A DNA stretch of 64,000 bases from Luteitalea sp. (GTDB lineage: Bacteria > Acidobacteriota > Vicinamibacteria > Vicinamibacterales > Vicinamibacteraceae): positions 1 to 64,000 of the forward strand of contig WHTT01000018.1 in the NCBI GenBank assembly GCA_009377605.1. Direction: 5' to 3'. Below, piece after piece: positions 1-64,000 of the stretch (positions are counted from its first letter, which is position 1; every line of letters starts with the position of its first letter). The translations under genes and the position numbers were made by a program. Under the pieces are notes generated by a model. The model saw nothing but the letters and a program-made list of their open reading frames with translations. It did not search any database and was not told the DNA's origin.

Positions 1-134
1 GGACACTCGCAGGCCGCACGGCCCTCTCTCAACAGCCTTGTGGCCTACCCGGCGAATGGCGTGGCCAGGGCGGGGAAGGGACCCGTGTTTCTCAGTGCAA
101 TACGAATGCCTATCGCCTGGACCACATTAACCAG
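1..134. other. Unassigned left edge
   Basis: The + strand is open in frame 1 from base 1 to a TGA at 136-138, so this could be the last 45 codons of a gene that begins outside the window. The translated tail (ending ...AWTTLTS) is not one I recognise. It overlaps the TTG proposed as start of the next gene by two bases. No RNA or repeat structure was seen here. Confidence 0.25.
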
Positions 135-1082
135 TTGACACCTGATTCTCTGTCACCTGAAACTGCTCACACAGTGTGGCACCGCGTCCTCTTCGGAACA
201 AGTCTGGCAGCGCTGGGACTTGCCGTTTCGGTTACTCGTGCCCTTCAGGCCGCGCAAGCACCGCCCCGCGTGCCAGACGCCTCCGATCCTTCCTCGATTG
301 CGGATCTCGCGCCGCTGTCAGCGCCCACCGACGCCCTCATGGCGGGCGCCGTGGAGGCATTCCGGCGTGGCGACCTCTTGCGCGCGCGCGATCTCGCGAC
401 GCGCGCGCTGGCAGCGGGCCAGCGACAGGCGCCGCTCTACAAGCTGCTGGCGGTGACCGAATACCTCCTTGGGGATGCGCCACAGTTCGAGACCCACATC
501 CGAGAGGCGCTGGCCCTCGCCCCTGAGGAGGCGGACCTGCACTATCATCTGGCGCGCCACCTCTACGAGCAGAAGCGGTATCGGGAAGCTGCCACATCCT
601 TCGGGCGAGCGAGCACCCTCAGCCCGGACCACTACAAGGCGCGCTACTACGAAGGTCTCGTCGCTGAGGTCATGGGACAACCGGACCGGGCACGCGAGCT
701 GTTCAGCAATGCCATCGCGACGATCGAGCGGCTTCGGGTTCGTTACGTGTGGCCCCACGTGGACCTTGGCCGGCTCTTGGTGGATCAGGGTGACATCGAG
801 CGCGGGCTGGGCTGGCTCTATCGAGCCGTTCGCACCGATCCAGAGCTTCCCTACGGGCAGTATGAGTACGCAAAAGCGCTCCTTCGCGAAGGGCCGACGG
901 CCGACGTCGAGCGCGCTCTCTTGGAGGCAATCCGCCTCGATCCGGGTTACGCGTCGGCGTACTACGTGCTAGCCCGTTATTACGCGAAGATCGGCGACGA
1001 GCAGCGGGCACAGCAGACGTTGGCGAAGTTCAAGGATGTGCAGGCCGACGACATGCCATCGCCCTACGGCTTGCGGCGGTGA
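135..1082 (+). CDS. Membrane-anchored TPR protein
   Basis: The protein has a short N-terminal tail, one hydrophobic segment at about residues 18-38 (signal anchor or signal peptide), a Pro/Ala-rich stretch, then about six tetratricopeptide repeats from residue 67 to 310 (pattern such as APLYKLLAVTEYLLGD and YKARYYEGLVAEVMGQPDRA). TPR arrays bind other proteins; no catalytic domain is visible, so the partner is unknown. The start is uncertain: TTG at 135 has no clear Shine-Dalgarno, and GTG at 174, just before the hydrophobic segment, is a fair alternative. The next gene (a symporter) starts 12 bases downstream on the same strand, so the two are probably co-transcribed. Confidence 0.7.
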   Translation: MTPDSLSPETAHTVWHRVLFGTSLAALGLAVSVTRALQAAQAPPRVPDASDPSSIADLAPLSAPTDALMAGAVEAFRRGDLLRARDLATRALAAGQRQAPLYKLLAVTEYLLGDAPQFETHIREALALAPEEADLHYHLARHLYEQKRYREAATSFGRASTLSPDHYKARYYEGLVAEVMGQPDRARELFSNAIATIERLRVRYVWPHVDLGRLLVDQGDIERGLGWLYRAVRTDPELPYGQYEYAKALLREGPTADVERALLEAIRLDPGYASAYYVLARYYAKIGDEQRAQQTLAKFKDVQADDMPSPYGLRR

Positions 1083-1094
1083 CGGGGCCTACCA

Positions 1095-2777
1095 TTGCAA
1101 CTCCTGACGCTTCTCACGTTCGCCCTCTTCACCTCCCTCGTGGCTGTGGCAACCTGGCGGCTGACCAGGCAGGATGATCACCTCACCGGAATCGGCTACT
1201 TCCTTGCCGGCCGCCGCCTGACCGCACCGTTCATCGCGGGCTCTCTGCTGCTGACCAACCTCTCGACCGAGCAGATGGTTGGGCTCAACGGCGCAGCCTT
1301 CAACGATGGGCTCGCCGTGATGGTTTGGGAGGTCGTCGCCGTGCTGGCGCTGGTCGCCATGGCGTTGTTCTTCCTGCCGCGGTTTCTCAAGAGCGGGATC
1401 GCCACGGTGCCGCAGTACCTGTGCGAGCGCTACGACGCGGTGACGCGCACGATCGCGGACGTGATCTTTCTCAGCGCGTACGCCGTGATCCTGCTGCCAA
1501 TCGTGTTGTACACCGGCGCGGCGGGACTGAGCCAGATGCTCGACATCCAAGGGCTCCTCGGGATCTCGGGGGATGCGGTGACCTTCCTCGGTCTGCGGGT
1601 GGACGCGGACACCTGTGTGTTGTGGCTGATGGTCTGGCTCGTGGGACTGATCGGCTCCTGCTACGCGCTGTTCGGCGGGCTGCGGACGGTCGCGGTCTCC
1701 GATCTGATCAACGGGATCGGGCTCTTGATCGGCGGGCTGCTGATGACTTACTTCGGCCTCGCCGCGGTCGGCACCCTGCAAGGCGATGGGGGAGTGGTCG
1801 AGGGGCTCCGCCTCATTCACTCACAACAATCGGCGCGCCTCGACTCGATCGGAGGACCCGACTCGTCGGTGCCCTTCGCGACCGTGTTCACTGGGATCAT
1901 CCTGCTCAATCTCTTCTACTGGTGCACCAACCAACAGATCATTCAGCGAACCTTTGGCGCCAACTCCCTCAGGGAAGGGCAGAAGGGCGTACTGCTCTGC
2001 GCCGCGCTGAAGCTCCTCGGCCCGCTCTATCTCGTGCTCCCGGGCATCGTCGCCTACCAGCTGTACGCCGAGCAAGGGGTGCGGGCAGACTACGCGTACG
2101 GGACACTGGTCCGCGACGTTCTGCCCTGGCCCCTGGTGGGCTTCTTCGCCGCCGTCATGGTCGGCGCGATCCTCAGCTCGTTCAACTCTGCGCTCAACAG
2201 CACCACGACGATCTTCAGCTACGGGATATACCAACCGTTCATCAACCGCGACTCGAATGATCATCAGCTGGTCCGCGCGGGCAAGATCGTCGGATGGATC
2301 ATCGCCATCGTCTCGATGCTCATCGCGCCGTGGTTGGCGCAAACCGAGAGCATCTTTGCGTACCTCCAGAAGATGAACGGTCTGTATTTCATCCCGATTT
2401 TGAGCGTGGTCGTGATCGGAATGCTCAACCGGCGCACGCCGCCACTTGCGGCAAACACGGCGTTGATTCTCGGGCTCGCGCTGATCGCTGCCGGCTACTT
2501 CGTGCCGCTCGGCCAGGAGGTCAGCGACGGGGTCACGCGGTATCGGTATCTCGCCCCGGACGTCATGCACGAGTTCCACTTCCTGGGCCTCGCGTTCGTC
2601 GTATTGGTCGCCGTAATGCTGGCCATTACATCCCTCAGACCGCTTCCGCAACCCTGGCAGCAGCAGTATTCCGGCGATGTGGAGATGACGCCTTGGTCCG
2701 GAGCCAAGGGCTACGGCGCTGCACTTTGCCTGTTCGTCGCGCTGATCTACATCGCCTTTGCGGGCGGGACGGGATAA
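1095..2777 (+). CDS. SSS-family sodium:solute symporter
   Basis: A 560-residue integral membrane protein of the sodium:solute symporter (SLC5/SGLT-like) family, probably importing a sugar or other small organic solute with Na+. About 13-14 hydrophobic segments cover the chain. Family-like features are GYFLAGRRLTAPFIAGSLL near residue 33-52, the TEQMVGLNG stretch in the next helix, and a helix with LSSFNSALNSTTTIFSYGIY around residue 365. Start is TTG at 1095, 12 bases after the TPR gene. It ends at a TAA directly before a perfect 16-bp hairpin shared with the convergent flavoprotein gene. The substrate cannot be read from sequence; proximity to a rhamnose cluster is only suggestive. Confidence 0.85.
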   Translation: MQLLTLLTFALFTSLVAVATWRLTRQDDHLTGIGYFLAGRRLTAPFIAGSLLLTNLSTEQMVGLNGAAFNDGLAVMVWEVVAVLALVAMALFFLPRFLKSGIATVPQYLCERYDAVTRTIADVIFLSAYAVILLPIVLYTGAAGLSQMLDIQGLLGISGDAVTFLGLRVDADTCVLWLMVWLVGLIGSCYALFGGLRTVAVSDLINGIGLLIGGLLMTYFGLAAVGTLQGDGGVVEGLRLIHSQQSARLDSIGGPDSSVPFATVFTGIILLNLFYWCTNQQIIQRTFGANSLREGQKGVLLCAALKLLGPLYLVLPGIVAYQLYAEQGVRADYAYGTLVRDVLPWPLVGFFAAVMVGAILSSFNSALNSTTTIFSYGIYQPFINRDSNDHQLVRAGKIVGWIIAIVSMLIAPWLAQTESIFAYLQKMNGLYFIPILSVVVIGMLNRRTPPLAANTALILGLALIAAGYFVPLGQEVSDGVTRYRYLAPDVMHEFHFLGLAFVVLVAVMLAITSLRPLPQPWQQQYSGDVEMTPWSGAKGYGAALCLFVALIYIAFAGGTG

Positions 2778-2789
2778 TTGCATCATACG

Positions 2790-2840
2790 AAAAAGGAACC
2801 GGGTACCTTTCGGGGTCGAAAACGTACCCGGTTCCTTTTA
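2790..2840. terminator. Bidirectional hairpin between convergent genes (GGAACCGGGTACC repeat)
   Basis: Arms 2791-2806 (AAAAGGAACCGGGTAC) and 2824-2839 (GTACCCGGTTCCTTTT) are perfectly complementary over 16 bp with a 17-base loop. A-rich and T-rich outer ends make it terminator-like in both directions, fitting the convergent symporter and flavoprotein genes. The stop codon of the minus-strand gene (2838-2840) lies inside the arm. A close copy is at 24546-24601. Confidence 0.8.
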
Positions 2841-4040
2841 GCGTCCACTCCAGTCCGCTGGCACGTCGACGTACGAACGATCGAGCTCGGCAACCGAGGC
2901 ACAGCCGAGCAGCTTGAGTGTGCGCAGAAGGTCCGTCTGGAGAATCTGAATCGCGCGCGCCACTCCCGCGCCACCCGCCGCGCCCAAACCATAGGCATAC
3001 GCCCGGCCGATGAGGACCGCGCTGGCGCCAAGGCATAGCGCCTTCGCGATATCGGTCCCGCGACGGATCCCACCGTCGAGAAACAGCTCCGCCTTCCCGC
3101 CGACGGCCCCGGCAACCTCCGGTAACGCACGGAGGGTGGCTCTCACGCCGTCGAGCTGGCGGCCACCGTGATTGGATACGACAATGCCCTGCGCCCCCTC
3201 GTCTATGGCGCGCCGTGCATCTTCGGCGGTGAGCACGCCCTTGACCACCAGCGGCCCCTTCCACACCTCACGGATCCATTTCAAATCGCTCCAGGTCACC
3301 GCGGCTTCTTCGAGGGCGACGCTGACGTCCGCATACGACATCGGGCCTTTCCCCGGAATGACGACGTTGGGAAACTGCATGAGCCCACCATCGCGAAGGA
3401 AGCCGGTGAGCCAGCGCGGACGCGCGAGCAGCTGCGGCGCATAACGAAGCTTGGACACGATGTTGCCACTCAGCAGCTCTTGGCTGCCGTTCCGCACGTC
3501 CCGCTCACGGAGCCCGGCAACTGCTGTATCGATCGTAATGACGAGCGCCGAAAATCCTGCCGCGCGCGCGCGTTCAATGGCGGCTTGGGCCACGTCACGC
3601 CCACCGACCAAATAGAGCTGATACCAGAGCGGTCCGGTCGATCCCGCCCTGACTTCTTCGAGCGTGCATCCGGACAGCGTGGAGAGCGTATACGCCGTAC
3701 CGGCTTCGCCCGCGGCGCGTGCGGCCACTGCCTCGCCGCGCGGATAGAACATGCGGGTGCTGCCCACAGGCGCCAGCAGGAAGGGCACGTTCAGGCGGGT
3801 GCCCAGAGCCGTTGCTCCAAGATCGCAGCTCGCCACCGTTACGGCATGGCGCGGCCGAAACGTCACCGTCTCGAAGGCCCGCCGATTCTCGCGCAGCGTC
3901 ACCTCGCCCTCGGCGCCGCCATCGATGTAGTCGAAGACCACGCGGGGCAGCCGGCGCTTGGCAAGCGCCCGCAGATCATCGATATTGACGACGCGCGGAG
4001 GGAAGACCCGGCGCGCGGGACCGCTATCGAGCGACATCAT
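2838..4040 (-). CDS. FMN-dependent alpha-hydroxyacid dehydrogenase (L-lactate dehydrogenase-like)
   Basis: A 400-residue member of the FMN-linked alpha-hydroxyacid oxidase/dehydrogenase family (LldD, glycolate oxidase, mandelate dehydrogenase), which oxidises 2-hydroxy acids to 2-keto acids. Visible are the N-terminal DYIDGGAEGEVTLRENRRAF block, FLLAPVGSTRMFYPRGE near residue 92, the FMN-binding Lys in LVVKGVLTAEDA, the active-site VVSNHGGRQLDG with catalytic His, and FLDGGIRRGTDIAKALCLGA. Two adjacent ATGs start the gene. It lies downstream of the DUF1080 gene on the same strand. In this context L-lactate made from rhamnose by the neighbouring bifunctional enzyme is an attractive substrate, but the exact 2-hydroxy acid is inference. 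Confidence 0.85.
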   Translation of the reverse strand: MMSLDSGPARRVFPPRVVNIDDLRALAKRRLPRVVFDYIDGGAEGEVTLRENRRAFETVTFRPRHAVTVASCDLGATALGTRLNVPFLLAPVGSTRMFYPRGEAVAARAAGEAGTAYTLSTLSGCTLEEVRAGSTGPLWYQLYLVGGRDVAQAAIERARAAGFSALVITIDTAVAGLRERDVRNGSQELLSGNIVSKLRYAPQLLARPRWLTGFLRDGGLMQFPNVVIPGKGPMSYADVSVALEEAAVTWSDLKWIREVWKGPLVVKGVLTAEDARRAIDEGAQGIVVSNHGGRQLDGVRATLRALPEVAGAVGGKAELFLDGGIRRGTDIAKALCLGASAVLIGRAYAYGLGAAGGAGVARAIQILQTDLLRTLKLLGCASVAELDRSYVDVPADWSGR

Positions 4041-4047
4041 GAGGTAG

Positions 4048-4068
4048 GGCGCGCTCGCCGAGCGCGCC
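4048..4068. repeat. Short palindromic repeat (GGCGCGCTC/GAGCGCGCC)
   Basis: Nine-base arms 4048-4056 and 4060-4068 around a GCC loop, preceded by GTAGG. It fills the 31-base gap between two co-directional genes and belongs to the same hairpin family as 22052-22072 and 50408-50428. Confidence 0.7.
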
Positions 4069-4071
4069 GTG

Positions 4072-4917
4072 CTAGAAAGTTTTCAGGTAGATGTTGCGGA
4101 ACTCCACCTTCATCGGATCACCGCTGTGCATCTGGAAGCCGATCAATCCGCCGAGCGACCGGTTCTCGGCGTCGTCATCCACGAGTAGGCTCGTCACCTG
4201 CCCGTTCACGATCTGCACGATCATGTTCGCACGCGCGATGATGTGCACATGGTTCCAGTCGCTGGTCTTGATGATTGCCTTGAGCTCGTCGGCGCTTCGC
4301 TCCAGGTTGCCAACGATTCGCGGACGCGCACCCTCGCCAGCCGGCACGTAGACCGCCTGGCCGCGCCGCGCGAGAAAGCCACGCCCGCGCTCCTCGTAGA
4401 TCATCCCGGTGTAGGCGTTCTCGAAGTCGATGTCTGCCTGGTAGCCCGCTAGCACCCACTTGCCAACGTCACCGCCGGCCGGCACCTGCGCGCTGCGGAT
4501 CTGGATGCCACTGTTGGTCGCGCTGAGACGGAACTCGACTTTCAGCTCGAAGTCCTTTGGCTCGCCGCCGCGCCAAATGAGAAAGGTGTTCTGCTCGACT
4601 GGATTCTCGGCGGTGCTCTCCCCGACGAGCGCGCCGTTCTCGACTCGCCAAAAGGAGGCGTCGCCATCCCATCCGTTCATGCTGCTGCCGTCGAAGATCG
4701 GCTCGAACCCCGTGTGGTCGTCGAGCGCGAGCGGCTCGGCGTCGGGCGCGGACGGCTGTGTGCGCACCGCAGGTGACGTGGTTTCATGGACCAGGGGTAA
4801 CGGCGGGGCAGCCCCGCCAGAGCTTCCAGCGGCGCAAATTGCCGCCGCAACAGTCGCGGCTCGCATCACCTGGCGTGGGCATATCCTCGGAGCGGTTTTC
4901 CTCTGGTCAGTGCGCAT
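4072..4917 (-). CDS. Exported DUF1080 (3-keto-disaccharide hydrolase-like) protein
   Basis: The mature part is a single DUF1080 domain, a LamG/concanavalin-like beta sandwich: FEPIFDGSSMNGWDGD, FWRVENGALVGES, NTFLIWRGGEPKDFELKVEF, NSGIQIRS, and a closing GLIGFQMHSGDPMKVEFRNI. Some members of this family hydrolyse 3-keto-glycosides; others are uncharacterised, so activity is unproven. The chosen ATG at 4917 sits 7 bases after a GGAGG; the open frame runs 41 codons further upstream (to 5040) but that part is not protein-like. Counting from 4917 the protein is 281 residues with a signal peptide (MRAATVAAAICAAGSSGGAA about residue 18-37). It precedes the flavoprotein gene and is divergent from the regulator. 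Confidence 0.75.
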   Translation of the reverse strand: MRTDQRKTAPRICPRQVMRAATVAAAICAAGSSGGAAPPLPLVHETTSPAVRTQPSAPDAEPLALDDHTGFEPIFDGSSMNGWDGDASFWRVENGALVGESTAENPVEQNTFLIWRGGEPKDFELKVEFRLSATNSGIQIRSAQVPAGGDVGKWVLAGYQADIDFENAYTGMIYEERGRGFLARRGQAVYVPAGEGARPRIVGNLERSADELKAIIKTSDWNHVHIIARANMIVQIVNGQVTSLLVDDDAENRSLGGLIGFQMHSGDPMKVEFRNIYLKTF

Positions 4918-4923
4918 CACCAT

Positions 4924-5223
4924 CCCTCCACGGTCCCCCCGCGGTGCACGATACCGCCTCGGCAAGGTCGCTTCAAAGCGTATTTCATCGGTTGGACGCA
5001 TTTTACGTAGAGAAACGTCGCCGCGCGTATACTGTTGCACCTAATCCCCAAGCTGGTGCGGTCTGCCGCGCCAGATCACGAGGTTTTCTCGTGCGCCGCC
5101 ATCCCGCAGGACCCGGCTTCGTCCATTTCGCAGTGCGATACACGTGCGCGCGAACTGTCTTCTGTTTCCCCGCCGGCGGCGACGTGACAAAATTGTCCCG
5201 CACCATAGCAGGAGGGATGTGGG
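4924..5223. promoter_or_regulatory. Divergent intergenic region upstream of regulator and DUF1080 gene
   Basis: Three hundred bases without a convincing gene separate the divergent DUF1080 and regulator starts and must hold promoters for both. A TATACT at 5028-5033 resembles a -10 box on the + strand but no good -35 is correctly spaced. No clear inverted-repeat operator was found by eye. Confidence 0.4.
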
Positions 5224-6420
5224 ATGTCAGCAATGACCCCGCCGAAGCTGCCGACGGCGGCAGCGGCAGGAAGTGATACGGGTATGACCAGCCAATCGCC
5301 TGCGCGGGATCGGTATTTGGTCAAGTCAGTCGTGCACTCGTCTCAGTTGTTGTCGGCGTTTCGCTCGCCCGGCGAGGCATTGTCTCTGCGTGAGGTCACC
5401 GCCCGAAGCGAGCTCCCCAAGAGCATGGCGTTCCGGCTCCTCTACACGCTCGAGCGATGCGGCATGGTCGAGAAGGTCAGCGAGAACCTGTATCGATCGT
5501 GTCTGCGTCCGTTCAAACAGAAGCTCCACAGGCTCGGGTACGCGGCGCAAGGCACCGACTATCAGTTCTCGAAGGAGGTCTCGGCAGGGTTGATCCGCGC
5601 TGCGAACGCGGAAGGCATCGAGCTGATTTCCGTCGACAACTGCTACAACGCGAAAACGGCGCTCCGAAACGCTGACGTGCTCGTCCGCGAGAAGGTCGAT
5701 CTCGTGATCGAGTTCCAGACCGACGAGTACGTCGCGCCGATCGTGGCCGCGAAGTATCGGGAAGCAAACATTCCACTGATTGCCATTGAGATCCCGCACC
5801 CCGGTGCCACGTACTTCGGCGCGAACAACTACGAGGCGGGTCTCATGGGTGGGCGCCAGCTCGGTCGGTGGGCGAAACATCGCTGGCACGCCGAGGTGGA
5901 CGAGATCCTGCTGATGGCGTTGCCACGCGCCGGCAGCTTGCCGAAGATGCGGCTGACCGGGATGCTGGTGGGGATGAAGGACATCTGTCCGTCACTCGAA
6001 GGCTGCCGGGTCACATATCTCGATGGTGATGGCAAGCTCGGAACCAGCTTCGAAGCCATGCGGCGGCACTTGCGAACCACGCGGGCGCGTCGTCTGCTGG
6101 TCGGCGCCATCAACGATCCGAGCGCCTTGGGCGCCCTGCGCGCGTTTCAAGAGGCAGGCCGTACCGAGTGCTGCGCGATCATGGGGCAGAACGCCTCACC
6201 GGAAGGACGCGACGAGTTGCGCGAACCGGACACCCGCCTTATTGGGTCGGTCGCGTACTTTCCCGAGCGCTACGGTCCAGCCATCGTCGGGGTGGCACTC
6301 GATATCCTGCACCGACGACCGATCCCGCCAGCCGTATTCGTCAGGCACCAGTTGGTCACGCCCGACAATGTCGATCATATCTATCCGAATGACGAGTTGA
6401 TGCACATGGTACCGGCGTAA
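5224..6420 (+). CDS. Chimeric regulator: IclR-type winged helix plus sugar-binding domain
   Basis: Residues about 35-95 look like an IclR-type winged helix (VHSSQLLSAFRSPGEALSLR, ELPKSMAFRLLYTLERCGMV). From about residue 118 to the C-terminus is a periplasmic-binding-protein-like type 1 domain of LacI/RbsB type (VREKVDLVIEFQTDEY, NIPLIAIEIPHPGATYFGANN, RRLLVGAINDPSALGALRAF). Typical IclR proteins have a GAF-like effector domain and LacI proteins a different helix-turn-helix, so this is a mixed architecture. No signal peptide or membrane segment is visible, arguing for a cytoplasmic transcription factor. ATG 5224 is supported by AGGAGGG at 5211-5217. Beside rhamnulokinase and an ABC sugar importer, it is the likely local sugar-responsive regulator (inference). 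Confidence 0.75.
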   Translation: MSAMTPPKLPTAAAAGSDTGMTSQSPARDRYLVKSVVHSSQLLSAFRSPGEALSLREVTARSELPKSMAFRLLYTLERCGMVEKVSENLYRSCLRPFKQKLHRLGYAAQGTDYQFSKEVSAGLIRAANAEGIELISVDNCYNAKTALRNADVLVREKVDLVIEFQTDEYVAPIVAAKYREANIPLIAIEIPHPGATYFGANNYEAGLMGGRQLGRWAKHRWHAEVDEILLMALPRAGSLPKMRLTGMLVGMKDICPSLEGCRVTYLDGDGKLGTSFEAMRRHLRTTRARRLLVGAINDPSALGALRAFQEAGRTECCAIMGQNASPEGRDELREPDTRLIGSVAYFPERYGPAIVGVALDILHRRPIPPAVFVRHQLVTPDNVDHIYPNDELMHMVPA

Positions 6421-6450
6421 CCGGAAAAGGGGACTGTCCCCCTTTTCCGG
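6421..6450. terminator. Bidirectional hairpin after regulator and aldolase genes
   Basis: Arms 6421-6432 (CCGGAAAAGGGG) and 6439-6450 (CCCCTTTTCCGG) pair perfectly with a six-base loop. The hairpin begins directly after the regulator's TAA and ends one base before the stop of the convergent aldolase gene. The GGGGACTGTCCCC core is a common intergenic repeat form; a degenerate version appears at 30208-30220. Confidence 0.75.
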
Positions 6451-6451
6451 T

Positions 6452-8707
6452 TCAGCGCAGGAACGCCTCGGGCAGACCGCCATCGACGGGAATCACATGG
6501 CCGGTGGTCTTGGCGCTGTCGTCTCCGGCCAGCCAGCAGATCGCGTTTGCGCAATCCCGCGGAAGAATCGGCTGGTGCGTAATCGTACGACGCGCATAGA
6601 ACGCCGCCAGCTTCCCGCGCAGGCTCTCGGTCGATTCGTCTTCCGTGTGCGCGATGCCGTACTTTTTCAGCGCTACGATCACGCGATCACGCGGAAACAT
6701 CGCGGACCCTTCGATGACCGTCGCCGGCGCGATGCCATTCACGCGGATGAGCGGCCCCAAGCCGATGGCCAGCTCCCGGATCAGATGATTGATGGCGGCC
6801 TTGCTCACATCGTAGGCCTCACTCCCACGCTTCGGGACGATCGCGTTCGCCGAGCTCGTCAAGACCATCGTCGCCGGCAGGCCCTGCTCCTTCAAGACCT
6901 TCGCTGCTTCCTCCGCCAGCACGTAGTTGCTCGTGACGTTGATTTGCAACGCCCGGCTCCAGACCTCTTCCACGTTGGCATCGGGGTCTGGCGTGGGGTA
7001 GATGGCCGCTGTATTCACGACGATGTCGAAGCCGCCGAAGCGCAGCACGGCCTGACGCAGCGCCGATGCGATCGTCTCGCGCGACGCCAAGTCCAGCGGC
7101 ACCGCGGCGACCATCTCGCCGGACGACAGCGCCGCCGTCTCCCGAGCGGCCGCCTCCGCGCTAGCCGCGTCCCGATCGGCAATGACCAGATGACCGCCAC
7201 GGCTGGCAATCTGGAGCGCCACCTCGCGGCCAATGCCGCTAGCACCACCCAAGACGAGGGCCACCTTGCGACTGAGCTCGCGCTCGGGCGGCATGCGCTG
7301 GAGCTTTGCCTCTTCGAGCGCCCAGTACTCGATGCGGAACGCTTCCGACCTCGGGAGCGCGACGTAGTTGTGGAAGCTCTTGAACTCGCTCGCCTGGTCG
7401 GCGTGCCGCGCCTGTGGCAGATGTCTGGCAGGGCGACCCTTTAGGGCCGCCGTGTCCTCCGTGCCTGCGTGCGCCTCCAGGGCGTTGGCGCCGGCCATGA
7501 CGTGAATCGCGTTGAGGAAGAACTCCGTCGTGATGCGGGCTTCGCGCTTGCTCTTGCCAAACCCAAACACGCCGAGCCCCGCGATCACGACGACCGAAGG
7601 ATTGGAGTCTCGAAGAGCGGGAGAGTCAGGCTGCGCGAACGATCGGTAGTATGAGACGTAGTCCTCGCGATACCGCTCGAGACGCTCGAGGATACGCGCC
7701 TTCAACGCGGGGAGCTCCTCTTCTGCAGGATTCCACGGAATGAACAGTGGACAGATGCGAGTCCGGAGGAAGTGATCTGGACAGCTCGTGCCCATCTGGC
7801 ACAGCTCTGCGGCCCACTGTGAGCTCGCGAAGGTGAGCGCATCGTCCGAATCGTCATCGTGGGCGATCACGCGCCGCGTCGAAGAGACGAGACCCCGGAG
7901 GTACGGCAGCACAGCCGCTCTCAGTGACTCGCGATCGGATGCTGCGGTCACTGCCGGCCCGCCGAACATGGGCCGCTCGGAACGTCGCGCGTGGTCTTGG
8001 ATGAGCTCGCCCATCTGGTCGATCGTCTTGATGCTGTTCCAGTAGCAGTCGCGCTGTGAATCGCCCCAGGTGAACAAGCCGTGGCTCCCCAGAACGATGC
8101 CGTCACATCCCGGGTGTTCCTCGACGGCGCGCCGCAACATCAGCGCCAGCTCGAAGCCGGGACGCTGCCACGGCACCCACACGATCCGGCGCCCGTACCG
8201 CTCGTTGAACGCCGCGAGCTTCCGCTCACCGTTTGCGCTCGCCGCGAGCGCGATCGCCCAGTCCGGGTGGAGGTGATCGACATGGGGAAACGGCAGAAAG
8301 GCGTGAAGGGGAGTGTCGATTGAGGCGGCCACACGGTTCTCGCCGAACGCGCACAAGGGATAGTACGCAACCATCTCGTCTTCGTGCGCTTCACCGCGAT
8401 AGCGTGAGATCAGGCTCTCGAGCCGGTCGAGCGAGAGGATCGCAAACCCGGACGCGCCGATCGACCTGAGGTCGCCGCCGCTGCCCTTGACCGCAAGCAC
8501 ACGCTCCGGCTTTCCGGAGACCGGATCGGGTAGCTGGAACTTCGAGCTCGTGTTGCCGCCGCCGAAATTCGTGATGCGCAAGTCGGCGCCAAGCAGATTC
8601 GAGCGATAGCGCAACAGCTCGAGAGGGCGGTCTTCGAGGGCCGCCGCTTGCTCATCCTCCCATAGGTCCTGCAGAAATTTGGTCTCGCTCGTGAGCGTAT
8701 CAGACAT
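6452..8707 (-). CDS. rhaEW: Bifunctional rhamnulose-1-phosphate aldolase / L-lactaldehyde dehydrogenase
   Basis: A 751-residue two-domain enzyme. Residues about 1-430 are a class II aldolase/adducin domain (FGGGNTSSKFQLPDP, VKGSGGDLRSIG, HVDHLHPDWAIALAAS, GIVLGSHGLFTWGD); its His residues bind the catalytic metal. Residues about 490-751 are a short-chain dehydrogenase (VALVLGGASGIGREVALQIA; catalytic YDVSKAA). This architecture matches the RhaEW/YuxG type, which cleaves L-rhamnulose-1-phosphate to DHAP and L-lactaldehyde and oxidises the latter to L-lactate. Its start overlaps the end of rhaB by 8 bases, so the pair is translationally coupled. Function is well supported by architecture plus context; specificity is not proven. 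Confidence 0.88.
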   Translation of the reverse strand: MSDTLTSETKFLQDLWEDEQAAALEDRPLELLRYRSNLLGADLRITNFGGGNTSSKFQLPDPVSGKPERVLAVKGSGGDLRSIGASGFAILSLDRLESLISRYRGEAHEDEMVAYYPLCAFGENRVAASIDTPLHAFLPFPHVDHLHPDWAIALAASANGERKLAAFNERYGRRIVWVPWQRPGFELALMLRRAVEEHPGCDGIVLGSHGLFTWGDSQRDCYWNSIKTIDQMGELIQDHARRSERPMFGGPAVTAASDRESLRAAVLPYLRGLVSSTRRVIAHDDDSDDALTFASSQWAAELCQMGTSCPDHFLRTRICPLFIPWNPAEEELPALKARILERLERYREDYVSYYRSFAQPDSPALRDSNPSVVVIAGLGVFGFGKSKREARITTEFFLNAIHVMAGANALEAHAGTEDTAALKGRPARHLPQARHADQASEFKSFHNYVALPRSEAFRIEYWALEEAKLQRMPPERELSRKVALVLGGASGIGREVALQIASRGGHLVIADRDAASAEAAARETAALSSGEMVAAVPLDLASRETIASALRQAVLRFGGFDIVVNTAAIYPTPDPDANVEEVWSRALQINVTSNYVLAEEAAKVLKEQGLPATMVLTSSANAIVPKRGSEAYDVSKAAINHLIRELAIGLGPLIRVNGIAPATVIEGSAMFPRDRVIVALKKYGIAHTEDESTESLRGKLAAFYARRTITHQPILPRDCANAICWLAGDDSAKTTGHVIPVDGGLPEAFLR

Positions 8708-10169
8708 ACATGAACTCCACGTACTCTTGAAAGCGTCGATAGTGTGGCTCCCACCGCTCCGATGCTGATGGCTCGAACCGCTCGACCGGGAAGGACCGGT
8801 CGATTACGCGTCTGGCCTCGTCGAGGGAGGCCACCGCCTGCGTCGCGAGCATCTGCATGGCGATGTTCCCCAGGGCAGCGGCCTCGACGGGCCCCGCGAC
8901 CACTGTCCGGCCTGTGGCATCGGCGGTGAACTGGTTGAGCAGCCGGTTCCGTGAGCCTCCGCCGATGATGCGGATCTCGTCGAACCTCGTTCCCGTGATC
9001 TCTTCGAGCGACTCGAGGACGACGCGATACTTGAACGCGAGGCTCTCGAGAATCGATCGCGTGTACGCGGGTGGCCCCGACGGCTCCGGTTGTCCTGTTT
9101 GGCGGCAGTATTGCGCAATGGCCGATACCATGTTCTCCGGATGGAGGAATGCCCGGTGATCCGGGTCGAACAGCGACAGGAACGCATGCTGATCCTCACC
9201 GGCAGCCGCCATCAACTCCGCGTAGTCGAAGCGCTGTCCCGCCGCCGCCCAGCTCCGCCGGCACGACTGCAGGAGCCACAAGCCGCCGATATTCTTCAGC
9301 AAGCGCGTCGTTCCGCAGACACCGCCTTCGTTGGTGAAGTTCAAGTCCCGAGCCTTCGGCGTAATCAGCGGCGCGGCGCGTTCGGTCCCCAGCAAGGACC
9401 AGGTCCCCGAGCTCAGGAATGCCGTGGTGCCTCCGCCCCACACTGATGCCACGGCGGAAGCCGTGTCGTGACACGCTGGCGCGACCACCGGTATGCCAGC
9501 GACCGTCGTGGAGACATCCTTGGTGATCGGTCCCATCACGGTTCCCGGCTCGACGATGGGCATGAGGAGCTGTGTGGGCAGCTCGAGATCGGCCAATAAG
9601 TCTACAGCCCAAGAGCGCGTCGTTGCATCGACGAACTGCGTGGTCGTCGCGTTCGTGTACTCCGAGTTGAGTCGACCCGTGAGCCAGTAGTTGAGCAGGT
9701 CCGGAATCGTGACCAGCGCGCGGGCGGCGGCAATGACGGCCGGCGTGGAACGGCACGCCGCATAGAGCTGGTACAGCGTGTTGATCGGCAGGAATTGAAT
9801 ACCGGTGACGGCATAGATCCGCTCGGGCGCCACCCGTTCGAACACCGCCTCCATGATGCCTTCGGTGCGTGTGTCGCGATAGTGATAGGGCTCCTCGAGC
9901 AGCTCGCCATCCTGTCCCACGAGCGCGTAGTCGATACCCCACGTATCCAGCCCCACGCTCTCCAGCCCCATGCCGGACACCCCATCCAGCGCCCGCTTCA
10001 TCTCGTCCCACAAGCGCCGGATATCCCAGCGGAGTGAACCGTTTCGCCGAATCGGCTCGTTGGGAAATCGGTCGATTTCCCGCACGTCGAGGACGCCCGA
10101 TTGCAGTCGGCCGAGCATCGCTCGGCCACTCTCGGCACCGAGATCGAACGCAAGATAATGAGCGCTCAC
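8700..10169 (-). CDS. rhaB: Rhamnulokinase (FGGY family)
   Basis: A 489-residue FGGY-family sugar kinase of usual length. The ATP-binding N-terminus reads YLAFDLGAESGRAMLGRL (the ESGR form is typical of rhamnulokinases). Also visible are GLDTWGIDYALVG, ACHDTASAVASVWGGG, FLSSGTWSLLGTE, and the C-terminal IIGGGSRNRLLNQFTADATG nucleotide-binding segment. It phosphorylates L-rhamnulose to L-rhamnulose-1-phosphate. The GTG start at 10169 follows GGAAGG. It is the first gene of a two-gene operon with the aldolase and faces away from the ABC importer across a 251-base intergenic region. No rhamnose isomerase is present in the window. Confidence 0.9.
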   Translation of the reverse strand: MSAHYLAFDLGAESGRAMLGRLQSGVLDVREIDRFPNEPIRRNGSLRWDIRRLWDEMKRALDGVSGMGLESVGLDTWGIDYALVGQDGELLEEPYHYRDTRTEGIMEAVFERVAPERIYAVTGIQFLPINTLYQLYAACRSTPAVIAAARALVTIPDLLNYWLTGRLNSEYTNATTTQFVDATTRSWAVDLLADLELPTQLLMPIVEPGTVMGPITKDVSTTVAGIPVVAPACHDTASAVASVWGGGTTAFLSSGTWSLLGTERAAPLITPKARDLNFTNEGGVCGTTRLLKNIGGLWLLQSCRRSWAAAGQRFDYAELMAAAGEDQHAFLSLFDPDHRAFLHPENMVSAIAQYCRQTGQPEPSGPPAYTRSILESLAFKYRVVLESLEEITGTRFDEIRIIGGGSRNRLLNQFTADATGRTVVAGPVEAAALGNIAMQMLATQAVASLDEARRVIDRSFPVERFEPSASERWEPHYRRFQEYVEFMYV

Positions 10170-10420
10170 GCCACCCTTCCTTCAGCCGCGAAAACCCGCC
10201 GATGCTCCCACGGCCCGGCTACGCCTCTCCACGGGATCGCCCTTGGCTGAGACGCTGATTTGTTGCGCCGCGCCAGACCAGCCCCTGGCCAACGCCACCA
10301 GGATACGCCGACACCCGGGACGTCAAACAAGCCTTTCTTTGATCGGCGACACGGTTTTGCAGAGCACAACACAACGGCGACGCTTCCTTTCCGAGCACAC
10401 CTGGACTAATCTTCGCCGAG
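10170..10420. promoter_or_regulatory. Divergent rhaB / ABC-transporter promoter region
   Basis: This gap must carry promoters in both directions and is the natural place for the chimeric regulator to act. I see no clean -35/-10 pair and no convincing dyad; short ORFs here look like noise. No ribosome-binding purine run is obvious before the GTG at 10421. Confidence 0.4.
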
Positions 10421-11962
10421 GTGGCGGGACTTCTTGTCGAAGCGAGCGCGATCACCAAATCGTTTGCCGGCGTGCGCGCGCTGCAAGACGTGTCCTTCGA
10501 GCTGCGGGCCGGGGAAGTCCATGCGCTGATTGGTGAGAACGGTGCGGGCAAGTCCACGCTGATCAAGATCATCACCGGCGCGGAGACCGCGGATGCCGGC
10601 ACGCTGAGCGTCATGGGCACGCGGATCCCGCACATGGATCCGGCCACCTCGCGGTCGCTCGGCATTGCGGCCATTTACCAACAACCCAGCCTCTTTCCTC
10701 ATCTGAGCGTCGCGGAGAACATCGCTCTCGCTCTGGAGAGCGGGCACGCCTGGCGCCGGGTCGACTGGCGAGCCAGGAACCACCACGCCGCCGAGCTGCT
10801 GGCGCGCGTTGGCGCCTCCATCGAGCCAGCACGGCTCGTCGAGACGCTGAGCATGCCCGAGCAACAGCTCGTCGAGATCGCCAAAGCCGTGGGCGCCGAC
10901 GCGAAGATCCTCATCATGGACGAGCCCACCGCGTCGCTCACCGGACGCGAGGTCGAGAGCTTGTTCAACGTGATCGCGCTGTTGCGCGGTCACGGCGTCG
11001 GCATCATCTATATCTCGCATCGGTTGGAGGAGATCTCCACCATCGCCGACCGTGTGACCGTCCTACGAGACGGCGAGGCAATCGCCATACGAGAGGTCGG
11101 CCAAGTCGCACGAGGCGAGCTCATTCAGATGATGGTAGGGCGCGAGCTCGCCGCCGTATTTCCGAAGCGTGTCGTGACCACGGGGGATGTCGTGCTCGAG
11201 GTGCGCCACCTGTCTAGTCGGGCGGCGGGCGTCGACGACGTGACGTTGTCCGTGAAAGAGGGCGAGATCCTCGGCCTGGCCGGTCTCGTGGGCTCCGGTC
11301 GAACCGAGTTGGCGGAAACACTCTTCGGTCTGAGGCCGGCTGATAGTGGTGACATTCTACTGCGCGGCGTGCCGGCCCGGATTGCCTCACCGGCGGATGC
11401 CATTCGGCTGGGCATCGGCTACCTGCCGGAAGATCGACGGCAGCATGGAGTCCTGCTGGACATGCCGGTAACCGCGAACACGAGCCTCGCAAATCTGCGA
11501 GCGGTCGCACGCCGAGGACTCATCGATCGCGCTCTCGAGCGAGCGACGGCTCGGCGCTATGTCGATCAGTTGCGAATCAAGACCGCCTCGGTCTCGGCAA
11601 ATGTTGGATCGCTCTCCGGTGGCAATCAGCAGAAGGTGGCGCTCGCGCGCTGGTTGTCGATCGAGCCCAGGGTGCTGATTCTCGACGAGCCCACGCAAGG
11701 AGTGGATGTCGGCTCGAAATCGGAGATTCACGCGCTCATGCAAGATCTGGCGGAGCAGGGTCTTGCCGTTATCATGATCTCGTCGGAGCTGCCCGAGATT
11801 CTCGGGATGAGCGACCGGATCGCCGTGATGCGTGCCGGCACGCTGAGCGGTGTGCTGGCGCGCGAGGAAGCCACACAGCAGAAGATTCTGGACTTGGCGC
11901 TGGAGCACACCGATGGAGTCGGCAAGGCGAAAGGCCCGCGCTACGAGGGTCAGCACAAGTGA
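10421..11962 (+). CDS. Sugar ABC transporter ATP-binding protein (RbsA/RhaT-like)
   Basis: A 513-residue tandem-ATPase subunit of a ribose/rhamnose-type sugar importer. The first nucleotide-binding domain has Walker A GENGAGKSTL and Walker B ILIMDEPTA; the second has the degenerate A-loop GLVGSGRTELAE, signature LSGGNQQKVALARW and Walker B VLILDEPTQGVD. The imperfect second Walker A is normal for this family. GTG start at 10421. Its TGA overlaps the start of the first permease (GTGATG), giving an ATPase-permease-permease/SBP operon. Rhamnose specificity is inferred from rhaB, the aldolase and the LsrB/RhaS-like binding domain. Confidence 0.9.
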   Translation: MAGLLVEASAITKSFAGVRALQDVSFELRAGEVHALIGENGAGKSTLIKIITGAETADAGTLSVMGTRIPHMDPATSRSLGIAAIYQQPSLFPHLSVAENIALALESGHAWRRVDWRARNHHAAELLARVGASIEPARLVETLSMPEQQLVEIAKAVGADAKILIMDEPTASLTGREVESLFNVIALLRGHGVGIIYISHRLEEISTIADRVTVLRDGEAIAIREVGQVARGELIQMMVGRELAAVFPKRVVTTGDVVLEVRHLSSRAAGVDDVTLSVKEGEILGLAGLVGSGRTELAETLFGLRPADSGDILLRGVPARIASPADAIRLGIGYLPEDRRQHGVLLDMPVTANTSLANLRAVARRGLIDRALERATARRYVDQLRIKTASVSANVGSLSGGNQQKVALARWLSIEPRVLILDEPTQGVDVGSKSEIHALMQDLAEQGLAVIMISSELPEILGMSDRIAVMRAGTLSGVLAREEATQQKILDLALEHTDGVGKAKGPRYEGQHK

Positions 11963-12933
11963 TGCTCAGGCGCCACCGTAGGGAAGTCTCCGTCGTCATT
12001 GCCATCGCGGCATTGGCGATAGTCCTCGCAGCCGTCGCCCCTGGCTATTTTGCGCGCGCCAACCTCAGGGATCTCTTTCTGGCAAATCTGCCGGTGCTAA
12101 TTATCGCGCTCGGTGCGACGCTCGTCATCCTGACCGGCGAAATCGACATCTCCGTGGGATCGGTGTTCGCCGTTTGCGGCGTCACGGCCGGCCTGGCGGC
12201 AAAGGCCGGTCTTCCCGTGCTGGCCGCCGGTCTCGCCGCGTGCGCTGTCGGCGCCGCCACGGGAGCGATCAACGGCCTGCTGGTCGCCAAAGTACGCGTG
12301 CCCTCGATCGTGGTCACGCTTGCGATGATGGTGGCGCTCCGTGATGCGCTGCGATGGGGCACGGAGGGCGCGTGGGTGCAGGATCTGCCCACAGGGTTCC
12401 AGTGGCTTGGACTGACGCAATCGCTGTACCCCGTCGCGATGGGCGCCGTCGCTATCGCCCTGGTTGGCGCGATGGCGTGGGGGATGCGCCACCTGGCCGT
12501 CGGACGAGCCATCTACGCCACGGGATCGAATCCAGATGCCGCGCGGCTCGTGGGATTCGACACCGCGTTCGTCAAGCTGTCCGTCTTCGCTGTCGCTGGA
12601 GGGTTGACCGGCCTTGCGGCTCTGCTGAACGCAGTGCGCTTCAACCAGATCCCGACCAACGCCGGATTGGGCCTCGAGATGAAGGTGATCGCCGCCGTCG
12701 TCGTCGGCGGCGCAGCCATTCGTGGAGGTCAAGGGAACATCGTGGGAACGCTGCTCGGCGTCACCCTCCTGAGCGCCATCGGTCCTGCGCTCACATTCCT
12801 GGGCGTGAGCGCGTACTGGGAACGAGCGATTCAGGGCGGTATCATCCTCGCGGCGGTCGCCCTCGATGCCGCGCGTGAACGCGCCGACACACAGAGGACA
12901 AGGATCAGGCCCCAGGGACCCGCCTATGTTTGA
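11962..12933 (+). CDS. Sugar ABC transporter permease (RhaP-like)
   Basis: A 323-residue inner-membrane permease of the BPD_transp_2 (RbsC/AraH) family with 8-10 hydrophobic helices. Family markers include LGATLVILTGEIDISVGS early and GLGLEMKVIAAVVVGGAAIR with GGQGNIVGTLLG near the C-terminus. ATG at 11962 overlaps the ATPase stop codon; a GTG one codon earlier is the alternative. Its own stop overlaps the start of the next permease by 8 bases. It presumably forms a heterodimer with the permease domain of the next gene. Confidence 0.88.
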   Translation: MLRRHRREVSVVIAIAALAIVLAAVAPGYFARANLRDLFLANLPVLIIALGATLVILTGEIDISVGSVFAVCGVTAGLAAKAGLPVLAAGLAACAVGAATGAINGLLVAKVRVPSIVVTLAMMVALRDALRWGTEGAWVQDLPTGFQWLGLTQSLYPVAMGAVAIALVGAMAWGMRHLAVGRAIYATGSNPDAARLVGFDTAFVKLSVFAVAGGLTGLAALLNAVRFNQIPTNAGLGLEMKVIAAVVVGGAAIRGGQGNIVGTLLGVTLLSAIGPALTFLGVSAYWERAIQGGIILAAVALDAARERADTQRTRIRPQGPAYV

Positions 12934-14953
12934 CCGTTGGTTCCCGAATGGCGAGTGGATCCTCCTCGTCGCGCTTCTAGTCGAGATTGCCATCTTCTCC
13001 GCCATCGCGCCGAACTTCCTCACCCTGGGTAACGGCTTCGAGGTCACCAGGCTGAGCATCGAGCTCGGCCTGCTCGCGATCGCCCTCACGCCAGTCATCA
13101 TTACGGGTGGCATCGATCTCTCCGTCGGCTCGCTGCTGGGCTTGGCAGCGGTGCTCTTTGGTGCCGCCTATCGCGACTGGGGCCTCCCGCTGCCGGCGGC
13201 CGCGTCGATCGCCGTGCTCGTCGGCCTCGCGGGTGGTGGGTTGAATGCGCTCTTGATTGCGCGGCTCAATCTGCCGCCGCTGATCGTCACGCTGGGCTCG
13301 TTCTCCCTGTTCCGCGGGCTTGCGGAGGCCGTCACGCGCGGCGCGGTGAATTACACCGAGTTTCCCAGCGGCTTCCTGTTGTTGGGGCAGGGATATCTAT
13401 GGAGCGTCGTACCAGCACAGCTCCCAATCTTTCTGCTCGTCTTCGTCGCCTACGTCATTTTGCTGCACCGTTCGGTGCTCGGTCGTGCACTCTACGCGAT
13501 TGGATTCTCGGCGGCCGGCGCCCGTTATGCCGGCATCCCCGTCTCGAAGCGCCTGGCTCTCGTCTATCTTCTCGCCGGCTTGGTCTCGAGTGTCGCCGCG
13601 CTCATCTATGTGGCACACCTCGGCCAAGCAAGGTCGGACGCGGGGACCGGTTATGAGCTGGATGCGATCACAGCAGTCGTGCTCGGCGGCACCTCCGTGT
13701 TCGGCGGGCGCGGCAACTTGTGGGGCACGCTCCTTGGCCTGGCGGCACTCTCGGTCTTGAAGAACGGCCTACACTTGGCCGCGCTGCCGTCCGAGCTCAC
13801 CGGCGTGTTGATCGGCACGCTCCTCGTGGCAACGATTGCCGTCGACCGTCTGCGCACGCGTGGACACGCCCCGCTCGCAGTACATTCCGAGGAAGAGGAG
13901 ACACCTGTGAAGAACAGCCAAGTGGCGATCCTGTGCGGCGCGATCCTCGGCGGCGCGATCCTGGTGGCCGGCACGAATGTCTGGCTGATCCGGTCCATCC
14001 AACCGGTGCTTCGCGGCGGCTCCGAGGCCAGTGCGCCCACGGGCACACGACGGCCTGTGGTTGCCGTCATGCCAAAAGCGAAAGGGGACCCGTATTTCGT
14101 CAGCTGCCGCACCGGCGCCGCGGAGGCCGCGAAAGAGCTTGGCGTCGATCTGATTTGGGACGGGCCGACCAGCCTGGATGCGGCAAGACAAAACGAGCTC
14201 GTCGAGAACTGGATCACGAGGGGCGTGGACGTCATTGCGGTGGCGGTGGAGAACCGAGCGGGGATATCAACGGTGCTGAGGAAAGCGCGGCAGCGTGGAA
14301 TCGGCGTGCTGAGCTGGGATGCGGATGCCGAGCCGGACGCCCGCGACTACTTCGTCAACCAGGCCACCCCTGAAGGCATCGCGAATGCGCTGACAGACGA
14401 GGCGGCGCGCCTTCTCGACGGCAAAGGCGAGTTCGCCATCATTACCGGTGCTCTCAGCGCCGCGAATCAAAACGAATGGATTGCCTTCATCAAGAAGCGG
14501 CTCGGCGACAAGTACCCCGATCTCCAGCTCGCCACGATTCGCCCGAGCGACGATGACCGCGACAAGGCCTTCTCCGAAACACAAACGATTCTCAGGGTGT
14601 ACCCATCGGTCGAGTTGGTGATGGCCATCTCCGCGCCCGCCGTCCCTGGTGCAGCCGAAGCCGTTCGCCAGGCGAGACGCTCGGATGTCAAGGTCATAGG
14701 GCTCTCGCTGCCCAGCATTTGCAAGCCGTACATCGACGCTGGCATTGTGCAGACGATCGTGCTCTGGGACACGCGCGACCTCGGGTACCTCACTGTGTAC
14801 GCGGGCTCACTCCTGGCCCAGGAAAGCATTCCAGAGGGGACGAAGTCGCTGGAAGCCGGCAGGCTCGGCTCCGTCGAGGTCCGCGGGACAGAGATCGTGC
14901 TCGGTCCTCCGGTCCTCATCAACAAGGCCAACATCGCGCAATTCGATTTCTAG
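12926..14953 (+). CDS. Fused sugar permease and substrate-binding protein (RhaQ-RhaS-like)
   Basis: One uninterrupted 675-codon frame encodes two normally separate subunits. Residues about 1-320 are a second BPD_transp_2 permease (VIITGGIDLSVGSLLGL, AITAVVLGGTSVFGGRGNLW). Residues about 328-675 are a binding protein with an N-terminal hydrophobic anchor (VAILCGAILGGAILVAGTNV) and a type 1 periplasmic fold (RPVVAVMPKAKGDPYFVSC, GVDVIAVAVENRAG, NIAQFDF at the end) resembling RhaS/LsrB. At the junction a purine-rich GAGGAAGAGGAG (13889-13900) lies 6 bases before an in-frame GTG (13907), so a separate 348-residue binding protein could also be initiated internally. ATG 12926 overlaps the preceding stop; an upstream in-frame ATG at 12866 lies inside the preceding gene and is unlikely. 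Confidence 0.85.
   Translation: MFDRWFPNGEWILLVALLVEIAIFSAIAPNFLTLGNGFEVTRLSIELGLLAIALTPVIITGGIDLSVGSLLGLAAVLFGAAYRDWGLPLPAAASIAVLVGLAGGGLNALLIARLNLPPLIVTLGSFSLFRGLAEAVTRGAVNYTEFPSGFLLLGQGYLWSVVPAQLPIFLLVFVAYVILLHRSVLGRALYAIGFSAAGARYAGIPVSKRLALVYLLAGLVSSVAALIYVAHLGQARSDAGTGYELDAITAVVLGGTSVFGGRGNLWGTLLGLAALSVLKNGLHLAALPSELTGVLIGTLLVATIAVDRLRTRGHAPLAVHSEEEETPVKNSQVAILCGAILGGAILVAGTNVWLIRSIQPVLRGGSEASAPTGTRRPVVAVMPKAKGDPYFVSCRTGAAEAAKELGVDLIWDGPTSLDAARQNELVENWITRGVDVIAVAVENRAGISTVLRKARQRGIGVLSWDADAEPDARDYFVNQATPEGIANALTDEAARLLDGKGEFAIITGALSAANQNEWIAFIKKRLGDKYPDLQLATIRPSDDDRDKAFSETQTILRVYPSVELVMAISAPAVPGAAEAVRQARRSDVKVIGLSLPSICKPYIDAGIVQTIVLWDTRDLGYLTVYAGSLLAQESIPEGTKSLEAGRLGSVEVRGTEIVLGPPVLINKANIAQFDF
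13889..13909 (+). promoter_or_regulatory. Candidate internal ribosome-binding site and GTG start
   Basis: GAGGAAGAGGAG followed by ACACCT and an in-frame GTG-AAG-AAC codes the hinge (EEEET-P-VKN) of the permease-binding protein fusion but also has ideal Shine-Dalgarno content and spacing. Downstream codons look like the N-region and hydrophobic core of a signal peptide, so this may be an ancestral or still active start. Confidence 0.5.
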
Positions 14954-14963
14954 GCGTCAGGGA

Positions 14964-15701
14964 TCAGTAAGTCGCGCGGCCGCCGCTGACGTCGTAACAC
15001 TGGCCAGTCACGAAGCTGGCGCCTTCGGAGGCGAGGAAGGCCACAACGGCAGCCACCTCCTCTGGCTTGCCGAGGCGGCCGAGTGGAATGCGGCTCGTCA
15101 TGTACTCGACCTGCGTAGCGGTCAACGTGTCGAGAATGCCGGTCTCGATCACGGCAGGTGCGACGGCATTGACGCGCACCCCCGTGGCGGCCACCTCTTT
15201 CGCCAGCGCCTTGGTCAGCCCGATCACGCCAGCCTTGGCCGCCGAGTACGGCACCATGTTCGGGTTACCTTCTTTGCCGGCGATGGAGGCAACGTTGATA
15301 ATCGCGCCGCGGCGCCGCTCCAGCATGTGGGGAATCACCGCTCGGCAACAGAGAAACACGCTCGTGAGGTCGACGGCCATCATCCTCTCCCAGTCCTCGT
15401 CCGTGACGTCCGCGATGGGGGCGGCGCGGCCGGCAATGCCGGCATTGTTGACGAGCACGTCGATCTGGCCGTGGCGATCCAGTGTCGTGCGCACCAGCGT
15501 CTCGACGCTCGTGCGACGAGCGACGTCGGTTTCGATCGAGATGGCAGGGTAACCGGCGTCAGAGAGGCGGGCCGCGGCTTCGGCTGCTGCGGCCGCGTCG
15601 AGGTCGGCGAGAACCACGCGGTAACCGTCGCGCCCGAGCCGCTCAGCGATGGCCAGCCCGATGCCACGTGCTGCTCCAGTGATAATGGCGACAGAGCTCA
15701 T
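14964..15701 (-). CDS. SDR-family dehydrogenase (FabG-like)
   Basis: A 245-residue classical short-chain dehydrogenase: cofactor motif IITGAARGIGLAIAERL, NNAG motif, catalytic Ser region INVASIAGKEG, YSAAKAGVIGLTKALAKEV with the Tyr/Lys pair, and a C-terminal GASFVTGQCYDVSGG. VLADLD after the second strand has an Asp, suggesting NAD preference. It converges on the binding-protein gene with only 10 bases between stops. In this neighbourhood it could oxidise a sugar or sugar acid (rhamnose/fucose dehydrogenase-type SDRs are close in sequence), but FabG-type reductase cannot be excluded. Confidence 0.75.
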   Translation of the reverse strand: MSSVAIITGAARGIGLAIAERLGRDGYRVVLADLDAAAAAEAAARLSDAGYPAISIETDVARRTSVETLVRTTLDRHGQIDVLVNNAGIAGRAAPIADVTDEDWERMMAVDLTSVFLCCRAVIPHMLERRRGAIINVASIAGKEGNPNMVPYSAAKAGVIGLTKALAKEVAATGVRVNAVAPAVIETGILDTLTATQVEYMTSRIPLGRLGKPEEVAAVVAFLASEGASFVTGQCYDVSGGRATY

Positions 15702-15731
15702 GCGTCATTACTATACGGTGAAGCTAGTGTC

Positions 15732-17006
15732 CTAGCTCTCGAGCAGCAACTGACCGGGATCCTCGATGAACTCTTTGATCTTTACGAGGAACTGGACCGC
15801 CTCGCGTCCGTCGACCATCCGGTGATCATAGGTGAGCGCCACGTACATCATTGACTTCACGACGACCTGACCACTCACAGCAATCGGACGCTCTTCCATC
15901 TTGTGTAGCCCGAGGATACCGACTTGCGGCGGGTTGAGGATAGGCGTGCTCAGCAGCGACCCAAAGACGCCCCCGTTGGTAATGGTGAACGTGCCGCCGC
16001 GCAGATCCTCGAGGGTGAGCTGGCCCTCCCTGGAGCGTGTTGCGAAGTCTTGGACCGCGCGCTCCATATCGACGAAAGTCATCAGCTCGGCATTGTGCAG
16101 CACTGGCACGACGAGGCCCCCCTCGGCGCCAACCGCCACACCGATGTCGTAGTAGTGCTTGAGGACGATCTCCTCACCTTGAATCTCCCCGTTGAGGCGA
16201 GGGAATGCCCTGAGTGCGCCGATCGCCGCCTTCACGAAGAAAGAGGTGATCCCGAGGCTCACGCCGTACTGCTTCTGGAAGGCTTCTTTGCGCCGCTTTC
16301 GCAGCTCGATGATCGCGCTCATGTCGACCTCGTTGAAGGTCGTGAGCATCGCCGCGGTCTGTTGCGCCGTCACGAGGTTGCGGGCAATCGTTAGACGCCG
16401 CTTGGACATGCGCGAGCGCTCCTCGCCTCGCTCACCGGGCGCGACACGCCGGGGCGCCGCGGCAGGAGGAGCAGCGGTCGGGCGCGGAACGGCTACCGGG
16501 CGAGCGGGGGCAGCGCCAGACGCCGTCGTCTCGGCCGGCTCCGCTGTTCGTCGAGCGCGATCGACGAACGACTCGACATCGCGCCGCATCACGCGGCCCG
16601 CTTCGCCGCTGGGTGGCACGGTGGCGACGTCCACCGCGTGCGCCGCCGCCACGCGCTTGGCGGTTGGCGTGGTTCGCCCGCCTTCGCTCGCCTCCGGCGA
16701 GCTACGGCGAGGCAAGCCCGTTTCCTGTTTCCCGCTTCCTGTTTCCGGTTTCCCGACTCCTGCTTCCTGAGATTCCTCGATGGTGCCGAGCTGTTCCCCA
16801 ACCTTCACATCCTCGCCCGCCTGGCGGACGATCTTTGCCAGGACGCCGGAGCGCTCGGCGCCCACCTCGACGTCAATCTTCTCGGTCTCCAACTCCACGA
16901 CCGGTTCTCCAACGCTCACCGCGTCACCTTCCGCCTTCAACCAGCGCGCGACGCGCGCCTCCACGACCGACTCACCGAGCTGTGGAACCACGATACTTGC
17001 CGACAC
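15732..17006 (-). CDS. sucB: 2-oxoglutarate dehydrogenase E2, dihydrolipoyl succinyltransferase
   Basis: E2 core of the 2-oxoglutarate dehydrogenase complex (TCA cycle), cytoplasmic. Order: lipoyl domain with the modified Lys in ELETEKIDVEVGAE, a low-complexity linker, a peripheral-subunit-binding domain (TPTAKRVAAAHAVDVATV, GRVMRRDVESFV), a Pro/Ala linker, and the catalytic domain ending with the active-site DHRMVDGREAVQF. GTG at 17006 is preferred over GTG 17012 because AGAAGGAG is then correctly spaced; with 17012 the Shine-Dalgarno abuts the start. The first linker is encoded by eight heptamers of an intergenic-type repeat (16721-16776), giving the odd GKPETGSGKQETG sequence. It lies just downstream of sucA, same strand. 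Confidence 0.92.
   Translation of the reverse strand: MSASIVVPQLGESVVEARVARWLKAEGDAVSVGEPVVELETEKIDVEVGAERSGVLAKIVRQAGEDVKVGEQLGTIEESQEAGVGKPETGSGKQETGLPRRSSPEASEGGRTTPTAKRVAAAHAVDVATVPPSGEAGRVMRRDVESFVDRARRTAEPAETTASGAAPARPVAVPRPTAAPPAAAPRRVAPGERGEERSRMSKRRLTIARNLVTAQQTAAMLTTFNEVDMSAIIELRKRRKEAFQKQYGVSLGITSFFVKAAIGALRAFPRLNGEIQGEEIVLKHYYDIGVAVGAEGGLVVPVLHNAELMTFVDMERAVQDFATRSREGQLTLEDLRGGTFTITNGGVFGSLLSTPILNPPQVGILGLHKMEERPIAVSGQVVVKSMMYVALTYDHRMVDGREAVQFLVKIKEFIEDPGQLLLES
16721..16776. repeat. Heptamer array inside sucB linker
   Basis: Eight consecutive 7-bp units on the + strand (TTTCCTG, TTTCCCG, CTTCCTG, TTTCCGG, TTTCCCG, ACTCCTG, CTTCCTG, AGATTCC). The reverse complements (CAGGAAA, CAGGAAG) match the unit style of intergenic arrays at 50262-50310 and 43550-43577. 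In the sucB frame they encode the linker between lipoyl and subunit-binding domains. Confidence 0.75.
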
Positions 17007-17043
17007 ATCCACTCCTTCTTCGCGACAATGCCTTTTTCAGCTT

Positions 17044-19860
17044 CTACTTGGCCGTCACCTTCTGGCGGACCTCGCGCCCGGCCGGCGCTGCCCCCGGGGC
17101 TTCGTGCTCGAGCGCCTGAACGACGAGGAACCGCTGATTGACCTCGTGCCAGGCGTGGGACCCCTCTGCCGTGCTGGCGCACCGCGGCCGCCCGATGTAC
17201 CGGACCCGCAGGCGCGAAGCGGCCAGCGCTTCGAAGCAGGGCCGCACGAAGTCCCAGGCGCCCATATTCTGTGGCTCCTCCTGGAGCCACACCACTTCGT
17301 CTGCGTGCCGATAACGTTCGAGCACAGCAGACACCTCCGCATCGGGAAACGGGTAGAGCTGCTCGAGGCGGCAGATGGCCACGCGCGGCTCCTTCGACCG
17401 CTCTTCAGCGCCGATCAGATCCACGAACACCTTGCCGGAGCAAAAGAGGACGCGCCGCACCTCGTCTGCCCGTGACGCCGCGTCCGCGTCATCGATCACG
17501 GGCTGCCAGTGGCCTTCTGCGAGCTCCCGCGGTGCAGAAGCCACCAGCGGATGCCGCAACAAGCTCTTCGGCGTCAAGACGATGAGCGGAAGCGGATCGG
17601 AGCGAAGCAGGAGCGCTTGCCGCCGGAGCAGGTGAAAGTACTGCGCTGCGGTAGTGCAGTTGGCAAGGCGGAGATTGATGTCTGCCGCGACTTGCAGGAA
17701 GCGCTCGGGCCGCGCGCTCGAGTGATCCGGGCCTTGACCTTCGTAGCCATGCGGCAGTAGCAAGACGAGCGAGGGGCTCTGCCCCCACTTGGCGCGAGCC
17801 GACGTGATGAACTCGTCGATGATCACCTGCGCGCCGTTGATGAAATCACCATACTGCGCCTCCCAGAGAACGAGTCGGCCCGGCTCCTGAATGCTGTACC
17901 CGTACTCGAAGGCCACCGTGGCGTTCTCGGTGAGCGGGCTGTTGTGGATCTCGAATGCAACCTTGGCTTGCGGGATGGATTGCAGCGGTATGTGGCGCGC
18001 GCCCGTTTGCACGTCATGGAAGACCGCGTGCCGATGGCTGAACGTGCCACGCTCCACGTCCTCACCCGTCAGGCGGATGGCGATGCCATCCTCCAGGATC
18101 GACGCGAAGGCCAGCTCCTCGGCCGTGGCCCAATCGACGCTGCGCTCGTTGGTTGCCTTGAAAACACCCCGACGGCGATCGCGGCCACGATCCAGCTTGC
18201 GGTGCTGGGTGAACCCCGGCGGCCGCTCGAGTAGGGCCTCGTTCAGCGCGCGCAGCCGGTCGATGCTGACGGCGGTCTTCACTCGCCGCGCGGCGCCGGG
18301 GGGCGGCGGCTCCGGCAGGACCGGCCGGTAGTCTTCGGGCCGTAGCGACTCGAGCACCTGCTCGAGGTGTCGCAAGCGCTGCTTGATCAGCTCGTCCGGC
18401 AGCTCCGGCGCTGCGCCGTGGTCCACGACCCGTTTCGCCCAGGCCTCGCGGACCGTCGGATGCGCGGCGACCTTCTGATACATGAGTGGCTGTGTGAACG
18501 ACGGCTCGTCGCCTTCGTTGTGTCCGTACCGCCGGTAACCCACCAAATCGATCAGGAAGTCGCGCTTGAAGCGCTCCAGGTATGCCCAGGCCAGGCGCGC
18601 CGCCGCGAGGCACGCGACCGGGTCGTCCGCGTTCACGTGCACGATGGGAATCTTGAAGCCGCGCGCGAGACCGCTTGCGTACGACGTGCTGTACGACTGT
18701 TCCGGTGTGGCCGTGAAGCCGAGTTGGTTGTTGACGATCAGGTGGATCGTCCCGCCAACGGTGTAGCCGCGGAGACGCGAGAGATTCAGTGTCTCGGCAA
18801 CGATGCCCTGACCGGGGAAAGCGGCGTCACCGTGGATGAGCAGCGGCAATGTGCGCGCCGGGTCGAACCGCGGCGCACCAGGCCGATCGACGAGCGTGCC
18901 TGCCGCGCGCGCCATCCCGGAGGCGACCGCGTCAACAAACTCGAGATGGCTCGGGTTGGGTGCCATCGACACAGTCAGGCCGCCTTCGACCCGGCTTGCC
19001 GCTCCGGCGTGGTATTTGACGTCGCCGGTCCACCCGAGGTCGATTCGAAAGCCGTCGCGTCGCTGAACCGGCTCCTTGAACTCGGCCAGGATCTGCGCGT
19101 ACGGCTTGCGCAGGATGTGGGCCAGGACGTTCAGACGGCCGCGGTGAGCCATGCCGATGAGCACGTGCGACAGCCCGTTGCGTGCTGCGCCTGTCACGAC
19201 CTCGTCGAGCATCGGGATGAGGACGTCGAGCCCTTCGATCGAGAAGCGCGTCTTGCCGGGGAACGTCCGATGTAAGTAGCGCTCGAATACCTCGACCTCG
19301 GTCAGGCGGTCGAGCAGATGCTCTTCGTCGATTGCGGCATGCGGCGGACTGAAGCGTCCAGTCTCGGCCGCCATGCGGAGCCATTCGCGCTCCTCTGGCA
19401 CGAAGACGTGCGCATAGTCGTAGCCTGTCGTCGAGCAGTACACGCGCCGCAGTGCCGCGATGGCTTCCGCGGCAGTCGTCTTGCCCTCCGCCAACGGCCC
19501 GCCGACGAGCGTCGCGGGTAGTCGCCGCAACGTCTCCTCGGTGACACCATGGGCTTCAGGGGCCAGCGACGGATCTCCGACTGGCCGCGTACCGAGGGGG
19601 TCGAGCTGGGCGGCGAGGTGACCATACCGACGGATGCACTCCGTCAAGTTGACCAGGCCGACGACCGCGCTCATGCTTTCGACTGGCGCGGCACTGGCCA
19701 TCCCGACGGCAGGGGCAACCGTCAGATCCGACGGCGGCGCCCAGGTCTGAAAGAATTCGCGCGCATCAGGATCGACCGACTCGGGGTCGCGGCGAAAGCG
19801 CTCGTAGAGCTCGGCGACATACCCGGCGTTCAATCCCTGGAAGTCCTGCCATCCGCTCAT
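17044..19860 (-). CDS. sucA: 2-oxoglutarate dehydrogenase E1
   Basis: Thiamine-diphosphate-dependent E1 of the 2-oxoglutarate dehydrogenase complex, decarboxylating 2-oxoglutarate and passing the succinyl group to SucB lipoate. Typical length (938 residues from the chosen ATG). N-terminal FLNAGYVAELYE-like segment (here FQGLNAGYVAELYERF), HVLIGMAHRGRLNVLAH, the ThDP-binding IHGDAAFPGQGIVAETLNLS, and C-terminal LLPHGYEGQGPDHSSARPER are all present. ATG 19860 begins MSGWQDF; the open frame extends to a GTG at 19872. A TACAAT-like -10 lies just upstream on the minus strand (19884-19889) without a good -35. Stop lies 38 bases before sucB; no lpd or sucCD in the window. Confidence 0.95.
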   Translation of the reverse strand: MSGWQDFQGLNAGYVAELYERFRRDPESVDPDAREFFQTWAPPSDLTVAPAVGMASAAPVESMSAVVGLVNLTECIRRYGHLAAQLDPLGTRPVGDPSLAPEAHGVTEETLRRLPATLVGGPLAEGKTTAAEAIAALRRVYCSTTGYDYAHVFVPEEREWLRMAAETGRFSPPHAAIDEEHLLDRLTEVEVFERYLHRTFPGKTRFSIEGLDVLIPMLDEVVTGAARNGLSHVLIGMAHRGRLNVLAHILRKPYAQILAEFKEPVQRRDGFRIDLGWTGDVKYHAGAASRVEGGLTVSMAPNPSHLEFVDAVASGMARAAGTLVDRPGAPRFDPARTLPLLIHGDAAFPGQGIVAETLNLSRLRGYTVGGTIHLIVNNQLGFTATPEQSYSTSYASGLARGFKIPIVHVNADDPVACLAAARLAWAYLERFKRDFLIDLVGYRRYGHNEGDEPSFTQPLMYQKVAAHPTVREAWAKRVVDHGAAPELPDELIKQRLRHLEQVLESLRPEDYRPVLPEPPPPGAARRVKTAVSIDRLRALNEALLERPPGFTQHRKLDRGRDRRRGVFKATNERSVDWATAEELAFASILEDGIAIRLTGEDVERGTFSHRHAVFHDVQTGARHIPLQSIPQAKVAFEIHNSPLTENATVAFEYGYSIQEPGRLVLWEAQYGDFINGAQVIIDEFITSARAKWGQSPSLVLLLPHGYEGQGPDHSSARPERFLQVAADINLRLANCTTAAQYFHLLRRQALLLRSDPLPLIVLTPKSLLRHPLVASAPRELAEGHWQPVIDDADAASRADEVRRVLFCSGKVFVDLIGAEERSKEPRVAICRLEQLYPFPDAEVSAVLERYRHADEVVWLQEEPQNMGAWDFVRPCFEALAASRLRVRYIGRPRCASTAEGSHAWHEVNQRFLVVQALEHEAPGAAPAGREVRQKVTAK

Positions 19861-19995
19861 AATCGAACCCACGCAAATTCTGTATTGTACGCCAAACGTC
19901 TCCCTGGAATCCTACTCGTCGGTGGGCTCAACCCAGTGATGGAGTGGCAGGCGGGGTAGGGGATAGCCGTTCCGCACGGCGGACATGCGGAGGCT

Positions 19996-21909
19996 CTAAA
20001 CGTCCAGCTCTTGGGCTTCTTCGGCGCGCTCCATGATGAAGCGGAATCGCGCCGAGGCATCGCGGCCCATGAGCTCGTTGATAACGCGGTCGGTGAGGAT
20101 TTCGTCGGCAATCTCCACGCGCAGCAGGCGGCGGCTCTTCGGGTTGAGCGTCGTTTCCCAGAGCACCTTGGGCATCATCTCGCCGAGTCCCTTGAAACGC
20201 GTGATCTCCACCTTGCCCCGGCCATTCCCATGCTGGGCGAGGAGCTGCGCCTTTTGAGCCTCGTCCAACGCCCAGTAGGTCTCCTTGCCGGCATCGATGC
20301 GGTAGAGCGGCGGCTGCGCGAGAAACACCTTGCCGCGGCGAATCAGCTCCGGCAAGTGGCGATAAATGAACGTGAGGAGCAACGTCGAGATGTGGTGACC
20401 GTCCGAATCGGCATCCGCGAGGATGATGATGCGGTTGTAGCGAAGCTTAGTGAGATCGAACGACTTCCCGAGCCCACAGCCGAGCGCGGTGACGAGATCT
20501 GCGAGCTCCTTGTTCTCGAGCACCTTCGCGAGCGACGCGCTCTCCGTATTGAGCACCTTACCGCGCAGCGGCAAGATCGCCTGGCGCGCACGATCGCGGC
20601 CCTGCTTGGCGGACCCGCCGGCCGAGTCGCCTTCGACGATGAACAGCTCGCTCTGCTCGCGATTGGTGGTGGTGCAGTCACTGAGCTTTCCTGGCAGCGT
20701 GAGCCGGCCCGAGGTGGCGCTCTTGCGCGTGACTTCCTGCTGCGCCGCGCGGCTTGCCTCGCGCGCCCGCGCCGCCAGAATGATGCGTGCGACGATCGCT
20801 TCCGCCACCGACAGGTTGTGATTGAGCCAATGCTCGAGCGCCGGGCGAACGAGCGAGTCGACGGCCGAGAGCACCTCGGGGTTGTTCAGTCGATCCTTGG
20901 TTTGCCCCTGAAACTGCGGATCGGGGATGAAGACACTCAGAACGCCGACCAGCCCCTCGCGAATGTCCTCAGCCTGGATCGTGACGCCTTTGGGCCAGAG
21001 GCTATGCGTCTCGATGAAATTGCGTACCGCTTTGCCGATAGCCGCCCGCAGACCGTTCTCGTGCGTGCCTCCCGATCCGGTCGGGATACCGTTCACGTAG
21101 CTGCGCAGCTCCTCGTCGGTGGACTCGCTCCACTGCAGCACGAGATCCAGCCGAAGACCGTTGTCGCGGGCAACCACGAACGGTGCCTCATGGATGCGTG
21201 TGACATTGCGCTCCGACAGAATCTTCTGAAGGTAGTCGACGAGTCCCTGCTCGTGCGCGAACACCCGTTTGTGGCCGGTGCCCCGGTTCTCGAAGGTCAG
21301 CTTGAGGCCGCGGTGCAGGTAGCTGGCCACCTCCAGCCGGTACAGGATCGTGTCGGCGTCGAACTCGACCTTGGGAAAGATGATTGGGTCTGGGTGAAAC
21401 GTCACCGTGGTACCGGTGCCGCGCGCCGCTCCGGCCTTCTTCAGCGGCCCAACCGGCTTGCCCTGTTTGAAGCGCTGCTCCCAGAGCGTGCCATCACGTT
21501 TGACACTGGCTACCAGCTCCTTCGACAGCGCGTTCACGACGCTGGCACCCACACCGTGCAGACCGCCCGCCGTCTTGTAGGTACCGTGCTCGAACTTACC
21601 GCCAGCATGCAGCGTCGTGAAAATGACCTCGAGCGCGCTCTTCTTGGTCTTCGGGTGCGGGTCCACGGGAATGCCGCGGCCATCGTCACTAATCGTCAGC
21701 GTCGAGCCATCCTCGTGCAAGGCGACCACGATGCTCGAGGCATGGCCGTTCATCGCCTCGTCTATCGCGTTGTCGAGCACCTCCCACACCAGGTGGTGCA
21801 ACCCGGCCGGGCCAACGCCGCTGATGTACATACCGGGGCGCTTGCGGACCGGCTCCAAGCCTTCGAGAACTGTGATGTCCTTGGCTGTGTAGGCGCTCGT
21901 GCTGGCCAT
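19996..21909 (-). CDS. parE: DNA topoisomerase IV subunit B (GyrB/ParE family)
   Basis: A 637-residue type IIA topoisomerase ATPase subunit. GHKL ATPase motifs: EVLDNAIDEAMNG, ISDDGRGIPVDPH, GLHGVGASVVNALS; TOPRIM domain with IVEGDSAGGSAKQGRDR, and the metal-binding DADSDGHHI; C-terminal PLYRIDAGKETYW and RFKGLGEMMPKVLWETT. The length lacks the large GyrB insertion, and the companion A subunit 2.7 kb away lacks a GyrA box, so topoisomerase IV is preferred over gyrase; a second GyrB paralogue cannot be excluded. It decatenates daughter chromosomes using ATP. A glutamine synthetase gene sits between it and parC. Confidence 0.9.
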   Translation of the reverse strand: MASTSAYTAKDITVLEGLEPVRKRPGMYISGVGPAGLHHLVWEVLDNAIDEAMNGHASSIVVALHEDGSTLTISDDGRGIPVDPHPKTKKSALEVIFTTLHAGGKFEHGTYKTAGGLHGVGASVVNALSKELVASVKRDGTLWEQRFKQGKPVGPLKKAGAARGTGTTVTFHPDPIIFPKVEFDADTILYRLEVASYLHRGLKLTFENRGTGHKRVFAHEQGLVDYLQKILSERNVTRIHEAPFVVARDNGLRLDLVLQWSESTDEELRSYVNGIPTGSGGTHENGLRAAIGKAVRNFIETHSLWPKGVTIQAEDIREGLVGVLSVFIPDPQFQGQTKDRLNNPEVLSAVDSLVRPALEHWLNHNLSVAEAIVARIILAARAREASRAAQQEVTRKSATSGRLTLPGKLSDCTTTNREQSELFIVEGDSAGGSAKQGRDRARQAILPLRGKVLNTESASLAKVLENKELADLVTALGCGLGKSFDLTKLRYNRIIILADADSDGHHISTLLLTFIYRHLPELIRRGKVFLAQPPLYRIDAGKETYWALDEAQKAQLLAQHGNGRGKVEITRFKGLGEMMPKVLWETTLNPKSRRLLRVEIADEILTDRVINELMGRDASARFRFIMERAEEAQELDV

Positions 21910-22051
21910 CGATACCGTGCGATTCTGCCCCGAAACTGCAACTCGAATGCGAGTCGGCGAAGGTGCGGCGGGAGCGACTCGAACCGCCGCTGGGACGGCA
22001 GCCGTCTCAATAGTAGCAGGTTTGCGATCTGTGGTCGCTGGCCCGAGGTAG

Positions 22052-22072
22052 GGCGCGTTCGCCGAACGCGCC
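22052..22072. repeat. Palindromic repeat, hairpin A type
   Basis: Arms GGCGCGTTC and GAACGCGCC around GCC, preceded by GAGGTAGG. With the following hairpin (22091-22121) it makes a two-hairpin composite like those at 40431-40505 and 50408-50468. Confidence 0.7.
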
Positions 22073-22090
22073 GTCCGGACACCTCGGTAA

Positions 22091-22121
22091 GGGAGGGCCG
22101 CCTCGGCGAGGCGGCCCTCCC
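22091..22121 (-). terminator. Strong hairpin downstream of glnN
   Basis: Fourteen-base arms 22091-22104 (GGGAGGGCCGCCTC) and 22108-22121 with a GGC loop end two bases from the glnN stop (22124). Position fits a terminator for glnN on the minus strand, although it lacks a T-run and is also a member of the genome's GGCCGCCTC/GAGGCGGCC repeat family. Confidence 0.6.
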
Positions 22122-22123
22122 TC

Positions 22124-24307
22124 CTATTTGATGAACAGCATCTCGCGATAGGTGGGCAGCGGCCAGAGCTCCGACGGCACGATCAGCTCGAGCCGATCGC
22201 CGGACTCACGCAGGGCGCTCATTGCGGGAATCACCTTGCTCCGCATGTAGCGCGCGTGCTTTTCGGTCGTTGCGTGACTGTTGCTGTCGAGCAGCGCCGC
22301 CAGTGCGTCGGTCCGCTGTTTGAGCGTGTCGACGAGCTTGGTCAGATCGCCCAGGAGCTTCTTCGCCTCTTTGCTCGTCCCGCCCGCCGCCTTCACCGCC
22401 GCCACGCTCTCGGCCACCTGCCGCTGATAGGTGAGCGCGGCAGGAAGGACGTACCGGTTCGCCATCAAGACCATGAGCTGACCCTCGACATTGAGAGTCT
22501 TGACGTACGTCTCCAGCATCACCTCATGGCGGGCATGCAGCTCACGCTCGTTGAGCACCTTGTACTTCTCGAACGTGGCGACCGTCTCCGGCTTGGTGAT
22601 CTCGGGCAATGCGTCCACCGTCGTCCGCAGGTTCAAGAGCTTCCGACGCGCAGCTTCTTTCTCCCACTCCGGCGCGTAGTTGTTGCCGTTGAAGATAATC
22701 GCCTTGTGCTGCTTGATGACCTTCCGCAGGAGCTTGCCGACGGCCGTCTCCAGCGTCTCGCCCGACGCCACGGCCTTCTCGAGCTCCGTGGCCGCGTAGT
22801 CCAACGATTCCGCCACTGCGACGTTCAGGACAATGTTCGGCAGCGCAATGCTCTGACCGCCGGATACGGCGCGGAACTCGAACTTGTTGCCGGTGAAGGC
22901 AAACGGACTCGTCCGGTTCCGGTCGCCCGCGTCACGGAGCAACTTGGGCAGCACGGGGACGCCGGTATCGAGGATGCCGCCGTGCTTGGTGCTCCGCGCG
23001 CTACCTTTCTCGATCTGCGTGAAGATGTCCGTCAGCATGTCGCCGAGGAACACGGAGATGATGGCCGGCGGTGCTTCTTGCGCACCGAGCCGATGGTCGT
23101 TACCGGCCCCAGCGACGCTGGCGCGTAGCATGCCTTGCCACGTGTGCACGGCCTGCAGCACGGCCGCACAGAAGACGAGAAACTGAATGTTGTCGTGCGG
23201 GGTGTCCCCGGGATTGAGCAGATTGTTCCCGAGACTGTCGACCATGCTCCAGTTCAAGTGCTTGCCGGAGCCGTTGATGCCCGCAAAGGGCTTCTCGCTC
23301 AACAGGCATGCCAGGCCATATCGCGGCGCGATCCGCTTCATGAACTCCATCGTCATCATCTGATGATCGGTGGCGACGTTGGCGTTCTCGAAGACCGGCG
23401 CGACCTCGTACTGGCTCGGCGCCACTTCGTTGTGACGCGTCTTGACCGGAACCCCACACTTGTAGAGCTCGGTCTCCACTTCTTGCATGAACGCAAGGAC
23501 CCGCTCCGGAATGGAGCCGAAGTATTGATCCTCCAGCTCCTGCCCTTTGGGCGGCCGTGCTCCGAAGAGCGTCCGATTGGCGTTGATGAGATCCGGGCGC
23601 GCGAAGTAGAAGTAGCGGTCGATCAGGAAGTATTCCTGCTCCGGCCCGCACGTGGTGACCACGCGCGTCGCCTGCGAGCCGAACAACTTGAGAATGCGCA
23701 CCGCTTGCGCCGAGAGCGCCTCCATCGAGCGCAGGAGCGGCGTCTTCTTGTCCAGCGCCTCACCGGTCCAGCTCACGAACGCGGTCGGGATGACCAGCGT
23801 GGTGCCGTTGGCGGTCACGAGCAGCCAGGGTGGGCTCGTTGGATCCCACGCGGTATAGCCGCGCGCCTCGAAGGTTGACCGCATGCCGCCGGAAGGAAAG
23901 CTCGAGGCGTCAGGCTCGCCCTTGATCAGCTCTTTGCCGCTGAACTCCGCCATGGCGCGTCCGTTCGAGTCAGGCTGAAGAAAGGCATCGTGCTTCTCCG
24001 CGGTAACGCCCGTCAGCGGCTGGAACCAGTGCGTGTAGTGCGTGGCCCCCTGCTCGACGGCCCAGTCCTTCAGGGCACTCGCAATCGCGTCCGCGACCGA
24101 GAGATCGAGGGGCTGGCCGAGTTGAAGCGTCCGCTGCAGCGCCTGATACACGGGTTTCGGCAGCCTGGCCTTCTGGAGATCGTCGCCAAAGGCCAGAGAG
24201 CCGAACAGCTCGGTTGCCCGTTGGGTGGGGCGCGTGAGATGGCGCCCCTCGTTCATCGACCACTTCCGAATCGCAGTAATAGCGTCCCGTGCCGCCGCAG
24301 AACCCAT
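22124..24307 (-). CDS. glnN: Type III glutamine synthetase
   Basis: Cytoplasmic enzyme making glutamine from glutamate, ammonia and ATP. The length (727 residues from the chosen start) is that of the GSIII family rather than GSI/GSII. Family motifs: [33 protein letters not shown] (metal-ligand Glu), the KHLNWSM box, the [16 protein letters not shown] box with catalytic residues, and a long helical C-terminal extension. ATG 24307 ([10 protein letters not shown]) is preferred to 24415 because a good promoter (24386-24415) lies upstream of it and the extra N-terminus is not family-like; AAGGGG lies 10 bases before. Unusually it is inserted between parC and parE. Confidence 0.92.
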
Positions 24308-24385
24308 ATCGTTGGTGCCCCTTCTGTCGTGTGGAGTCGGTGGCGCGACAGCTGTGGTTATCCTGCTGTCGCGAGGATTTTGCAA

Positions 24386-24415
24386 ATTATGCATGAACCG
24401 GTGTACGCCTGGCAA
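24386..24415 (-). promoter_or_regulatory. Sigma-70-like promoter of glnN
   Basis: On the minus strand TTGCCA (24410-24415) and CATAAT (24386-24391) are separated by 18 bases, placing a start near 24379 and a leader of about 70 bases before ATG 24307. No sigma-54 (GG-N10-GC) motif was evident despite the nitrogen role. Confidence 0.5.
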
Positions 24416-24545
24416 TAAGAAACGCCACTATCCCGCTATACGGCACGATCTCGCGCACGCTATGCACGTGACCATGGACACCGTGCAAGCTCTTCACGAC
24501 GCCTTACGCATCATTTATTCCTCTTCACGCATTGAGGTTGGGTCA

Positions 24546-24601
24546 CGAAAAGGAACCGGGTATCTTTTCGGTCGCGAAAAGGTACCCGGTTCCTTTTTTC
24601 G
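24546..24601 (-). terminator. Hairpin downstream of parC (second GGAACCGGGTACC copy)
   Basis: Two near-complementary arms (24546-24570 and about 24574-24601) share the AAAAGGAACCGGGTA core with the hairpin at 2790-2840 and end in an A/T run. It lies 10 bases after the parC stop on the minus strand, so it can terminate parC transcription. Copies at two unrelated loci show it is a dispersed element. Confidence 0.7.
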
Positions 24602-24610
24602 CGTGCCGAT

Positions 24611-27025
24611 CTACTCCAAGGTGGGGATCGCGGGTGGTGGCGATATCACCCGGACGAACTGACCGCGCTGGAGGAGCTCGCGGCCCTTCCCGCCGCGCCC
24701 GGTGACGTCGTACTTCGCGGGACTGATGGTCTGCTGCGCGCCGCGGCTCGTTTCCACGGTCAAGCCGTCCTGGTCTCGGCGCGCCGCCATGAATCCCAGC
24801 ACGCGATCGCGGGTGGGATCGATCTTGATGAGGATGACGCCACGGCCTGGACCGCCCAGGTAGTTCACCTCCTCGACACGGCACAGGACGGCACGCGCTT
24901 CCCGCGTGGCGGCGACAATCGTCTCGCGTCCGTCCACCACGGACACGCCCACGACCTCGGCGCCAGCCGCCGGACGCGCAAACCGGCGGCCGGCGCGCGT
25001 GCTCGGCTCGATGAACGACTCGAGGCTGAAGCGCAGACTGTAGCCGTCAGTGGTGACAGCAACCACCTGGCTCGGCGGGACAGCGCCCTCGGTTGCAGGC
25101 TTGAGGCCGGGCGTGGCGCGCGGGTCGAGGCTCCGCACCGACACGACCCGCTCGCCATCCTTCAACTTGAAGAACTTTTGGATCGGCTCTCCGTAACCGC
25201 TGGAGGCAGGAACGTCGACGAGCCGACAAGTGTACGCTACGCCGAAGTTGGTAAAGAACGCCACGGTCGCCCGCGTGCTGCCGGCGACCGCCGCCAAGAC
25301 TTCATCACCTTCCCTCAGCCGCGTTGTCGACAGATCTTTCACTTCCTTCTGGCGCTTCACCCACCCGTCTCGCGAGACAATGACGACGTTGTCCTCTTCG
25401 ACGATGAAGTCATCCGGGCGGTAGTCCGTTTCTTCGGCGACACCTTGGATGATCGTGCGCCGCGTGTCAGTTTTGGGGCTGTAGGTCTTTTGAATCTCCT
25501 CGATCTCCTCGCGCACGATCTGCCAGCGGCGGTCCTCGCTCTTCAACAGCCCTTGGATCTGGCGCTGCCGCTTGCGCTTTTCCTCGAGCTCCTTCCGGAC
25601 AATCAGGATCTCGAGCCGAGCCAGACGATAGATCTTGAGCTCGAGAATTGCATCCGTCTGATCGGCGTCGAGGTCGAACTGCTTCATGATCTTCTGCGCC
25701 GCATCAGCCTTGCCGTCCGATCGACGAATAATGCGGATAATCTCGTCCAGCGCGTCGAAGACCTTCTCGAAGCCCTCCAGGATGTGGATGCGCCTGGCGA
25801 GCGCCTGCAGCTCATGCTCCAGCCGTCGCGTGACGACGTCGAAGCGAAAGTGCAGGAAGTACCAGAGCGCTGCCTTGAGCTCGAGGCGCTCTGGCCGGCC
25901 GACGTCGTCGGTCTCGGTCGGCACCAGACAGGTCAGGTTGACCGGGATAGTGACCTGCAGCGGCGTGTGCCGAAAGAGATACGCCAGCACCATCTTTTCG
26001 TCCACATCCCGCTTCAGCTCCAGCTCGATCCGCACATCGTCGGTCGACACGTCGCGAACGTCGAGGAGTGGTGGCAGCTTGCGCGAGACGACGACATCGG
26101 CAATGCGAGACACGAGCTCGGACTTGTCGATGTTGTAAGGGATTGCCGTGATGTGGACGATCTTGCTCGTGCGCGTGGCATCGGCAACCTGCCACGTTCC
26201 GCGAAGACGGATGGCGCCACTACCAGTGCGGTAGATCTCCTTTAGCTCGTCCGGCGTGTTGAGAATCTGGCCGCCGGTGGGGAAGTCCGGGCCCTTGACG
26301 TACCGACACAACTGCACACTGGTGAGATCTGGATTGTCGATCAGCTTGAGCAGCGCAGTGGACACTTCACCCAAGTGATGCGGCGGCACGTTGGTGGCCA
26401 TGCCGACCGCAATCCCCATCGCGCCGTTCACCAGCAGGTTCGGAACGCGCGAGGGCAAGACGACCGGCTCGGTGCGCGTGCCGTCATAGCTCGGCCGGAA
26501 CGGAACGGTGTCTTGCTCGAGCTCCGTCAGCAGCTCGTCTGACAGCCTTGCGAGGCGGCACTCCGTATAGCGCATCGCAGCGGCGCGATCGCCGTCGAGC
26601 GATCCAAAGTTGCCGGATCCATCGACGACCGGATACCGCATCGAGAAAGGCTGAGCGAGGCGCACGAGCGTGTCGTAGATGGCCACGTCACCGTGCGGAT
26701 GATAGTTCCCCATCACATCGCCGACGACCTTGGCGCACTTGCGATATTTCGCGTCGGCAGTCAGGTTCTGCTGCCACATCGTGTAGAGGATGCGGCGCTG
26801 CACAGGCTTGAGGCCGTCGCGCACGTCCGGTAGTGCCCGCGCCGTGATCACAGACAGCGCATAGTTCAGATACCGCGACTGCGCCGCCTCGTGCAGCGCG
26901 ACCGGCTGCTCACCGTCCGCACCGCCGCCGGGTGGCGGAGGCGGGGGAGGACCACCGCGTCCATCGCTTTCGGGAAGGTCGAACAATGAAACGTCTGATT
27001 GTGCTCTTCGTCTTGCCATAGACAC
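24611..27025 (-). CDS. parC: DNA topoisomerase IV subunit A (GyrA/ParC family)
   Basis: An 804-residue type IIA topoisomerase breakage-reunion subunit. Motifs: [40 protein letters not shown] (quinolone-resistance region), [20 protein letters not shown] with catalytic Tyr followed by TECRL, and a C-terminal beta-propeller region ([26 protein letters not shown]). A canonical GyrA box (QRRGGKG) was not seen in the propeller, favouring ParC. A proline run ([10 protein letters not shown]) precedes the core. It begins near 27025 after a repeat-filled gap and is followed by a hairpin terminator. Works with ParE encoded downstream of glnN. Confidence 0.9.
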
Positions 27026-27041
27026 AGATTCGAGAAGCTGT

Positions 27042-27102
27042 CGTAGCGCAGGGCTTTTAGCCCTGCCAAGGACTGTGGGCAGGCCTAAAGGCCTGCGCTA
27101 CG
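27042..27102. repeat. Composite palindrome (CGTAGCGCAGG...CCTGCGCTACG)
   Basis: Outer arms 27042-27052 and 27092-27102 enclose two smaller palindromes (27048-27066 and 27079-27096: GCAGGGC..GCCCTGC and GCAGGCC..GGCCTGC). It occupies the gap between parC and the downstream flavoprotein gene. A relative sits at 60556-60609. Confidence 0.75.
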
Positions 27103-27151
27103 GCTGATCCCCTAGAGACGTCGCAATGCCGTCTCGGAAAGGGTGCAACGG

Positions 27152-28510
27152 TTATTCCAGATCTGCGGGGGGGACGGCGTCGATCCATTCCCTGTAACTG
27201 CCGTTGTAACGAACCTCGCGCTGGCGGGCCACGGCGCGAGCCAACAACTCACTGGCTTTGCTGGGCGCAAGCGGGGCCACCGTCTCGAGGTGCGCGGCGA
27301 CCGCCTGCGCTGCCGTTGCACCCCGCATCTCGGCCACCTGCGTGAGCTCCGCGATATCGTGTGCGTCGGACTCATTGGTCCCCAGATAGTGCTCGACCAG
27401 ATACTGTGCCACCTGCTTGCCGTGGTCCTGCGATGCCTTGATGTTGCCTCGCCCAGTGACGACATTGCCAATACCAAACACCCCTGGAACTGACCGGTAC
27501 CGACCGGTGTCCCAGTCGGCATAGTCGTAGTAGCTGCCTTTCGTCACAACACCGGGGATCGCCTCCGGGATGCTGCCAATCGAGCTGACGATGAGCTCGG
27601 ACCGCAGCTCGAACGTCTGATCCGGCAACGCCACCACGCGGTTGCCGTCCAGCCGCGTCTCACACAGGCGCAAACCGGCGACCCGGCCGCCCTCGACCAT
27701 GAGCGATTGCGGCAAGGCGAGCGGACGCACGCGAAAGAGGTATTTGTCCTGCGCCTTCTGGAGGATTCGGCGTCGGACGGCTCCAACCTTCTCCAGTTGT
27801 TCCGGCGTCGCCTTTGGCGGCGCCGGCGTCAGCGGCATGTCCTCGACGCGACGGCGGTAGACCAGCCAGCCATCTTCGACGCCGAGCGATCGGGGATCCA
27901 CGCCGTGCTCCTGACATACGGCAGGGATGCCATGGTGCTCGAGATCGTACATCGACGCGTCGATCCCGCGATCGCGCAGGGCGCGGCCATAGAGCTCGAG
28001 CTGAATGATCTTGATGACGTCGATCGACGCGAGCCCTCCGCCTACGCAGATTGTCCCAGGCGCGACATGGTATCGGGGCCCTTCGTACCGCGCCTCGTTC
28101 ATGTGATTGAACCAGTACACGAATGGATTTTGATAGACGAGGCCACGATCGACGTACTGCTCCGCTTCAGGCACGTCGAGAGGTCGATCCCGCCACGCGC
28201 CGTTCCCGAGTAACACTGCGCTCCAGCCCCACGAGACCACATCGAGGAAATCGATGTCGGTGCCAAGCCGGGTGCAGGGGACGAAGAGCACGCCGGGGCG
28301 CTCCAGCCTGCTGTCGATCTTGCGGTACTCCATGCGGCGCTGGGCGCGGTGCCACCGCGGAAGGCCGTCCTCGATCTTGCCGTACGGCCGCGCATTCTGC
28401 TCGTAGACGACCACGCTGACGCCGCGCTCCGAAAGGTGCTCCGCGGCCACGGATCCCGAGCAGGCGCCGCCAAACACCGCCACGACATGGGTAGGACGAT
28501 CCAGCGTCAT
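27152..28510 (-). CDS. FAD/NAD(P)-dependent oxidoreductase, ferredoxin-NADP reductase (FprA)-like
   Basis: A 452-residue flavoprotein. The N-terminal dinucleotide fold is VVAVFGGACSGSVAAEHL, then VVVYEQNARPYGKIEDGLPR and RRMEYRKID, resembling adrenodoxin-reductase/FprA proteins (RPYG..). A second nucleotide-binding segment is ICVGGGLASIDVIKI, and the C-terminal FAD contact is GVFGIGNVVTGRGNIKASQD. Such enzymes move electrons between NADPH and ferredoxin. The first glycine motif is GGACSG rather than GxGxxG, a mild deviation. No ferredoxin gene adjoins. An octamer repeat array begins 20 bases before its ATG. Assignment to the broad family is firm, exact reaction less so. Confidence 0.65.
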   Translation of the reverse strand: MTLDRPTHVVAVFGGACSGSVAAEHLSERGVSVVVYEQNARPYGKIEDGLPRWHRAQRRMEYRKIDSRLERPGVLFVPCTRLGTDIDFLDVVSWGWSAVLLGNGAWRDRPLDVPEAEQYVDRGLVYQNPFVYWFNHMNEARYEGPRYHVAPGTICVGGGLASIDVIKIIQLELYGRALRDRGIDASMYDLEHHGIPAVCQEHGVDPRSLGVEDGWLVYRRRVEDMPLTPAPPKATPEQLEKVGAVRRRILQKAQDKYLFRVRPLALPQSLMVEGGRVAGLRLCETRLDGNRVVALPDQTFELRSELIVSSIGSIPEAIPGVVTKGSYYDYADWDTGRYRSVPGVFGIGNVVTGRGNIKASQDHGKQVAQYLVEHYLGTNESDAHDIAELTQVAEMRGATAAQAVAAHLETVAPLAPSKASELLARAVARQREVRYNGSYREWIDAVPPADLE

Positions 28511-28530
28511 ACACCCCTCAGATCAGCGCA

Positions 28531-28602
28531 GGTGACACGGTGACACGGTGACACGGTGACAAGGTGACAAGGTGACGGGGTGACGGGGTGACAAGGTGAT
28601 AA
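28531..28602. repeat. Octamer array GGTGACNN, nine units
   Basis: Nine phased 8-bp units: GGTGACAC x3, GGTGACAA x2, GGTGACGG x2, GGTGACAA, GGTGATAA. It is the left arm of an inverted pair with 28694-28725, spacer about 91 bases, in the gap between the MATE and flavoprotein genes (both minus strand). Confidence 0.9.
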
Positions 28603-28693
28603 GCAAGCTCGGACGCAGAACGTGCGCCAGCGCATTGGACCGACCCGCCACGCTTCTCGACCTGGACCTCCAGCATCCGACCACCCCCTCGCC

Positions 28694-28725
28694 TTGTCAC
28701 CCTATCACTCTGTCACCTTGTCACC
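28694..28725. repeat. Inverted partner octamer array
   Basis: Units TTGTCACC, CTATCACT, CTGTCACC, TTGTCACC are reverse complements of GGTGACAA-type units and end close to the MATE gene stop (28731). Pairs with 28531-28602 to give a long imperfect hairpin. Confidence 0.85.
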
Positions 28726-28730
28726 CCTGC

Positions 28731-30143
28731 TCACGGCGTCGCCGGCGAGATATCGACAGCAATGTGCCGCCACTTGCCCTGCCGAAACCGAACCACCGAG
28801 AGAAGGCAGCGGGTGATGTGACCGAGCACGATAGCGGTCCAAATATCCACCGGCTCCAGCCCCCTGAGGACATCGAGCGTCGCGCAGAGGCCGAGCGGAA
28901 TGACGATCTGTGACACGAGCGAGATGTAAAAGGGGCTCCGCGTATCGCCACTCCCTTGGAGGCCGCCCGTGTAGACGAGCGCCACGGTGACGAAGAGTCC
29001 CGAGATGGCGAGGAACCGCAGGAGCTGCACGCCGAGCGACATGACCGCGGCCCCTTGCATGCCAAAGATCCCGAGCAGCGCGTGCGGTACCACCACGAAG
29101 GTGCTGCCCACCAGCACGGCGACACCGAGCCCGAGGCGCGCAGCCACACTCGCCGCAGCGGTGGCGCGCTCCGGGCGTCCGGCGCCGAGGTTCTGACCGA
29201 CGACGGCCGCCGTCGCCCCCATCAGGCCCACCGATGTCCAGGTGATGAACGCAAAGAGCTGGCCGTAGCCGATCGTATACGCCGCTTGTGCTTCGGCGCT
29301 GTGAGCGAGCGACCCAATGTAATGCAGCAGCAGCACGCCGCCTACGTTCATCGCGATGCCCTGAAAACCGGTCGGGAGACCGAACCGAAAGAGCGACCGT
29401 ATGATCTCGAAGTCGGGCCGCCACTGCATCTGCCACGTGAAGTGCACCGGCAACCGCCCGGAGAAGAGCAGCCAGAGGGACAGTGCGCCAACGATACCCG
29501 CGGCGAGTACGGTGCCCAACGCCGCGCCCTTCGTGCCCATCGCCGGAATGGGCCCGAGACCCGCGATCAAGATGACGTTCAGGACCACGTTCAGCGCGGT
29601 CATCAGGATGCCGAGCCGCAGGGGCGTCCGCGCGTCGCCCGCAGGGCGGAGCGCCCCTCCCATCATGAAGAAGACCACCAGGCCGATGCTCAAGCCGAGC
29701 ATGATGCGCAGATAAGGCAGTGCCTCGCGCTGGACGTCGGGCGTGGCGTTGACGAAGGAGAGCAACCACGGCGAGGCGACGTAGCCGATCGGCGCCAGGA
29801 TGCCGAAGACGAGCAGGAGCGAGGTCAGCAGCGCCTGGTAGACGACCCGGTCCACTTTCTCCGCATCGCCGGCGCCGGCAAAGCGCGCCACGAGCACGGC
29901 CATGCCCGACATGAGCGAGCTCACGAACACGATCACCACGAGAAAGATTTGCCAGCTCACGCCCACGGCCGCATTGCCGGTATAGCCGACGAAATGCCCA
30001 ATCATCGCGTGGTCGACCAAGCCCTGGAGCCCCCCGATGACGTTTTGGAGCATGCTGGGCCAGGCCAGATGCCAGACGGCGCGCGCGAGCGACCCTTCCA
30101 CGATCCTGCGGTCGAAACGTCGTGACGGGGCGGAATCGGCCAT
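28731..30143 (-). CDS. MATE-family efflux transporter
   Basis: A 470-residue multidrug and toxic compound extrusion protein with 12 hydrophobic helices in two MatE halves (SLARAVWHLAWPSMLQNVIG, VDHAMIGHFVGYTGNAAVGV, LFRFGLPTGFQGIAMNVGG). Antiports cations (Na+ or H+) for drugs or metabolites; substrate unknown. ATG 30143 begins MADSAPSRR; the frame continues to a TTG at 30206 but that upstream part is Pro/Arg-rich and unlike the family. The 3' end adjoins an octamer array. A second, distinct MATE gene lies at 42016. Confidence 0.88.
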   Translation of the reverse strand: MADSAPSRRFDRRIVEGSLARAVWHLAWPSMLQNVIGGLQGLVDHAMIGHFVGYTGNAAVGVSWQIFLVVIVFVSSLMSGMAVLVARFAGAGDAEKVDRVVYQALLTSLLLVFGILAPIGYVASPWLLSFVNATPDVQREALPYLRIMLGLSIGLVVFFMMGGALRPAGDARTPLRLGILMTALNVVLNVILIAGLGPIPAMGTKGAALGTVLAAGIVGALSLWLLFSGRLPVHFTWQMQWRPDFEIIRSLFRFGLPTGFQGIAMNVGGVLLLHYIGSLAHSAEAQAAYTIGYGQLFAFITWTSVGLMGATAAVVGQNLGAGRPERATAAASVAARLGLGVAVLVGSTFVVVPHALLGIFGMQGAAVMSLGVQLLRFLAISGLFVTVALVYTGGLQGSGDTRSPFYISLVSQIVIPLGLCATLDVLRGLEPVDIWTAIVLGHITRCLLSVVRFRQGKWRHIAVDISPATP

Positions 30144-30199
30144 ACCAGCCAATCTTAATTCGGGGCGAGGCGGGGGCCGGACCACGATACCCACGAAAG

Positions 30200-30231
30200 T
30201 TGACAAAGGGAGATAGTCCCCGTTGTAGACT
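30200..30231 (+). promoter_or_regulatory. Candidate sigma-70 promoter for the DUF349 gene
   Basis: Consensus TTGACA at 30200-30205 is followed by TGTAGA (18-base spacer) or TAGACT (20-base spacer). It lies about 95 bases before the DUF349 start, in the gap divergent from the MATE gene. The spacer contains a degraded GGGAGATAGTCCCC dyad. Confidence 0.45.
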
Positions 30232-30324
30232 ACACGCTCGCCGCCTGCACCGAAACCGTGCCGGACGGAGTAGCCTCCGTGGGCCGCGCGGCGAGCTTGT
30301 CACGACTGCTCGGAGTAGAGAGTG

Positions 30325-33300
30325 ATGTCGCTACTCGATCGGTTCCGTCAACCGCGATGGAAGCATCCCGATCGCGCGGTCCGTGCCAGCGCCGTCGAAG
30401 AGCTCGGCGATGAGGAGCAGGACGTGCTCCGGGCCATTGCCCGCGAGGACGAAGACGCCGCCATTCGGCGTCGCGCAACCGCCAGACTCGACGACCCCGC
30501 CCTGCTGGCCGAGATCGCGCGGACGGACACGAGCCAGGAGGTTCGGGACGAGGCGCGTGCGCTCCTGCTCGACCTCGCGCTGGACGAGCAAGATCCGGCG
30601 CGCGCCGAAGCGGCGCTGGCGGCCATCGACGACGAGCGGGATCTCGCCATCCTCGTGAAACAGGCCACATCCGAAGCCCTGGGTCTGTCGGCGGTCGGCC
30701 GCCTGAGCTCGGAACGGATTCTGGCATCGACAGCGCGGCACGCCGCGCACCGCGCCGTGCGGCTCGCGGCGCTCGAGCGGGTTCAGGATTCCGGCGAGCG
30801 GCTTGCCGTCGCCACCAAGAGCGAGCACAAAGACGTCGCGCTCGCCGCGCTGATGGGCGTCACGGATCCCGAGCAACTCGAGCAGGTGGCGGCACGCGCG
30901 CGCAACAAGCTTGTCGCCCGGCGGGCCCGCGCGCTGCTCCGCGCTCAGGCGCCAACCCCTAACGCCGAGCTGCCCGAAGAACCGATGCCAGACGCCGACG
31001 AGATTTGCGCGCGCCTCGAAGGCGCCTCCGCCGCCACCGATCCCCGTCTGGTCGCCTATCGCCTCGATGAGGCGGAGGCCCTCTGGGCGGAGCAAGATGA
31101 CGCCGTACGTCAGGCCCCTGAGCCAGCCGCTCGCTTCGAGGCCGCCCGTCAGAGTGCCCGTCGTCACCTCGAAGTCTTGGAATCCGAACGGCGCGCTCGG
31201 GAGGAGGCTCGGTCGAGGCACGAGGCCGTCCTGATACCGCTATGCGAACGCATCGAAGGCGTGGAAGGGGAGGACATCCCCGAGGCGCTCGCCGCAGCGG
31301 CCGAGGCGTGGTCGGCACAGGACCACACGACGGTCGACCCGGAGCTGACGGGACGATTCGAGCGAGCGGTGCAGAGCGCCGAAGCACGGCACCGGCGCTG
31401 GCGCGACGAGCGCGAGCGGGTGATCGCGCTCGAAGCGCTCGCGACCAAGGCGGAAGCAACCGTCGAGCTCCCAGACCTGGCCGATGCCCACGCGCAATGG
31501 GCCGACGTGCTCAAGGGGTGGACCGCGCTGGGCCGCCCCGTGACAGGCGGCCCCGTCACAGGCGGCCCCATCACAGCTGGCCCCGTCACAGCTGGCCCCG
31601 TCACGGACGCTGCTTCCCCCGATGCATCCACCGACGAGACGCTGGTCGCGGAATCGGGCACAGGAGCCTTCTTGGGGGCCTCCTTGGGGGCCTCCTTGGT
31701 CGCGCGGTTCCGTGCGGCGGAAGGGCGCTTGGCGGCACGCGCGGCGGAGGCCCGCGAAGCGCAGGCCCGGGAACGCCGCCAACGCCTCGAGCAACTATCG
31801 GCGCTCTGTTCGCGGCTCGAGGCCCTCGTCGAGCGCCATGACCTCACGCTCAAGGACGCGGACCAGGCGTGGCGCGACGCCCGCACGGCCGCCGACGACA
31901 TCGGGAACCTCCCGAGCCGCCAAGATCATCTCCACATGGCGGGCCGGCTGCGCGCCGTCCAGACCACGCTCTTTGCCAAATTGCAAGAGATCCGCGAAGT
32001 GGACGACTGGAAGCGCTGGGCAAACGCCGGGGTCCAGGAGGAGATCTGCCAACAAGTCGAAGCGCTCCGGGAGGTCGAGGACGTCCTGGAGGTCGCGCCG
32101 AAGCTGCGCGACCTGCGCCAGCAATGGAAGCAGGTGAGCAGCGGGCCGCGCGGCGAAGAGGGTAGTGTGCTGTGGCAGCGCTTCCGCACCGCCGTGGACC
32201 AAGCACAAGTGCGCTGCGACGCGTACTTCGCGCAGCGCGCGGTCGAAGAGGCGGACCGCGTTCATCAAAAGCAGACGCTCTGCGAGCGGGCCGAGGCGCT
32301 CACCGACTCAACCGACTGGCTCCGTACCGCCGAAGAGCTCAAGCAGCTGCAGCTGCAGTGGCAGTCCATTGGCTCGCTCAGAGGCGAGCAGGCGCGCGAG
32401 CTCGCTGCGCGGTTCCGCTCTGCCTGCGATCGGTTCTTCACACGGCGTAAAGAGGATCTGACGCAACGGAAGGCCCTCTGGAGCGCCAATCAAGCCAAGA
32501 AGGAAGCGCTGATCCAGCAGGCAGAAGCGATCGCCGACACGACCGACTGGGCCAAAGGGCTCGAAACGCTCAAGCGCCTTCAGATCGAATGGAAAGCAGT
32601 CGGCCCGGTGAAGCGACAGAAGTCCGAGGCGCTGTGGAAGCGATTCCGCACAGTCTGCGATCGCTTTTTCGATCGCTACAAGAACCGGCATCAGATCGAG
32701 ATCGAGGCGGCCAAGGACGCGCGGGAGCAACTGATCAGCGAGCTCGAAGCGCTCCTGCCAGCGCCCGCAGCGGAGCCGTCCGCGGTGCACGACGCCACAC
32801 CGGCGCCGCACGAAGGCGAGGTGCTCACCGCGAACGACCCTACCGCGAACGACCCCACCGCAAACGACACAGGGTCGCCCCAGGCGAGTGAAGCCGCTCG
32901 GCCCGATGCAGGCGGAGCCGATCCCGAAGGGCCTCCGCCCGTAGACGTACGAGAGCGCGTCGAGAGCATCTGGCGGCGATGGCGCACGGCGCCGCTCGTT
33001 CCGAGCGGGCTCCATGCGGTGCTGGAGGACCGCTTTGCGGTGCCTTATGGCCGGCTCATCGACCTCCATCCGGCGATGTTCCGCCATACATCGCTCGACC
33101 CGAATGAGAATCTACGACAGATGGGAGAGCTGTGCGGGCAGGTGGAGGGCCTGCTGAGTCAGTTGGGCATGCAATCGCTGGAGAACCGACCGACGGTGGC
33201 GCTGGCGTCGCTGCTCAAGGAAGCGCTCGCCTCCAACACCATTGCCGGCCGCGTGGATGACCAGGCGCGCCGGCGCACCGCGCTGGACACGGTGCGCGCG

Positions 33301-33582
33301 TCGCAGGCGATGTGGCGGACACTCGGACCCGCGCCAGGCGAGCAAGGCCGGCTCTTGACCGCACGGTTCAATCGCGCCTGTCGGCGCTTCTTCGATCAGC
33401 AGGGTGGCGGCTCACGCAAAAAAGTATCGAGCCCGTCACGCCCGCAGGGGAATGGCCGCAACAAATCGGCCGCTGCGACGGGCGGGCCGCCGCCCCGTCG
33501 AGAGGCGGCCACCGACTTCGCCGCTTCGATGGAGCCGCCACCACCGAGCGCGGAGCGGAAACAAAGCTCCAGCGACAGGTAG
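30325..33582 (+). CDS. Very long DUF349 protein with N-terminal HEAT-like repeats
   Basis: A 1085-residue acidic/basic helical protein. Residues about 15-215 are HEAT/armadillo-like helical repeats (VRDEARALLLDLALDE, RAVRLAALERVQDSG). From about residue 480 to 820 are several DUF349 units recognised by WxxFRxxxDxFFxRR-like signatures (LWQRFRTAVDQAQVRCDAYF, LAARFRSACDRFFTRRKEDL, LWKRFRTVCDRFFDRYKNRH), with two further degenerate units near the C-terminus (RFNRACRRFFDQQ). DUF349 function is unknown. Two low-complexity spacers are built from 15-bp in-frame repeats (31536-31606 and about 32827-32872). ATG 30325 follows GGAG; a GTG one codon earlier is possible. Confidence 0.8.
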   Translation: MSLLDRFRQPRWKHPDRAVRASAVEELGDEEQDVLRAIAREDEDAAIRRRATARLDDPALLAEIARTDTSQEVRDEARALLLDLALDEQDPARAEAALAAIDDERDLAILVKQATSEALGLSAVGRLSSERILASTARHAAHRAVRLAALERVQDSGERLAVATKSEHKDVALAALMGVTDPEQLEQVAARARNKLVARRARALLRAQAPTPNAELPEEPMPDADEICARLEGASAATDPRLVAYRLDEAEALWAEQDDAVRQAPEPAARFEAARQSARRHLEVLESERRAREEARSRHEAVLIPLCERIEGVEGEDIPEALAAAAEAWSAQDHTTVDPELTGRFERAVQSAEARHRRWRDERERVIALEALATKAEATVELPDLADAHAQWADVLKGWTALGRPVTGGPVTGGPITAGPVTAGPVTDAASPDASTDETLVAESGTGAFLGASLGASLVARFRAAEGRLAARAAEAREAQARERRQRLEQLSALCSRLEALVERHDLTLKDADQAWRDARTAADDIGNLPSRQDHLHMAGRLRAVQTTLFAKLQEIREVDDWKRWANAGVQEEICQQVEALREVEDVLEVAPKLRDLRQQWKQVSSGPRGEEGSVLWQRFRTAVDQAQVRCDAYFAQRAVEEADRVHQKQTLCERAEALTDSTDWLRTAEELKQLQLQWQSIGSLRGEQARELAARFRSACDRFFTRRKEDLTQRKALWSANQAKKEALIQQAEAIADTTDWAKGLETLKRLQIEWKAVGPVKRQKSEALWKRFRTVCDRFFDRYKNRHQIEIEAAKDAREQLISELEALLPAPAAEPSAVHDATPAPHEGEVLTANDPTANDPTANDTGSPQASEAARPDAGGADPEGPPPVDVRERVESIWRRWRTAPLVPSGLHAVLEDRFAVPYGRLIDLHPAMFRHTSLDPNENLRQMGELCGQVEGLLSQLGMQSLENRPTVALASLLKEALASNTIAGRVDDQARRRTALDTVRASQAMWRTLGPAPGEQGRLLTARFNRACRRFFDQQGGGSRKKVSSPSRPQGNGRNKSAAATGGPPPRREAATDFAASMEPPPPSAERKQSSSDR
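31536..31606 (+). repeat. 15-bp in-frame tandem repeat in DUF349 gene
   Basis: Units CCCCGTGACAGGCGG, CCCCGTCACAGGCGG, CCCCATCACAGCTGG, CCCCGTCACAGCTGG and a partial fifth encode a (P-V-T-G/A-G) spacer. Fifteen bases keeps the frame, so copy number can vary without breaking the gene. Confidence 0.85.
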
Positions 33583-33589
33583 AAACGGA

Positions 33590-35530
33590 TTAGCGGCCTT
33601 CTTCGAGATAGGTATACCCGCGGAGGCCTTCCTCGTAGAAGTTCAGCAGGCGGCCGGACTCTTCGTAATCGAGCTTGCCGTCGCGCACGGCGGTCTCGAC
33701 GTCGGTGCGTAACTTTCCGAGCAGCGCGTCCGCATTGAACTCGACGTAGTCGAGCACCTCGCGCACGGTATCTCCCTTGATCACATCGTCCAGCACGACC
33801 TCGTCATTGCCGTTGAGGCTGACGTGCACGGCGTTCGTGTCACCCAGGAGGTTGTGAAGGTCGCCCAGAATTTCCTGGTAGGCCCCGACCAGGAAGACAC
33901 CAAGATAGTAGGGCTCGCCGTTGAAGCCGTGCAACGGGAGCGTCCGCTTGACGTCCCGGCGATCGATGAACTGATCGATCTTGCCGTCGGAGTCGCACGT
34001 AATGTCCCCAATCACGCCACGCTTTCTGGGACGCTCATCGAGCCGGTGGATCGGCATGATCGGGAAGAGCTGCTTGATTGCCCAGCTATCCGGGATCGAC
34101 TGGAACAGCGAGAAGTTGCCGAAGTAGGTATCCGACAGGTAGTCATCCAACCCCTGCAGATCTTCCGGCACGTCGTCCATCTGCTGGACGAGCTTTTGCA
34201 GCTTGACACAGATCGCCCAGTACAGATTTTCAGCCATGCAGCGCTGATCGAGCGATAGATAGCCGCCGGCAAAGAGGTTCAAGGCCATATCGAGCGCCTG
34301 CTGCGCGTCGTGGTAGCTCTCGAGCGCATTGCGCGCCGTGACGTTGTGGTAGGCCTCGATGAGATCGACGAGCGGCTGCTCCATGTCATCGGTCGGCTCG
34401 GTCGGAATGCGCTCCTCACCGAAGCCGGATACGCCGAGCACGTTGAAGACGAGCACGCTGTGGTACGCCACCACCGCCCGCCCACTCTCAGAAACAATGG
34501 TGGGGTGGGGCACCTCCGCCTCATCGCACACGGTCTGGACGTGGTAGACGACGTCGTTTGCGTACTCCTCGAGGGTGTAGTTGGTGCTCGACTCGAAGTT
34601 CGTCTGCGAGCCGTCGTAATCAACGCCGAGCCCGCCGCCGACGTCGAGGTACTCGAGGCCGGCGCCCGCCTTGGCCAGCTCGGCGTAGATGCGCGCCGCT
34701 TCGACCAGCGCCCCCTTGATGATCCGAATATTCGGGATCTGGCTGCCGAGGTGAAAATGGAGCAGCTTGAAACAGTCGGCCATGCCGCGCGCCTTCAGCT
34801 CCTCCAACCCACGGAGCATCTCGGCAACCGTGAGGCCGAACTTCGATCGGTACCCGGCCGATGAGTGCCAGCGGCCACTCCCTCGCGACGCCAGCTTTAC
34901 GCGCATGCCAATCGTCGGCCGCACGCCGACGCGTGCCGAGTACTCGAGAATCAGGCCGAGCTCCGTGTACTTCTCTACGATGGGAATCACGCGGCGCCCT
35001 ATCTTCTGCGCCAACATCGCCATCTCGATGAACTCGGCATCCTTGAAGCCGTTGCAGACGATGGGCGTGTCGTTCGACGCCAGCGCAGCCACCGCCAACA
35101 GCTCCGGCTTGGAGCCCGCCTCCAGGCCAAATTGGTAGGGGCGGCCGAACTCCAGCACCTCTTCGACGACCTGCCGCTGCTGGTTCACCTTGATGGGATA
35201 CACGCACATGTAACGCCCGGTGTAGTTGTGTTGGGTGATGGCGTTTTGGAACGCCTCGTGAATCTCCTGGAGCCGATGGCGGAGAATGTCGCGAAATCGA
35301 ACGAGAATCGGCAAGTTGATGCCGCGCAGCTGGAGTCGATCGACGAGCTGTTTGAGATCGATCGCGCGCCGCGAGTCGCGCGTCGGGCAAACGAGGAGGT
35401 GCCCTTCCTCGCTGATGCGAAAGTACTCCTTGCCCCAGCGCTCCACCTCGTAGAGCTCCGTGGCTTCACTAATGTTCCAGGCGTCGGTCGCGCTCGTTCC
35501 GTGCACTGCTCGTGGGCTCGCAGCTCTCAT
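33590..35530 (-). CDS. speA: Biosynthetic arginine decarboxylase
   Basis: PLP-dependent arginine decarboxylase producing agmatine for polyamine synthesis; about 646 residues, standard for SpeA. N-terminal YEVERWGKEYFRISEEGHLL, PLP-Lys motif MCVYPIKVNQQRQVVEEV, HFHLGSQIPNIRIIKGALVE, the DVGGGLGVDYDGSQ loop, and C-terminal GVFLVGAYQEILGDLHNLLG with DTNAVHVS are present. ATG 35530 (MRAASPRA) is preferred; the open frame runs to 35599 but that extension is encoded by the GTGACGA heptamer array (giving SLVTRHSSL) and is unlikely to be protein. No Shine-Dalgarno is obvious. Followed 7 bases downstream by the convergent DUF349 stop. Confidence 0.92.
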   Translation of the reverse strand: MRAASPRAVHGTSATDAWNISEATELYEVERWGKEYFRISEEGHLLVCPTRDSRRAIDLKQLVDRLQLRGINLPILVRFRDILRHRLQEIHEAFQNAITQHNYTGRYMCVYPIKVNQQRQVVEEVLEFGRPYQFGLEAGSKPELLAVAALASNDTPIVCNGFKDAEFIEMAMLAQKIGRRVIPIVEKYTELGLILEYSARVGVRPTIGMRVKLASRGSGRWHSSAGYRSKFGLTVAEMLRGLEELKARGMADCFKLLHFHLGSQIPNIRIIKGALVEAARIYAELAKAGAGLEYLDVGGGLGVDYDGSQTNFESSTNYTLEEYANDVVYHVQTVCDEAEVPHPTIVSESGRAVVAYHSVLVFNVLGVSGFGEERIPTEPTDDMEQPLVDLIEAYHNVTARNALESYHDAQQALDMALNLFAGGYLSLDQRCMAENLYWAICVKLQKLVQQMDDVPEDLQGLDDYLSDTYFGNFSLFQSIPDSWAIKQLFPIMPIHRLDERPRKRGVIGDITCDSDGKIDQFIDRRDVKRTLPLHGFNGEPYYLGVFLVGAYQEILGDLHNLLGDTNAVHVSLNGNDEVVLDDVIKGDTVREVLDYVEFNADALLGKLRTDVETAVRDGKLDYEESGRLLNFYEEGLRGYTYLEEGR

Positions 35531-35550
35531 GGAAACATCATACAGAAAAA

Positions 35551-35578
35551 GTGACGAGTGACGAGTGACGAGTGACGA
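35551..35578. repeat. Heptamer array GTGACGA x4
   Basis: Four perfect head-to-tail 7-bp units immediately upstream of speA. Inverted partner at 35667-35699; spacer about 88 bases. Confidence 0.9.
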
Positions 35579-35666
35579 GCGGGCGCTTCGCAGCTCCATG
35601 GCTATCGTTGCGGCCGAAGCGAAGCGCCGATGCGATCTCCGTTAGCCCGAGCCCAAGGAGGCCCAC

Positions 35667-35699
35667 TCGTCACTCGTCACTCTTGTCGTCACTCGTCAC
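35667..35699. repeat. Inverted heptamer array TCGTCAC, four units
   Basis: Two TCGTCAC units (35667-35680), a 5-base break TCTTG, then two more (35686-35699). It is the inverted arm of 35551-35578 and contains the stop codon of the bactofilin gene (35696-35698). Confidence 0.88.
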
Positions 35700-36157
35700 T
35701 CTCTTCTCTCCCGCCGATACCGCGCCACGTGCGCAGCGGCCTCCATGTGGCGGCGGGTGACGAGGCGCGCACGGACGCTGGCGTTCTCGCTGAGTAGAAT
35801 GCGCTGGGCGGCTACCGCACCCACGACCGAGGCGGTGTCCCGGATGTCCACGATCTCGGTAGCGGTGACGCGGCCGGTCAACGCGCCGTGCACGGTCACG
35901 TCGCGAGCGAAGACCTTTGCGTGCACCTGCCCATCGTGAAGGATAGTCAGGCAGTGCTCAGGCAGGTCGATCTCACCGTCGAAACGGCCTTCAATGATGA
36001 GATCCTCCTCGGCCTTCAGCGTGCCCTTGATCAGAATCGTGCCAGGGATGCGGCAAACTGGAAGCCACGAGTTGCGGGTGTCCTCACGCTCTCGCGCAGA
36101 CTCGAGCGTACCGCCGACGCCATCGGGTGCCTTGAAAGAAACACTGGAGCTGCTCAT
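35696..36157 (-). CDS. Bactofilin (polymer-forming cytoskeletal protein)
   Basis: A 153-residue bactofilin/DUF583 protein: repeated beta-helix rungs such as GTILIKGTLKAEEDLIIEG, GEIDLPEHCLTILHDGQV, KVFARDVTVHGALTGRV, EIVDIRDTASVVGAV. Bactofilins self-assemble into filaments in the cytoplasm or at the membrane and help cell shape or envelope localisation. Disordered N- and C-terminal tails are typical. The Arg/Glu-rich last residues and stop codon come from the adjoining heptamer array. Same strand as speA but separated by paired repeats. Confidence 0.85.
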   Translation of the reverse strand: MSSSSVSFKAPDGVGGTLESAREREDTRNSWLPVCRIPGTILIKGTLKAEEDLIIEGRFDGEIDLPEHCLTILHDGQVHAKVFARDVTVHGALTGRVTATEIVDIRDTASVVGAVAAQRILLSENASVRARLVTRRHMEAAAHVARYRRERRE

Positions 36158-36186
36158 TCGGATTCAAGCCTCGCCCCTATCTTAAT

Positions 36187-36287
36187 GGTTCTTGGTCCTT
36201 GGTTCTTGGTTCTTGGTGCGCTCTGGCGTACAGCCGCTCCGCAATGTACTAGGCGCACCAAGAACCAAGAACCAAGGACCAAGGACC
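36187..36287. repeat. Inverted heptamer arrays (GGTTCTT / AAGAACC) forming a long hairpin
   Basis: Left units 36187-36221: GGTTCTT, GGTCCTT, GGTTCTT, GGTTCTT, GGTGCGC. Right units 36253-36287 are their reverse complement in the same nested order with one mismatch in 35 bp (28 bp perfect, 36194-36221 with 36253-36280); loop 31 bases. It sits directly after the amidohydrolase stop (36287-36289) and before bactofilin, so it may act as terminator for the minus-strand operon. Confidence 0.9.
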
Positions 36288-37609
36288 TACTTGGTCGGTC
36301 GTGCCCGGTACTGTTCGTAGAGGCGCAGATGCCGGTTCTCGAGAGACGTGAGGCGGCCGTTAATGAACAAATACTTCACAGTGGTTTGGATCTCGAGCGG
36401 GTCGCCGTCTGTAACGATCACATTACCAACCTTGCCGACTTCGAGGGTGCCCACCTGGTCCGCAAGGCCAAAGATCTCTGCAGGGGTCCTGGTAACGGCT
36501 GCAAGCGCCGTGTCCCACTCCAGGCCATAGGACACCGCATTGCCGATCTCGTACGGCAGCGTCCGTGAATCGGACGCGTTGAAGGTGCCGAGCGCGAACT
36601 GCACGCCCGCGTCGTGGAGCACTGCCGGAGTCGTGTGGCGGATGTCGTACGGCTCGTCTTCCGACGACGGGAGGCTCTGGATGGGGCCGAGCACGACCGG
36701 CACCTTGTGCGTCGCCAAGAGGTCTGCGAGCTTGTACGCCTCGGCTCCACCGGCGAGGATCATGCGGAGCCGCTGCTCGTCACAGAACTCGATCGCCTCT
36801 TTGATCTCGCGCTCGCCATCGGCGTTCACGACGACCGGCAGCTCGCCGCGCGTCACAGGCACGAGCGCCTCGAGCTTCAGATCGCGGGACACGCGCTCCT
36901 GCTTGCCTTTCTCGATCGCCGTGGCATAGTGCCGCGCCTGGTCGAGCCACTCGGCCAGCTCGCGAACCTTCTTGTCATGCTCCTTCTTCGCCTCGGCGAA
37001 CGAACGCTGTTGCCGAGAGAACGCGCCCGGTCCGCCGCTCGTCGAGCGGTACGTCGGCCAGTTGACGACGAGCGCCACGCTCCGGCTCAACAGCATCTCC
37101 TCGACCGTCCAGCCAGCGAGATGAATGGCGGAGGCTTGACCGGGAATCAGTGGAGAATCGCCTATGCCCGGCACGCTCAGAGCGTGCGTCAGGCCATTCG
37201 CCCGCGCCACGGGAATGTGCTCGCTCGCCGGATGGACGGCCTGCGCCGCCACGAGCTGTGGGCTGAAGTCGCCCAGCTCCTCGGAATCGTTCGTGGCCGC
37301 AACCGCACCAATCTCCGTCAACCCGAGCCCGCTAATAGCGTCGAACAGCCCCGGATAGACGTGCAGACCGTCGCCCTCGATCACCTCGGCTCCGGATGGA
37401 ATCGGAGCGTCCGCGCCGACCGCAGCAATGCGGCCGTCGCGGATGACGACCGTCCCTCGCTCGATGGGTGAGCCCGCAAGGGACACGATGCGAGCGTCCC
37501 GAATGGCGTACGTGGTGGGAGTCGGAGGCGACTCGGGCTCCTGCCCGCTGCCAACTGTGACCGTCGCTGCAATCGCGACGAGCAATGGAGCCGTCGTCCG
37601 AGCGCTCAT
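36287..37609 (-). CDS. Exported amidohydrolase-like protein lacking metal ligands
   Basis: A 440-residue amidohydrolase-superfamily protein (imidazolonepropionase-like fold): signal peptide residues 1-22, beta-sandwich start [13 protein letters not shown].. VVIRDGRIAAVGAD, then GLHVYPGLFDAISGLGL. The position of the HxH metal motif reads I92-S-G94, and the later His positions read VVNADGE and ILAGGAEAYKL, so the usual metal site appears absent. C-terminal IFGLADQVGTLEVGKVGNVIV is family-typical. Last gene of a three-gene operon, overlapping the previous gene by 4 bases (ATGA). Likely a pseudoenzyme or binding partner of the middle, intact paralogue (inference). Confidence 0.8.
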   Translation of the reverse strand: MSARTTAPLLVAIAATVTVGSGQEPESPPTPTTYAIRDARIVSLAGSPIERGTVVIRDGRIAAVGADAPIPSGAEVIEGDGLHVYPGLFDAISGLGLTEIGAVAATNDSEELGDFSPQLVAAQAVHPASEHIPVARANGLTHALSVPGIGDSPLIPGQASAIHLAGWTVEEMLLSRSVALVVNWPTYRSTSGGPGAFSRQQRSFAEAKKEHDKKVRELAEWLDQARHYATAIEKGKQERVSRDLKLEALVPVTRGELPVVVNADGEREIKEAIEFCDEQRLRMILAGGAEAYKLADLLATHKVPVVLGPIQSLPSSEDEPYDIRHTTPAVLHDAGVQFALGTFNASDSRTLPYEIGNAVSYGLEWDTALAAVTRTPAEIFGLADQVGTLEVGKVGNVIVTDGDPLEIQTTVKYLFINGRLTSLENRHLRLYEQYRARPTK

Positions 37610-39021
37610 GGTTGCTGCTCCTTCGGCACACGACTGGTAGTGGTCTCGACCGTTGGGCGCTTCGGCGCCGCTTTCTCCTTGTCGGCGTCCTCGCGTGCCC
37701 GTGCCTTGGCGAGGAGCTCCTGCTTTTCCTTCTCTCGGGCCGTCCGCTGGGCGAGATCTTTCTCGCGGTCGAAGTAGAGCTGTCCGTCAATGTAGACCTT
37801 CTGCGCCACCCCGTAAACGCTCAGAGGATGGTTCTTCCACAGGACCAGGTCCGCGTCCTTCCCCTCGTCTATCGACCCGACCCGCGCGTCGATGCGAAGC
37901 TGACGAGCCGGGTTGAGCGTCACGAGCTGCAGCGCCTGCTCTTCCGATAGATCGCCGTACTTGATCGCCTTGGCGGCTTCCTGGTTGAGATGGCGGACCT
38001 CTTCGGCGCTGTCGGAGTTGATCGAGACGACGACGCCCCGCTCGGTCATCAGTGCGGCGTTGTACGGAATGGCATCGAAGGCCTCGACCTTGTAGGCCCA
38101 CCAGTCCGAAAAGGTAGACGCCCCCGCGCCATGCTCGGCGATCTCATCGGCAACCTTGTAGCCCTCGAGCACGTGTTGGAACGTCGCAATCTTGAAGCCG
38201 AGCTCCTCAGCCACCCGGAGTAATTGCAAGATCTCGTCGGCGCGGTATGCGTGGGCGTGCACGAGCCGCTCGCCCTCGAGCACTTCGACGAGCGTCTCGA
38301 GCCTGAGGTCCCGAGCAGGCGGCACGCCCGATCGACCGCCCGCCTCGTAGCGGCGCCACTTGGCTCGGTACTCCACGGCTTCGGTGAACGCCTGACGGAT
38401 GACGTCCACCACTCCCATGCGCGTTGCTGGATAGCGCCGTTCGGTCCCAGGCCGAGCCGAGGAGTTGGAGCGCTTTGGATTTTCCCCCAGCGCAAACTTG
38501 ATGCCGGGCAGCGCCCCTTCGAAGCGCAGGTCGTCGGCATCCTTCCCCCAACGCAGCTTGATGACGGCGTTTCGGCCGCCAATCGCGTTTGCGCTCCCGT
38601 GCAGGATGTTGGCCGTCGTCACGCCGCCCGCAACTGCACGGTACAGGTCGATGTCGGTCGAATCGAGGACATCGTCGGTGCCGACCATCGAGGAGACGGA
38701 GATGCTGCCTTCGTTGACGCCTCCCTCGACGGCCATGTGCGAGTGACAGTCGATGATGCCGGGCGTCACGAACAGGCCAGAAGCGTCGATGACGGTCGCC
38801 GTGCCGGGTGCGTCGACCGAGGCCCCGACGGCCGCAATCTTACCGTCCCGAATCAGGATCGACCCTCGATCGATCCGGCCGTGGCTGGCTGTAAGAATCG
38901 TCGCGTCGCGAATCAGGACGACATCATTGCCGGCGTCCTGTGCGCGCGTCGGCTGGGCGGCGCTCCACGCCAGCACCATGAGCGTGACCATCAGGACTCG
39001 ACACCTCTTCTCTCGCGTCAT
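37606..39021 (-). CDS. Exported metal-dependent amidohydrolase
   Basis: A 471-residue amidohydrolase with signal peptide (MVTLMVLAWSAAQPTRAQ about residues 11-28). It keeps the metal-binding motif DCHSHMA (H93, H95), later His residues in LVHAHAYRADEI and FQHVLEGYKVADEIAEHG, and an Asp in VVSINSDSAEEVRHL. The C-terminal tail ends in a charged Lys/Arg/Glu-rich helix (DKEKAAPKRP). Hydrolyses a C-N bond in an unknown substrate, probably in the periplasm; imidazolonepropionase or peptidase/isoaspartyl-like activities are possible. Middle gene of the triplet, with 4-base overlaps on both sides. Confidence 0.85.
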   Translation of the reverse strand: MTREKRCRVLMVTLMVLAWSAAQPTRAQDAGNDVVLIRDATILTASHGRIDRGSILIRDGKIAAVGASVDAPGTATVIDASGLFVTPGIIDCHSHMAVEGGVNEGSISVSSMVGTDDVLDSTDIDLYRAVAGGVTTANILHGSANAIGGRNAVIKLRWGKDADDLRFEGALPGIKFALGENPKRSNSSARPGTERRYPATRMGVVDVIRQAFTEAVEYRAKWRRYEAGGRSGVPPARDLRLETLVEVLEGERLVHAHAYRADEILQLLRVAEELGFKIATFQHVLEGYKVADEIAEHGAGASTFSDWWAYKVEAFDAIPYNAALMTERGVVVSINSDSAEEVRHLNQEAAKAIKYGDLSEEQALQLVTLNPARQLRIDARVGSIDEGKDADLVLWKNHPLSVYGVAQKVYIDGQLYFDREKDLAQRTAREKEKQELLAKARAREDADKEKAAPKRPTVETTTSRVPKEQQP

Positions 39022-40406
39022 GGCCGCCCTCTTTCGGCGTCGCCGCTCGCCAGGCTCGTGGTCGGCTTCTCGTCCGGCTCGGCCGGCTGGTCCACCGGCT
39101 CGAACTTCTGGCCGTCCACGAACACGAGGGCCACTTTGGTCTTCTCGTCGAACAGCTCACCTTCCGTCACCAGCACGTTGGCAATCTTCCCGGTCTCCAA
39201 GCTGCCGAGACGGTTGCCCACGCCGTAGATGTCGGCTGCATCCTGCGTGAACGCGCGAAGCGCCGCCTCACGGGTGAGGCCAGCGTCCAGGGCCCGCCGC
39301 ACGTTCTTCAGCACCTCCTTGGGCGTCGCGAGCCCATCGGAGTAGAACGCGAACTTCACGCCGGCCTTCGTCAACGCCGCCGGCGTCGACGGCGCACGCT
39401 CGCGAAATCGCAGCACGCGCAGAGACACGTCTTCTTCGGGATCGGCATCCTTCGCCTGCTCCGGCCACTTGAGGCTGACGAGCATGGGCAGCTTGCCCGC
39501 GGCCACGGCCTCGGCCACGTCGTAGGCGCCCTGCGCGCCATAGATGGCGGCGTTCAACTCGAGCTCGCGGGCAAAGTCGAGCATGCGCAAGATCTGCGGG
39601 CGGTTGGTGGCTGGCAGGAGAATGGGCCGTCGCTCCGCAAGCACCTGGGACACGGCCTCGACCGTGCGATCGTACTCGGGACGCTTCTGGCCGCGTGGCG
39701 TTTTCTCGTACGCTTCCTCGACAGCCATCCCGTGCCGCGCGTCCAGAAATGTCTGGCGCACGTACGCCAACACGCCCATCAAGGAGCTGGGGAAGCCGGC
39801 AGCACGCTCCAATGGCTCCAGCGAGATCGGTAGCGCCACCGATGGGGCAACAACCATGTCGCCGGGCCGCTCGCCGGCGAGGTTCACGACTGACGCCTGC
39901 CCCGGTAAGATGCCGCGACTGGGCGCGACGACCGCCGCCGTGAACCCGGCGGAGCGCCACTCTTCGACGCGCTCGTCCTCCGCCTGGAGGCTGTCGGCCG
40001 CCAGCGCCCATGGCGTCGATCCTGGCCGGTCCTCTGGCCCGCGGGACGCCGGGCGCCGCGGCTGACTGGACGCAGATGGTGAGCTCGGCGACCGTTCCGC
40101 GTCCGCCGACGGCTGTGCGCGCTGCGATCGGGGCAGCCCGATGGTCGTGAGCGTGTCGATGAGACCCGGATAGACCGTTAGGCCGGTGCCGTCGATCACC
40201 TCGGCCTCGGGCGGCACCGTCACGCTCGCCCCCACGGCGGTGATCAGGCCGTCACTGAGCACGATCGTTCCCCGCTCGATGATCGAGCCGGTGACCGGTA
40301 CGATGCGGGCGTCACGGATCGCATAGTAAGGCGGCGGGGCTGCCGTCGGCGCGGCCACCAACACGCCCACACACACGATCGGCAGCAACCAACGCACAAG
40401 GCCCAC
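39018..40406 (-). CDS. Exported amidohydrolase-like protein lacking metal ligands
   Basis: A 462-residue paralogue with signal peptide ([18 protein letters not shown]) and the same beta-sandwich start ([15 protein letters not shown]). The metal motif position reads [11 protein letters not shown] (no HxH), and no His occurs where the middle paralogue has HAHA (here [10 protein letters not shown]). An Asp is kept in [11 protein letters not shown]. An insertion with [20 protein letters not shown] is low-complexity. First gene of the operon: GTG start at 40406 has GGAGGAG 7 bases upstream. Confidence 0.8.
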
Positions 40407-40430
40407 GGCAATTCTCCTCCAGAAGCGATG

Positions 40431-40505
40431 GTAGGGCGCGTCAGCCTCCCGCGCCGGGTAGCGAGCACCCGTGGCGCTGCGGACACGGCCGCCTCGGCGG
40501 CCCTA
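40431..40505. repeat. BIME-like composite repeat (GTAGGG...CCCTAC)
   Basis: Begins GTAGGGCGCG and ends GGCGGCCCTAC, with an inner palindrome GGCCGCC-TC-GGCGGCC at 40487-40502. Lies in the leader of the amidohydrolase operon, in the gap before the divergent small gene. Confidence 0.65.
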
Positions 40506-40644
40506 CCTCGTTCTCGTCAGTGGAGCTCCGGGGGGCATCGAACGACCACTGCAAAGCGCCAAACGGCCCCAAGATTGTACGTCGGTTTCGCTACGCGCGC
40601 ACAAGGTTCTCTGTTTACGCCAGCGTTGGTAAGATGACGGGAAA

Positions 40645-40944
40645 ATGTTGCGCTTGGTCGAGCGACTCTTCGGCGATGGTGAGATTCGCGAGCGGGGCGT
40701 CCTCCTGGCGCGCGCCGGCTATACGCTTGCCGTCTATCGCGACTGGCGCCGGCAGGAGGACGATCTCGTCGCCGGCGATTACGTGATCGAGGGACACCTG
40801 ATGGCGGATCCAGAAACGCTCGCTCGTCTGGTCGCGCCGCTGACACCGCGAGAGCTGCTCCTCGATGATGGCCGCCGACTGCAGATCCTGATCGTCAGCG
40901 CCGACGGCGCAATCATGAACGTCGAAGGAGAGACGTTTCGGTAA
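40645..40944 (+). CDS. Small conserved-looking protein of unknown function
   Basis: A 99-residue soluble protein (MLRLVERLFGDGEIRERG... DDGRRLQILIVSADGAIMNV). It has alternating charged and hydrophobic strands, no signal peptide or membrane segment, and I do not recognise a family. ATG 40645 follows a weak GACGGG. Coding is plausible because the frame is open and codon usage resembles neighbours, but its 3' end overlaps the convergent amidohydrolase by 32 bases, so it could be spurious. Confidence 0.5.
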   Translation: MLRLVERLFGDGEIRERGVLLARAGYTLAVYRDWRRQEDDLVAGDYVIEGHLMADPETLARLVAPLTPRELLLDDGRRLQILIVSADGAIMNVEGETFR

Positions 40945-41866
40945 CCGTCGCCGCTGGATCGGCAACCTCGCCTGCTTGGAACAGCCGGTCGAAGTTCCCG
41001 GCAAAGATGAGCTCGCGATCTTGCTCGCCGACACCGAGCTCGTCGAGCGCGGCAACCTGTGCGTCGTACACGGCTCGGTGCCAGCCCCGCGGGAACCAAG
41101 AAGAGTCGGTGCCGAACAGGATGCGCCGCGGCCCCATGACGAGAAGCGCCTGCCGAAAGACGTTGCTGAGCGTCAAGCCGGGCCAGTACTTCGTCCAAGA
41201 GTTGGAGCTCGAGGTGTCGACGTGCACGTTCGGGCAGACATCTGCCACCATGAGCAGCTCACGCAGGAACCCAGCGCCAAAATGCGGCACGATGATGGGG
41301 AGCGTCGGATGTCGCGCCGCCAGTCCTTGCAGCTCGAGTGGATTGCCGTAGCGTGCCTCGAACACGGTCGGCAGGCCAAGCCGCTTGCGAATGCCCAGTG
41401 TCAGCACGCCGCAATGCACGAACAGGCAGCTTCCCGGACGACCGGCGAGGATGTCCGCCAGGCACTCGACCGATTGGTCGGTCAGCGTGTATTTGTGCAT
41501 GGCTGGAAACAGGCAGACCATGCGGAGTCCCTTGGCGAACGCGCTGGCGACCGTCATCTCCGCGCCGCGCACGAGCGGGTTCACCATGCACGCGCCGACA
41601 AAGCGCGTCGGGTGGCGAGCAAGCGCCGCAGCAACCGAGCTCTCGTCGTGCGGCACGCTGGCAATCAGCATTGCCCGCCCCACGCCGTTCGCGTCGAGCG
41701 CCGCAACCCAGCGGTCCGCCAGAAGATCGACGCCATCCGGATGCTCCCAGCTCGCGGCCTCGGTGACGCGGTGGCCACGCTCCGGCTCTTCCCATCCTTT
41801 CAGGGTGGCGAGCGCGTCGAAGAAGCGTGGTGAAAAGAAGTGGCAGTGAGAGTCGTTGACCGGCAT
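40913..41866 (-). CDS. Amidohydrolase-2 family metal-dependent hydrolase
   Basis: A 317-residue TIM-barrel hydrolase of the amidohydrolase-2 type (decarboxylases and lactonases such as ACMSD or LigI-like). N-terminal MPVNDSHCHFF gives the HxH motif; later LFVHCGVLT, PIIVPHFGAGFLREL and the C-terminal ILFGTDSSWFPRGW contain the His and Asp ligands. No signal peptide, so cytoplasmic. The ATG is preceded by GGAGGAA at 6 bases. It is separated from the amidohydrolase triplet by the small + gene and is not part of that operon. Substrate unknown. Confidence 0.82.
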   Translation of the reverse strand: MPVNDSHCHFFSPRFFDALATLKGWEEPERGHRVTEAASWEHPDGVDLLADRWVAALDANGVGRAMLIASVPHDESSVAAALARHPTRFVGACMVNPLVRGAEMTVASAFAKGLRMVCLFPAMHKYTLTDQSVECLADILAGRPGSCLFVHCGVLTLGIRKRLGLPTVFEARYGNPLELQGLAARHPTLPIIVPHFGAGFLRELLMVADVCPNVHVDTSSSNSWTKYWPGLTLSNVFRQALLVMGPRRILFGTDSSWFPRGWHRAVYDAQVAALDELGVGEQDRELIFAGNFDRLFQAGEVADPAATVTETSLLRRS

Positions 41867-42015
41867 GAGTGTTCCTCCACCCGCCGTAGCGTGCTCGGTA
41901 CGTTACCTTGGCCCCGTCACATCTTCTGCACGTAGCGCGCGCGGCCTTTCCGCCTCCGCGCGCCGCGCTTCGGCGGACCCGCCGTATACTTCCGGTGCTT
42001 GAACGTACCATAACA

Positions 42016-43311
42016 TCACGGGCCGCCACTTGTGGAGTGTCGTCGTAATTGGTGACGCCAGACGATGAGCAGCACGATGGCCACGGCCGTGAGGCCAAGA
42101 CCGAGCCCGATCCAGAGGCCCACGACACCCGCGCCGGCATGGAAACAGAGCAGATATCCGACCGGCAGGCCAAGACACCAGTGCGCGACAAAGTTGTAGA
42201 CGAGCGGCGTGCGCGTGTCTCCGAGGCCTCGTAGCGCGCCAGTCGCTGTCACCTGAATGCCATCAAAGACCTGATACAGCGCATACACGCGCAGCAAAAC
42301 GACTCCCGCAGCAATGACAGCCGTCTCACGCGTGAACAGCGACACCAGAAATCTGGGCACGCTGGCGAACACCGCCGAGCTGACGAGCAGGAACAGCACC
42401 ACCAATGCGATCGCTGCCCACCCCCCATGCGCCGCGCTCAGCAGGTCGCCCCGTCCGAGCGCCTGGCCGACGCGAACGGCTGCAGCCGACGCCATCCCAA
42501 GCGGCACCATGAAGACGAGCGCTGCCAAGTTGAGGGCGATGTGGTGCGCCGCGAGAGACGAGGGCGTGAGCAGGCCGGCAAGCACCGTGATGGCGGCAAA
42601 GACGCCGATCTCCAGGACGAGCTGAACGGCGGCGGGTAGGCCAAGCGCGACGAGCCGCTGCAGGCGAGCGGGGTCGATCTGGCGCGGCGTTTGCCACAAT
42701 CCGCTCGGATCCGCCCGCTCCGCTCGCACGATCGCCACGGCAAGCACCGCGGCCATATAAACGCGGGACAGGAATGTTGCCCACGCGGAACCTGCAACGC
42801 CCATCGCGGGCAGGCCGAGGTTGCCGTAGATCAGCGACCAATTCGCCAGCACATTGATGAGGTTCGCGGACACGAGAGCAAAACCGACCGGTCGCGTCAG
42901 GGAAAGCCCTTGCAGATAACGTCGGAACGCGGCGTACATGAGGAGCGGCAGCAGCCCGACGTCGAGAATCCGGAGGTAGGTGGTCGCCATCGGCAGCACG
43001 CTCGGGTGGACCCCCATCCGCTCCAGCAGCTCCGGCACCGTCCAGACGACGAGCGTCAGCGGCACGCTCACCAGAACTCCCAGGACGACGCCGTGTAAGA
43101 GCCAACGATGGCACTCGTCCTTGCGTTGCGCGCCAAATGCGCGCGAGACGAGGGTGTCGAGTCCGAGCAGCAGCCCCATCCCAAAGATCGCCACCGCCAT
43201 GAAGGAGTTGCTGCCAATTCCGACGGCACCAATGGCCGCAGGACCGAGCGGGCTGACCATCAGCGTGTCGACGACGCTCATGGCCATCCAGCCGATCTCA
43301 CCTGCAACCAC
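42016..43311 (-). CDS. MATE-family efflux transporter with unclear start
   Basis: A MATE transporter (431 residues from the first usable start) with 11-12 helices: VAGEIGWMAMSVVDTLMVSP, LGLDTLVSRAFGAQRKDECH, LGLPAAVQLVLEIGVFAAIT. The first in-frame ATG/GTG/TTG is GTG 43311, which cuts into helix 1; homologous-looking codons (RRRFVAELRPTLRLAWP) continue upstream to about 43362 without a standard start before a TGA near 43452. Either a CTG/other start is used, or a frameshift disrupted the true N-terminus (an ATG at 43452 reads in another frame). Not an orthologue of the other MATE protein. Confidence 0.75.
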   Translation of the reverse strand: MVAGEIGWMAMSVVDTLMVSPLGPAAIGAVGIGSNSFMAVAIFGMGLLLGLDTLVSRAFGAQRKDECHRWLLHGVVLGVLVSVPLTLVVWTVPELLERMGVHPSVLPMATTYLRILDVGLLPLLMYAAFRRYLQGLSLTRPVGFALVSANLINVLANWSLIYGNLGLPAMGVAGSAWATFLSRVYMAAVLAVAIVRAERADPSGLWQTPRQIDPARLQRLVALGLPAAVQLVLEIGVFAAITVLAGLLTPSSLAAHHIALNLAALVFMVPLGMASAAAVRVGQALGRGDLLSAAHGGWAAIALVVLFLLVSSAVFASVPRFLVSLFTRETAVIAAGVVLLRVYALYQVFDGIQVTATGALRGLGDTRTPLVYNFVAHWCLGLPVGYLLCFHAGAGVVGLWIGLGLGLTAVAIVLLIVWRHQLRRHSTSGGP

Positions 43312-43487
43312 CGGCCAGGCGAGACGGAGCGTCGGCCGAAGCTCGGCGACAAAACGGCGGCGGCTCGAGCGCCGCTCAGATATCAGATAGGGGAGCGTCG
43401 ACGGCCCGATCCGCCATCGGTTCAGGAAGCGACGACGATGACATTCGCTGGATCATAACGCCCGCCCTTGCTTTCACCTGTTTCCCA

Positions 43488-43517
43488 GTCGACGGTGAGC
43501 GGAGTCGAACCGTCGAC
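43488..43517. repeat. Small hairpin in the MATE-QOR gap
   Basis: Perfect 9-bp arms GTCGACGGT (43488-43496) and ACCGTCGAC (43509-43517) with a 12-base loop. It superficially resembles a tRNA T-arm but no tRNA can be folded around it. Confidence 0.5.
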
Positions 43518-43549
43518 TCGCAGCGAGCGCAGTCTAAGGGTCGAAGGGC

Positions 43550-43577
43550 GATTCCTCATTCCCGATTCCTGATTCCT
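43550..43577. repeat. Heptamer array GATTCCT
   Basis: Units GATTCCT at 43550-43556, 43564-43570 and 43571-43577 with one degenerate unit between, 16 bases before the quinone oxidoreductase ATG. Same unit family as 50262-50345 and the sucB insert. Confidence 0.75.
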
Positions 43578-43593
43578 GATTTAGGCTGAGGCA

Positions 43594-44589
43594 ATGGAGA
43601 TCCCTGAGTCGATGACCGTTGTGGGCGTCCGCCAGCCGGGAGGGCCTGACGTCTTAGAGCTCGAAACGCGACCCGTCCCGGAGCCGGGAACGTCCGAGAT
43701 CCTGATTCGTGTGCAAGCGGCCGGCGTCAATCGGCCTGATGTGCTGCAACGACAGGGCAAGTACCCGCCGCCGCCCGGGGCTTCCGACATCCTCGGCCTC
43801 GAGGTTGCCGGCACGGTAGTCAAATGCGGTTCCGGTGTGACGCGCTGGGTAGCGGGCGAGTCGGTGTGCGCGTTGCTTGCCGGCGGTGGCTACGCCGAAT
43901 ACGTGGTGGCGCCGGAGCCGCAATGCCTGCCACTTCCTGAAGGCCTTACGGCGCGTGAGGCCGCCGTCCTCCCGGAAACGTTCTTCACGGTGTGGACGAA
44001 CCTCTTCGATCGAGGTCGTCTGGAAAAAGGCGAGACGTTACTCGTCCACGGCGGCGCCAGCGGCATCGGAACGACAGCCATTCAGACGGCAACGGCCTTC
44101 GGCGCCACGGTGTACGCGACGGCAGGGACGAGCGCGAAGTGCGACGCCTGCCTCCGCCTGGGCGCAACGCGCGCGGTGAACTACCGCGACGAAGACTTCT
44201 TGGAGGTCCTTCGCGCGGAAACGGCGGGCCGCGGCATCGATGTCATCCTCGACATCGTTGGCGGCGACTACTTTCCCAAGAACATCGCGCTCTTGGCGGT
44301 TGAGGGGCGTCTGGTGCAGATCGCGTTTCTGCGCGGTACGACGGTCTCGCTCGATTTGGCCGACATCATGCGGCGCCGGCTCACAATCACGGCATCGGTG
44401 CTGAGAAGCCGGACCGTGGCCGAGAAGGGAGCGATTGCAAAGGCGCTGCTGAGACATGTCTGGCCGCTCCTCGCAGCCGGACGCGTTCGACCGGTGATCC
44501 ATGGAGCGTTCCCGCTTCGCGAGGTGGCCGCGGCCCACCGCCTGATGGAGGCAGGGGAGCACATCGGCAAGATCGTCCTGGACGTGTGA
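43594..44589 (+). CDS. NAD(P)H quinone oxidoreductase (zeta-crystallin / PIG3 type)
   Basis: A 331-residue zinc-free medium-chain dehydrogenase/reductase. GroES-like N-terminus (VQAAGVNRPDVLQRQGKYPP, the tyrosine/KYPPPPG of PIG3-type quinone reductases), Rossmann domain (LLVHGGASGIGTTAIQTA, then VYATAGTSAKCDACLRLGA), and IDVILDIVGGDYF. Reduces quinones with NADPH in the cytoplasm. ATG 43594; a second ATG six codons on (MTVVGVRQPG) is also reasonable. The next gene begins 36 bases downstream on the same strand. Confidence 0.88.
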   Translation: MEIPESMTVVGVRQPGGPDVLELETRPVPEPGTSEILIRVQAAGVNRPDVLQRQGKYPPPPGASDILGLEVAGTVVKCGSGVTRWVAGESVCALLAGGGYAEYVVAPEPQCLPLPEGLTAREAAVLPETFFTVWTNLFDRGRLEKGETLLVHGGASGIGTTAIQTATAFGATVYATAGTSAKCDACLRLGATRAVNYRDEDFLEVLRAETAGRGIDVILDIVGGDYFPKNIALLAVEGRLVQIAFLRGTTVSLDLADIMRRRLTITASVLRSRTVAEKGAIAKALLRHVWPLLAAGRVRPVIHGAFPLREVAAAHRLMEAGEHIGKIVLDV

Positions 44590-44624
44590 CGGCGTCGGGA
44601 GGGATTAGAATGGCGTAAACGGCC

Positions 44625-46685
44625 ATGCATCGCATCCAGCCGGCGCGGCTGCTGTCCGGTACCGTCGCGGGTCAGATCGGGGTTGACCGAGCCGTGGCGG
44701 AGCCGGTCCCGACCGTGCCAGGTGCCGACACCGATCGCCGAGGGCGTGTGATCCGCGGCCGGGCGCTGATCTTCTGGGATCTCGCGCGCCCCGGCCTGAA
44801 GCGGGACGCTATCGATACCGATCAAATCACTCCAGCAGCCGACTGCGTCTCCGAGAGCCTCGACACCCTCGACGAGCGATGGAAGGCGGGCGCCTTTCGC
44901 TACATGATGCCCGACTTCAGGCGGCGGGTGCATCGCGGCGAGACGTTTCTCATCGCGGGCGATCGCTTTGCCATTGGCTCGTCACGCGAGATGAGCCCGG
45001 CGGGATTGCAGGCCGTTGCCGAGGAAGTCGGTCTCGAGCTCGTGGTTGTCTGCGGCCGCCAGATCGGCGATATCTTCCGGCGAAACGCGCTCAACTTGGG
45101 GCTGCATGTCCTAGAGTGTCCCGACGCGGTGACCGACGCGCAGGATGGCGACATGTTCGCATTCGATCCTGACACGCGCCGGGTCGTCAACCAGACACAA
45201 GGCCGGGCATACGAGCTCATCCCACTGGCGCCAAAAGAGGAGATGATCCGCCGCGGCGGCGGCATCTTCGCGGTCGGACGGCGCGAGCTGGCCCGCTCCA
45301 TCGTGGCGACGCCACGCGTCGTGTGGCCCGACGAGACGCGCGCGCGTCACATGTCGACGACCGACCAGATCATCTGGGCGCACCGCGTAGATACGGACGC
45401 CCAGGTGGAGCCAGGCGCGACGCTGCGCGTGTACGCCGATCTGCTGCCTGCCTCCGATGGGACGGCGCCGTTTGCCATTCACACGTTCAACCAAATCACG
45501 GGCGGAGCGACGATCGCGCCACGACAGGCGGCGATCGCCAACGATCATTTCGTCTTCACGGAACGCGAAGCCGACGCCAAGCAGACGGCTATTGGCTTCG
45601 AGTTCGCCGAGCGCCACGGCCTTCGCCCGCCGTACTACGCAACGCCTGGCGACGGCATCTTTCATTTCTACTTTCCAGAACAAGGGCTGATCTATCCGGG
45701 GCAGGTCGTTGCCGGTGCCGACTCGCACAGCCGGGCCTACGGAGCGTACGGCGCCGTTGGTATCGGTGTGGGATCGACGACGGTCGGCTTCGGCTGGGCG
45801 ACTGGCTATGTGTACGTCACGCTGCCGCGCCAGCGCCGCGTGCGTCTGACGGGCAGTCTGCAGCCGTGGGTCGGGGGCAAGGACATCGTGCTCGAGCTGT
45901 TGCGGCGCTGGGGCACGCCCCAGGCGCAAGGGATGTCGGTGGAGCTGGTCGATACGCAGTCGCAGCTGCCAATCGCCTACCGCAACACCATCGCGAACAT
46001 GATGGCGGAGGCAGAAGCCTGGAATGGGATCTTCGCGCCGGACTCGATCACGTGGAGCTGGTATCGCGACCAGGGACTCACCGAGCTGCCATACCCTCCA
46101 CTCGTTCCCGGCGCCGATGCACGCTACGAGCTCGAGGACGAGATCGATCTCACCGACGTGCGTCCGATGATTGCGAAGCCGTTCAGCCCCGACAACGCGT
46201 TTCTCGCCGCCGACGTCGCGCGCGAGCATATTACGTTCAGCAAGGCGCTCATTGGATCATGCACCAATGGCAGCTATGTGGACCTCCTGCAGGCCGCGCT
46301 GGTCGTGCGCGCCGCACGACTGGCGGGCGCGACGCGTGTGGCAGCGCCACTGCTCATCTTTCCTGGCTCTGGGGGTGTCGCGCGTCAGATCGAACAAGCG
46401 GACTCGCGTCTGAGCGGCGAGTCGGTAGCCCAGGTCTTTCGGTCGGTCGGCGGTCAGATCCGTCGCTCCTGGTGCGGCCCTTGCTTTGGCCAAGGTCCAG
46501 ACGCGCTGGCGCGCGGTGAGCGCGCGATTACGTCGTTCAATCGCAACTGGCACAATCGCATGGGTGTCGGCGGCGAAGGCTATCTCGCGAGCCCTGCTGT
46601 CGTCGCGAGCTCCGCGCTGGTCGGCTATATGGCACCTCCGGAGGAGCTCGGCCTGACCTGGGATGCCGACCGGTTTGGCGTGTAG
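44625..46685 (+). CDS. Single-chain aconitase/isopropylmalate dehydratase with swivel domain first
   Basis: A 686-residue protein joining both parts of a dehydratase in reversed order. Residues about 45-205 are the LeuD-like swivel domain (DTDQITPAADC, FLIAGDRFAIGSSREMSP). Residues about 235-686 are the LeuC-like [4Fe-4S] domain (TFNQITGGATIAPRQ, VVAGADSHSRAYGAYGAVGI, SKALIGSCTNGSY, RRSWCGPCFGQGPDAL). Cluster cysteines are C546, C617 and C620. Standard LeuC/LeuD are separate and aconitase A has the swivel last. It likely isomerises a tricarboxylic or alkylmalate substrate by dehydration/hydration; which one is unknown, and no leuB/leuA is nearby. Confidence 0.82.
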   Translation: MHRIQPARLLSGTVAGQIGVDRAVAEPVPTVPGADTDRRGRVIRGRALIFWDLARPGLKRDAIDTDQITPAADCVSESLDTLDERWKAGAFRYMMPDFRRRVHRGETFLIAGDRFAIGSSREMSPAGLQAVAEEVGLELVVVCGRQIGDIFRRNALNLGLHVLECPDAVTDAQDGDMFAFDPDTRRVVNQTQGRAYELIPLAPKEEMIRRGGGIFAVGRRELARSIVATPRVVWPDETRARHMSTTDQIIWAHRVDTDAQVEPGATLRVYADLLPASDGTAPFAIHTFNQITGGATIAPRQAAIANDHFVFTEREADAKQTAIGFEFAERHGLRPPYYATPGDGIFHFYFPEQGLIYPGQVVAGADSHSRAYGAYGAVGIGVGSTTVGFGWATGYVYVTLPRQRRVRLTGSLQPWVGGKDIVLELLRRWGTPQAQGMSVELVDTQSQLPIAYRNTIANMMAEAEAWNGIFAPDSITWSWYRDQGLTELPYPPLVPGADARYELEDEIDLTDVRPMIAKPFSPDNAFLAADVAREHITFSKALIGSCTNGSYVDLLQAALVVRAARLAGATRVAAPLLIFPGSGGVARQIEQADSRLSGESVAQVFRSVGGQIRRSWCGPCFGQGPDALARGERAITSFNRNWHNRMGVGGEGYLASPAVVASSALVGYMAPPEELGLTWDADRFGV

Positions 46686-46778
46686 GGCAACGGTTGGTAC
46701 GAGCTTTGTCGGCCTTGCCGCGCATCGCTTACGCCCTCTGCACGCCGTCAAGGTTCTGAGACGCGGGTAGCCCGAACG

Positions 46779-47576
46779 ATGCTCGCAACAACGGTGATCC
46801 AAAACGGTGCCAAGAAAGAGCACACCATGCTTGTGCTCCACGGCGTGTTCGGCCGAGGACGCAACTGGTCCTCGGTCGCCAAGCAGGTGGTGGCTCGTCG
46901 TCCCGATTGGGCGCTGCATCTGGTCGACCTGCGCCTCCACGGGGATTCACTCGCCATGACGCCGCCGCATACGATACGCGCCGCAGCATCCGACCTCGTC
47001 GCGCTGACCGAGGCGCAAGAGCTGACGATTGACGGCGTGCTCGGTCACTCGCTGGGTGGGAAGGTGGCCCTGGCGCTCGCGGATGCGTGGCAGGATCGTC
47101 CGTTACAGGTGTGGCTGATCGACTCGACACCGGAAGTCCGCGCGCCGGCGGGCGACGCGTGGGACATGCTCGGGCGCGTTCGCTCATTGGCTCCGGCGTT
47201 CGCGTCGCGTGAGGAGGCGATTGGGGCGCTGGAAGCATCCGGGTGCAGCCGCGGCGTGGCGGGTTGGATGGCGACCAATTTGGAGGCTCGCGACGGAAAG
47301 CTCGTGTGGCGCCTGGACTTCGACGCCATCGAGTCGCTGCTGCGGGACTTCTATGCGGCTGATTTGTGGCACGTTCTGGAATCGCCTTCCAGTCGTCACG
47401 ACATACAGATCGTCAAGGCGGAAGAGTCGGAGACGCTGTCAGCGCCCGCCGTGGAGCGGCTGACGGCTGCGACGCAGGCCAGCGATCACGTGCACCTTCA
47501 TCACGTCCCGGGCGGGCACTGGCTCAACACGGACAACCCGTCGGCGCTCGTGGACCTGTTGTCGGCGCTGCTTTGA
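46779..47576 (+). CDS. Alpha/beta hydrolase (esterase YbfF-like)
   Basis: A 265-residue alpha/beta-hydrolase. HG oxyanion motif LVLHGVFGRGRNW, WALHLVDLRLHGDS, nucleophile elbow VLGHSLGGKVALALAD (Ser in GHSLGG) and a late His in HLHHVPGGHWLN complete the triad. Resembles small YbfF-like esterases; natural substrate unknown, cytoplasmic. The ATG at 46779 has no clear Shine-Dalgarno; a later ATG (MLVLHG) would begin at the first strand. It converges on mutS with a short hairpin between the stops. Confidence 0.82.
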   Translation: MLATTVIQNGAKKEHTMLVLHGVFGRGRNWSSVAKQVVARRPDWALHLVDLRLHGDSLAMTPPHTIRAAASDLVALTEAQELTIDGVLGHSLGGKVALALADAWQDRPLQVWLIDSTPEVRAPAGDAWDMLGRVRSLAPAFASREEAIGALEASGCSRGVAGWMATNLEARDGKLVWRLDFDAIESLLRDFYAADLWHVLESPSSRHDIQIVKAEESETLSAPAVERLTAATQASDHVHLHHVPGGHWLNTDNPSALVDLLSALL

Positions 47577-47584
47577 GGCCGCTC

Positions 47585-47604
47585 GCCCGACCTCAACGTC
47601 GGGC
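47585..47604. terminator. Short hairpin between convergent hydrolase and mutS
   Basis: Arms GCCCGAC (47585-47591) and GTCGGGC (47598-47604) flank a six-base loop in the 28-base gap between two convergent stops. Weak (7 bp) but correctly placed. Confidence 0.45.
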
Positions 47605-50259
47605 CTACTCCAAATCAGCCTTGAGCTCGGCGAGGAGCGCCAACGCCTCGAGCGGGGTCATCTGATCGATCTCAATCGAGCGGAGTCGCTCTGCCAGCTT
47701 GTCGTCTGGGCCGAGCGTCTGAAAGAGGCCGAGCTGCTGCCGCGCGTCATGGCCGCGTGGCATGCCGGTGAGCGACGGCCGTCCGCCGCGTTGGAGCTCG
47801 TCCTGCTCCAGCCCGCTGAGAATCTCGCGCGCACGCGCAATAACCGGCCGAGGCAGGCCGGCGAGGCGGGCGACCTGAATCCCGTAGCTGCGATCGGATC
47901 GGCCCGGAACGACCTTGCGGAGAAAGACGATCTGATCTTTCCACTCCCGCACCGTGAAGTGCGCGTTCACCACCGAAGGGAGCGCGTCCGCCAGATCCGT
48001 GAGCTCGTGATAATGCGTCGCAAAGAGCGTCTTGGGACGCGCACGCGCGTTCGTGGCCAGATACTCTGCAACCGCCCAGGCAATGCTCAAGCCGTCGAAC
48101 GTCGCGGTCCCGCGTCCAATCTCGTCCAGCACCACGAGGCTTCGCGCGGTCGCGGTATTGAGAATGCTCGCCGTCTCCTGCATCTCCGCCATGAACGTCG
48201 ACTGGCCGCGCGCGATGTTGTCCGACGCGCCGACGCGGGCGTAGATGCGGTCGACAATGGAAAGCTTCGCTTGGCGAGCGGGAACGAAGGAGCCCGCCTG
48301 TGCCATCAAGCAGGTGAGGGCGACTTGGCGCAAATACGTGGACTTGCCGCCCATGTTCGGGCCGGTGAGGATGGAGAGCTGTGCCGCGGTGTTGTCGAGC
48401 CGTGTGTCGTTTGGCACGAACGCCTCCCGCGACAGGCGCTCAACCACCGGATGCCGGCCGTCCACGATCTCCAGCTCGTCACCATCGTGCACCTGCGGTT
48501 TCGTATAGTTGTGGCGTGCGGCCACTTCGGCGAACGCGGCGAGCACGTCCAGCGCCGCCAGGGAGGTGGCGGTCCGCTGGATCCGTGGCGCCTCCAACGC
48601 GACCGCCTGGCGCAACGCGTCGAACATCTCGACTTCACGCACGAGCAGCCGCTCGTCGGCCCCCAGCACCCGCTCCTCCTGCTCCTTGAGTGCCGGTGTG
48701 ATGAAGCGCTCGCCGCCCGCGATGGTCTGTTTGCGCTGATAGTCGGGCGGCACGGCGTGAAGGTTGGCCTTCGAGACTTCGATGTAATACCCAAAGACCC
48801 GGTTGAAGCGCACCTTGAGAGACTGGATCCCGGTCCGCTGCCGCTCGGCCGCTTCGAGGCCGGCAATGCCCTGCTTGCCCGACCGACTGATGCCCCGCAG
48901 CTCGTCCACCTCACCATCCGCCCCATCCCGCACGAGACCTCCGTCTCGTGCCAACGCCGGTGGATCGTCGACGAGCGTGTGCGCGATCCGATCCCGGACG
49001 TCCGCGAGCTCGTCGAGCCCTTGGGCGAGCTCGCAGATGAGCGGTGACTGCAGCGCTTCGATGATGCGCCGAACACGTGGAACGGCCGCCAACGATTGCC
49101 GAAGGCCCACCAGGTCCCGCGGACCGGCAGTGCGAAGCGCGATGCGCGCGACAAGGCGCTCCATGTCGTGCACGGAACCGAGCGTCTCGCGCAGCTTGCC
49201 ACGCTCGACGGCACGAAACGCAAGATCTTCGACGGCGTCGAGACGCGCGTGCACCTGCGCCACATCAACGAGCGGCCGGAGCAGCCAGGCCCGGAGCCGC
49301 CGTGCCCCCATGGCCGTCGTCGTGTCATCGAGCACGTGCAGCAGTGAGCCTTCACGACTTCCATCGATTGCGCGCACCACCTCGAGATGGCTGAGCGTCG
49401 TGTTGTCCACGATCAGCGCGTCACGCTTCTCACGCCAACTCAGGCCGCGCACGTGTACCAAGTCGACTTTTTGCGTGTCTCGGAGGTAGTGGACGAGCGC
49501 ACCGGCGGCCGCAATCGCTGCCGTGTGGCCGTCCAATCCGAAGCCTTGCAGCCCGGCCACCTGAAGCTGATCGAGCAGCACGCGGGTCGCCGTGTCGAGA
49601 TTGAACGCCGACGGCTCGACCGCCGTGATCCGAAGCCCGTCCCGGTCGACATCGACCAGCAAGCGCTCGACGTCGCTGCCAGCAGGCACGAGCAACTCCC
49701 GCGCCCTGAGCAGCCGCAGCTCTTCGCCGAGCGCCTCCACGGCCCGATCGCCCTCGAGCTCGGTGACCGTGAACTCGCCGGTCGACGGCTCGAGCGTGGC
49801 CAAGCCCAAGAGCCGCCGTCCTTCGGTGGCGCGCGTCTCGATCGCGAGCGGCGCGAGCGCGGCCAGAAAGATCGGCTCTCGTGCGTCGAGGTAGCCAGCA
49901 TCGGTAAAGGTCCCAGGCGAGACCACACGAACAACCTCTCGCTTGACAATGCCCTTGGCCTGCTTGGGATCTTCGACCTGGTCGCAGATGGCCACACGGT
50001 GCCCCAGCTTGACGAGCCGCATCATGTAGCCGTCGATCGCATGATAGGGAACACCACACATCGGAATCCCGCCGCCGGCGCTGTCCTTCTGGCGCGCCGT
50101 GAGCGTGAGATCGAGCGCTCGGGACGCGACGAGCGCGTCCTCGTAGAACAGCTCGTAGAAATCGCCCATGCGAAAGAGCAGGAGCGCGTCGGGATACTGG
50201 CGCTTGGCCTCCTGATACTGTTGCATGGCCGGCGTGAGCGGCCGTGAGGGAGACGTCAT
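47605..50259 (-). CDS. mutS: DNA mismatch repair protein MutS
   Basis: An 884-residue MutS, normal length. N-terminal mismatch-binding motif LLFRMGDFYELFYEDA (Phe-x-Glu), connector and lever domains, ATPase Walker A TGPNMGGKSTYLRQ, Walker B LVVLDEIGRGTATFDG, and KTLFATHYHELTDL. It recognises mismatches and recruits MutL. The ATG is at 50259 and a degenerate heptamer array begins three bases upstream, so the leader is made largely of repeat and no Shine-Dalgarno is visible. Divergent from tsaB. Confidence 0.96.
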   Translation of the reverse strand: MTSPSRPLTPAMQQYQEAKRQYPDALLLFRMGDFYELFYEDALVASRALDLTLTARQKDSAGGGIPMCGVPYHAIDGYMMRLVKLGHRVAICDQVEDPKQAKGIVKREVVRVVSPGTFTDAGYLDAREPIFLAALAPLAIETRATEGRRLLGLATLEPSTGEFTVTELEGDRAVEALGEELRLLRARELLVPAGSDVERLLVDVDRDGLRITAVEPSAFNLDTATRVLLDQLQVAGLQGFGLDGHTAAIAAAGALVHYLRDTQKVDLVHVRGLSWREKRDALIVDNTTLSHLEVVRAIDGSREGSLLHVLDDTTTAMGARRLRAWLLRPLVDVAQVHARLDAVEDLAFRAVERGKLRETLGSVHDMERLVARIALRTAGPRDLVGLRQSLAAVPRVRRIIEALQSPLICELAQGLDELADVRDRIAHTLVDDPPALARDGGLVRDGADGEVDELRGISRSGKQGIAGLEAAERQRTGIQSLKVRFNRVFGYYIEVSKANLHAVPPDYQRKQTIAGGERFITPALKEQEERVLGADERLLVREVEMFDALRQAVALEAPRIQRTATSLAALDVLAAFAEVAARHNYTKPQVHDGDELEIVDGRHPVVERLSREAFVPNDTRLDNTAAQLSILTGPNMGGKSTYLRQVALTCLMAQAGSFVPARQAKLSIVDRIYARVGASDNIARGQSTFMAEMQETASILNTATARSLVVLDEIGRGTATFDGLSIAWAVAEYLATNARARPKTLFATHYHELTDLADALPSVVNAHFTVREWKDQIVFLRKVVPGRSDRSYGIQVARLAGLPRPVIARAREILSGLEQDELQRGGRPSLTGMPRGHDARQQLGLFQTLGPDDKLAERLRSIEIDQMTPLEALALLAELKADLE

Positions 50260-50261
50260 CA

Positions 50262-50345
50262 GGAATCGGGAATTGGGAATTGGGATTCAGGAAACAGGAA
50301 TCGGGATTCAGCGTTCAGAACGCAAGACTCAGAACTCAGAAACTC
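50262..50345. repeat. Degenerate heptamer array upstream of mutS
   Basis: About twelve phased 7-bp units starting GGAATCG, GGAATTG, GGAATTG, GGATTCA, GGAAACA, GGAATCG, GGATTCA and decaying toward GAACTCA/GAAACTC. It starts next to the mutS ATG. Confidence 0.8.
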
Positions 50346-50353
50346 AAAACTTC

Positions 50354-50365
50354 ATACAATTGTAT
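50354..50365. promoter_or_regulatory. Symmetric TACAAT/ATTGTA, possible two-way -10
   Basis: Perfect 12-bp palindrome ATACAATTGTAT in an otherwise GC-rich gap between divergent mutS and tsaB. It offers a -10 hexamer on each strand; no strong -35 is correctly spaced. Confidence 0.35.
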
Positions 50366-50407
50366 CGAGGAATCGCGGCCGGCCGTGATAGCCGCGGTGG
50401 AGAGCAC

Positions 50408-50468
50408 GGCGCGTTCGGCGAACGCGCCCTACCATAGACGAGGGTAGGGCCGCCTCGCCGAGGCGGCC
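50408..50468. repeat. Two-hairpin BIME-like repeat upstream of tsaB
   Basis: Hairpin GGCGCGTTC-GGC-GAACGCGCC (50408-50428) and hairpin GGCCGCCTC-GCC-GAGGCGGCC (50448-50468), joined by CCTACC...GGGTAGG. It ends 17 bases before the tsaB start. Same two modules as 22052-22121. Confidence 0.75.
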
Positions 50469-50485
50469 GCTAGGTACACGAAACC

Positions 50486-51307
50486 GTGTTGATCGTTGCA
50501 CTCGATACTACGACGCCCGCAGGCAGCCTTGCCCTCTGGCGCGACAATGAGCTCGTCGAGGTCTGCTCTGGCGATGCGCAGCGCACACATGCCGAGCGAC
50601 TCCCCAGCGATCTCATCACCCTGCTGACCGGTCACCGGTACACGCTCGCCGACGTCGACCTCTTCGCCATCGTCTCCGGCCCCGGCGGCTTCACAGGTTT
50701 ACGGGTTGGTATCGCCACCATTCAGGGTCTGGCGCTCGTCGGCCACCGAGCTGTATTTTCGGCCTCCACGCTTCTCCTGCTGGCCGTCGCCGCCAAGAAC
50801 GCCGCTTCCTCATCATCTACTGTCCAACGGCCACTGACCACTGACCACTACTCAGGAAGTACACTCGTGGGCGCTTGGATGCACGCTGCCCGTGGCGAGG
50901 TCTTCACCGCCCTGTACCGGCCTCTCGATGACATGCACGCACCACGGTCGCGTGTCGCCCCTCTCGAAACGAATATCACCGGTCGCGTGGGACTGGTCGC
51001 CATCGAGGAGGCGTCGGTCGACACGCCAGAGGGACTGGCCGCGCGCTGGCAGGCGCACGTACCATCTGCACGCCTCTGCCTGATGGGTGACAACGCGGGC
51101 GAGCTCGCTGAGCCGCTTCGCCGACGGTTCGGCGACGGTATGGACCTTCGCTCGCCGCCGCCCCTCGCTGGCGTCCTTGCCACGCTCGCTGGGGCGCTTC
51201 CGGACCTGGCCGTGCCGCCTCACGCCATCGTGCCAACCTACGTGCGCCGGCCCGATGCGGAGCTTGCCCGTGATCGAATGGCCTCTCCGCCTGGGAGTCA
51301 CTCGTGA
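50486..51307 (+). CDS. tsaB: tRNA threonylcarbamoyladenosine biosynthesis protein TsaB
   Basis: A 273-residue ASKHA-fold protein (YeaZ/TsaB) that scaffolds TsaD in making t6A37 on tRNAs. Typical start LIVALDTTTPAGSLALW, HAERLPSDLI, and VSGPGGFTGLRVGIATIQGL. A Ser-rich insertion (KNAASSSSTVQRPLTTDHYSG, about residues 108-128 written as two parts KNAASSSSTV and QRPLTTDHYSG) interrupts the usual AWMHAARGEVFTALY strand region and is partly encoded by CCACTGA heptamers at 50831-50851. GTG start at 50486. Its TGA overlaps the rimI GTG by 4 bases (GTGA), a conserved pairing. Confidence 0.88.
   Translation: MLIVALDTTTPAGSLALWRDNELVEVCSGDAQRTHAERLPSDLITLLTGHRYTLADVDLFAIVSGPGGFTGLRVGIATIQGLALVGHRAVFSASTLLLLAVAAKNAASSSSTVQRPLTTDHYSGSTLVGAWMHAARGEVFTALYRPLDDMHAPRSRVAPLETNITGRVGLVAIEEASVDTPEGLAARWQAHVPSARLCLMGDNAGELAEPLRRRFGDGMDLRSPPPLAGVLATLAGALPDLAVPPHAIVPTYVRRPDAELARDRMASPPGSHS
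50831..50851. repeat. Heptamer units CCACTGA inside tsaB
   Basis: Three units (CCACTGA, CCACTGA, CCACTAC) = 21 bp, exactly seven codons, in the middle of tsaB at a non-conserved loop. Confidence 0.65.
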
Positions 51308-51846
51308 GCGGATGGCTCGTCGAGCCTCTCGTGGCGGCGCGCGATCTGGACGAGGTTCTCGCGCTCGAACAGGCTGCGTTCACCAACCCGTGGACACGTG
51401 ACATGTTCGAGTGGGAGCTGACGGGCTCCGATGTCTCGGCCGTCTACGTCGTGCGTGCGGACCGCTCGGCTCCGGTCTCCGGTTACTGCTGCGTTTGGCT
51501 CCTGTTCGATGAGCTGCACATCAACCACGTAGCGGTCGACCCTGCACTGCGAGGGAAGGGCATCGGGCGGGCGCTCATGGGGCAGGTGCTCGCCGATGCG
51601 ACGCGACGCGGTGCGCGGCGGGCGACGCTCGAGGTACGCGCATCGAATCATGCGGCGAAACGACTGTACGAAAGCCTGGGGTTCGTGCAGTCCGGCATCC
51701 GGCGCGGGTATTATACGCATCCGTGCGAGGATGCGCTTATCCTTTGGTATGACATTCCGGCCGACACGCCGTTGGCGTCCGAATGCCCGCTTGGCGCGTC
51801 TGAAGAGAGTGCCGACATCTCCTCAGGCCCCGATCGGCGCGAGTGA
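51304..51846 (+). CDS. rimI: Ribosomal protein S18 alanine N-acetyltransferase
   Basis: A 180-residue GNAT acetyltransferase: LEQAAFTNPWTRDMFEWEL at the N-terminus, acetyl-CoA loop INHVAVDPALRGKGIGRAL (R/QxxGxG/A), and VRASNHAAKRLYESLGF. RimI acetylates the N-terminal Ala of S18; the position next to tsaB is the usual one. GTG start overlaps the tsaB stop. The C-terminal 25 residues after YDIPAD are a low-complexity tail. Confidence 0.88.
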   Translation: MSGWLVEPLVAARDLDEVLALEQAAFTNPWTRDMFEWELTGSDVSAVYVVRADRSAPVSGYCCVWLLFDELHINHVAVDPALRGKGIGRALMGQVLADATRRGARRATLEVRASNHAAKRLYESLGFVQSGIRRGYYTHPCEDALILWYDIPADTPLASECPLGASEESADISSGPDRRE

Positions 51847-51877
51847 AGCAAGTTCCTTGGTTCCTGAGGAGATGTCA

Positions 51878-51937
51878 GGCCCCGCGGAGCGGGGCCCAGC
51901 CCATAGACGGCCCCAGCGAAGCGCAGCTTCGCTGGGG
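51878..51937. repeat. Two strong palindromes downstream of rimI
   Basis: GGCCCCGC-GGA-GCGGGGCC (51878-51896) and a 12-bp stem CCCCAGCGAAGC-GCA-GCTTCGCTGGGG (51911-51937). May terminate tsaB-rimI; also part of the dispersed hairpin-pair family. Confidence 0.7.
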
Positions 51938-52026
51938 ATTGCAAGCCCTGAACACTGGTGGTAGAGTCCCTTCGACCATCACACGGATTCCCATCCTGGA
52001 CCCTCGGTCAAGAGAGGAGGCGAAGC

Positions 52027-52308
52027 ATGCCAACAGCCTCACACGAGCTGCGTGAGCACCTGCTCAGGACGAACACGGAGTTTCGGGAACTGTGGGAGCG
52101 GCACCACGAGCTGGATGTCCAAATCGTCGAGATGGCGGACAAACCTCATCTCTCCGAGAGCGACCAGCTCGAGGAAATCCGACTCAAGAAACAGAAATTG
52201 CAGCTCAAAGACCGCATGGAGGAGCTCTTGCGCCGCCATGCGGACATGGCGATACCTCCCTCGACAGCGGCCTCTTCTTTACCTGCGAGCTCACCATCCC
52301 AGCGGTGA
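52027..52308 (+). CDS. YdcH-like (DUF465) small coiled-coil protein
   Basis: A 93-residue helical protein: LREHLLRTNTEFRELWERH, VEMADKPHLSESDQLEEI, RLKKQKLQLKDRMEELLRR, a heptad pattern typical of YdcH/DUF465 coiled coils, with a Ser/Pro tail. Function unknown. ATG 52027 is fixed by GAGAGGAGG just upstream; the longer frame from 51958 is not needed. Confidence 0.75.
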   Translation: MPTASHELREHLLRTNTEFRELWERHHELDVQIVEMADKPHLSESDQLEEIRLKKQKLQLKDRMEELLRRHADMAIPPSTAASSLPASSPSQR

Positions 52309-52319
52309 GCCCACGAACA

Positions 52320-52475
52320 GGGGCACGGTACGCCGTGCCCCGCTATACCAACCGCGCGCGACACCGGGACCTGCCCGGCGGGCTCGGCGAACGTGCCTTA
52401 CCATGGTGGAAGGTAGGGACGGGCCACCCCAGCGCGGCTGCCGCGCTGGGGACCCCGGCGCCTCGCCGAGGCGTC
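52320..52475. repeat. Cluster of three palindromes upstream of psd
   Basis: GGGGCACGG/CCGTGCCCC (52320-52341), CCCCAGCGCGG-CTG-CCGCGCTGGGG (52427-52451) and GCGCCTC-GCC-GAGGCG near 52458-52475, with TTACC and GGTAGGG between. The 200-base gap between the YdcH-like and psd genes is otherwise empty. Confidence 0.65.
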
Positions 52476-52508
52476 CGTTACTCGGTCCTTGTGTCCCATT
52501 CCTCAGTC

Positions 52509-53135
52509 ATGCACATAGATCGAGCTGGTGCACCGTTCCTGATGGGCAGCCTCATCCCGGCTGTGGCCTGCGCGCTCGCGCGCCGCACCGGCTGGGCCAT
52601 ACCGTTCATCGGGCTGGCAGGCTTCATGGCCTTCTTTTTCCGCGATCCGGAGCGCGTTCCGCCGGACGATCCCGATGTGGTCGTCGCGCCTGCCGACGGC
52701 CGGGTGATGGTGGCGGGCGTGGCCGATCCGGCGGCCGCGCCACCTGGCGACTGGCAACAGGTGAGCGTGTTCCTGTCGCCACTCGACGTCCATATCAACC
52801 GCGTGCCGTATGGCGGGGAGCTCGTGCGCCTGGCCTTCACGCCCGGACGATTTCTGGCAGCGTACAATGCAGACGCAGCCCGTGAGAACGAGCGCAATAT
52901 GCTGTGGGTACGGCGGAGCGATCGCACGGTCGCCTTCCAACAGGTCGTGGGCATCCTCGCACGCCGGATCGTCTGCCGGGTGCAGGTGGGCGATCGGCTG
53001 GAGACGGGTCAGCGGTTTGGGCTCATGAAGTTTGGGTCCAGGATGGACGTGTTCCTCCCGCCAGCCTGCAGGCTGGAGGTACAGCCGGGCGATCGCGTGC
53101 GCGCCGGCGAGAGCATCGTGGCACGGTGGGCATGA
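52509..53135 (+). CDS. psd: Phosphatidylserine decarboxylase proenzyme (short form)
   Basis: A 208-residue pyruvoyl-dependent enzyme converting phosphatidylserine to phosphatidylethanolamine at the inner membrane. Two hydrophobic segments lie at residues about 10-45; then FFRDPERVPPDDPDVVVAPADG, FLSPLDVHINRVPYGG, and the self-cleavage site MKFGSRMDVFLP (cleavage between Gly and Ser gives the pyruvoyl alpha chain). ATG 52509 (MHIDRAGAPFLMG) matches the usual N-terminus; the frame upstream is repeat. pssA follows with one base between stop and GTG. Confidence 0.92.
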   Translation: MHIDRAGAPFLMGSLIPAVACALARRTGWAIPFIGLAGFMAFFFRDPERVPPDDPDVVVAPADGRVMVAGVADPAAAPPGDWQQVSVFLSPLDVHINRVPYGGELVRLAFTPGRFLAAYNADAARENERNMLWVRRSDRTVAFQQVVGILARRIVCRVQVGDRLETGQRFGLMKFGSRMDVFLPPACRLEVQPGDRVRAGESIVARWA

Positions 53136-53136
53136 C

Positions 53137-53928
53137 GTGTTGACCGTTCTCCAAAGACGACCGCCCGCGTCGCGCCGGTTCCGGCGCGGCACCTACCTGC
53201 TGCCGAGCCTGTTCACGCTTGCGAACATGTTCTGCGGCTACGCGTGCATCATCTACGCGATGCGTGGCGAGTATGTCACCGCCGCCCCCTTCATCGGCGT
53301 GGCCATGGTTCTCGACATGCTCGATGGCCGCATTGCCCGGCTCACGAAGACCTCGAGCGCCTTTGGTGTGGAGTTCGACTCTCTGGCAGACGTCATCTCG
53401 TTTGGCGTCGCACCAGCCGTGCTCGCGCTGGCGTGGGGGTTGACACCGATGGGACGGGTTGGCTGGGTCACCGGCTTCATTTACGTGTCGGCCGTGGCTA
53501 TCCGCCTGGCGCGCTTCAATATCCAGAGCTCGGCAAATCCGGACAAACGCTACTTCGCTGGGATGCCCTGCCCGCCGGCCGCGGGTGTGGTGGCAGCAAC
53601 CGTGTTCGCCTGGCCCTACGGCCTCACCGCCTGGCACGGCGTGTTGGCGTTACCGCTCTTGCTCGTCCCGGCCCTCCTGATGGTGAGCACGATCCGCTAT
53701 CGCAGCTTCAAGACCTTCGACCTCCGGAAGCGCCGCTCCTACCGAAATCTCATCTTCCTCGCCTTGATGATCGCCGCCATCGCGGCGGAGCCGCAGGGGA
53801 CGCTCGTCTTGATGGCCTACACGTACCTGCTGTCTGGTCTGGTCGGCTACGCCTGGACGCGGGTCCGTCGCAAGCCGGAATCGGCAGCGCCGGCTCATGA
53901 CGAAGCGGCGAGGAGGGTGAGGGGGTGA
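53137..53928 (+). CDS. pssA: CDP-diacylglycerol-serine O-phosphatidyltransferase
   Basis: A membrane CDP-alcohol phosphatidyltransferase making phosphatidylserine, the substrate for Psd. About 263 residues, 7-8 hydrophobic helices: YLLPSLFTLANMFCGYACII, catalytic DGRIARLTKTSSAFG-VEFDSLAD matching DGxxAR-x8-Gx3Dx3D. GTG at 53137 lies one base after the psd stop (TTG 53140 is also possible). The last residues (RRVRG) and TGA are encoded by the octamer array that begins at 53916. Confidence 0.92.
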   Translation: MLTVLQRRPPASRRFRRGTYLLPSLFTLANMFCGYACIIYAMRGEYVTAAPFIGVAMVLDMLDGRIARLTKTSSAFGVEFDSLADVISFGVAPAVLALAWGLTPMGRVGWVTGFIYVSAVAIRLARFNIQSSANPDKRYFAGMPCPPAAGVVAATVFAWPYGLTAWHGVLALPLLLVPALLMVSTIRYRSFKTFDLRKRRSYRNLIFLALMIAAIAAEPQGTLVLMAYTYLLSGLVGYAWTRVRRKPESAAPAHDEAARRVRG

Positions 53929-53979
53929 CAGGGTGAGGGGGTGACAAGGTGACAAGGTGACAAGGTGACAGGGTAATCG
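53916..53979. repeat. Octamer array GGTGACAA, left arm
   Basis: Units in order: GGTGAGGG, GGTGACAG, GGTGAGGG, GGTGACAA x3, GGTGACAG, then a decayed unit. 53924-53963 is a perfect inverted repeat of 54081-54120. It contains the pssA stop codon. Confidence 0.92.
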
Positions 53980-54064
53980 GGGTGCAGGTCCCAGCAACGT
54001 AGCCTCTCGTGCAACCACAAGCCAGCGGCGCCGCGCCACGTGCGCTCGAATAACCCCGCTCACC

Positions 54065-54120
54065 TTGTCACCTTGTCACCTTGTCACCTTGTCACCTTGT
54101 CACCCCCTCACCCTGTCACC
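54065..54120. repeat. Octamer array TTGTCACC, right arm
   Basis: TTGTCACC x5, CCCTCACC, CTGTCACC. Read as reverse complement it is GGTGACAG, GGTGAGGG, GGTGACAA x5, the same unit order as the left arm. It contains the stop codon of the histidine kinase (54100-54102). Confidence 0.92.
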
Positions 54121-57100
54121 GCTCACCGGCAGCACCATCGTCACCTTCGTCCCTTCACCTTTCCGGCTCTCGAGCGTCACCGACCCGCCGTGCATCTCGA
54201 CGTTCCGCCGTGCGATCGAGAGACCGAGTCCGGTTCCGGCAGCTTTGTTGGAAAAGTACGGCTCGAAGACTCGGCCAAGCGCATCCTCATCCATGCCGAC
54301 GCCGGTGTCCATGAAGGACACATGTACCCCATCGTCGGCGCGCACGGCCTCCACGGTCAGGGTTCCTCCCCCGGGCATGGCGTGGATCGCGTTCTCCATG
54401 ATGTTGATCATGGCGCGACCCAGGAGCATGCGATCTATCGCGAGCAGCGGCAGCTCGCGTTCGACCTCGACGTTCAGTTGCACTCGCTCTGTCAACCCCG
54501 CCCGGTAAGGCCCGATCACTTCTTCGATGACGTCGGCGATAGGCGTCGGCTGCAAACGGGCCGTGGGCGATGCGGCAAAGCTCGCAAACTCGGCGGCGAT
54601 CTGCCGGAGGACGCGGACTTGAGACAGGACCGTCTCGAGACATCCTTCGAGGACGGGGGAGAGCGGCTGTCCGCGGTCCCGGTGCACACGTAGCAGGTGC
54701 TCGGCCGCCAGCTGAATAGGCGTGAGCGGGTTCTTGATATCGTGCGCAACCTGGCGGGCCATTTGCGCCCACGCCTCCAGGCGCTCGGTCCGCGCGAGCT
54801 GGTCGCGCTGCCGCGCCAGGTCCGCCGCCATCGAGTTGAACGCCTCCACGAGCCGCTGGAGCTCGTCCGCCGTCCGCGCCATGACGCGCGCGTCGAGATC
54901 CCCGGAGGCGATACGCCGGCTGGCGCGCGTGAGCCGCTCTACCGGATCGGCAATTCGGTGCGCCATCGAATAGCCAATGCCGGCGCCGAACAGAATGAAC
55001 AGGATGGCGCCGAGATGCACGCCCCGATCGAGCTCGTCGATCTCCTGCTCGATCTCACGCTGGCGTGAGGCGAGTGGCACGGTGAGGATGGCCTCGTCGT
55101 GCCCCGGCAAGTGGACCGGGACGGCGGCCAACTGGTAGCGCATCGTGCCGATCTGATCTGCGGCAACCAGGTTCGGGAGCTGCTGCAGGACGATCGCGCG
55201 GTAAACCTCGTCGTGTGTCCGTGTCGAGAGCAGCCTCGAAGCGTAGAGGTCGCGCTGGCTCGTCGCCATCAAGGACGCCCCCTCGAAGATGTTCACGTCC
55301 TGTTGAATCACCCGGCTGATCCCAAGCACCTCATCGTCTGTCAGGAGGACGTCGCCGCGCGGGTCCTCTCGCTGGGCAATCGCCTCCTCGATGACGCGTC
55401 GCGCGACAGCAGCCGTTCTTGCGGCTTCCTCCTCGACGTCGGCGCGCAACCGCGTCGCGACGAACGCCCGTACGAGGACCGCGAGAATCACGACGGGGAT
55501 CACCGCCGCGGCCACGAACGCGAGAAACAGCTTGCGCGCAAAGCTCGTGCGCACCTCACGCACGAGGGCGTGGGCTGGCTGCGACTCGCGGCCCAACCAG
55601 GCGATCACGTAGCCCGCGAGGAGCACGAGCAGATACAGCGCCCCGGCAAGTGTCACCAATTCGGCCAGATGCATCAGGTGGCCGAGCGGGCCCACGATCG
55701 GATAGCCCACCAAGAAGATGGCGTTGCGATTGTTGACCACGTAGACGTTGGAGAGGGTCTCGCCACTCGAGAGCCGTGTCCAAAACGGATCGCGTGACGG
55801 CCGGTAGGCGCGCTGGAACACGTCCGCTCTCAGCGGCCACGGACGACGCATCGACGTATAGACCGGTGTCCGGCCCCACCCGTAGGCAACAAGGTCCACG
55901 TCCTGCCCGCCGCTCTCGCTCGCTTCGGGCACGCCCTCGCCGCGAAACAGCCCGTAGTAGGGGTTCTGAGGCGACAGAAACCGCAACGCTTCGTAGTCGA
56001 TGCTCGCCTGGACCGAGAGCCCACCCACGATGCGCTGGGTGCCCGCGGGGCCGGGGGCGCAAATGGCGCGCTCCGCATGCAGCAACGTCCGCTCTTCGGC
56101 TCCAAACCTGGACGCCTCGGAGTAGTAATCCCAGGTGCAGGACGTTCGCTGGAAGAGCGGCACCGTGCCTGCGTACTCCGGCAGGTTGAAGGCGAACCGG
56201 CTGAGTAGCCGGCCGTTCGGCGGCGGCGCGTGGAGCGCAATCGAGGAGGTCAGCCCAGACCGGGCGAGGGCCGTCGTCCGCCACACCAGGTACGCTTGGT
56301 CGGTGGAGGGCTGCTCTTGACCCTGGTCCGCAGTGACCAACCCAGCGAGTGTGGGCGCGAGCGTGGCAATCGCGTCGATTTGGTCGAGCGACTCGATGAG
56401 CCGCTGCTGGAGGTCCTCCAAGCGCCTCATCGCCTGTCTCGCGTACTCGGTCTCGATCAGCCGACGCTTGTCATGGTCGGCCTCGTGAAACAGGGCAGGG
56501 TAGAGGAGCAAGGACGGCACCAGCAGCGCGAGGAAGAGCCCGACGAGCCTGGTGGTCGGCGAGCCGTGGCGATACCATGCGATGCCGCGAGCGGTCATCC
56601 AGGCCGCAGCCGCGCTGGCAGCGAGCGACAGCATGACCGCGGGGGCTGACACGTCCACGTGGCGCAGACTTGACATCACCACCCAGACAAAGCCTGGCAG
56701 CAACCACAACAGCGGGACGAGCAGCCGCATACTCCAACGGCGCCGGTCCAGACGCCACCGTGCTGCCGTAAGCCGCAGGGCCATGACACCGGACCAGACC
56801 GTCGTCGCCTCGAAGAGAATCAATCCGAACACCAACGCGAGGCGCGCCGGCTCCCACGGCGAGAGCGAGAGCTTCAGCCAGTCGATGTCGCTGCCACCGA
56901 TCGTGTCGTCGACCACGCGCACCATTGCGGCCACGGCGAGCGCCGCGGCCGATCCGCCCACCAGCTGCCAGAATGCAAAGCGTGCCAGCGCGCCGCGTGT
57001 GCCGAGCGGAGAGATGCGCACGGATCGGCAGATCACCGTCGCGCGCCGGACGGGATCGACAAAGAGCGTCAAGGCGGCGACCGCGATTGCGCCGGAGATG

Positions 57101-58125
57101 AAGAGGTCCAGCGGTACGCGGTGAATCCAGCCAAGCCATGATGACGCGTATGTCGCCGGCGAAAGGAGCCCACCCGCCGAGGCATCTGGGACCAAGGCGG
57201 CCCAAAAGAGGAGGCGCGCCCCAATGAGCGCAGCAAGCGCGACTCCGGTCAGCTGCACGTAGCGCCCGCGCGAGCGCACCCGGCGACGGGACACGCCCCA
57301 GACCGCGGCGACGAGCAGCGCTGTCACGCCGAGAATGGCGAAGGCGAGCGCGCGGATCCGGCGGCGGCCGTCGGCACGCAGGCGCGCCAGCTCACCGGGT
57401 GACACATCCGCTTGGAGCAAGGCTTGGCCGTCCGGCGCGCGGATGACGACCGCTTCACGGCCGCTCCCCCGTTTCGGCGCGGCGAGTCGGACGGGGGTCA
57501 TCGACACCGGGGCAAGCTTCGTGGGAAGCGGGAAGGAGATCTCGCCGGCGTCGTAAGCCGAGTCGGGTGGCGAGAGACCACGTTCGGCGACAACGGTTCC
57601 CAGCCTGATGGCTTTCTTGCCCGAAGCCGGACGCTCGATCGGGGCGACATCCACCAGTCGCCAGCCAAGGGCGCCCCGAGCAACACGGAGGCCCGCTCCC
57701 TCGTCTGGTTCTACGAGTTGGATATCGAGCTCCGCTGACGGCCGGCCGCTCCACGCCGTGGCCTCTCCTCGGGCATCGTAGATGGTGACCGCCAGCCCCG
57801 GGATGTCCTGCCGAGCGCCGGGCAGCGCGGCGAGGTCGAAGAGAGTACGGATGTCAGGTGCGCGCCGGTCGAGCGCATCAGCCACACGCGAGTCGGCCAC
57901 GAGCGTCGCCACCACACGTTCGAGCGCCGCCATGCGGGAGGCCATCTCGTCCCGCACGGCCCGCTCCACGCGCGCCGCTGCGGCCTCCGGCGTCTGGCCG
58001 AGACGCCACGTCTCCCACGCGAGACCGACGACGACCGCAAGCAGCGCGCATGCTCCGCCCGCGAGCAGCACCTGCCACCACGGTGCCGGGCCAACGCCGC
58101 GTTCGATGAGAGGACGACGCATCAT
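54100..58125 (-). CDS. Large multi-pass NtrY-like sensor histidine kinase
   Basis: About 1341 residues. One N-terminal helix (VLLAGGACALLAVVVGLAW), a ~200-residue extracytoplasmic segment, a block of about nine helices, a second ~250-residue loop, two more helices and HAMP (RIADPVERLTRASRRIASGD). Then H-box VAHDIKNPLTPIQLAAEHLL (phospho-His), N-box NIMENAIHAM, G-box DTGVGMDE, F-box VFEPYFSNK, and GTGLGLSIA. The kinase core is NtrY/PAS-less HisKA type; the sensory part is unusual in size. ATG 58125 is preferred (GGAAG 8 bases upstream) over GTG 58149. No response regulator adjoins, so its partner is unknown. Final residues (DRVRG) and stop come from the octamer array. Confidence 0.88.
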   Translation of the reverse strand: MMRRPLIERGVGPAPWWQVLLAGGACALLAVVVGLAWETWRLGQTPEAAAARVERAVRDEMASRMAALERVVATLVADSRVADALDRRAPDIRTLFDLAALPGARQDIPGLAVTIYDARGEATAWSGRPSAELDIQLVEPDEGAGLRVARGALGWRLVDVAPIERPASGKKAIRLGTVVAERGLSPPDSAYDAGEISFPLPTKLAPVSMTPVRLAAPKRGSGREAVVIRAPDGQALLQADVSPGELARLRADGRRRIRALAFAILGVTALLVAAVWGVSRRRVRSRGRYVQLTGVALAALIGARLLFWAALVPDASAGGLLSPATYASSWLGWIHRVPLDLFISGAIAVAALTLFVDPVRRATVICRSVRISPLGTRGALARFAFWQLVGGSAAALAVAAMVRVVDDTIGGSDIDWLKLSLSPWEPARLALVFGLILFEATTVWSGVMALRLTAARWRLDRRRWSMRLLVPLLWLLPGFVWVVMSSLRHVDVSAPAVMLSLAASAAAAWMTARGIAWYRHGSPTTRLVGLFLALLVPSLLLYPALFHEADHDKRRLIETEYARQAMRRLEDLQQRLIESLDQIDAIATLAPTLAGLVTADQGQEQPSTDQAYLVWRTTALARSGLTSSIALHAPPPNGRLLSRFAFNLPEYAGTVPLFQRTSCTWDYYSEASRFGAEERTLLHAERAICAPGPAGTQRIVGGLSVQASIDYEALRFLSPQNPYYGLFRGEGVPEASESGGQDVDLVAYGWGRTPVYTSMRRPWPLRADVFQRAYRPSRDPFWTRLSSGETLSNVYVVNNRNAIFLVGYPIVGPLGHLMHLAELVTLAGALYLLVLLAGYVIAWLGRESQPAHALVREVRTSFARKLFLAFVAAAVIPVVILAVLVRAFVATRLRADVEEEAARTAAVARRVIEEAIAQREDPRGDVLLTDDEVLGISRVIQQDVNIFEGASLMATSQRDLYASRLLSTRTHDEVYRAIVLQQLPNLVAADQIGTMRYQLAAVPVHLPGHDEAILTVPLASRQREIEQEIDELDRGVHLGAILFILFGAGIGYSMAHRIADPVERLTRASRRIASGDLDARVMARTADELQRLVEAFNSMAADLARQRDQLARTERLEAWAQMARQVAHDIKNPLTPIQLAAEHLLRVHRDRGQPLSPVLEGCLETVLSQVRVLRQIAAEFASFAASPTARLQPTPIADVIEEVIGPYRAGLTERVQLNVEVERELPLLAIDRMLLGRAMINIMENAIHAMPGGGTLTVEAVRADDGVHVSFMDTGVGMDEDALGRVFEPYFSNKAAGTGLGLSIARRNVEMHGGSVTLESRKGEGTKVTMVLPVSGDRVRG

Positions 58126-58190
58126 TCGACGATCTTCCAATCCGGCCACGCCTCCAGGTTCACATCAGCAGTCTAACGCCTGCCCTCGCT

Positions 58191-58242
58191 CACCTTGTCA
58201 CCCCATCACCCGGTCACTCCGTCACCCGGTCACCCGGTCACC
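58191..58242. repeat. Unpaired octamer array (NNGTCACC type)
   Basis: About six 8-bp units: TTGTCACC, CCATCACC, CGGTCACT, CCGTCACC, CGGTCACC x2, in the divergent gap between the histidine kinase and the membrane protein. No inverted partner is visible nearby. TATACT at 58249-58254 just after it could be a -10 for the + strand gene. Confidence 0.8.
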
Positions 58243-58290
58243 CGGTGCTATACTGCGAGACAGGGTGGCCTCGCGGCCGCCCTTTGCTGC

Positions 58291-59304
58291 ATGAGTCACC
58301 TTCCGACCCTGAAGGCGCCGCTCAAGCGCGGCGCCCTGGTCACTGCCGCGAACTGGCCCCTCCTGCTCGTTCAGTTCGTTGCCGAATCCACGTTCAAGCT
58401 GCTCATCGCGGTACCTGTCATCGGCGGTGTGTTTCTGGTCGCGTTGGCGCTCCACCGCGACGTGGACGACCTGTGGCAGTGGAACCTCCGCGACAGTATC
58501 GGCGCCCTTCTCGAGGCCTTGAGATCGCATCCGGCGGCGCTCAGCAGCTTCATCGTGGCACTTCTCATCACGGTCGTTGGCGGATCCGCGCTGATGTTTC
58601 TCATCAAGGGCGGGACGCTCAGCGTGCTCGTCGCATCGGAAGCGGGCGCCGGCCCGGTGGAACGGCTCGCCGTGCGGGCGGCCGTCCTCCGCCGCCTTCG
58701 CCGGACCGAAGTGCCGCTGTTCCTCGAGGGATGCCGTCGGCTCTTTCCACGTTTTCTCCGCCTCGGGATCTGCTTGCTCGCCGCGTACGCGCTCTTGGGT
58801 GGAGCCTACCTCCTCGCCGTCGCGTTCGGGTACCTGTTTGTCATCGATCAGGGTTGGATGTCCGTGTGGCCGTTTGTGCTGGCAGCCTGCTCGGCGGTCT
58901 TGGTAACCGCGATCACGCTCGTGAACGTGACGTACTTACTGCTGCAGATGGTCATCGCGGTCGAGGCGTGCGGCGTGCGCCACGCGCTTGGCGAGATGCT
59001 GGCGTACATTCGCGACCGTTTCTGGCTGGTCGGCGGCGTGTTTGTCATCACGCTGGTGCTCGTGCTGCTGGCGACAATTGCGTCTGCCTTGGCCACGGCC
59101 GGCCTGAGCCTGATCTCCTTCGTCCCGTTCGTGGGACTGACTGTGCTTCCGCTCCAGGTCGTGACCTGGCTGCTGCGTGGCCTCGTGTTCCAGTACCTCG
59201 GCCTGACGGCGTTCACCTCGTACCTGTCCATCTACCAGGCGCGCCGGCGCGACGCGCTAGCCGGAGCGACGCCCAACCCGCTCGCCGTTGGGCGCTCGGC
59301 ATGA
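58291..59304 (+). CDS. Multi-pass membrane protein of unknown function
   Basis: A 337-residue inner-membrane protein with six hydrophobic segments (FKLLIAVPVIGGVFLVALAL, SSFIVALLITVVGGSALMFL, LGICLLAAYALLGGAYLLAV, and others). No enzyme motif is seen; it loosely recalls DUF-type membrane proteins near lipid genes but I do not name a family. ATG 58291 begins MSHLPTLKAPLKRG. Its TGA overlaps the start of the aminotransferase (ATGA), so the two are translationally coupled. Confidence 0.75.
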   Translation: MSHLPTLKAPLKRGALVTAANWPLLLVQFVAESTFKLLIAVPVIGGVFLVALALHRDVDDLWQWNLRDSIGALLEALRSHPAALSSFIVALLITVVGGSALMFLIKGGTLSVLVASEAGAGPVERLAVRAAVLRRLRRTEVPLFLEGCRRLFPRFLRLGICLLAAYALLGGAYLLAVAFGYLFVIDQGWMSVWPFVLAACSAVLVTAITLVNVTYLLLQMVIAVEACGVRHALGEMLAYIRDRFWLVGGVFVITLVLVLLATIASALATAGLSLISFVPFVGLTVLPLQVVTWLLRGLVFQYLGLTAFTSYLSIYQARRRDALAGATPNPLAVGRSA

Positions 59305-60560
59305 TGCAGTACGACCGCTTCCTCTCGCGCGCGGGCGAGGCGCTCTTGCAGTCGGCCATCCGGCAAATGGGCGTGATGGCAGCGCAGCGCCCGGACGTGA
59401 TCTCGTTTGCCCCAGGTTACCCGGCGCCGGACACGTTCGTGTGGGACGAGTACCGCGACATCGCGGCCGAGTTGCTCCGTGGCCGCGACGCCAACGTGCT
59501 GCAGTACGGGCCGACGCGCGGCTATCCCGCCCTGCTCGATGTGTTCCAACAGCAATTGCATGCGCGCGGCATCATCGCCGCGGTTGACGAGCTGATCATC
59601 ACGACTGGGTCCCAGCAGGGACTCCACCTGCTGGGACGCGTGCTCATCGATCCGGGCGACGTCGTGCTCGTGGAGCTTCCCAGCTATACGGGGGCGATAG
59701 CGGCGTTCAAGAATGCACAGGCCACGCTGGTCGGCGTCAAACAGCAAGCCGACGGCATCGACTTGGCCCACCTCGACGAAGTGCACCGGCGTCAGACTGC
59801 CGCCGGCCGTCGCGTGAAGTTCCTGTATGTCGTTCCCAACTTTCACAATCCGACCGGTGTGCTCACCAGCCTGAAAAAGCGCCGCGATCTTCTCGCGTGG
59901 GCGCAACGCGCCGATGCATTGATCGTCGAGGACGATCCGTATTGCGACCTCTGGTTCGATGACGCCGCAGAGGGGGAGATGCGACCTATCAAAGCGGATG
60001 ACGAAGAAGGGCGCGTGATTTATCTCAGCAGTCTCTCCAAGACCCTCGCACCGGCGTTTCGCGTGGCCTGGATGGACGGCCCGGCGGCGCTCATCGCAAA
60101 GTTCGACACGGCAAAACAATCGACCGACCTCTGCACGAGCGGGCTGGACCAGCGTATCGCCTACGAGGCCTGCCGACGTGGTGTCCTCAACCGACAGGTT
60201 CCGGTGCTTCGTCAATACTATCAACGAAAGCGCACGGTGATGGCGGGCGCGCTGTCGCGCGAGCTCGGCGATCTGGCGCAGTGGCCACATCCACGCGGCG
60301 GCTTCTTTCTCTGGGTCGCGCTTCCACCGCAGGTGGACACGCAGGCAATGCTCGCGCGCGCCATGGGGCAGCGGGTGATCTACGTGGCGGGCCGGCCGTT
60401 CTTCGTCGACGGCAGCGGGTCGAGCTTCATGCGGCTGTCTTTCTCGTTACCCTCGCCCGAACGGATCGAGGAAGGCATTCGTCGTCTCGCCGAGGTTGTC
60501 CGCGCGGAGCTGGAACAGGCAGCCGCGCGAACGGCACGTCATTCGAGTGGTCAGTCGTAG
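59301..60560 (+). CDS. PLP-dependent aminotransferase (fold I, LysN/MocR-core type)
   Basis: A 419-residue class I/II aminotransferase without the GntR helix-turn-helix. VISFAPGYPAPDTF, LQYGPTRGYPAL, ITTGSQQGLHLLGRVLIDPG, NFHNPTGVL, IVEDDPYCDLWFD, and the PLP Schiff-base Lys in YLSSLSKTLAPAFRVAWM with a later RLSFSLPS Arg region. Family members transaminate 2-aminoadipate, branched-chain or aromatic amino acids; substrate not assigned. Starts at ATG 59301 overlapping the preceding stop. Its own TAG (60558-60560) falls inside the CGTAGCGAAGG repeat. Confidence 0.86.
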   Translation: MMQYDRFLSRAGEALLQSAIRQMGVMAAQRPDVISFAPGYPAPDTFVWDEYRDIAAELLRGRDANVLQYGPTRGYPALLDVFQQQLHARGIIAAVDELIITTGSQQGLHLLGRVLIDPGDVVLVELPSYTGAIAAFKNAQATLVGVKQQADGIDLAHLDEVHRRQTAAGRRVKFLYVVPNFHNPTGVLTSLKKRRDLLAWAQRADALIVEDDPYCDLWFDDAAEGEMRPIKADDEEGRVIYLSSLSKTLAPAFRVAWMDGPAALIAKFDTAKQSTDLCTSGLDQRIAYEACRRGVLNRQVPVLRQYYQRKRTVMAGALSRELGDLAQWPHPRGGFFLWVALPPQVDTQAMLARAMGQRVIYVAGRPFFVDGSGSSFMRLSFSLPSPERIEEGIRRLAEVVRAELEQAAARTARHSSGQS

Positions 60561-60609
60561 CGAAGGCCTTCAGGCCTGCCTACGCCGCAATTGACAGGCC
60601 TTCGCTACG
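60556..60609. repeat. Palindromic repeat CGTAGCGAAGGCCT / AGGCCTTCGCTACG
   Basis: Perfect 14-bp inverted arms 60556-60569 and 60596-60609, with an inner AGGCCTTCAGGCCT palindrome. Related to the 27042-27102 element. Lies across the aminotransferase stop and may terminate it. Confidence 0.8.
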
Positions 60610-61050
60610 CGTGGCGACGCGGGGCAACACACGGGAACCCTCCACGCTGGGACGACCCCGATCCTCCTCATTCTCCGATCGGAAAGCGCATCACGCTCTG
60701 TTGCTCGCCAGTTAGTGCCTCCCACGTCGCGCGTGGAACGTGTTGCACGTCGCGGCTGACGTCGGCATACCAGCGGCGGACGTAGCGGATCGTGCACAGT
60801 GCGCGAGGTGTGTCAGTAGCTACACGACTAGACCACGTACCGACCGCCGACATCGGTAAGAAAGTGCTTGACACCATTCGAGGACCGAGCGCGTTTTTGT
60901 GCAGGAGCAGGTGAGAATCGCCCGTCGTAGGCCCTACGTTGGCCGAGGCGTAGCATTCGGACGCTAGGTCGACTGAAAAGGTCGGTCGGCGCGCTTCTCT
61001 GCGTTATGGAGCCTTTCTGCGCCTTGAAAATTGGCTCCGTATAATGGGTC
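60610..61050. other. Non-coding stretch, possible gene remnants
   Basis: About 440 bases without a convincing gene. A minus-strand frame at 60668-60877 (ending RYVRRWYADVSRDVQHV... RFPIGE) looks somewhat protein-like but has no start signal or known family; it may be debris. A TATAAT-like TATAATGG occurs at 61040-61047 just before the HNH pseudogene. This gap and the pseudogene mark a decayed, possibly horizontally affected patch. Confidence 0.35.
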
Positions 61051-61470
61051 ATGACAACTTCATTTGCCTCGTTCGATCAGCTCTCGGATCAGGATCTGCT
61101 CCGCGAGGCCATGCACCTCGCTGCCTGCTGAAGGCCAAGGAGACCGGTACTGCTCGCCCGTCCGGGCGGACACAGCCCGAGTGCCGTCGCGGCGCGTCGT
61201 CGCGCTCGCGCCGGATTCCCGCGGCCGTCCAACGCGCCGTGTGGCAGCGCGACGGCGGGCAATGTACGTTTGTGAGCCGAAGTGGGCGCCGATGTGCCGC
61301 GCGGGGCTGGCTCGAGTTCCACCACGTGGTGCCCTTTGCCGTCGGCGGCGAGGCCTCGGTCGACAATATCTGTTTGAGGTGTCGGGCTCACAACGCGTAT
61401 CAAGCCCAATGCGACTTTGGGTCGTCGGGCGCGATGCGTGTAAAGGAAGCGACACCATCATATGGAGCCA
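61051..61470 (+). pseudogene. HNH endonuclease remnant (internally deleted, frameshifted)
   Basis: The first 26 codons from ATG 61051 read MTTSFASFDQLSDQDLLREA then MHLAAC and stop, the normal N-terminus of a common DUF222-like HNH endonuclease family. Almost directly after, in another frame (that of 61044), the family's C-terminal HNH domain appears: SRRIPAAVQRAVWQRDGG, CTFVSRSGRRC, GWLEFHHVVPFAVGG, ENI-like SVDNICLRCRAHNAYQA. The central roughly 200-250 residues expected between are missing. A deletion plus frameshift therefore killed the gene. No active nuclease is expected. After about 61435 similarity fades. Confidence 0.7.
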
Positions 61471-61747
61471 CTGGAACTCGTGCCGGCACGAGTTCGGCAT
61501 GCGTCTTGCGCGGGAGCCTTGGGCGATTTCCACTCGTGCCGGCGGTTGGGCGACGACTAGCTTCAAGGAGGGGCAGCCCATTGAGGCTTTCGCGACGGTG
61601 GGGGACCTATGTAGAATCCACTTGGATCTCAAGTGACATAGTGCTAACGTCCCGACTATCTCCACTGGCTGTTCAAGTGGATGTGACGGTCGACGTCCAC
61701 GGTTGTACGCCGACGGAACTCCTCGTCAAGGACGACACAGGTCGCGT
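61471..61747. other. Leader region of the ADOP permease gene
   Basis: Lower-GC stretch (for example 61605-61660) between the HNH remnant and the permease ATG. ATGTAGAATCCACTTGG and a GACATAG near 61634 are AT-rich but no clean promoter pair is evident. No gene is supported. Confidence 0.35.
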
Positions 61748-64000
61748 ATGAGACGTCTCGCTCTCAGGCTTTCGAACGCCTTGCGGCCCCGGCGAGCAGA
61801 ACGGCAACTCGCCAGGGAAATCAGCGCTCATCTCACGCTGCTCGAGGACGAGCTTCAGCGCCGAGGCTTGACGCCTGAGGAGGCGCAGCTCGCCGCGAAG
61901 CGCGCGTTGGGCGGCGTTGATCGAGCAAAGGAGCTCCACCGGGACGCACGGTCGTTCGTGTGGCTGGAGGACGCCCGGCGTGACGTGCGGTACGCCATAC
62001 GCACGCTCGCCAGAGGCCCGGTCTTCGCCCTGGCGGCGGTCCTGACCCTTGCCATCGGTATCGGCGGCAGCAGCGCCGTCTTCAGCCTGATCAACGCCGT
62101 CCTCATACGGCCGCTGCCGTTTCACGAGCCGGAGCGGCTCGTAGTGATTTGGGAGGACGCCTCAGACATTGGGTTTCCGCGCAACGACGTGGCTCCGGCC
62201 AACTATGCGGACTGGGACGCCCAGAACGAGGTGTTTGCATCGGTCGCGGCGGTCAGCCCCTGGGGCGTGACGCTGGGCGGCAGCGAGCCGGAGAAGATCC
62301 AAGCGCGCGGCGTGACCGCAACGTTCTTTCCGCTGCTTGGCGTGACACCGGCGCTCGGACGCGTCTTCCGGGCTGATGAGGATCGTCCCGGCGGCCCGGC
62401 TGTCACGATTCTCAGCCACGGGCTCTGGCAACGTCGCTTCGGTGGCGACCCGACGATCATCGGCCGCCACCTCCTCCTCGACAACCGGCCATACACCGTC
62501 GTTGGTGTCATGCCATCAGGCTTTCAATTTCTCGAGAGCTATATCGGCCTCTGGGTGCCCGCCGCCTTCAGCCCGGAGGAGCTCACGTTTCGCGACAGCC
62601 ACTATCTGACCGTCGTGGCCCGCTTGAGGCCTGGAGTGAGTCTGGCGCAGGCTCAGGCCGACGTTGACACGATCGCGACGCGCATCGCCCGCGATCACCC
62701 GAGAGAAGCGCGAGGCCTGAGGGCGCGTGTCTTGCCACTGTCCGAGCAGCTCGCGGGGGATGCCCGTCGCCCGCTCCTCCTGCTGCTCACGGCGGTTGGC
62801 GCCGTGTTGCTGATCGTCTGCGCCAACCTCGCCAGCTTACTGCTCGCCCGCGCTGCGGCACGCCGCCAGGAGATCGCCTTGCGGGGCGCCCTGGGGGCCA
62901 CTCGCAGCCGGATGATCCGACAACTGCTGACCGAGACTCTCGTGCTCTCCGCGATCGGTCTGGTCCTTGGTCTCGTAGTCGCTCGGTGGACGTTCGCCTT
63001 TCTGGAGCAGCTCGTGCCGCCCAGCATGACGCTCTTCACCCCAGTGACGCTCGACGCACGCGCCCTGGGAGTGGCGGTCATTCTCTCGCTCGTCACTGGT
63101 GTCCTCTTCGGCCTCGCTCCAGCTCTCCAGATGACGCGCCCCGAGCTCAGCGAAGCCCTGAAGATGAGCGGCCGCAGCACCTCCCGGACGCAACGGGGCC
63201 GCAGCCTGTTGGTGGTGGCCGAGGTGGCGATGACGCTTGTGCTACTCGTTGCCGCCGGGCTGCTCGTCCAAACGCTTTACCGGCTGCGGTATGCGGACGT
63301 GGGGGTGCACGCAGAGGGCGTCGTGACGCTTCGGACAGTGCTGGCCACGGTCGCCGATGAGCGAGCAATAGCTGCAGCCGGCGCTTCCTTCTACAAGTAC
63401 GCGGACCACGGACGCCGCACGGCGTTCTACGACGAAGTGCTCGTTCGCGTGTCGCGCCTGCCGGCTGTGGTCGCTGCAGGCTACACGACGTCTGTACCGC
63501 TCGAGTGGAAAGGCGGAACCACGAGCTTCGCCATCGAGGGAGAGGTGTCTGATCCTGCTGTGTCCTACGACGCCGCCCACCGTCAGGTCAGCACCGACTA
63601 CTTCAGAGCGATCGGTATCCCTTTGCGACACGGCCGATCCTTCGATGCGGGCGACACCAAGGGCGCGCAGCCAGTCGCCATCATCAACGAGACGATGGCC
63701 CGACAGTACTGGCCCGGTGACGATGTAGTCGGAAGGCGGTTCAAGGTCGGCGAGTCCAACTCAGCGGGTCCCTGGCTCACCATCGTCGGCGTGGTTGGCG
63801 ACGTCCGCCAAATGGGGCTCGCTGCTCCCGTGAAGGCCGAGATGTACCTGCCATACCAACAGTTCGACGGTCAGCCGTGGTTTGCGCCGCGTGATCTTGC
63901 TGTCAGGACCGTTGGTGACCCGATGAATCTCGTTGCGGCGATCAAACATGAGATCCATGCCGTGGATCCCGCACAGCCGATTTCCAATGTCAAAACACTC
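61748..64000 (+). CDS. ADOP-type MacB-like ABC transporter permease (3' end outside window)
   Basis: At least 751 codons, open to the window end. The N-terminus is the ADOP helical domain (EISAHLTLLEDELQRRGL, EAQLAAKRALGGVDRAKEL), then helix 1 (FALAAVLTLAIGIGGSSAVF) and INAVLIRPLPFHEPERLVVI, a MacB periplasmic core (VTILSHGLWQRRFGGDPTII, GRHLLLDNRPYTVVGVMP), an FtsX segment (LLLTAVGAVLLIVCANLASL, GALGATRSRMIRQLLTE) and a second MacB core half (AIINETMARQYWPGDDVVGR). ADOP permeases are abundant in Acidobacteria and lack an adjacent ATPase; PadR regulators are often nearby but none is here. Substrate (peptide, lipid or drug export) unknown. ATG 61748 is the natural start. Confidence 0.88.
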   Translation, partial: MRRLALRLSNALRPRRAERQLAREISAHLTLLEDELQRRGLTPEEAQLAAKRALGGVDRAKELHRDARSFVWLEDARRDVRYAIRTLARGPVFALAAVLTLAIGIGGSSAVFSLINAVLIRPLPFHEPERLVVIWEDASDIGFPRNDVAPANYADWDAQNEVFASVAAVSPWGVTLGGSEPEKIQARGVTATFFPLLGVTPALGRVFRADEDRPGGPAVTILSHGLWQRRFGGDPTIIGRHLLLDNRPYTVVGVMPSGFQFLESYIGLWVPAAFSPEELTFRDSHYLTVVARLRPGVSLAQAQADVDTIATRIARDHPREARGLRARVLPLSEQLAGDARRPLLLLLTAVGAVLLIVCANLASLLLARAAARRQEIALRGALGATRSRMIRQLLTETLVLSAIGLVLGLVVARWTFAFLEQLVPPSMTLFTPVTLDARALGVAVILSLVTGVLFGLAPALQMTRPELSEALKMSGRSTSRTQRGRSLLVVAEVAMTLVLLVAAGLLVQTLYRLRYADVGVHAEGVVTLRTVLATVADERAIAAAGASFYKYADHGRRTAFYDEVLVRVSRLPAVVAAGYTTSVPLEWKGGTTSFAIEGEVSDPAVSYDAAHRQVSTDYFRAIGIPLRHGRSFDAGDTKGAQPVAIINETMARQYWPGDDVVGRRFKVGESNSAGPWLTIVGVVGDVRQMGLAAPVKAEMYLPYQQFDGQPWFAPRDLAVRTVGDPMNLVAAIKHEIHAVDPAQPISNVKTL

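Follow-up and report, generated by a model that had tools for sequence, protein, structure and literature searches.

GGGAATC heptamer repeats of Xanthomonas and Nostoc are intergenic and form 70-75 convergent pairs, each with one repeat on the plus strand and the other on the minus strand (Rehm et al. 2015, PMC4692102). The Xanthomonas repeats lie at most 50 bp from stop codons or overlap them, are rare between divergent genes, and form quadruplexes in vitro when supplied as oligonucleotides; no source was given for the convergent pairs (PMC4692102). TAACTGA repeats, in turn, lie mostly directly upstream of start codons, with only one inverted case described for the genome concerned (PMC4679880). 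The intervening sequence of Coxiella 23S rRNA has terminal inverted repeats, a long stem and a four-helix-bundle ORF in the loop, preceded by tandem heptamers (GACAGAT), and has been termed a selfish element (PMC4990558). In addition, REPINs are short intergenic inverted-repeat hairpins that come in hundreds, together with one or few protein genes (RAYT) flanked in the same way (PMC3116915).

The locus analysed here lies in a 64,000-nucleotide stretch (hereafter the window) of a Luteitalea sp. genome (G000; 6.79 Mb, 382 contigs). Array statistics were taken from 1.66 of the 6.79 Mb and were complemented by whole-genome pattern counts. Heptamer arrays have been reported for decades from cyanobacteria, xanthomonads and Beggiatoaceae, and to our knowledge their source has remained unexplained.

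Array block between pssA and a histidine kinase gene

The 3' ends of two genes meet in a block of inverted octamer arrays at 53915-54120, with the following features (gene stops are exact and starts approximate, as obtained by ORF calling):

53137-53928, plus strand: pssA-like CDP-alcohol phosphatidyltransferase gene (PF01066), 3' end within the left arm
53915-53974, plus strand: left arm, period-8 array of GGTGACAA/GGTGACAG/GGTGAGGG units, containing the pssA stop codon
53975-54059: spacer (loop) of 85 bp, one copy in its own genome
54060-54120, minus strand: right arm, a period-8 array of the left arm's unit family in opposite orientation, containing the histidine kinase stop codon
54100-58125, minus strand: histidine kinase gene (HAMP, HisKA, HATPase_c), 3' end within the right arm

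The perfect 40-bp inverted repeat of octamers named in the original prediction was found at 53924-53963 / 54081-54120. It is longer at lower identity, forming a 51-nt inverted repeat of 98% identity (53924-53974 / 54070-54120, 95 nt apart) and reaching 68 nt at 85% identity. The repeat consists of GGTGACNN octamers, and both period-8 arrays were also picked up by TRF. A placement strictly between pssA and the kinase needs correction, as both stop codons lie inside the arrays: the TGA of pssA (53926-53928) within the left array and the minus-strand TGA of the kinase (54100-54102) within the right.

The block contains no ORF, and no known RNA family was found in the window (Rfam). RNA of either strand is predicted to form a hairpin of about -158 kcal/mol, with a folding z of about -14 on both strands. 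An intrinsic terminator was considered and rejected, as neither the right arm nor, read on the opposite strand, the left arm is followed by a T run. The spacer was likewise rejected as a dispersed family: it is single-copy in its own genome, no array-flanked second copy was found in seven relatives, and a 78% match in the relative G003 sits in array-free sequence. The arrays also lengthen the pssA reading frame (53880-53928; L032), giving the tail ARRVRG here and a GTCAGGG-derived tail in the sister species.

Further repeats in the window

Similar paired arrays had been noted at three more places in the original prediction, and TRF confirmed inverted pairs at 28531/28695, 35550/35664 and 36186/36257, together with single arrays near 16720, 43551, 50258 and 58198:

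28531-28726: second GGTGACNN inverted pair; right arm only in the sister species
35550-35701: GAGTGAC inverted pair; sister species without the block
36186-36287: inverted pair of TGGTTCT/TGGTCCT units, 35 nt at 97%, directly abutting a stop codon
43551-43581, plus strand: single GATTCCT array; the orthologous sister-species gap has inverted GGTGCTG arrays enclosing a four-helix-bundle gene
50258-50306: single array of the GGAATTG/GGAATCG type, flanked by mutS and a tsaD-like gene in divergent orientation
58198-58246, minus strand: single GTCACCCG array, where the sister species carries an inverted pair built from a different unit

Other repeats accompany these. Palindromes of the form AAAAGGAACCGGGTAYCTTTT...CGGTTCCTTTT with a short loop are dispersed, occurring at two gene ends in the window (24548-24597 and 2791-2839), and constitute a separate intergenic hairpin family without arrays. 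A REP-like repeat, GTAGGGCCGCCTCGGCGAGGCGGCCG, is present at 22061-22118, 50444-50469, L110:18600-18722 and in about 30 further stretches, amounting to dozens of copies in the sampled genome, one of them inside the spacer of an array block. The hairpin CGTAGCGCAGGGCTTTTAGCC / GGCCTAAAGGCCTGCGCTACG, located between two genes at 27042-27102, is not of the array type.

Genome-wide pairing and position

The pssA-kinase feature belongs to a large family of dispersed hairpin elements at gene ends, whose arms are built from tandem 7-8 bp units. A search for phased arrays yielded 127 with a 7- or 8-bp period in 1.66 Mb compared with 0 in third-order Markov shuffles, and other periods gave few arrays in the same 1.66 Mb. 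Genome-wide, GGTGACNNGGTGACNNGGTGA had 282 matches and the reversed pattern 0. Five main unit families were distinguished: GGTGACAA, AAGGGATC, GAGGTTC, GGTCCTT/GGTTCTT and GAGTGAC.

The systematic inverted pairing at gene ends anticipated in the original prediction proved to be far above chance and of one polarity. Neighbouring array pairs were inverted in 31 of 32 cases, with the G-rich strand inward in every one and across five unit families, and the two arms shared a unit family in 30 of the 31 inverted pairs, the right arm of the remaining pair being untypable. Unpaired arrays had an inverted partner at p<=0.05 on the inner side in 35/66 cases and on the outer side in 3/66, so that partners lie almost exclusively 3' of the G-rich strand. 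The distance from the outer end of an arm to the facing stop codon had a median of -1 bp; it was at most 20 bp in 31/36 cases, and the stop lay inside the arm in 19/36. The corresponding distance to a facing start was 60 bp (stop versus start, p=3e-9). Convergent gaps were over-represented (10/30, versus 17% of all gaps; p=0.03), and divergent gaps held 4 of 31 pairs. The layout of the family comprises two inverted arms of 7- or 8-bp units around a 30-160-bp spacer, flush with stop codons.

Differences from the sister species and dispersed copies

The sister species (G001), whose pssA protein is 87% identical, lacks blocks in the gaps orthologous to 36158-36286 and 35507-35695, where the window carries whole insertions; the pair at 36186-36287 is a clean insertion of about 97 bp relative to this species. 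The counterpart of the 28511 gap has one arm (the right) only, and other units occupy the pssA gap and the site corresponding to 58126. Random array order in relatives, named in the original prediction as telling against it, was found in part, namely as this different unit in the orthologous pssA gap. Where the pssA-kinase order is conserved in more distant relatives, the gap is short and free of arrays. Furthermore, spacer and arm family recur together amid unrelated flanks for three blocks, at L066/L071 (98%), L062/L156 (78%) and L103/L112 (83%). Blocks therefore appear, vanish and spread as units and behave as mobile units, on the evidence of the whole-insertion differences between sister species and the dispersed copies of these three blocks.

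A gene family enclosed by the arms

The gene found between inverted GGTGCTG arrays in one G001 gap encodes a four-helix-bundle protein of the family PF05635/TIGR02436 (23S rRNA intervening-sequence protein, IVP/S23p; Avd-like). We take this protein to be a pentameric helical bundle related to a retroelement accessory protein (Avd), and we know of no function, catalytic activity or nuclease assigned to the family. A solved structure of the family, Xcc0516 (2gsc), comes from a species among those of Rehm et al. As a candidate Avd equivalog of diversity-generating retroelements (DGR), the gene was rejected: the L168 protein scored 20.2 bits against DivGenRetAVD (cut-off 80) and 21.6 against bAvd (cut-off 40).

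PF05635 genes were present in all eight related genomes searched. Most of the 30 loci in these genomes lay between inverted 7/8-mer arms, with a unit that varied between loci, and about 1% of control genes scored as high as the boxed loci. In a wider scan of GTDB genomes, 80 four-helix-bundle loci from many phyla were collected, of which 74 were testable. Inverted arms scoring 16 or more were present at 50/74 loci, compared with 7/413 shifted windows of the same loci (p=5e-42). The arm 5' of the gene was the G-rich one in 43 cases against 5, the polarity seen in gene-free pairs, and AT-rich units such as AGTCATT and TTTAGGT were common at these loci. No rRNA was detected by Rfam in the window or in the 20 cassette loci checked. 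Among 30 tandem gaps (L195-L274; rough ORF calls), the gene was co-directional with its neighbours in 26 and opposed in 4; this shared direction may reflect an RNA step or a dependence on read-through transcription.

The window's genome carries two four-helix-bundle genes, boxed by GGGTCTAG and GGTGACNN arms, its two commonest families. Like the pssA block, one cassette lies between two gene ends; in the other, a short spacer contains a truncated gene. A cassette unit that is also the commonest array of its genome was found in Luteimonas (GGGAATC) as well as in the window's genome. As a general rule this was rejected, failing for TTCGTGA (G153) and AGTCATT (G155), and the cassette unit was not abundant elsewhere in two of three genomes tested. 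Gene and array numbers are not proportional: arrays are most numerous in the window's genome, with its two genes (one broken), and few in the 80 kb sampled from the relative G002, with its ten. A profile search of gene-free spacers for decayed four-helix-bundle genes returned one true case (L178), the remaining hits matching the noise of control gaps. With a gene remnant in only one tested spacer, most gene-free blocks are not recent deletion derivatives. No literature tying PF05635/TIGR02436 genes to heptamer arrays was found, subscription papers being outside the scope of the search, and the link is new as far as the searched literature shows.

Association in Xanthomonadaceae

Forty Xanthomonadaceae genomes, which are not phylogenetically independent, were compared, with the four-helix-bundle gene in 23 and absent from 17. 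Inverted arms enclosed 25 of 30 loci in this family, 13 of them of the GGGA(A/T)TC type. At least 15 GGGAATC/GGGATTC array matches were present in 12/23 genomes with the gene and 0/17 without it (p=3e-4), and the counts also differed by gene presence in a Mann-Whitney comparison (p=5e-4). One genome without the gene has 12 such matches. GGAACGA arrays were almost absent from these Xanthomonadaceae genomes. Outside the phylum of Xanthomonas, GGGAATC occurs in the relatives G002 and G003 with 20 and 36 matches, through either convergence or transfer.

Origin of the blocks

On balance, it is somewhat probable that the blocks are dispersed hairpin elements that arrive as units, and that those without a gene are non-autonomous and depend on the four-helix-bundle protein. 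Under this explanation, blocks would insert whole, after which slippage would alter the number and variants of the units in each arm separately. Full-length forms would bear the PF05635/TIGR02436 gene in the loop, and gene-free blocks, including that at pssA, would most likely be non-autonomous, with a dependence on the protein analogous to that of REPINs on RAYT. We infer that the protein mobilizes or lengthens arrays by working on the hairpin, in the form of either RNA or folded single-stranded DNA. It presumably recognizes the folded hairpin and not a fixed sequence, which would account for the changeable unit; slippage would then lengthen the arrays, and new blocks would be inserted. Blocks may survive only where they are harmless, and persistence of this kind is proposed as the reason why they fit against stop codons and keep farther from promoters. 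The hairpin predicted at pssA would mark and protect the 3' ends of both transcripts or, by analogy with 23S intervening sequences, be a likely target of RNase III. Counting against this explanation are the rarity of gene remnants in gene-free spacers, the poor match between gene and array numbers, cassette units that are not always the main unit of their genome, a protein family to which no catalytic activity is known to belong, the phylogenetic non-independence of the Xanthomonadaceae genomes and the gene-less genome among them with 12 matches.

A rather unlikely alternative is growth in place: terminator-like hairpins at gene ends would expand by replication slippage under selection for the stem, nothing would move, and the genes would be guests in the loop. 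The arms lie flush with stop codons and vary independently, and different species carry different unit families at one gap, which would fit such growth; some empty sister-species sites also have short unit matches (AGTGA...ACTC at 35547; TGGTT at 36187). However, the same spacer and arms at unrelated loci are not expected from it, and a terminator origin is at odds with the missing T run after the right arm and with the four of 31 pairs located in divergent gaps, which need no terminator. It also leaves unexplained why one gene family is boxed by arms in many phyla and why gene and arrays are associated at the genome level.

A very unlikely reading takes the arrays as G-quadruplex elements, a role proposed for the GGGAATC repeats of Xanthomonas, and regards the inverted partner as secondary. 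The G-rich strand has a fixed orientation, the left arm at pssA carries five G runs of length at least 3, and Xanthomonas oligonucleotides fold in this way in vitro (PMC4692102); however, GG-only units (GGTCCTT, GAGTGAC) and AT-rich units keep both pairing and polarity.

Least probable of all is the explanation put forward in the original prediction, in which matching variant order means that one arm was probably copied inverted from the other; template switching or conversion would be the route. The perfect 40-bp match at pssA and the unit order at L071, the one pair with significant order (p=0.002), would fit, but arms resembled their own partner no more than arms of that family at other places (mean rank 0.49, p=0.54, 30 pairs) and unit-order permutation gave a combined p of 0.68. 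The matching variant order at the pssA pair itself did not differ significantly from permuted units (p=0.084). The arms have a unit family in common, not a copied order, and drift independently.

If the explanation by mobile hairpin blocks is true, it would account for the origin of many intergenic hairpins and of variable protein C-termini, and the joint occurrence of arrays and four-helix-bundle genes at most loci tested makes both of them testable. Boxed four-helix-bundle genes in many phyla suggest a widespread and previously unconnected kind of selfish element. More tentatively, and with less confidence than we place in the mobile-block explanation, the four-helix-bundle proteins may be the trans-acting factor of bacteria-wide selfish elements that build and spread inverted 7-8-bp arrays at gene ends, probably working through folded RNA or a single-stranded intermediate, of which the cyanobacterial and xanthomonad repeats would be non-autonomous offspring.

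Relation to described systems

The likeness to cyanobacterial short tandemly repeated heptamers (STRRs) noted in the original prediction is borne out, as these too are intergenic 7-mer arrays found genome-wide (PMC4679880). The Xanthomonas-type repeats share more with the elements described here: short G-rich tandem units, mainly intergenic and many per genome, and convergent inverted pairs near stop codons. Their unit, GGGAATC or GGGGA(C/T)T, differs, however; the window's genome has 0 matches of GGGAATCGGGAATCGGGA and uses GGTGACAA and others. Whereas the Xanthomonas repeats have one unit, five or more 7-/8-mer families coexist here, together with dispersed spacer copies. The link to a four-helix-bundle gene is made here and is absent from Rehm et al. 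(PMC4692102), and the Xanthomonas unit GGGAATC itself flanks such a gene in Luteimonas and Rhodanobacter.

With the 23S rRNA intervening sequences, the full cassettes, unlike the pssA block, share a four-helix-bundle ORF within terminal inverted repeats. Those sequences reside in 23S rRNA, whereas the elements described here lie between protein genes, have arms made of tandem arrays, and in most copies lack an ORF. REPINs resemble these elements in their many copies, their dispersal and their hairpin form made from short inverted repeats. Their partner RAYT is a Y1 nuclease tied to a fixed REP sequence. In contrast, the gene boxed by arms here belongs to PF05635/TIGR02436 and is not a Y1 (HUH) transposase gene, and the arm unit differs from one locus or species to the next. 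Collectively, a family of selfish elements that is REPIN-like and IVS-like, with arrays for arms, is the best reading of these blocks.
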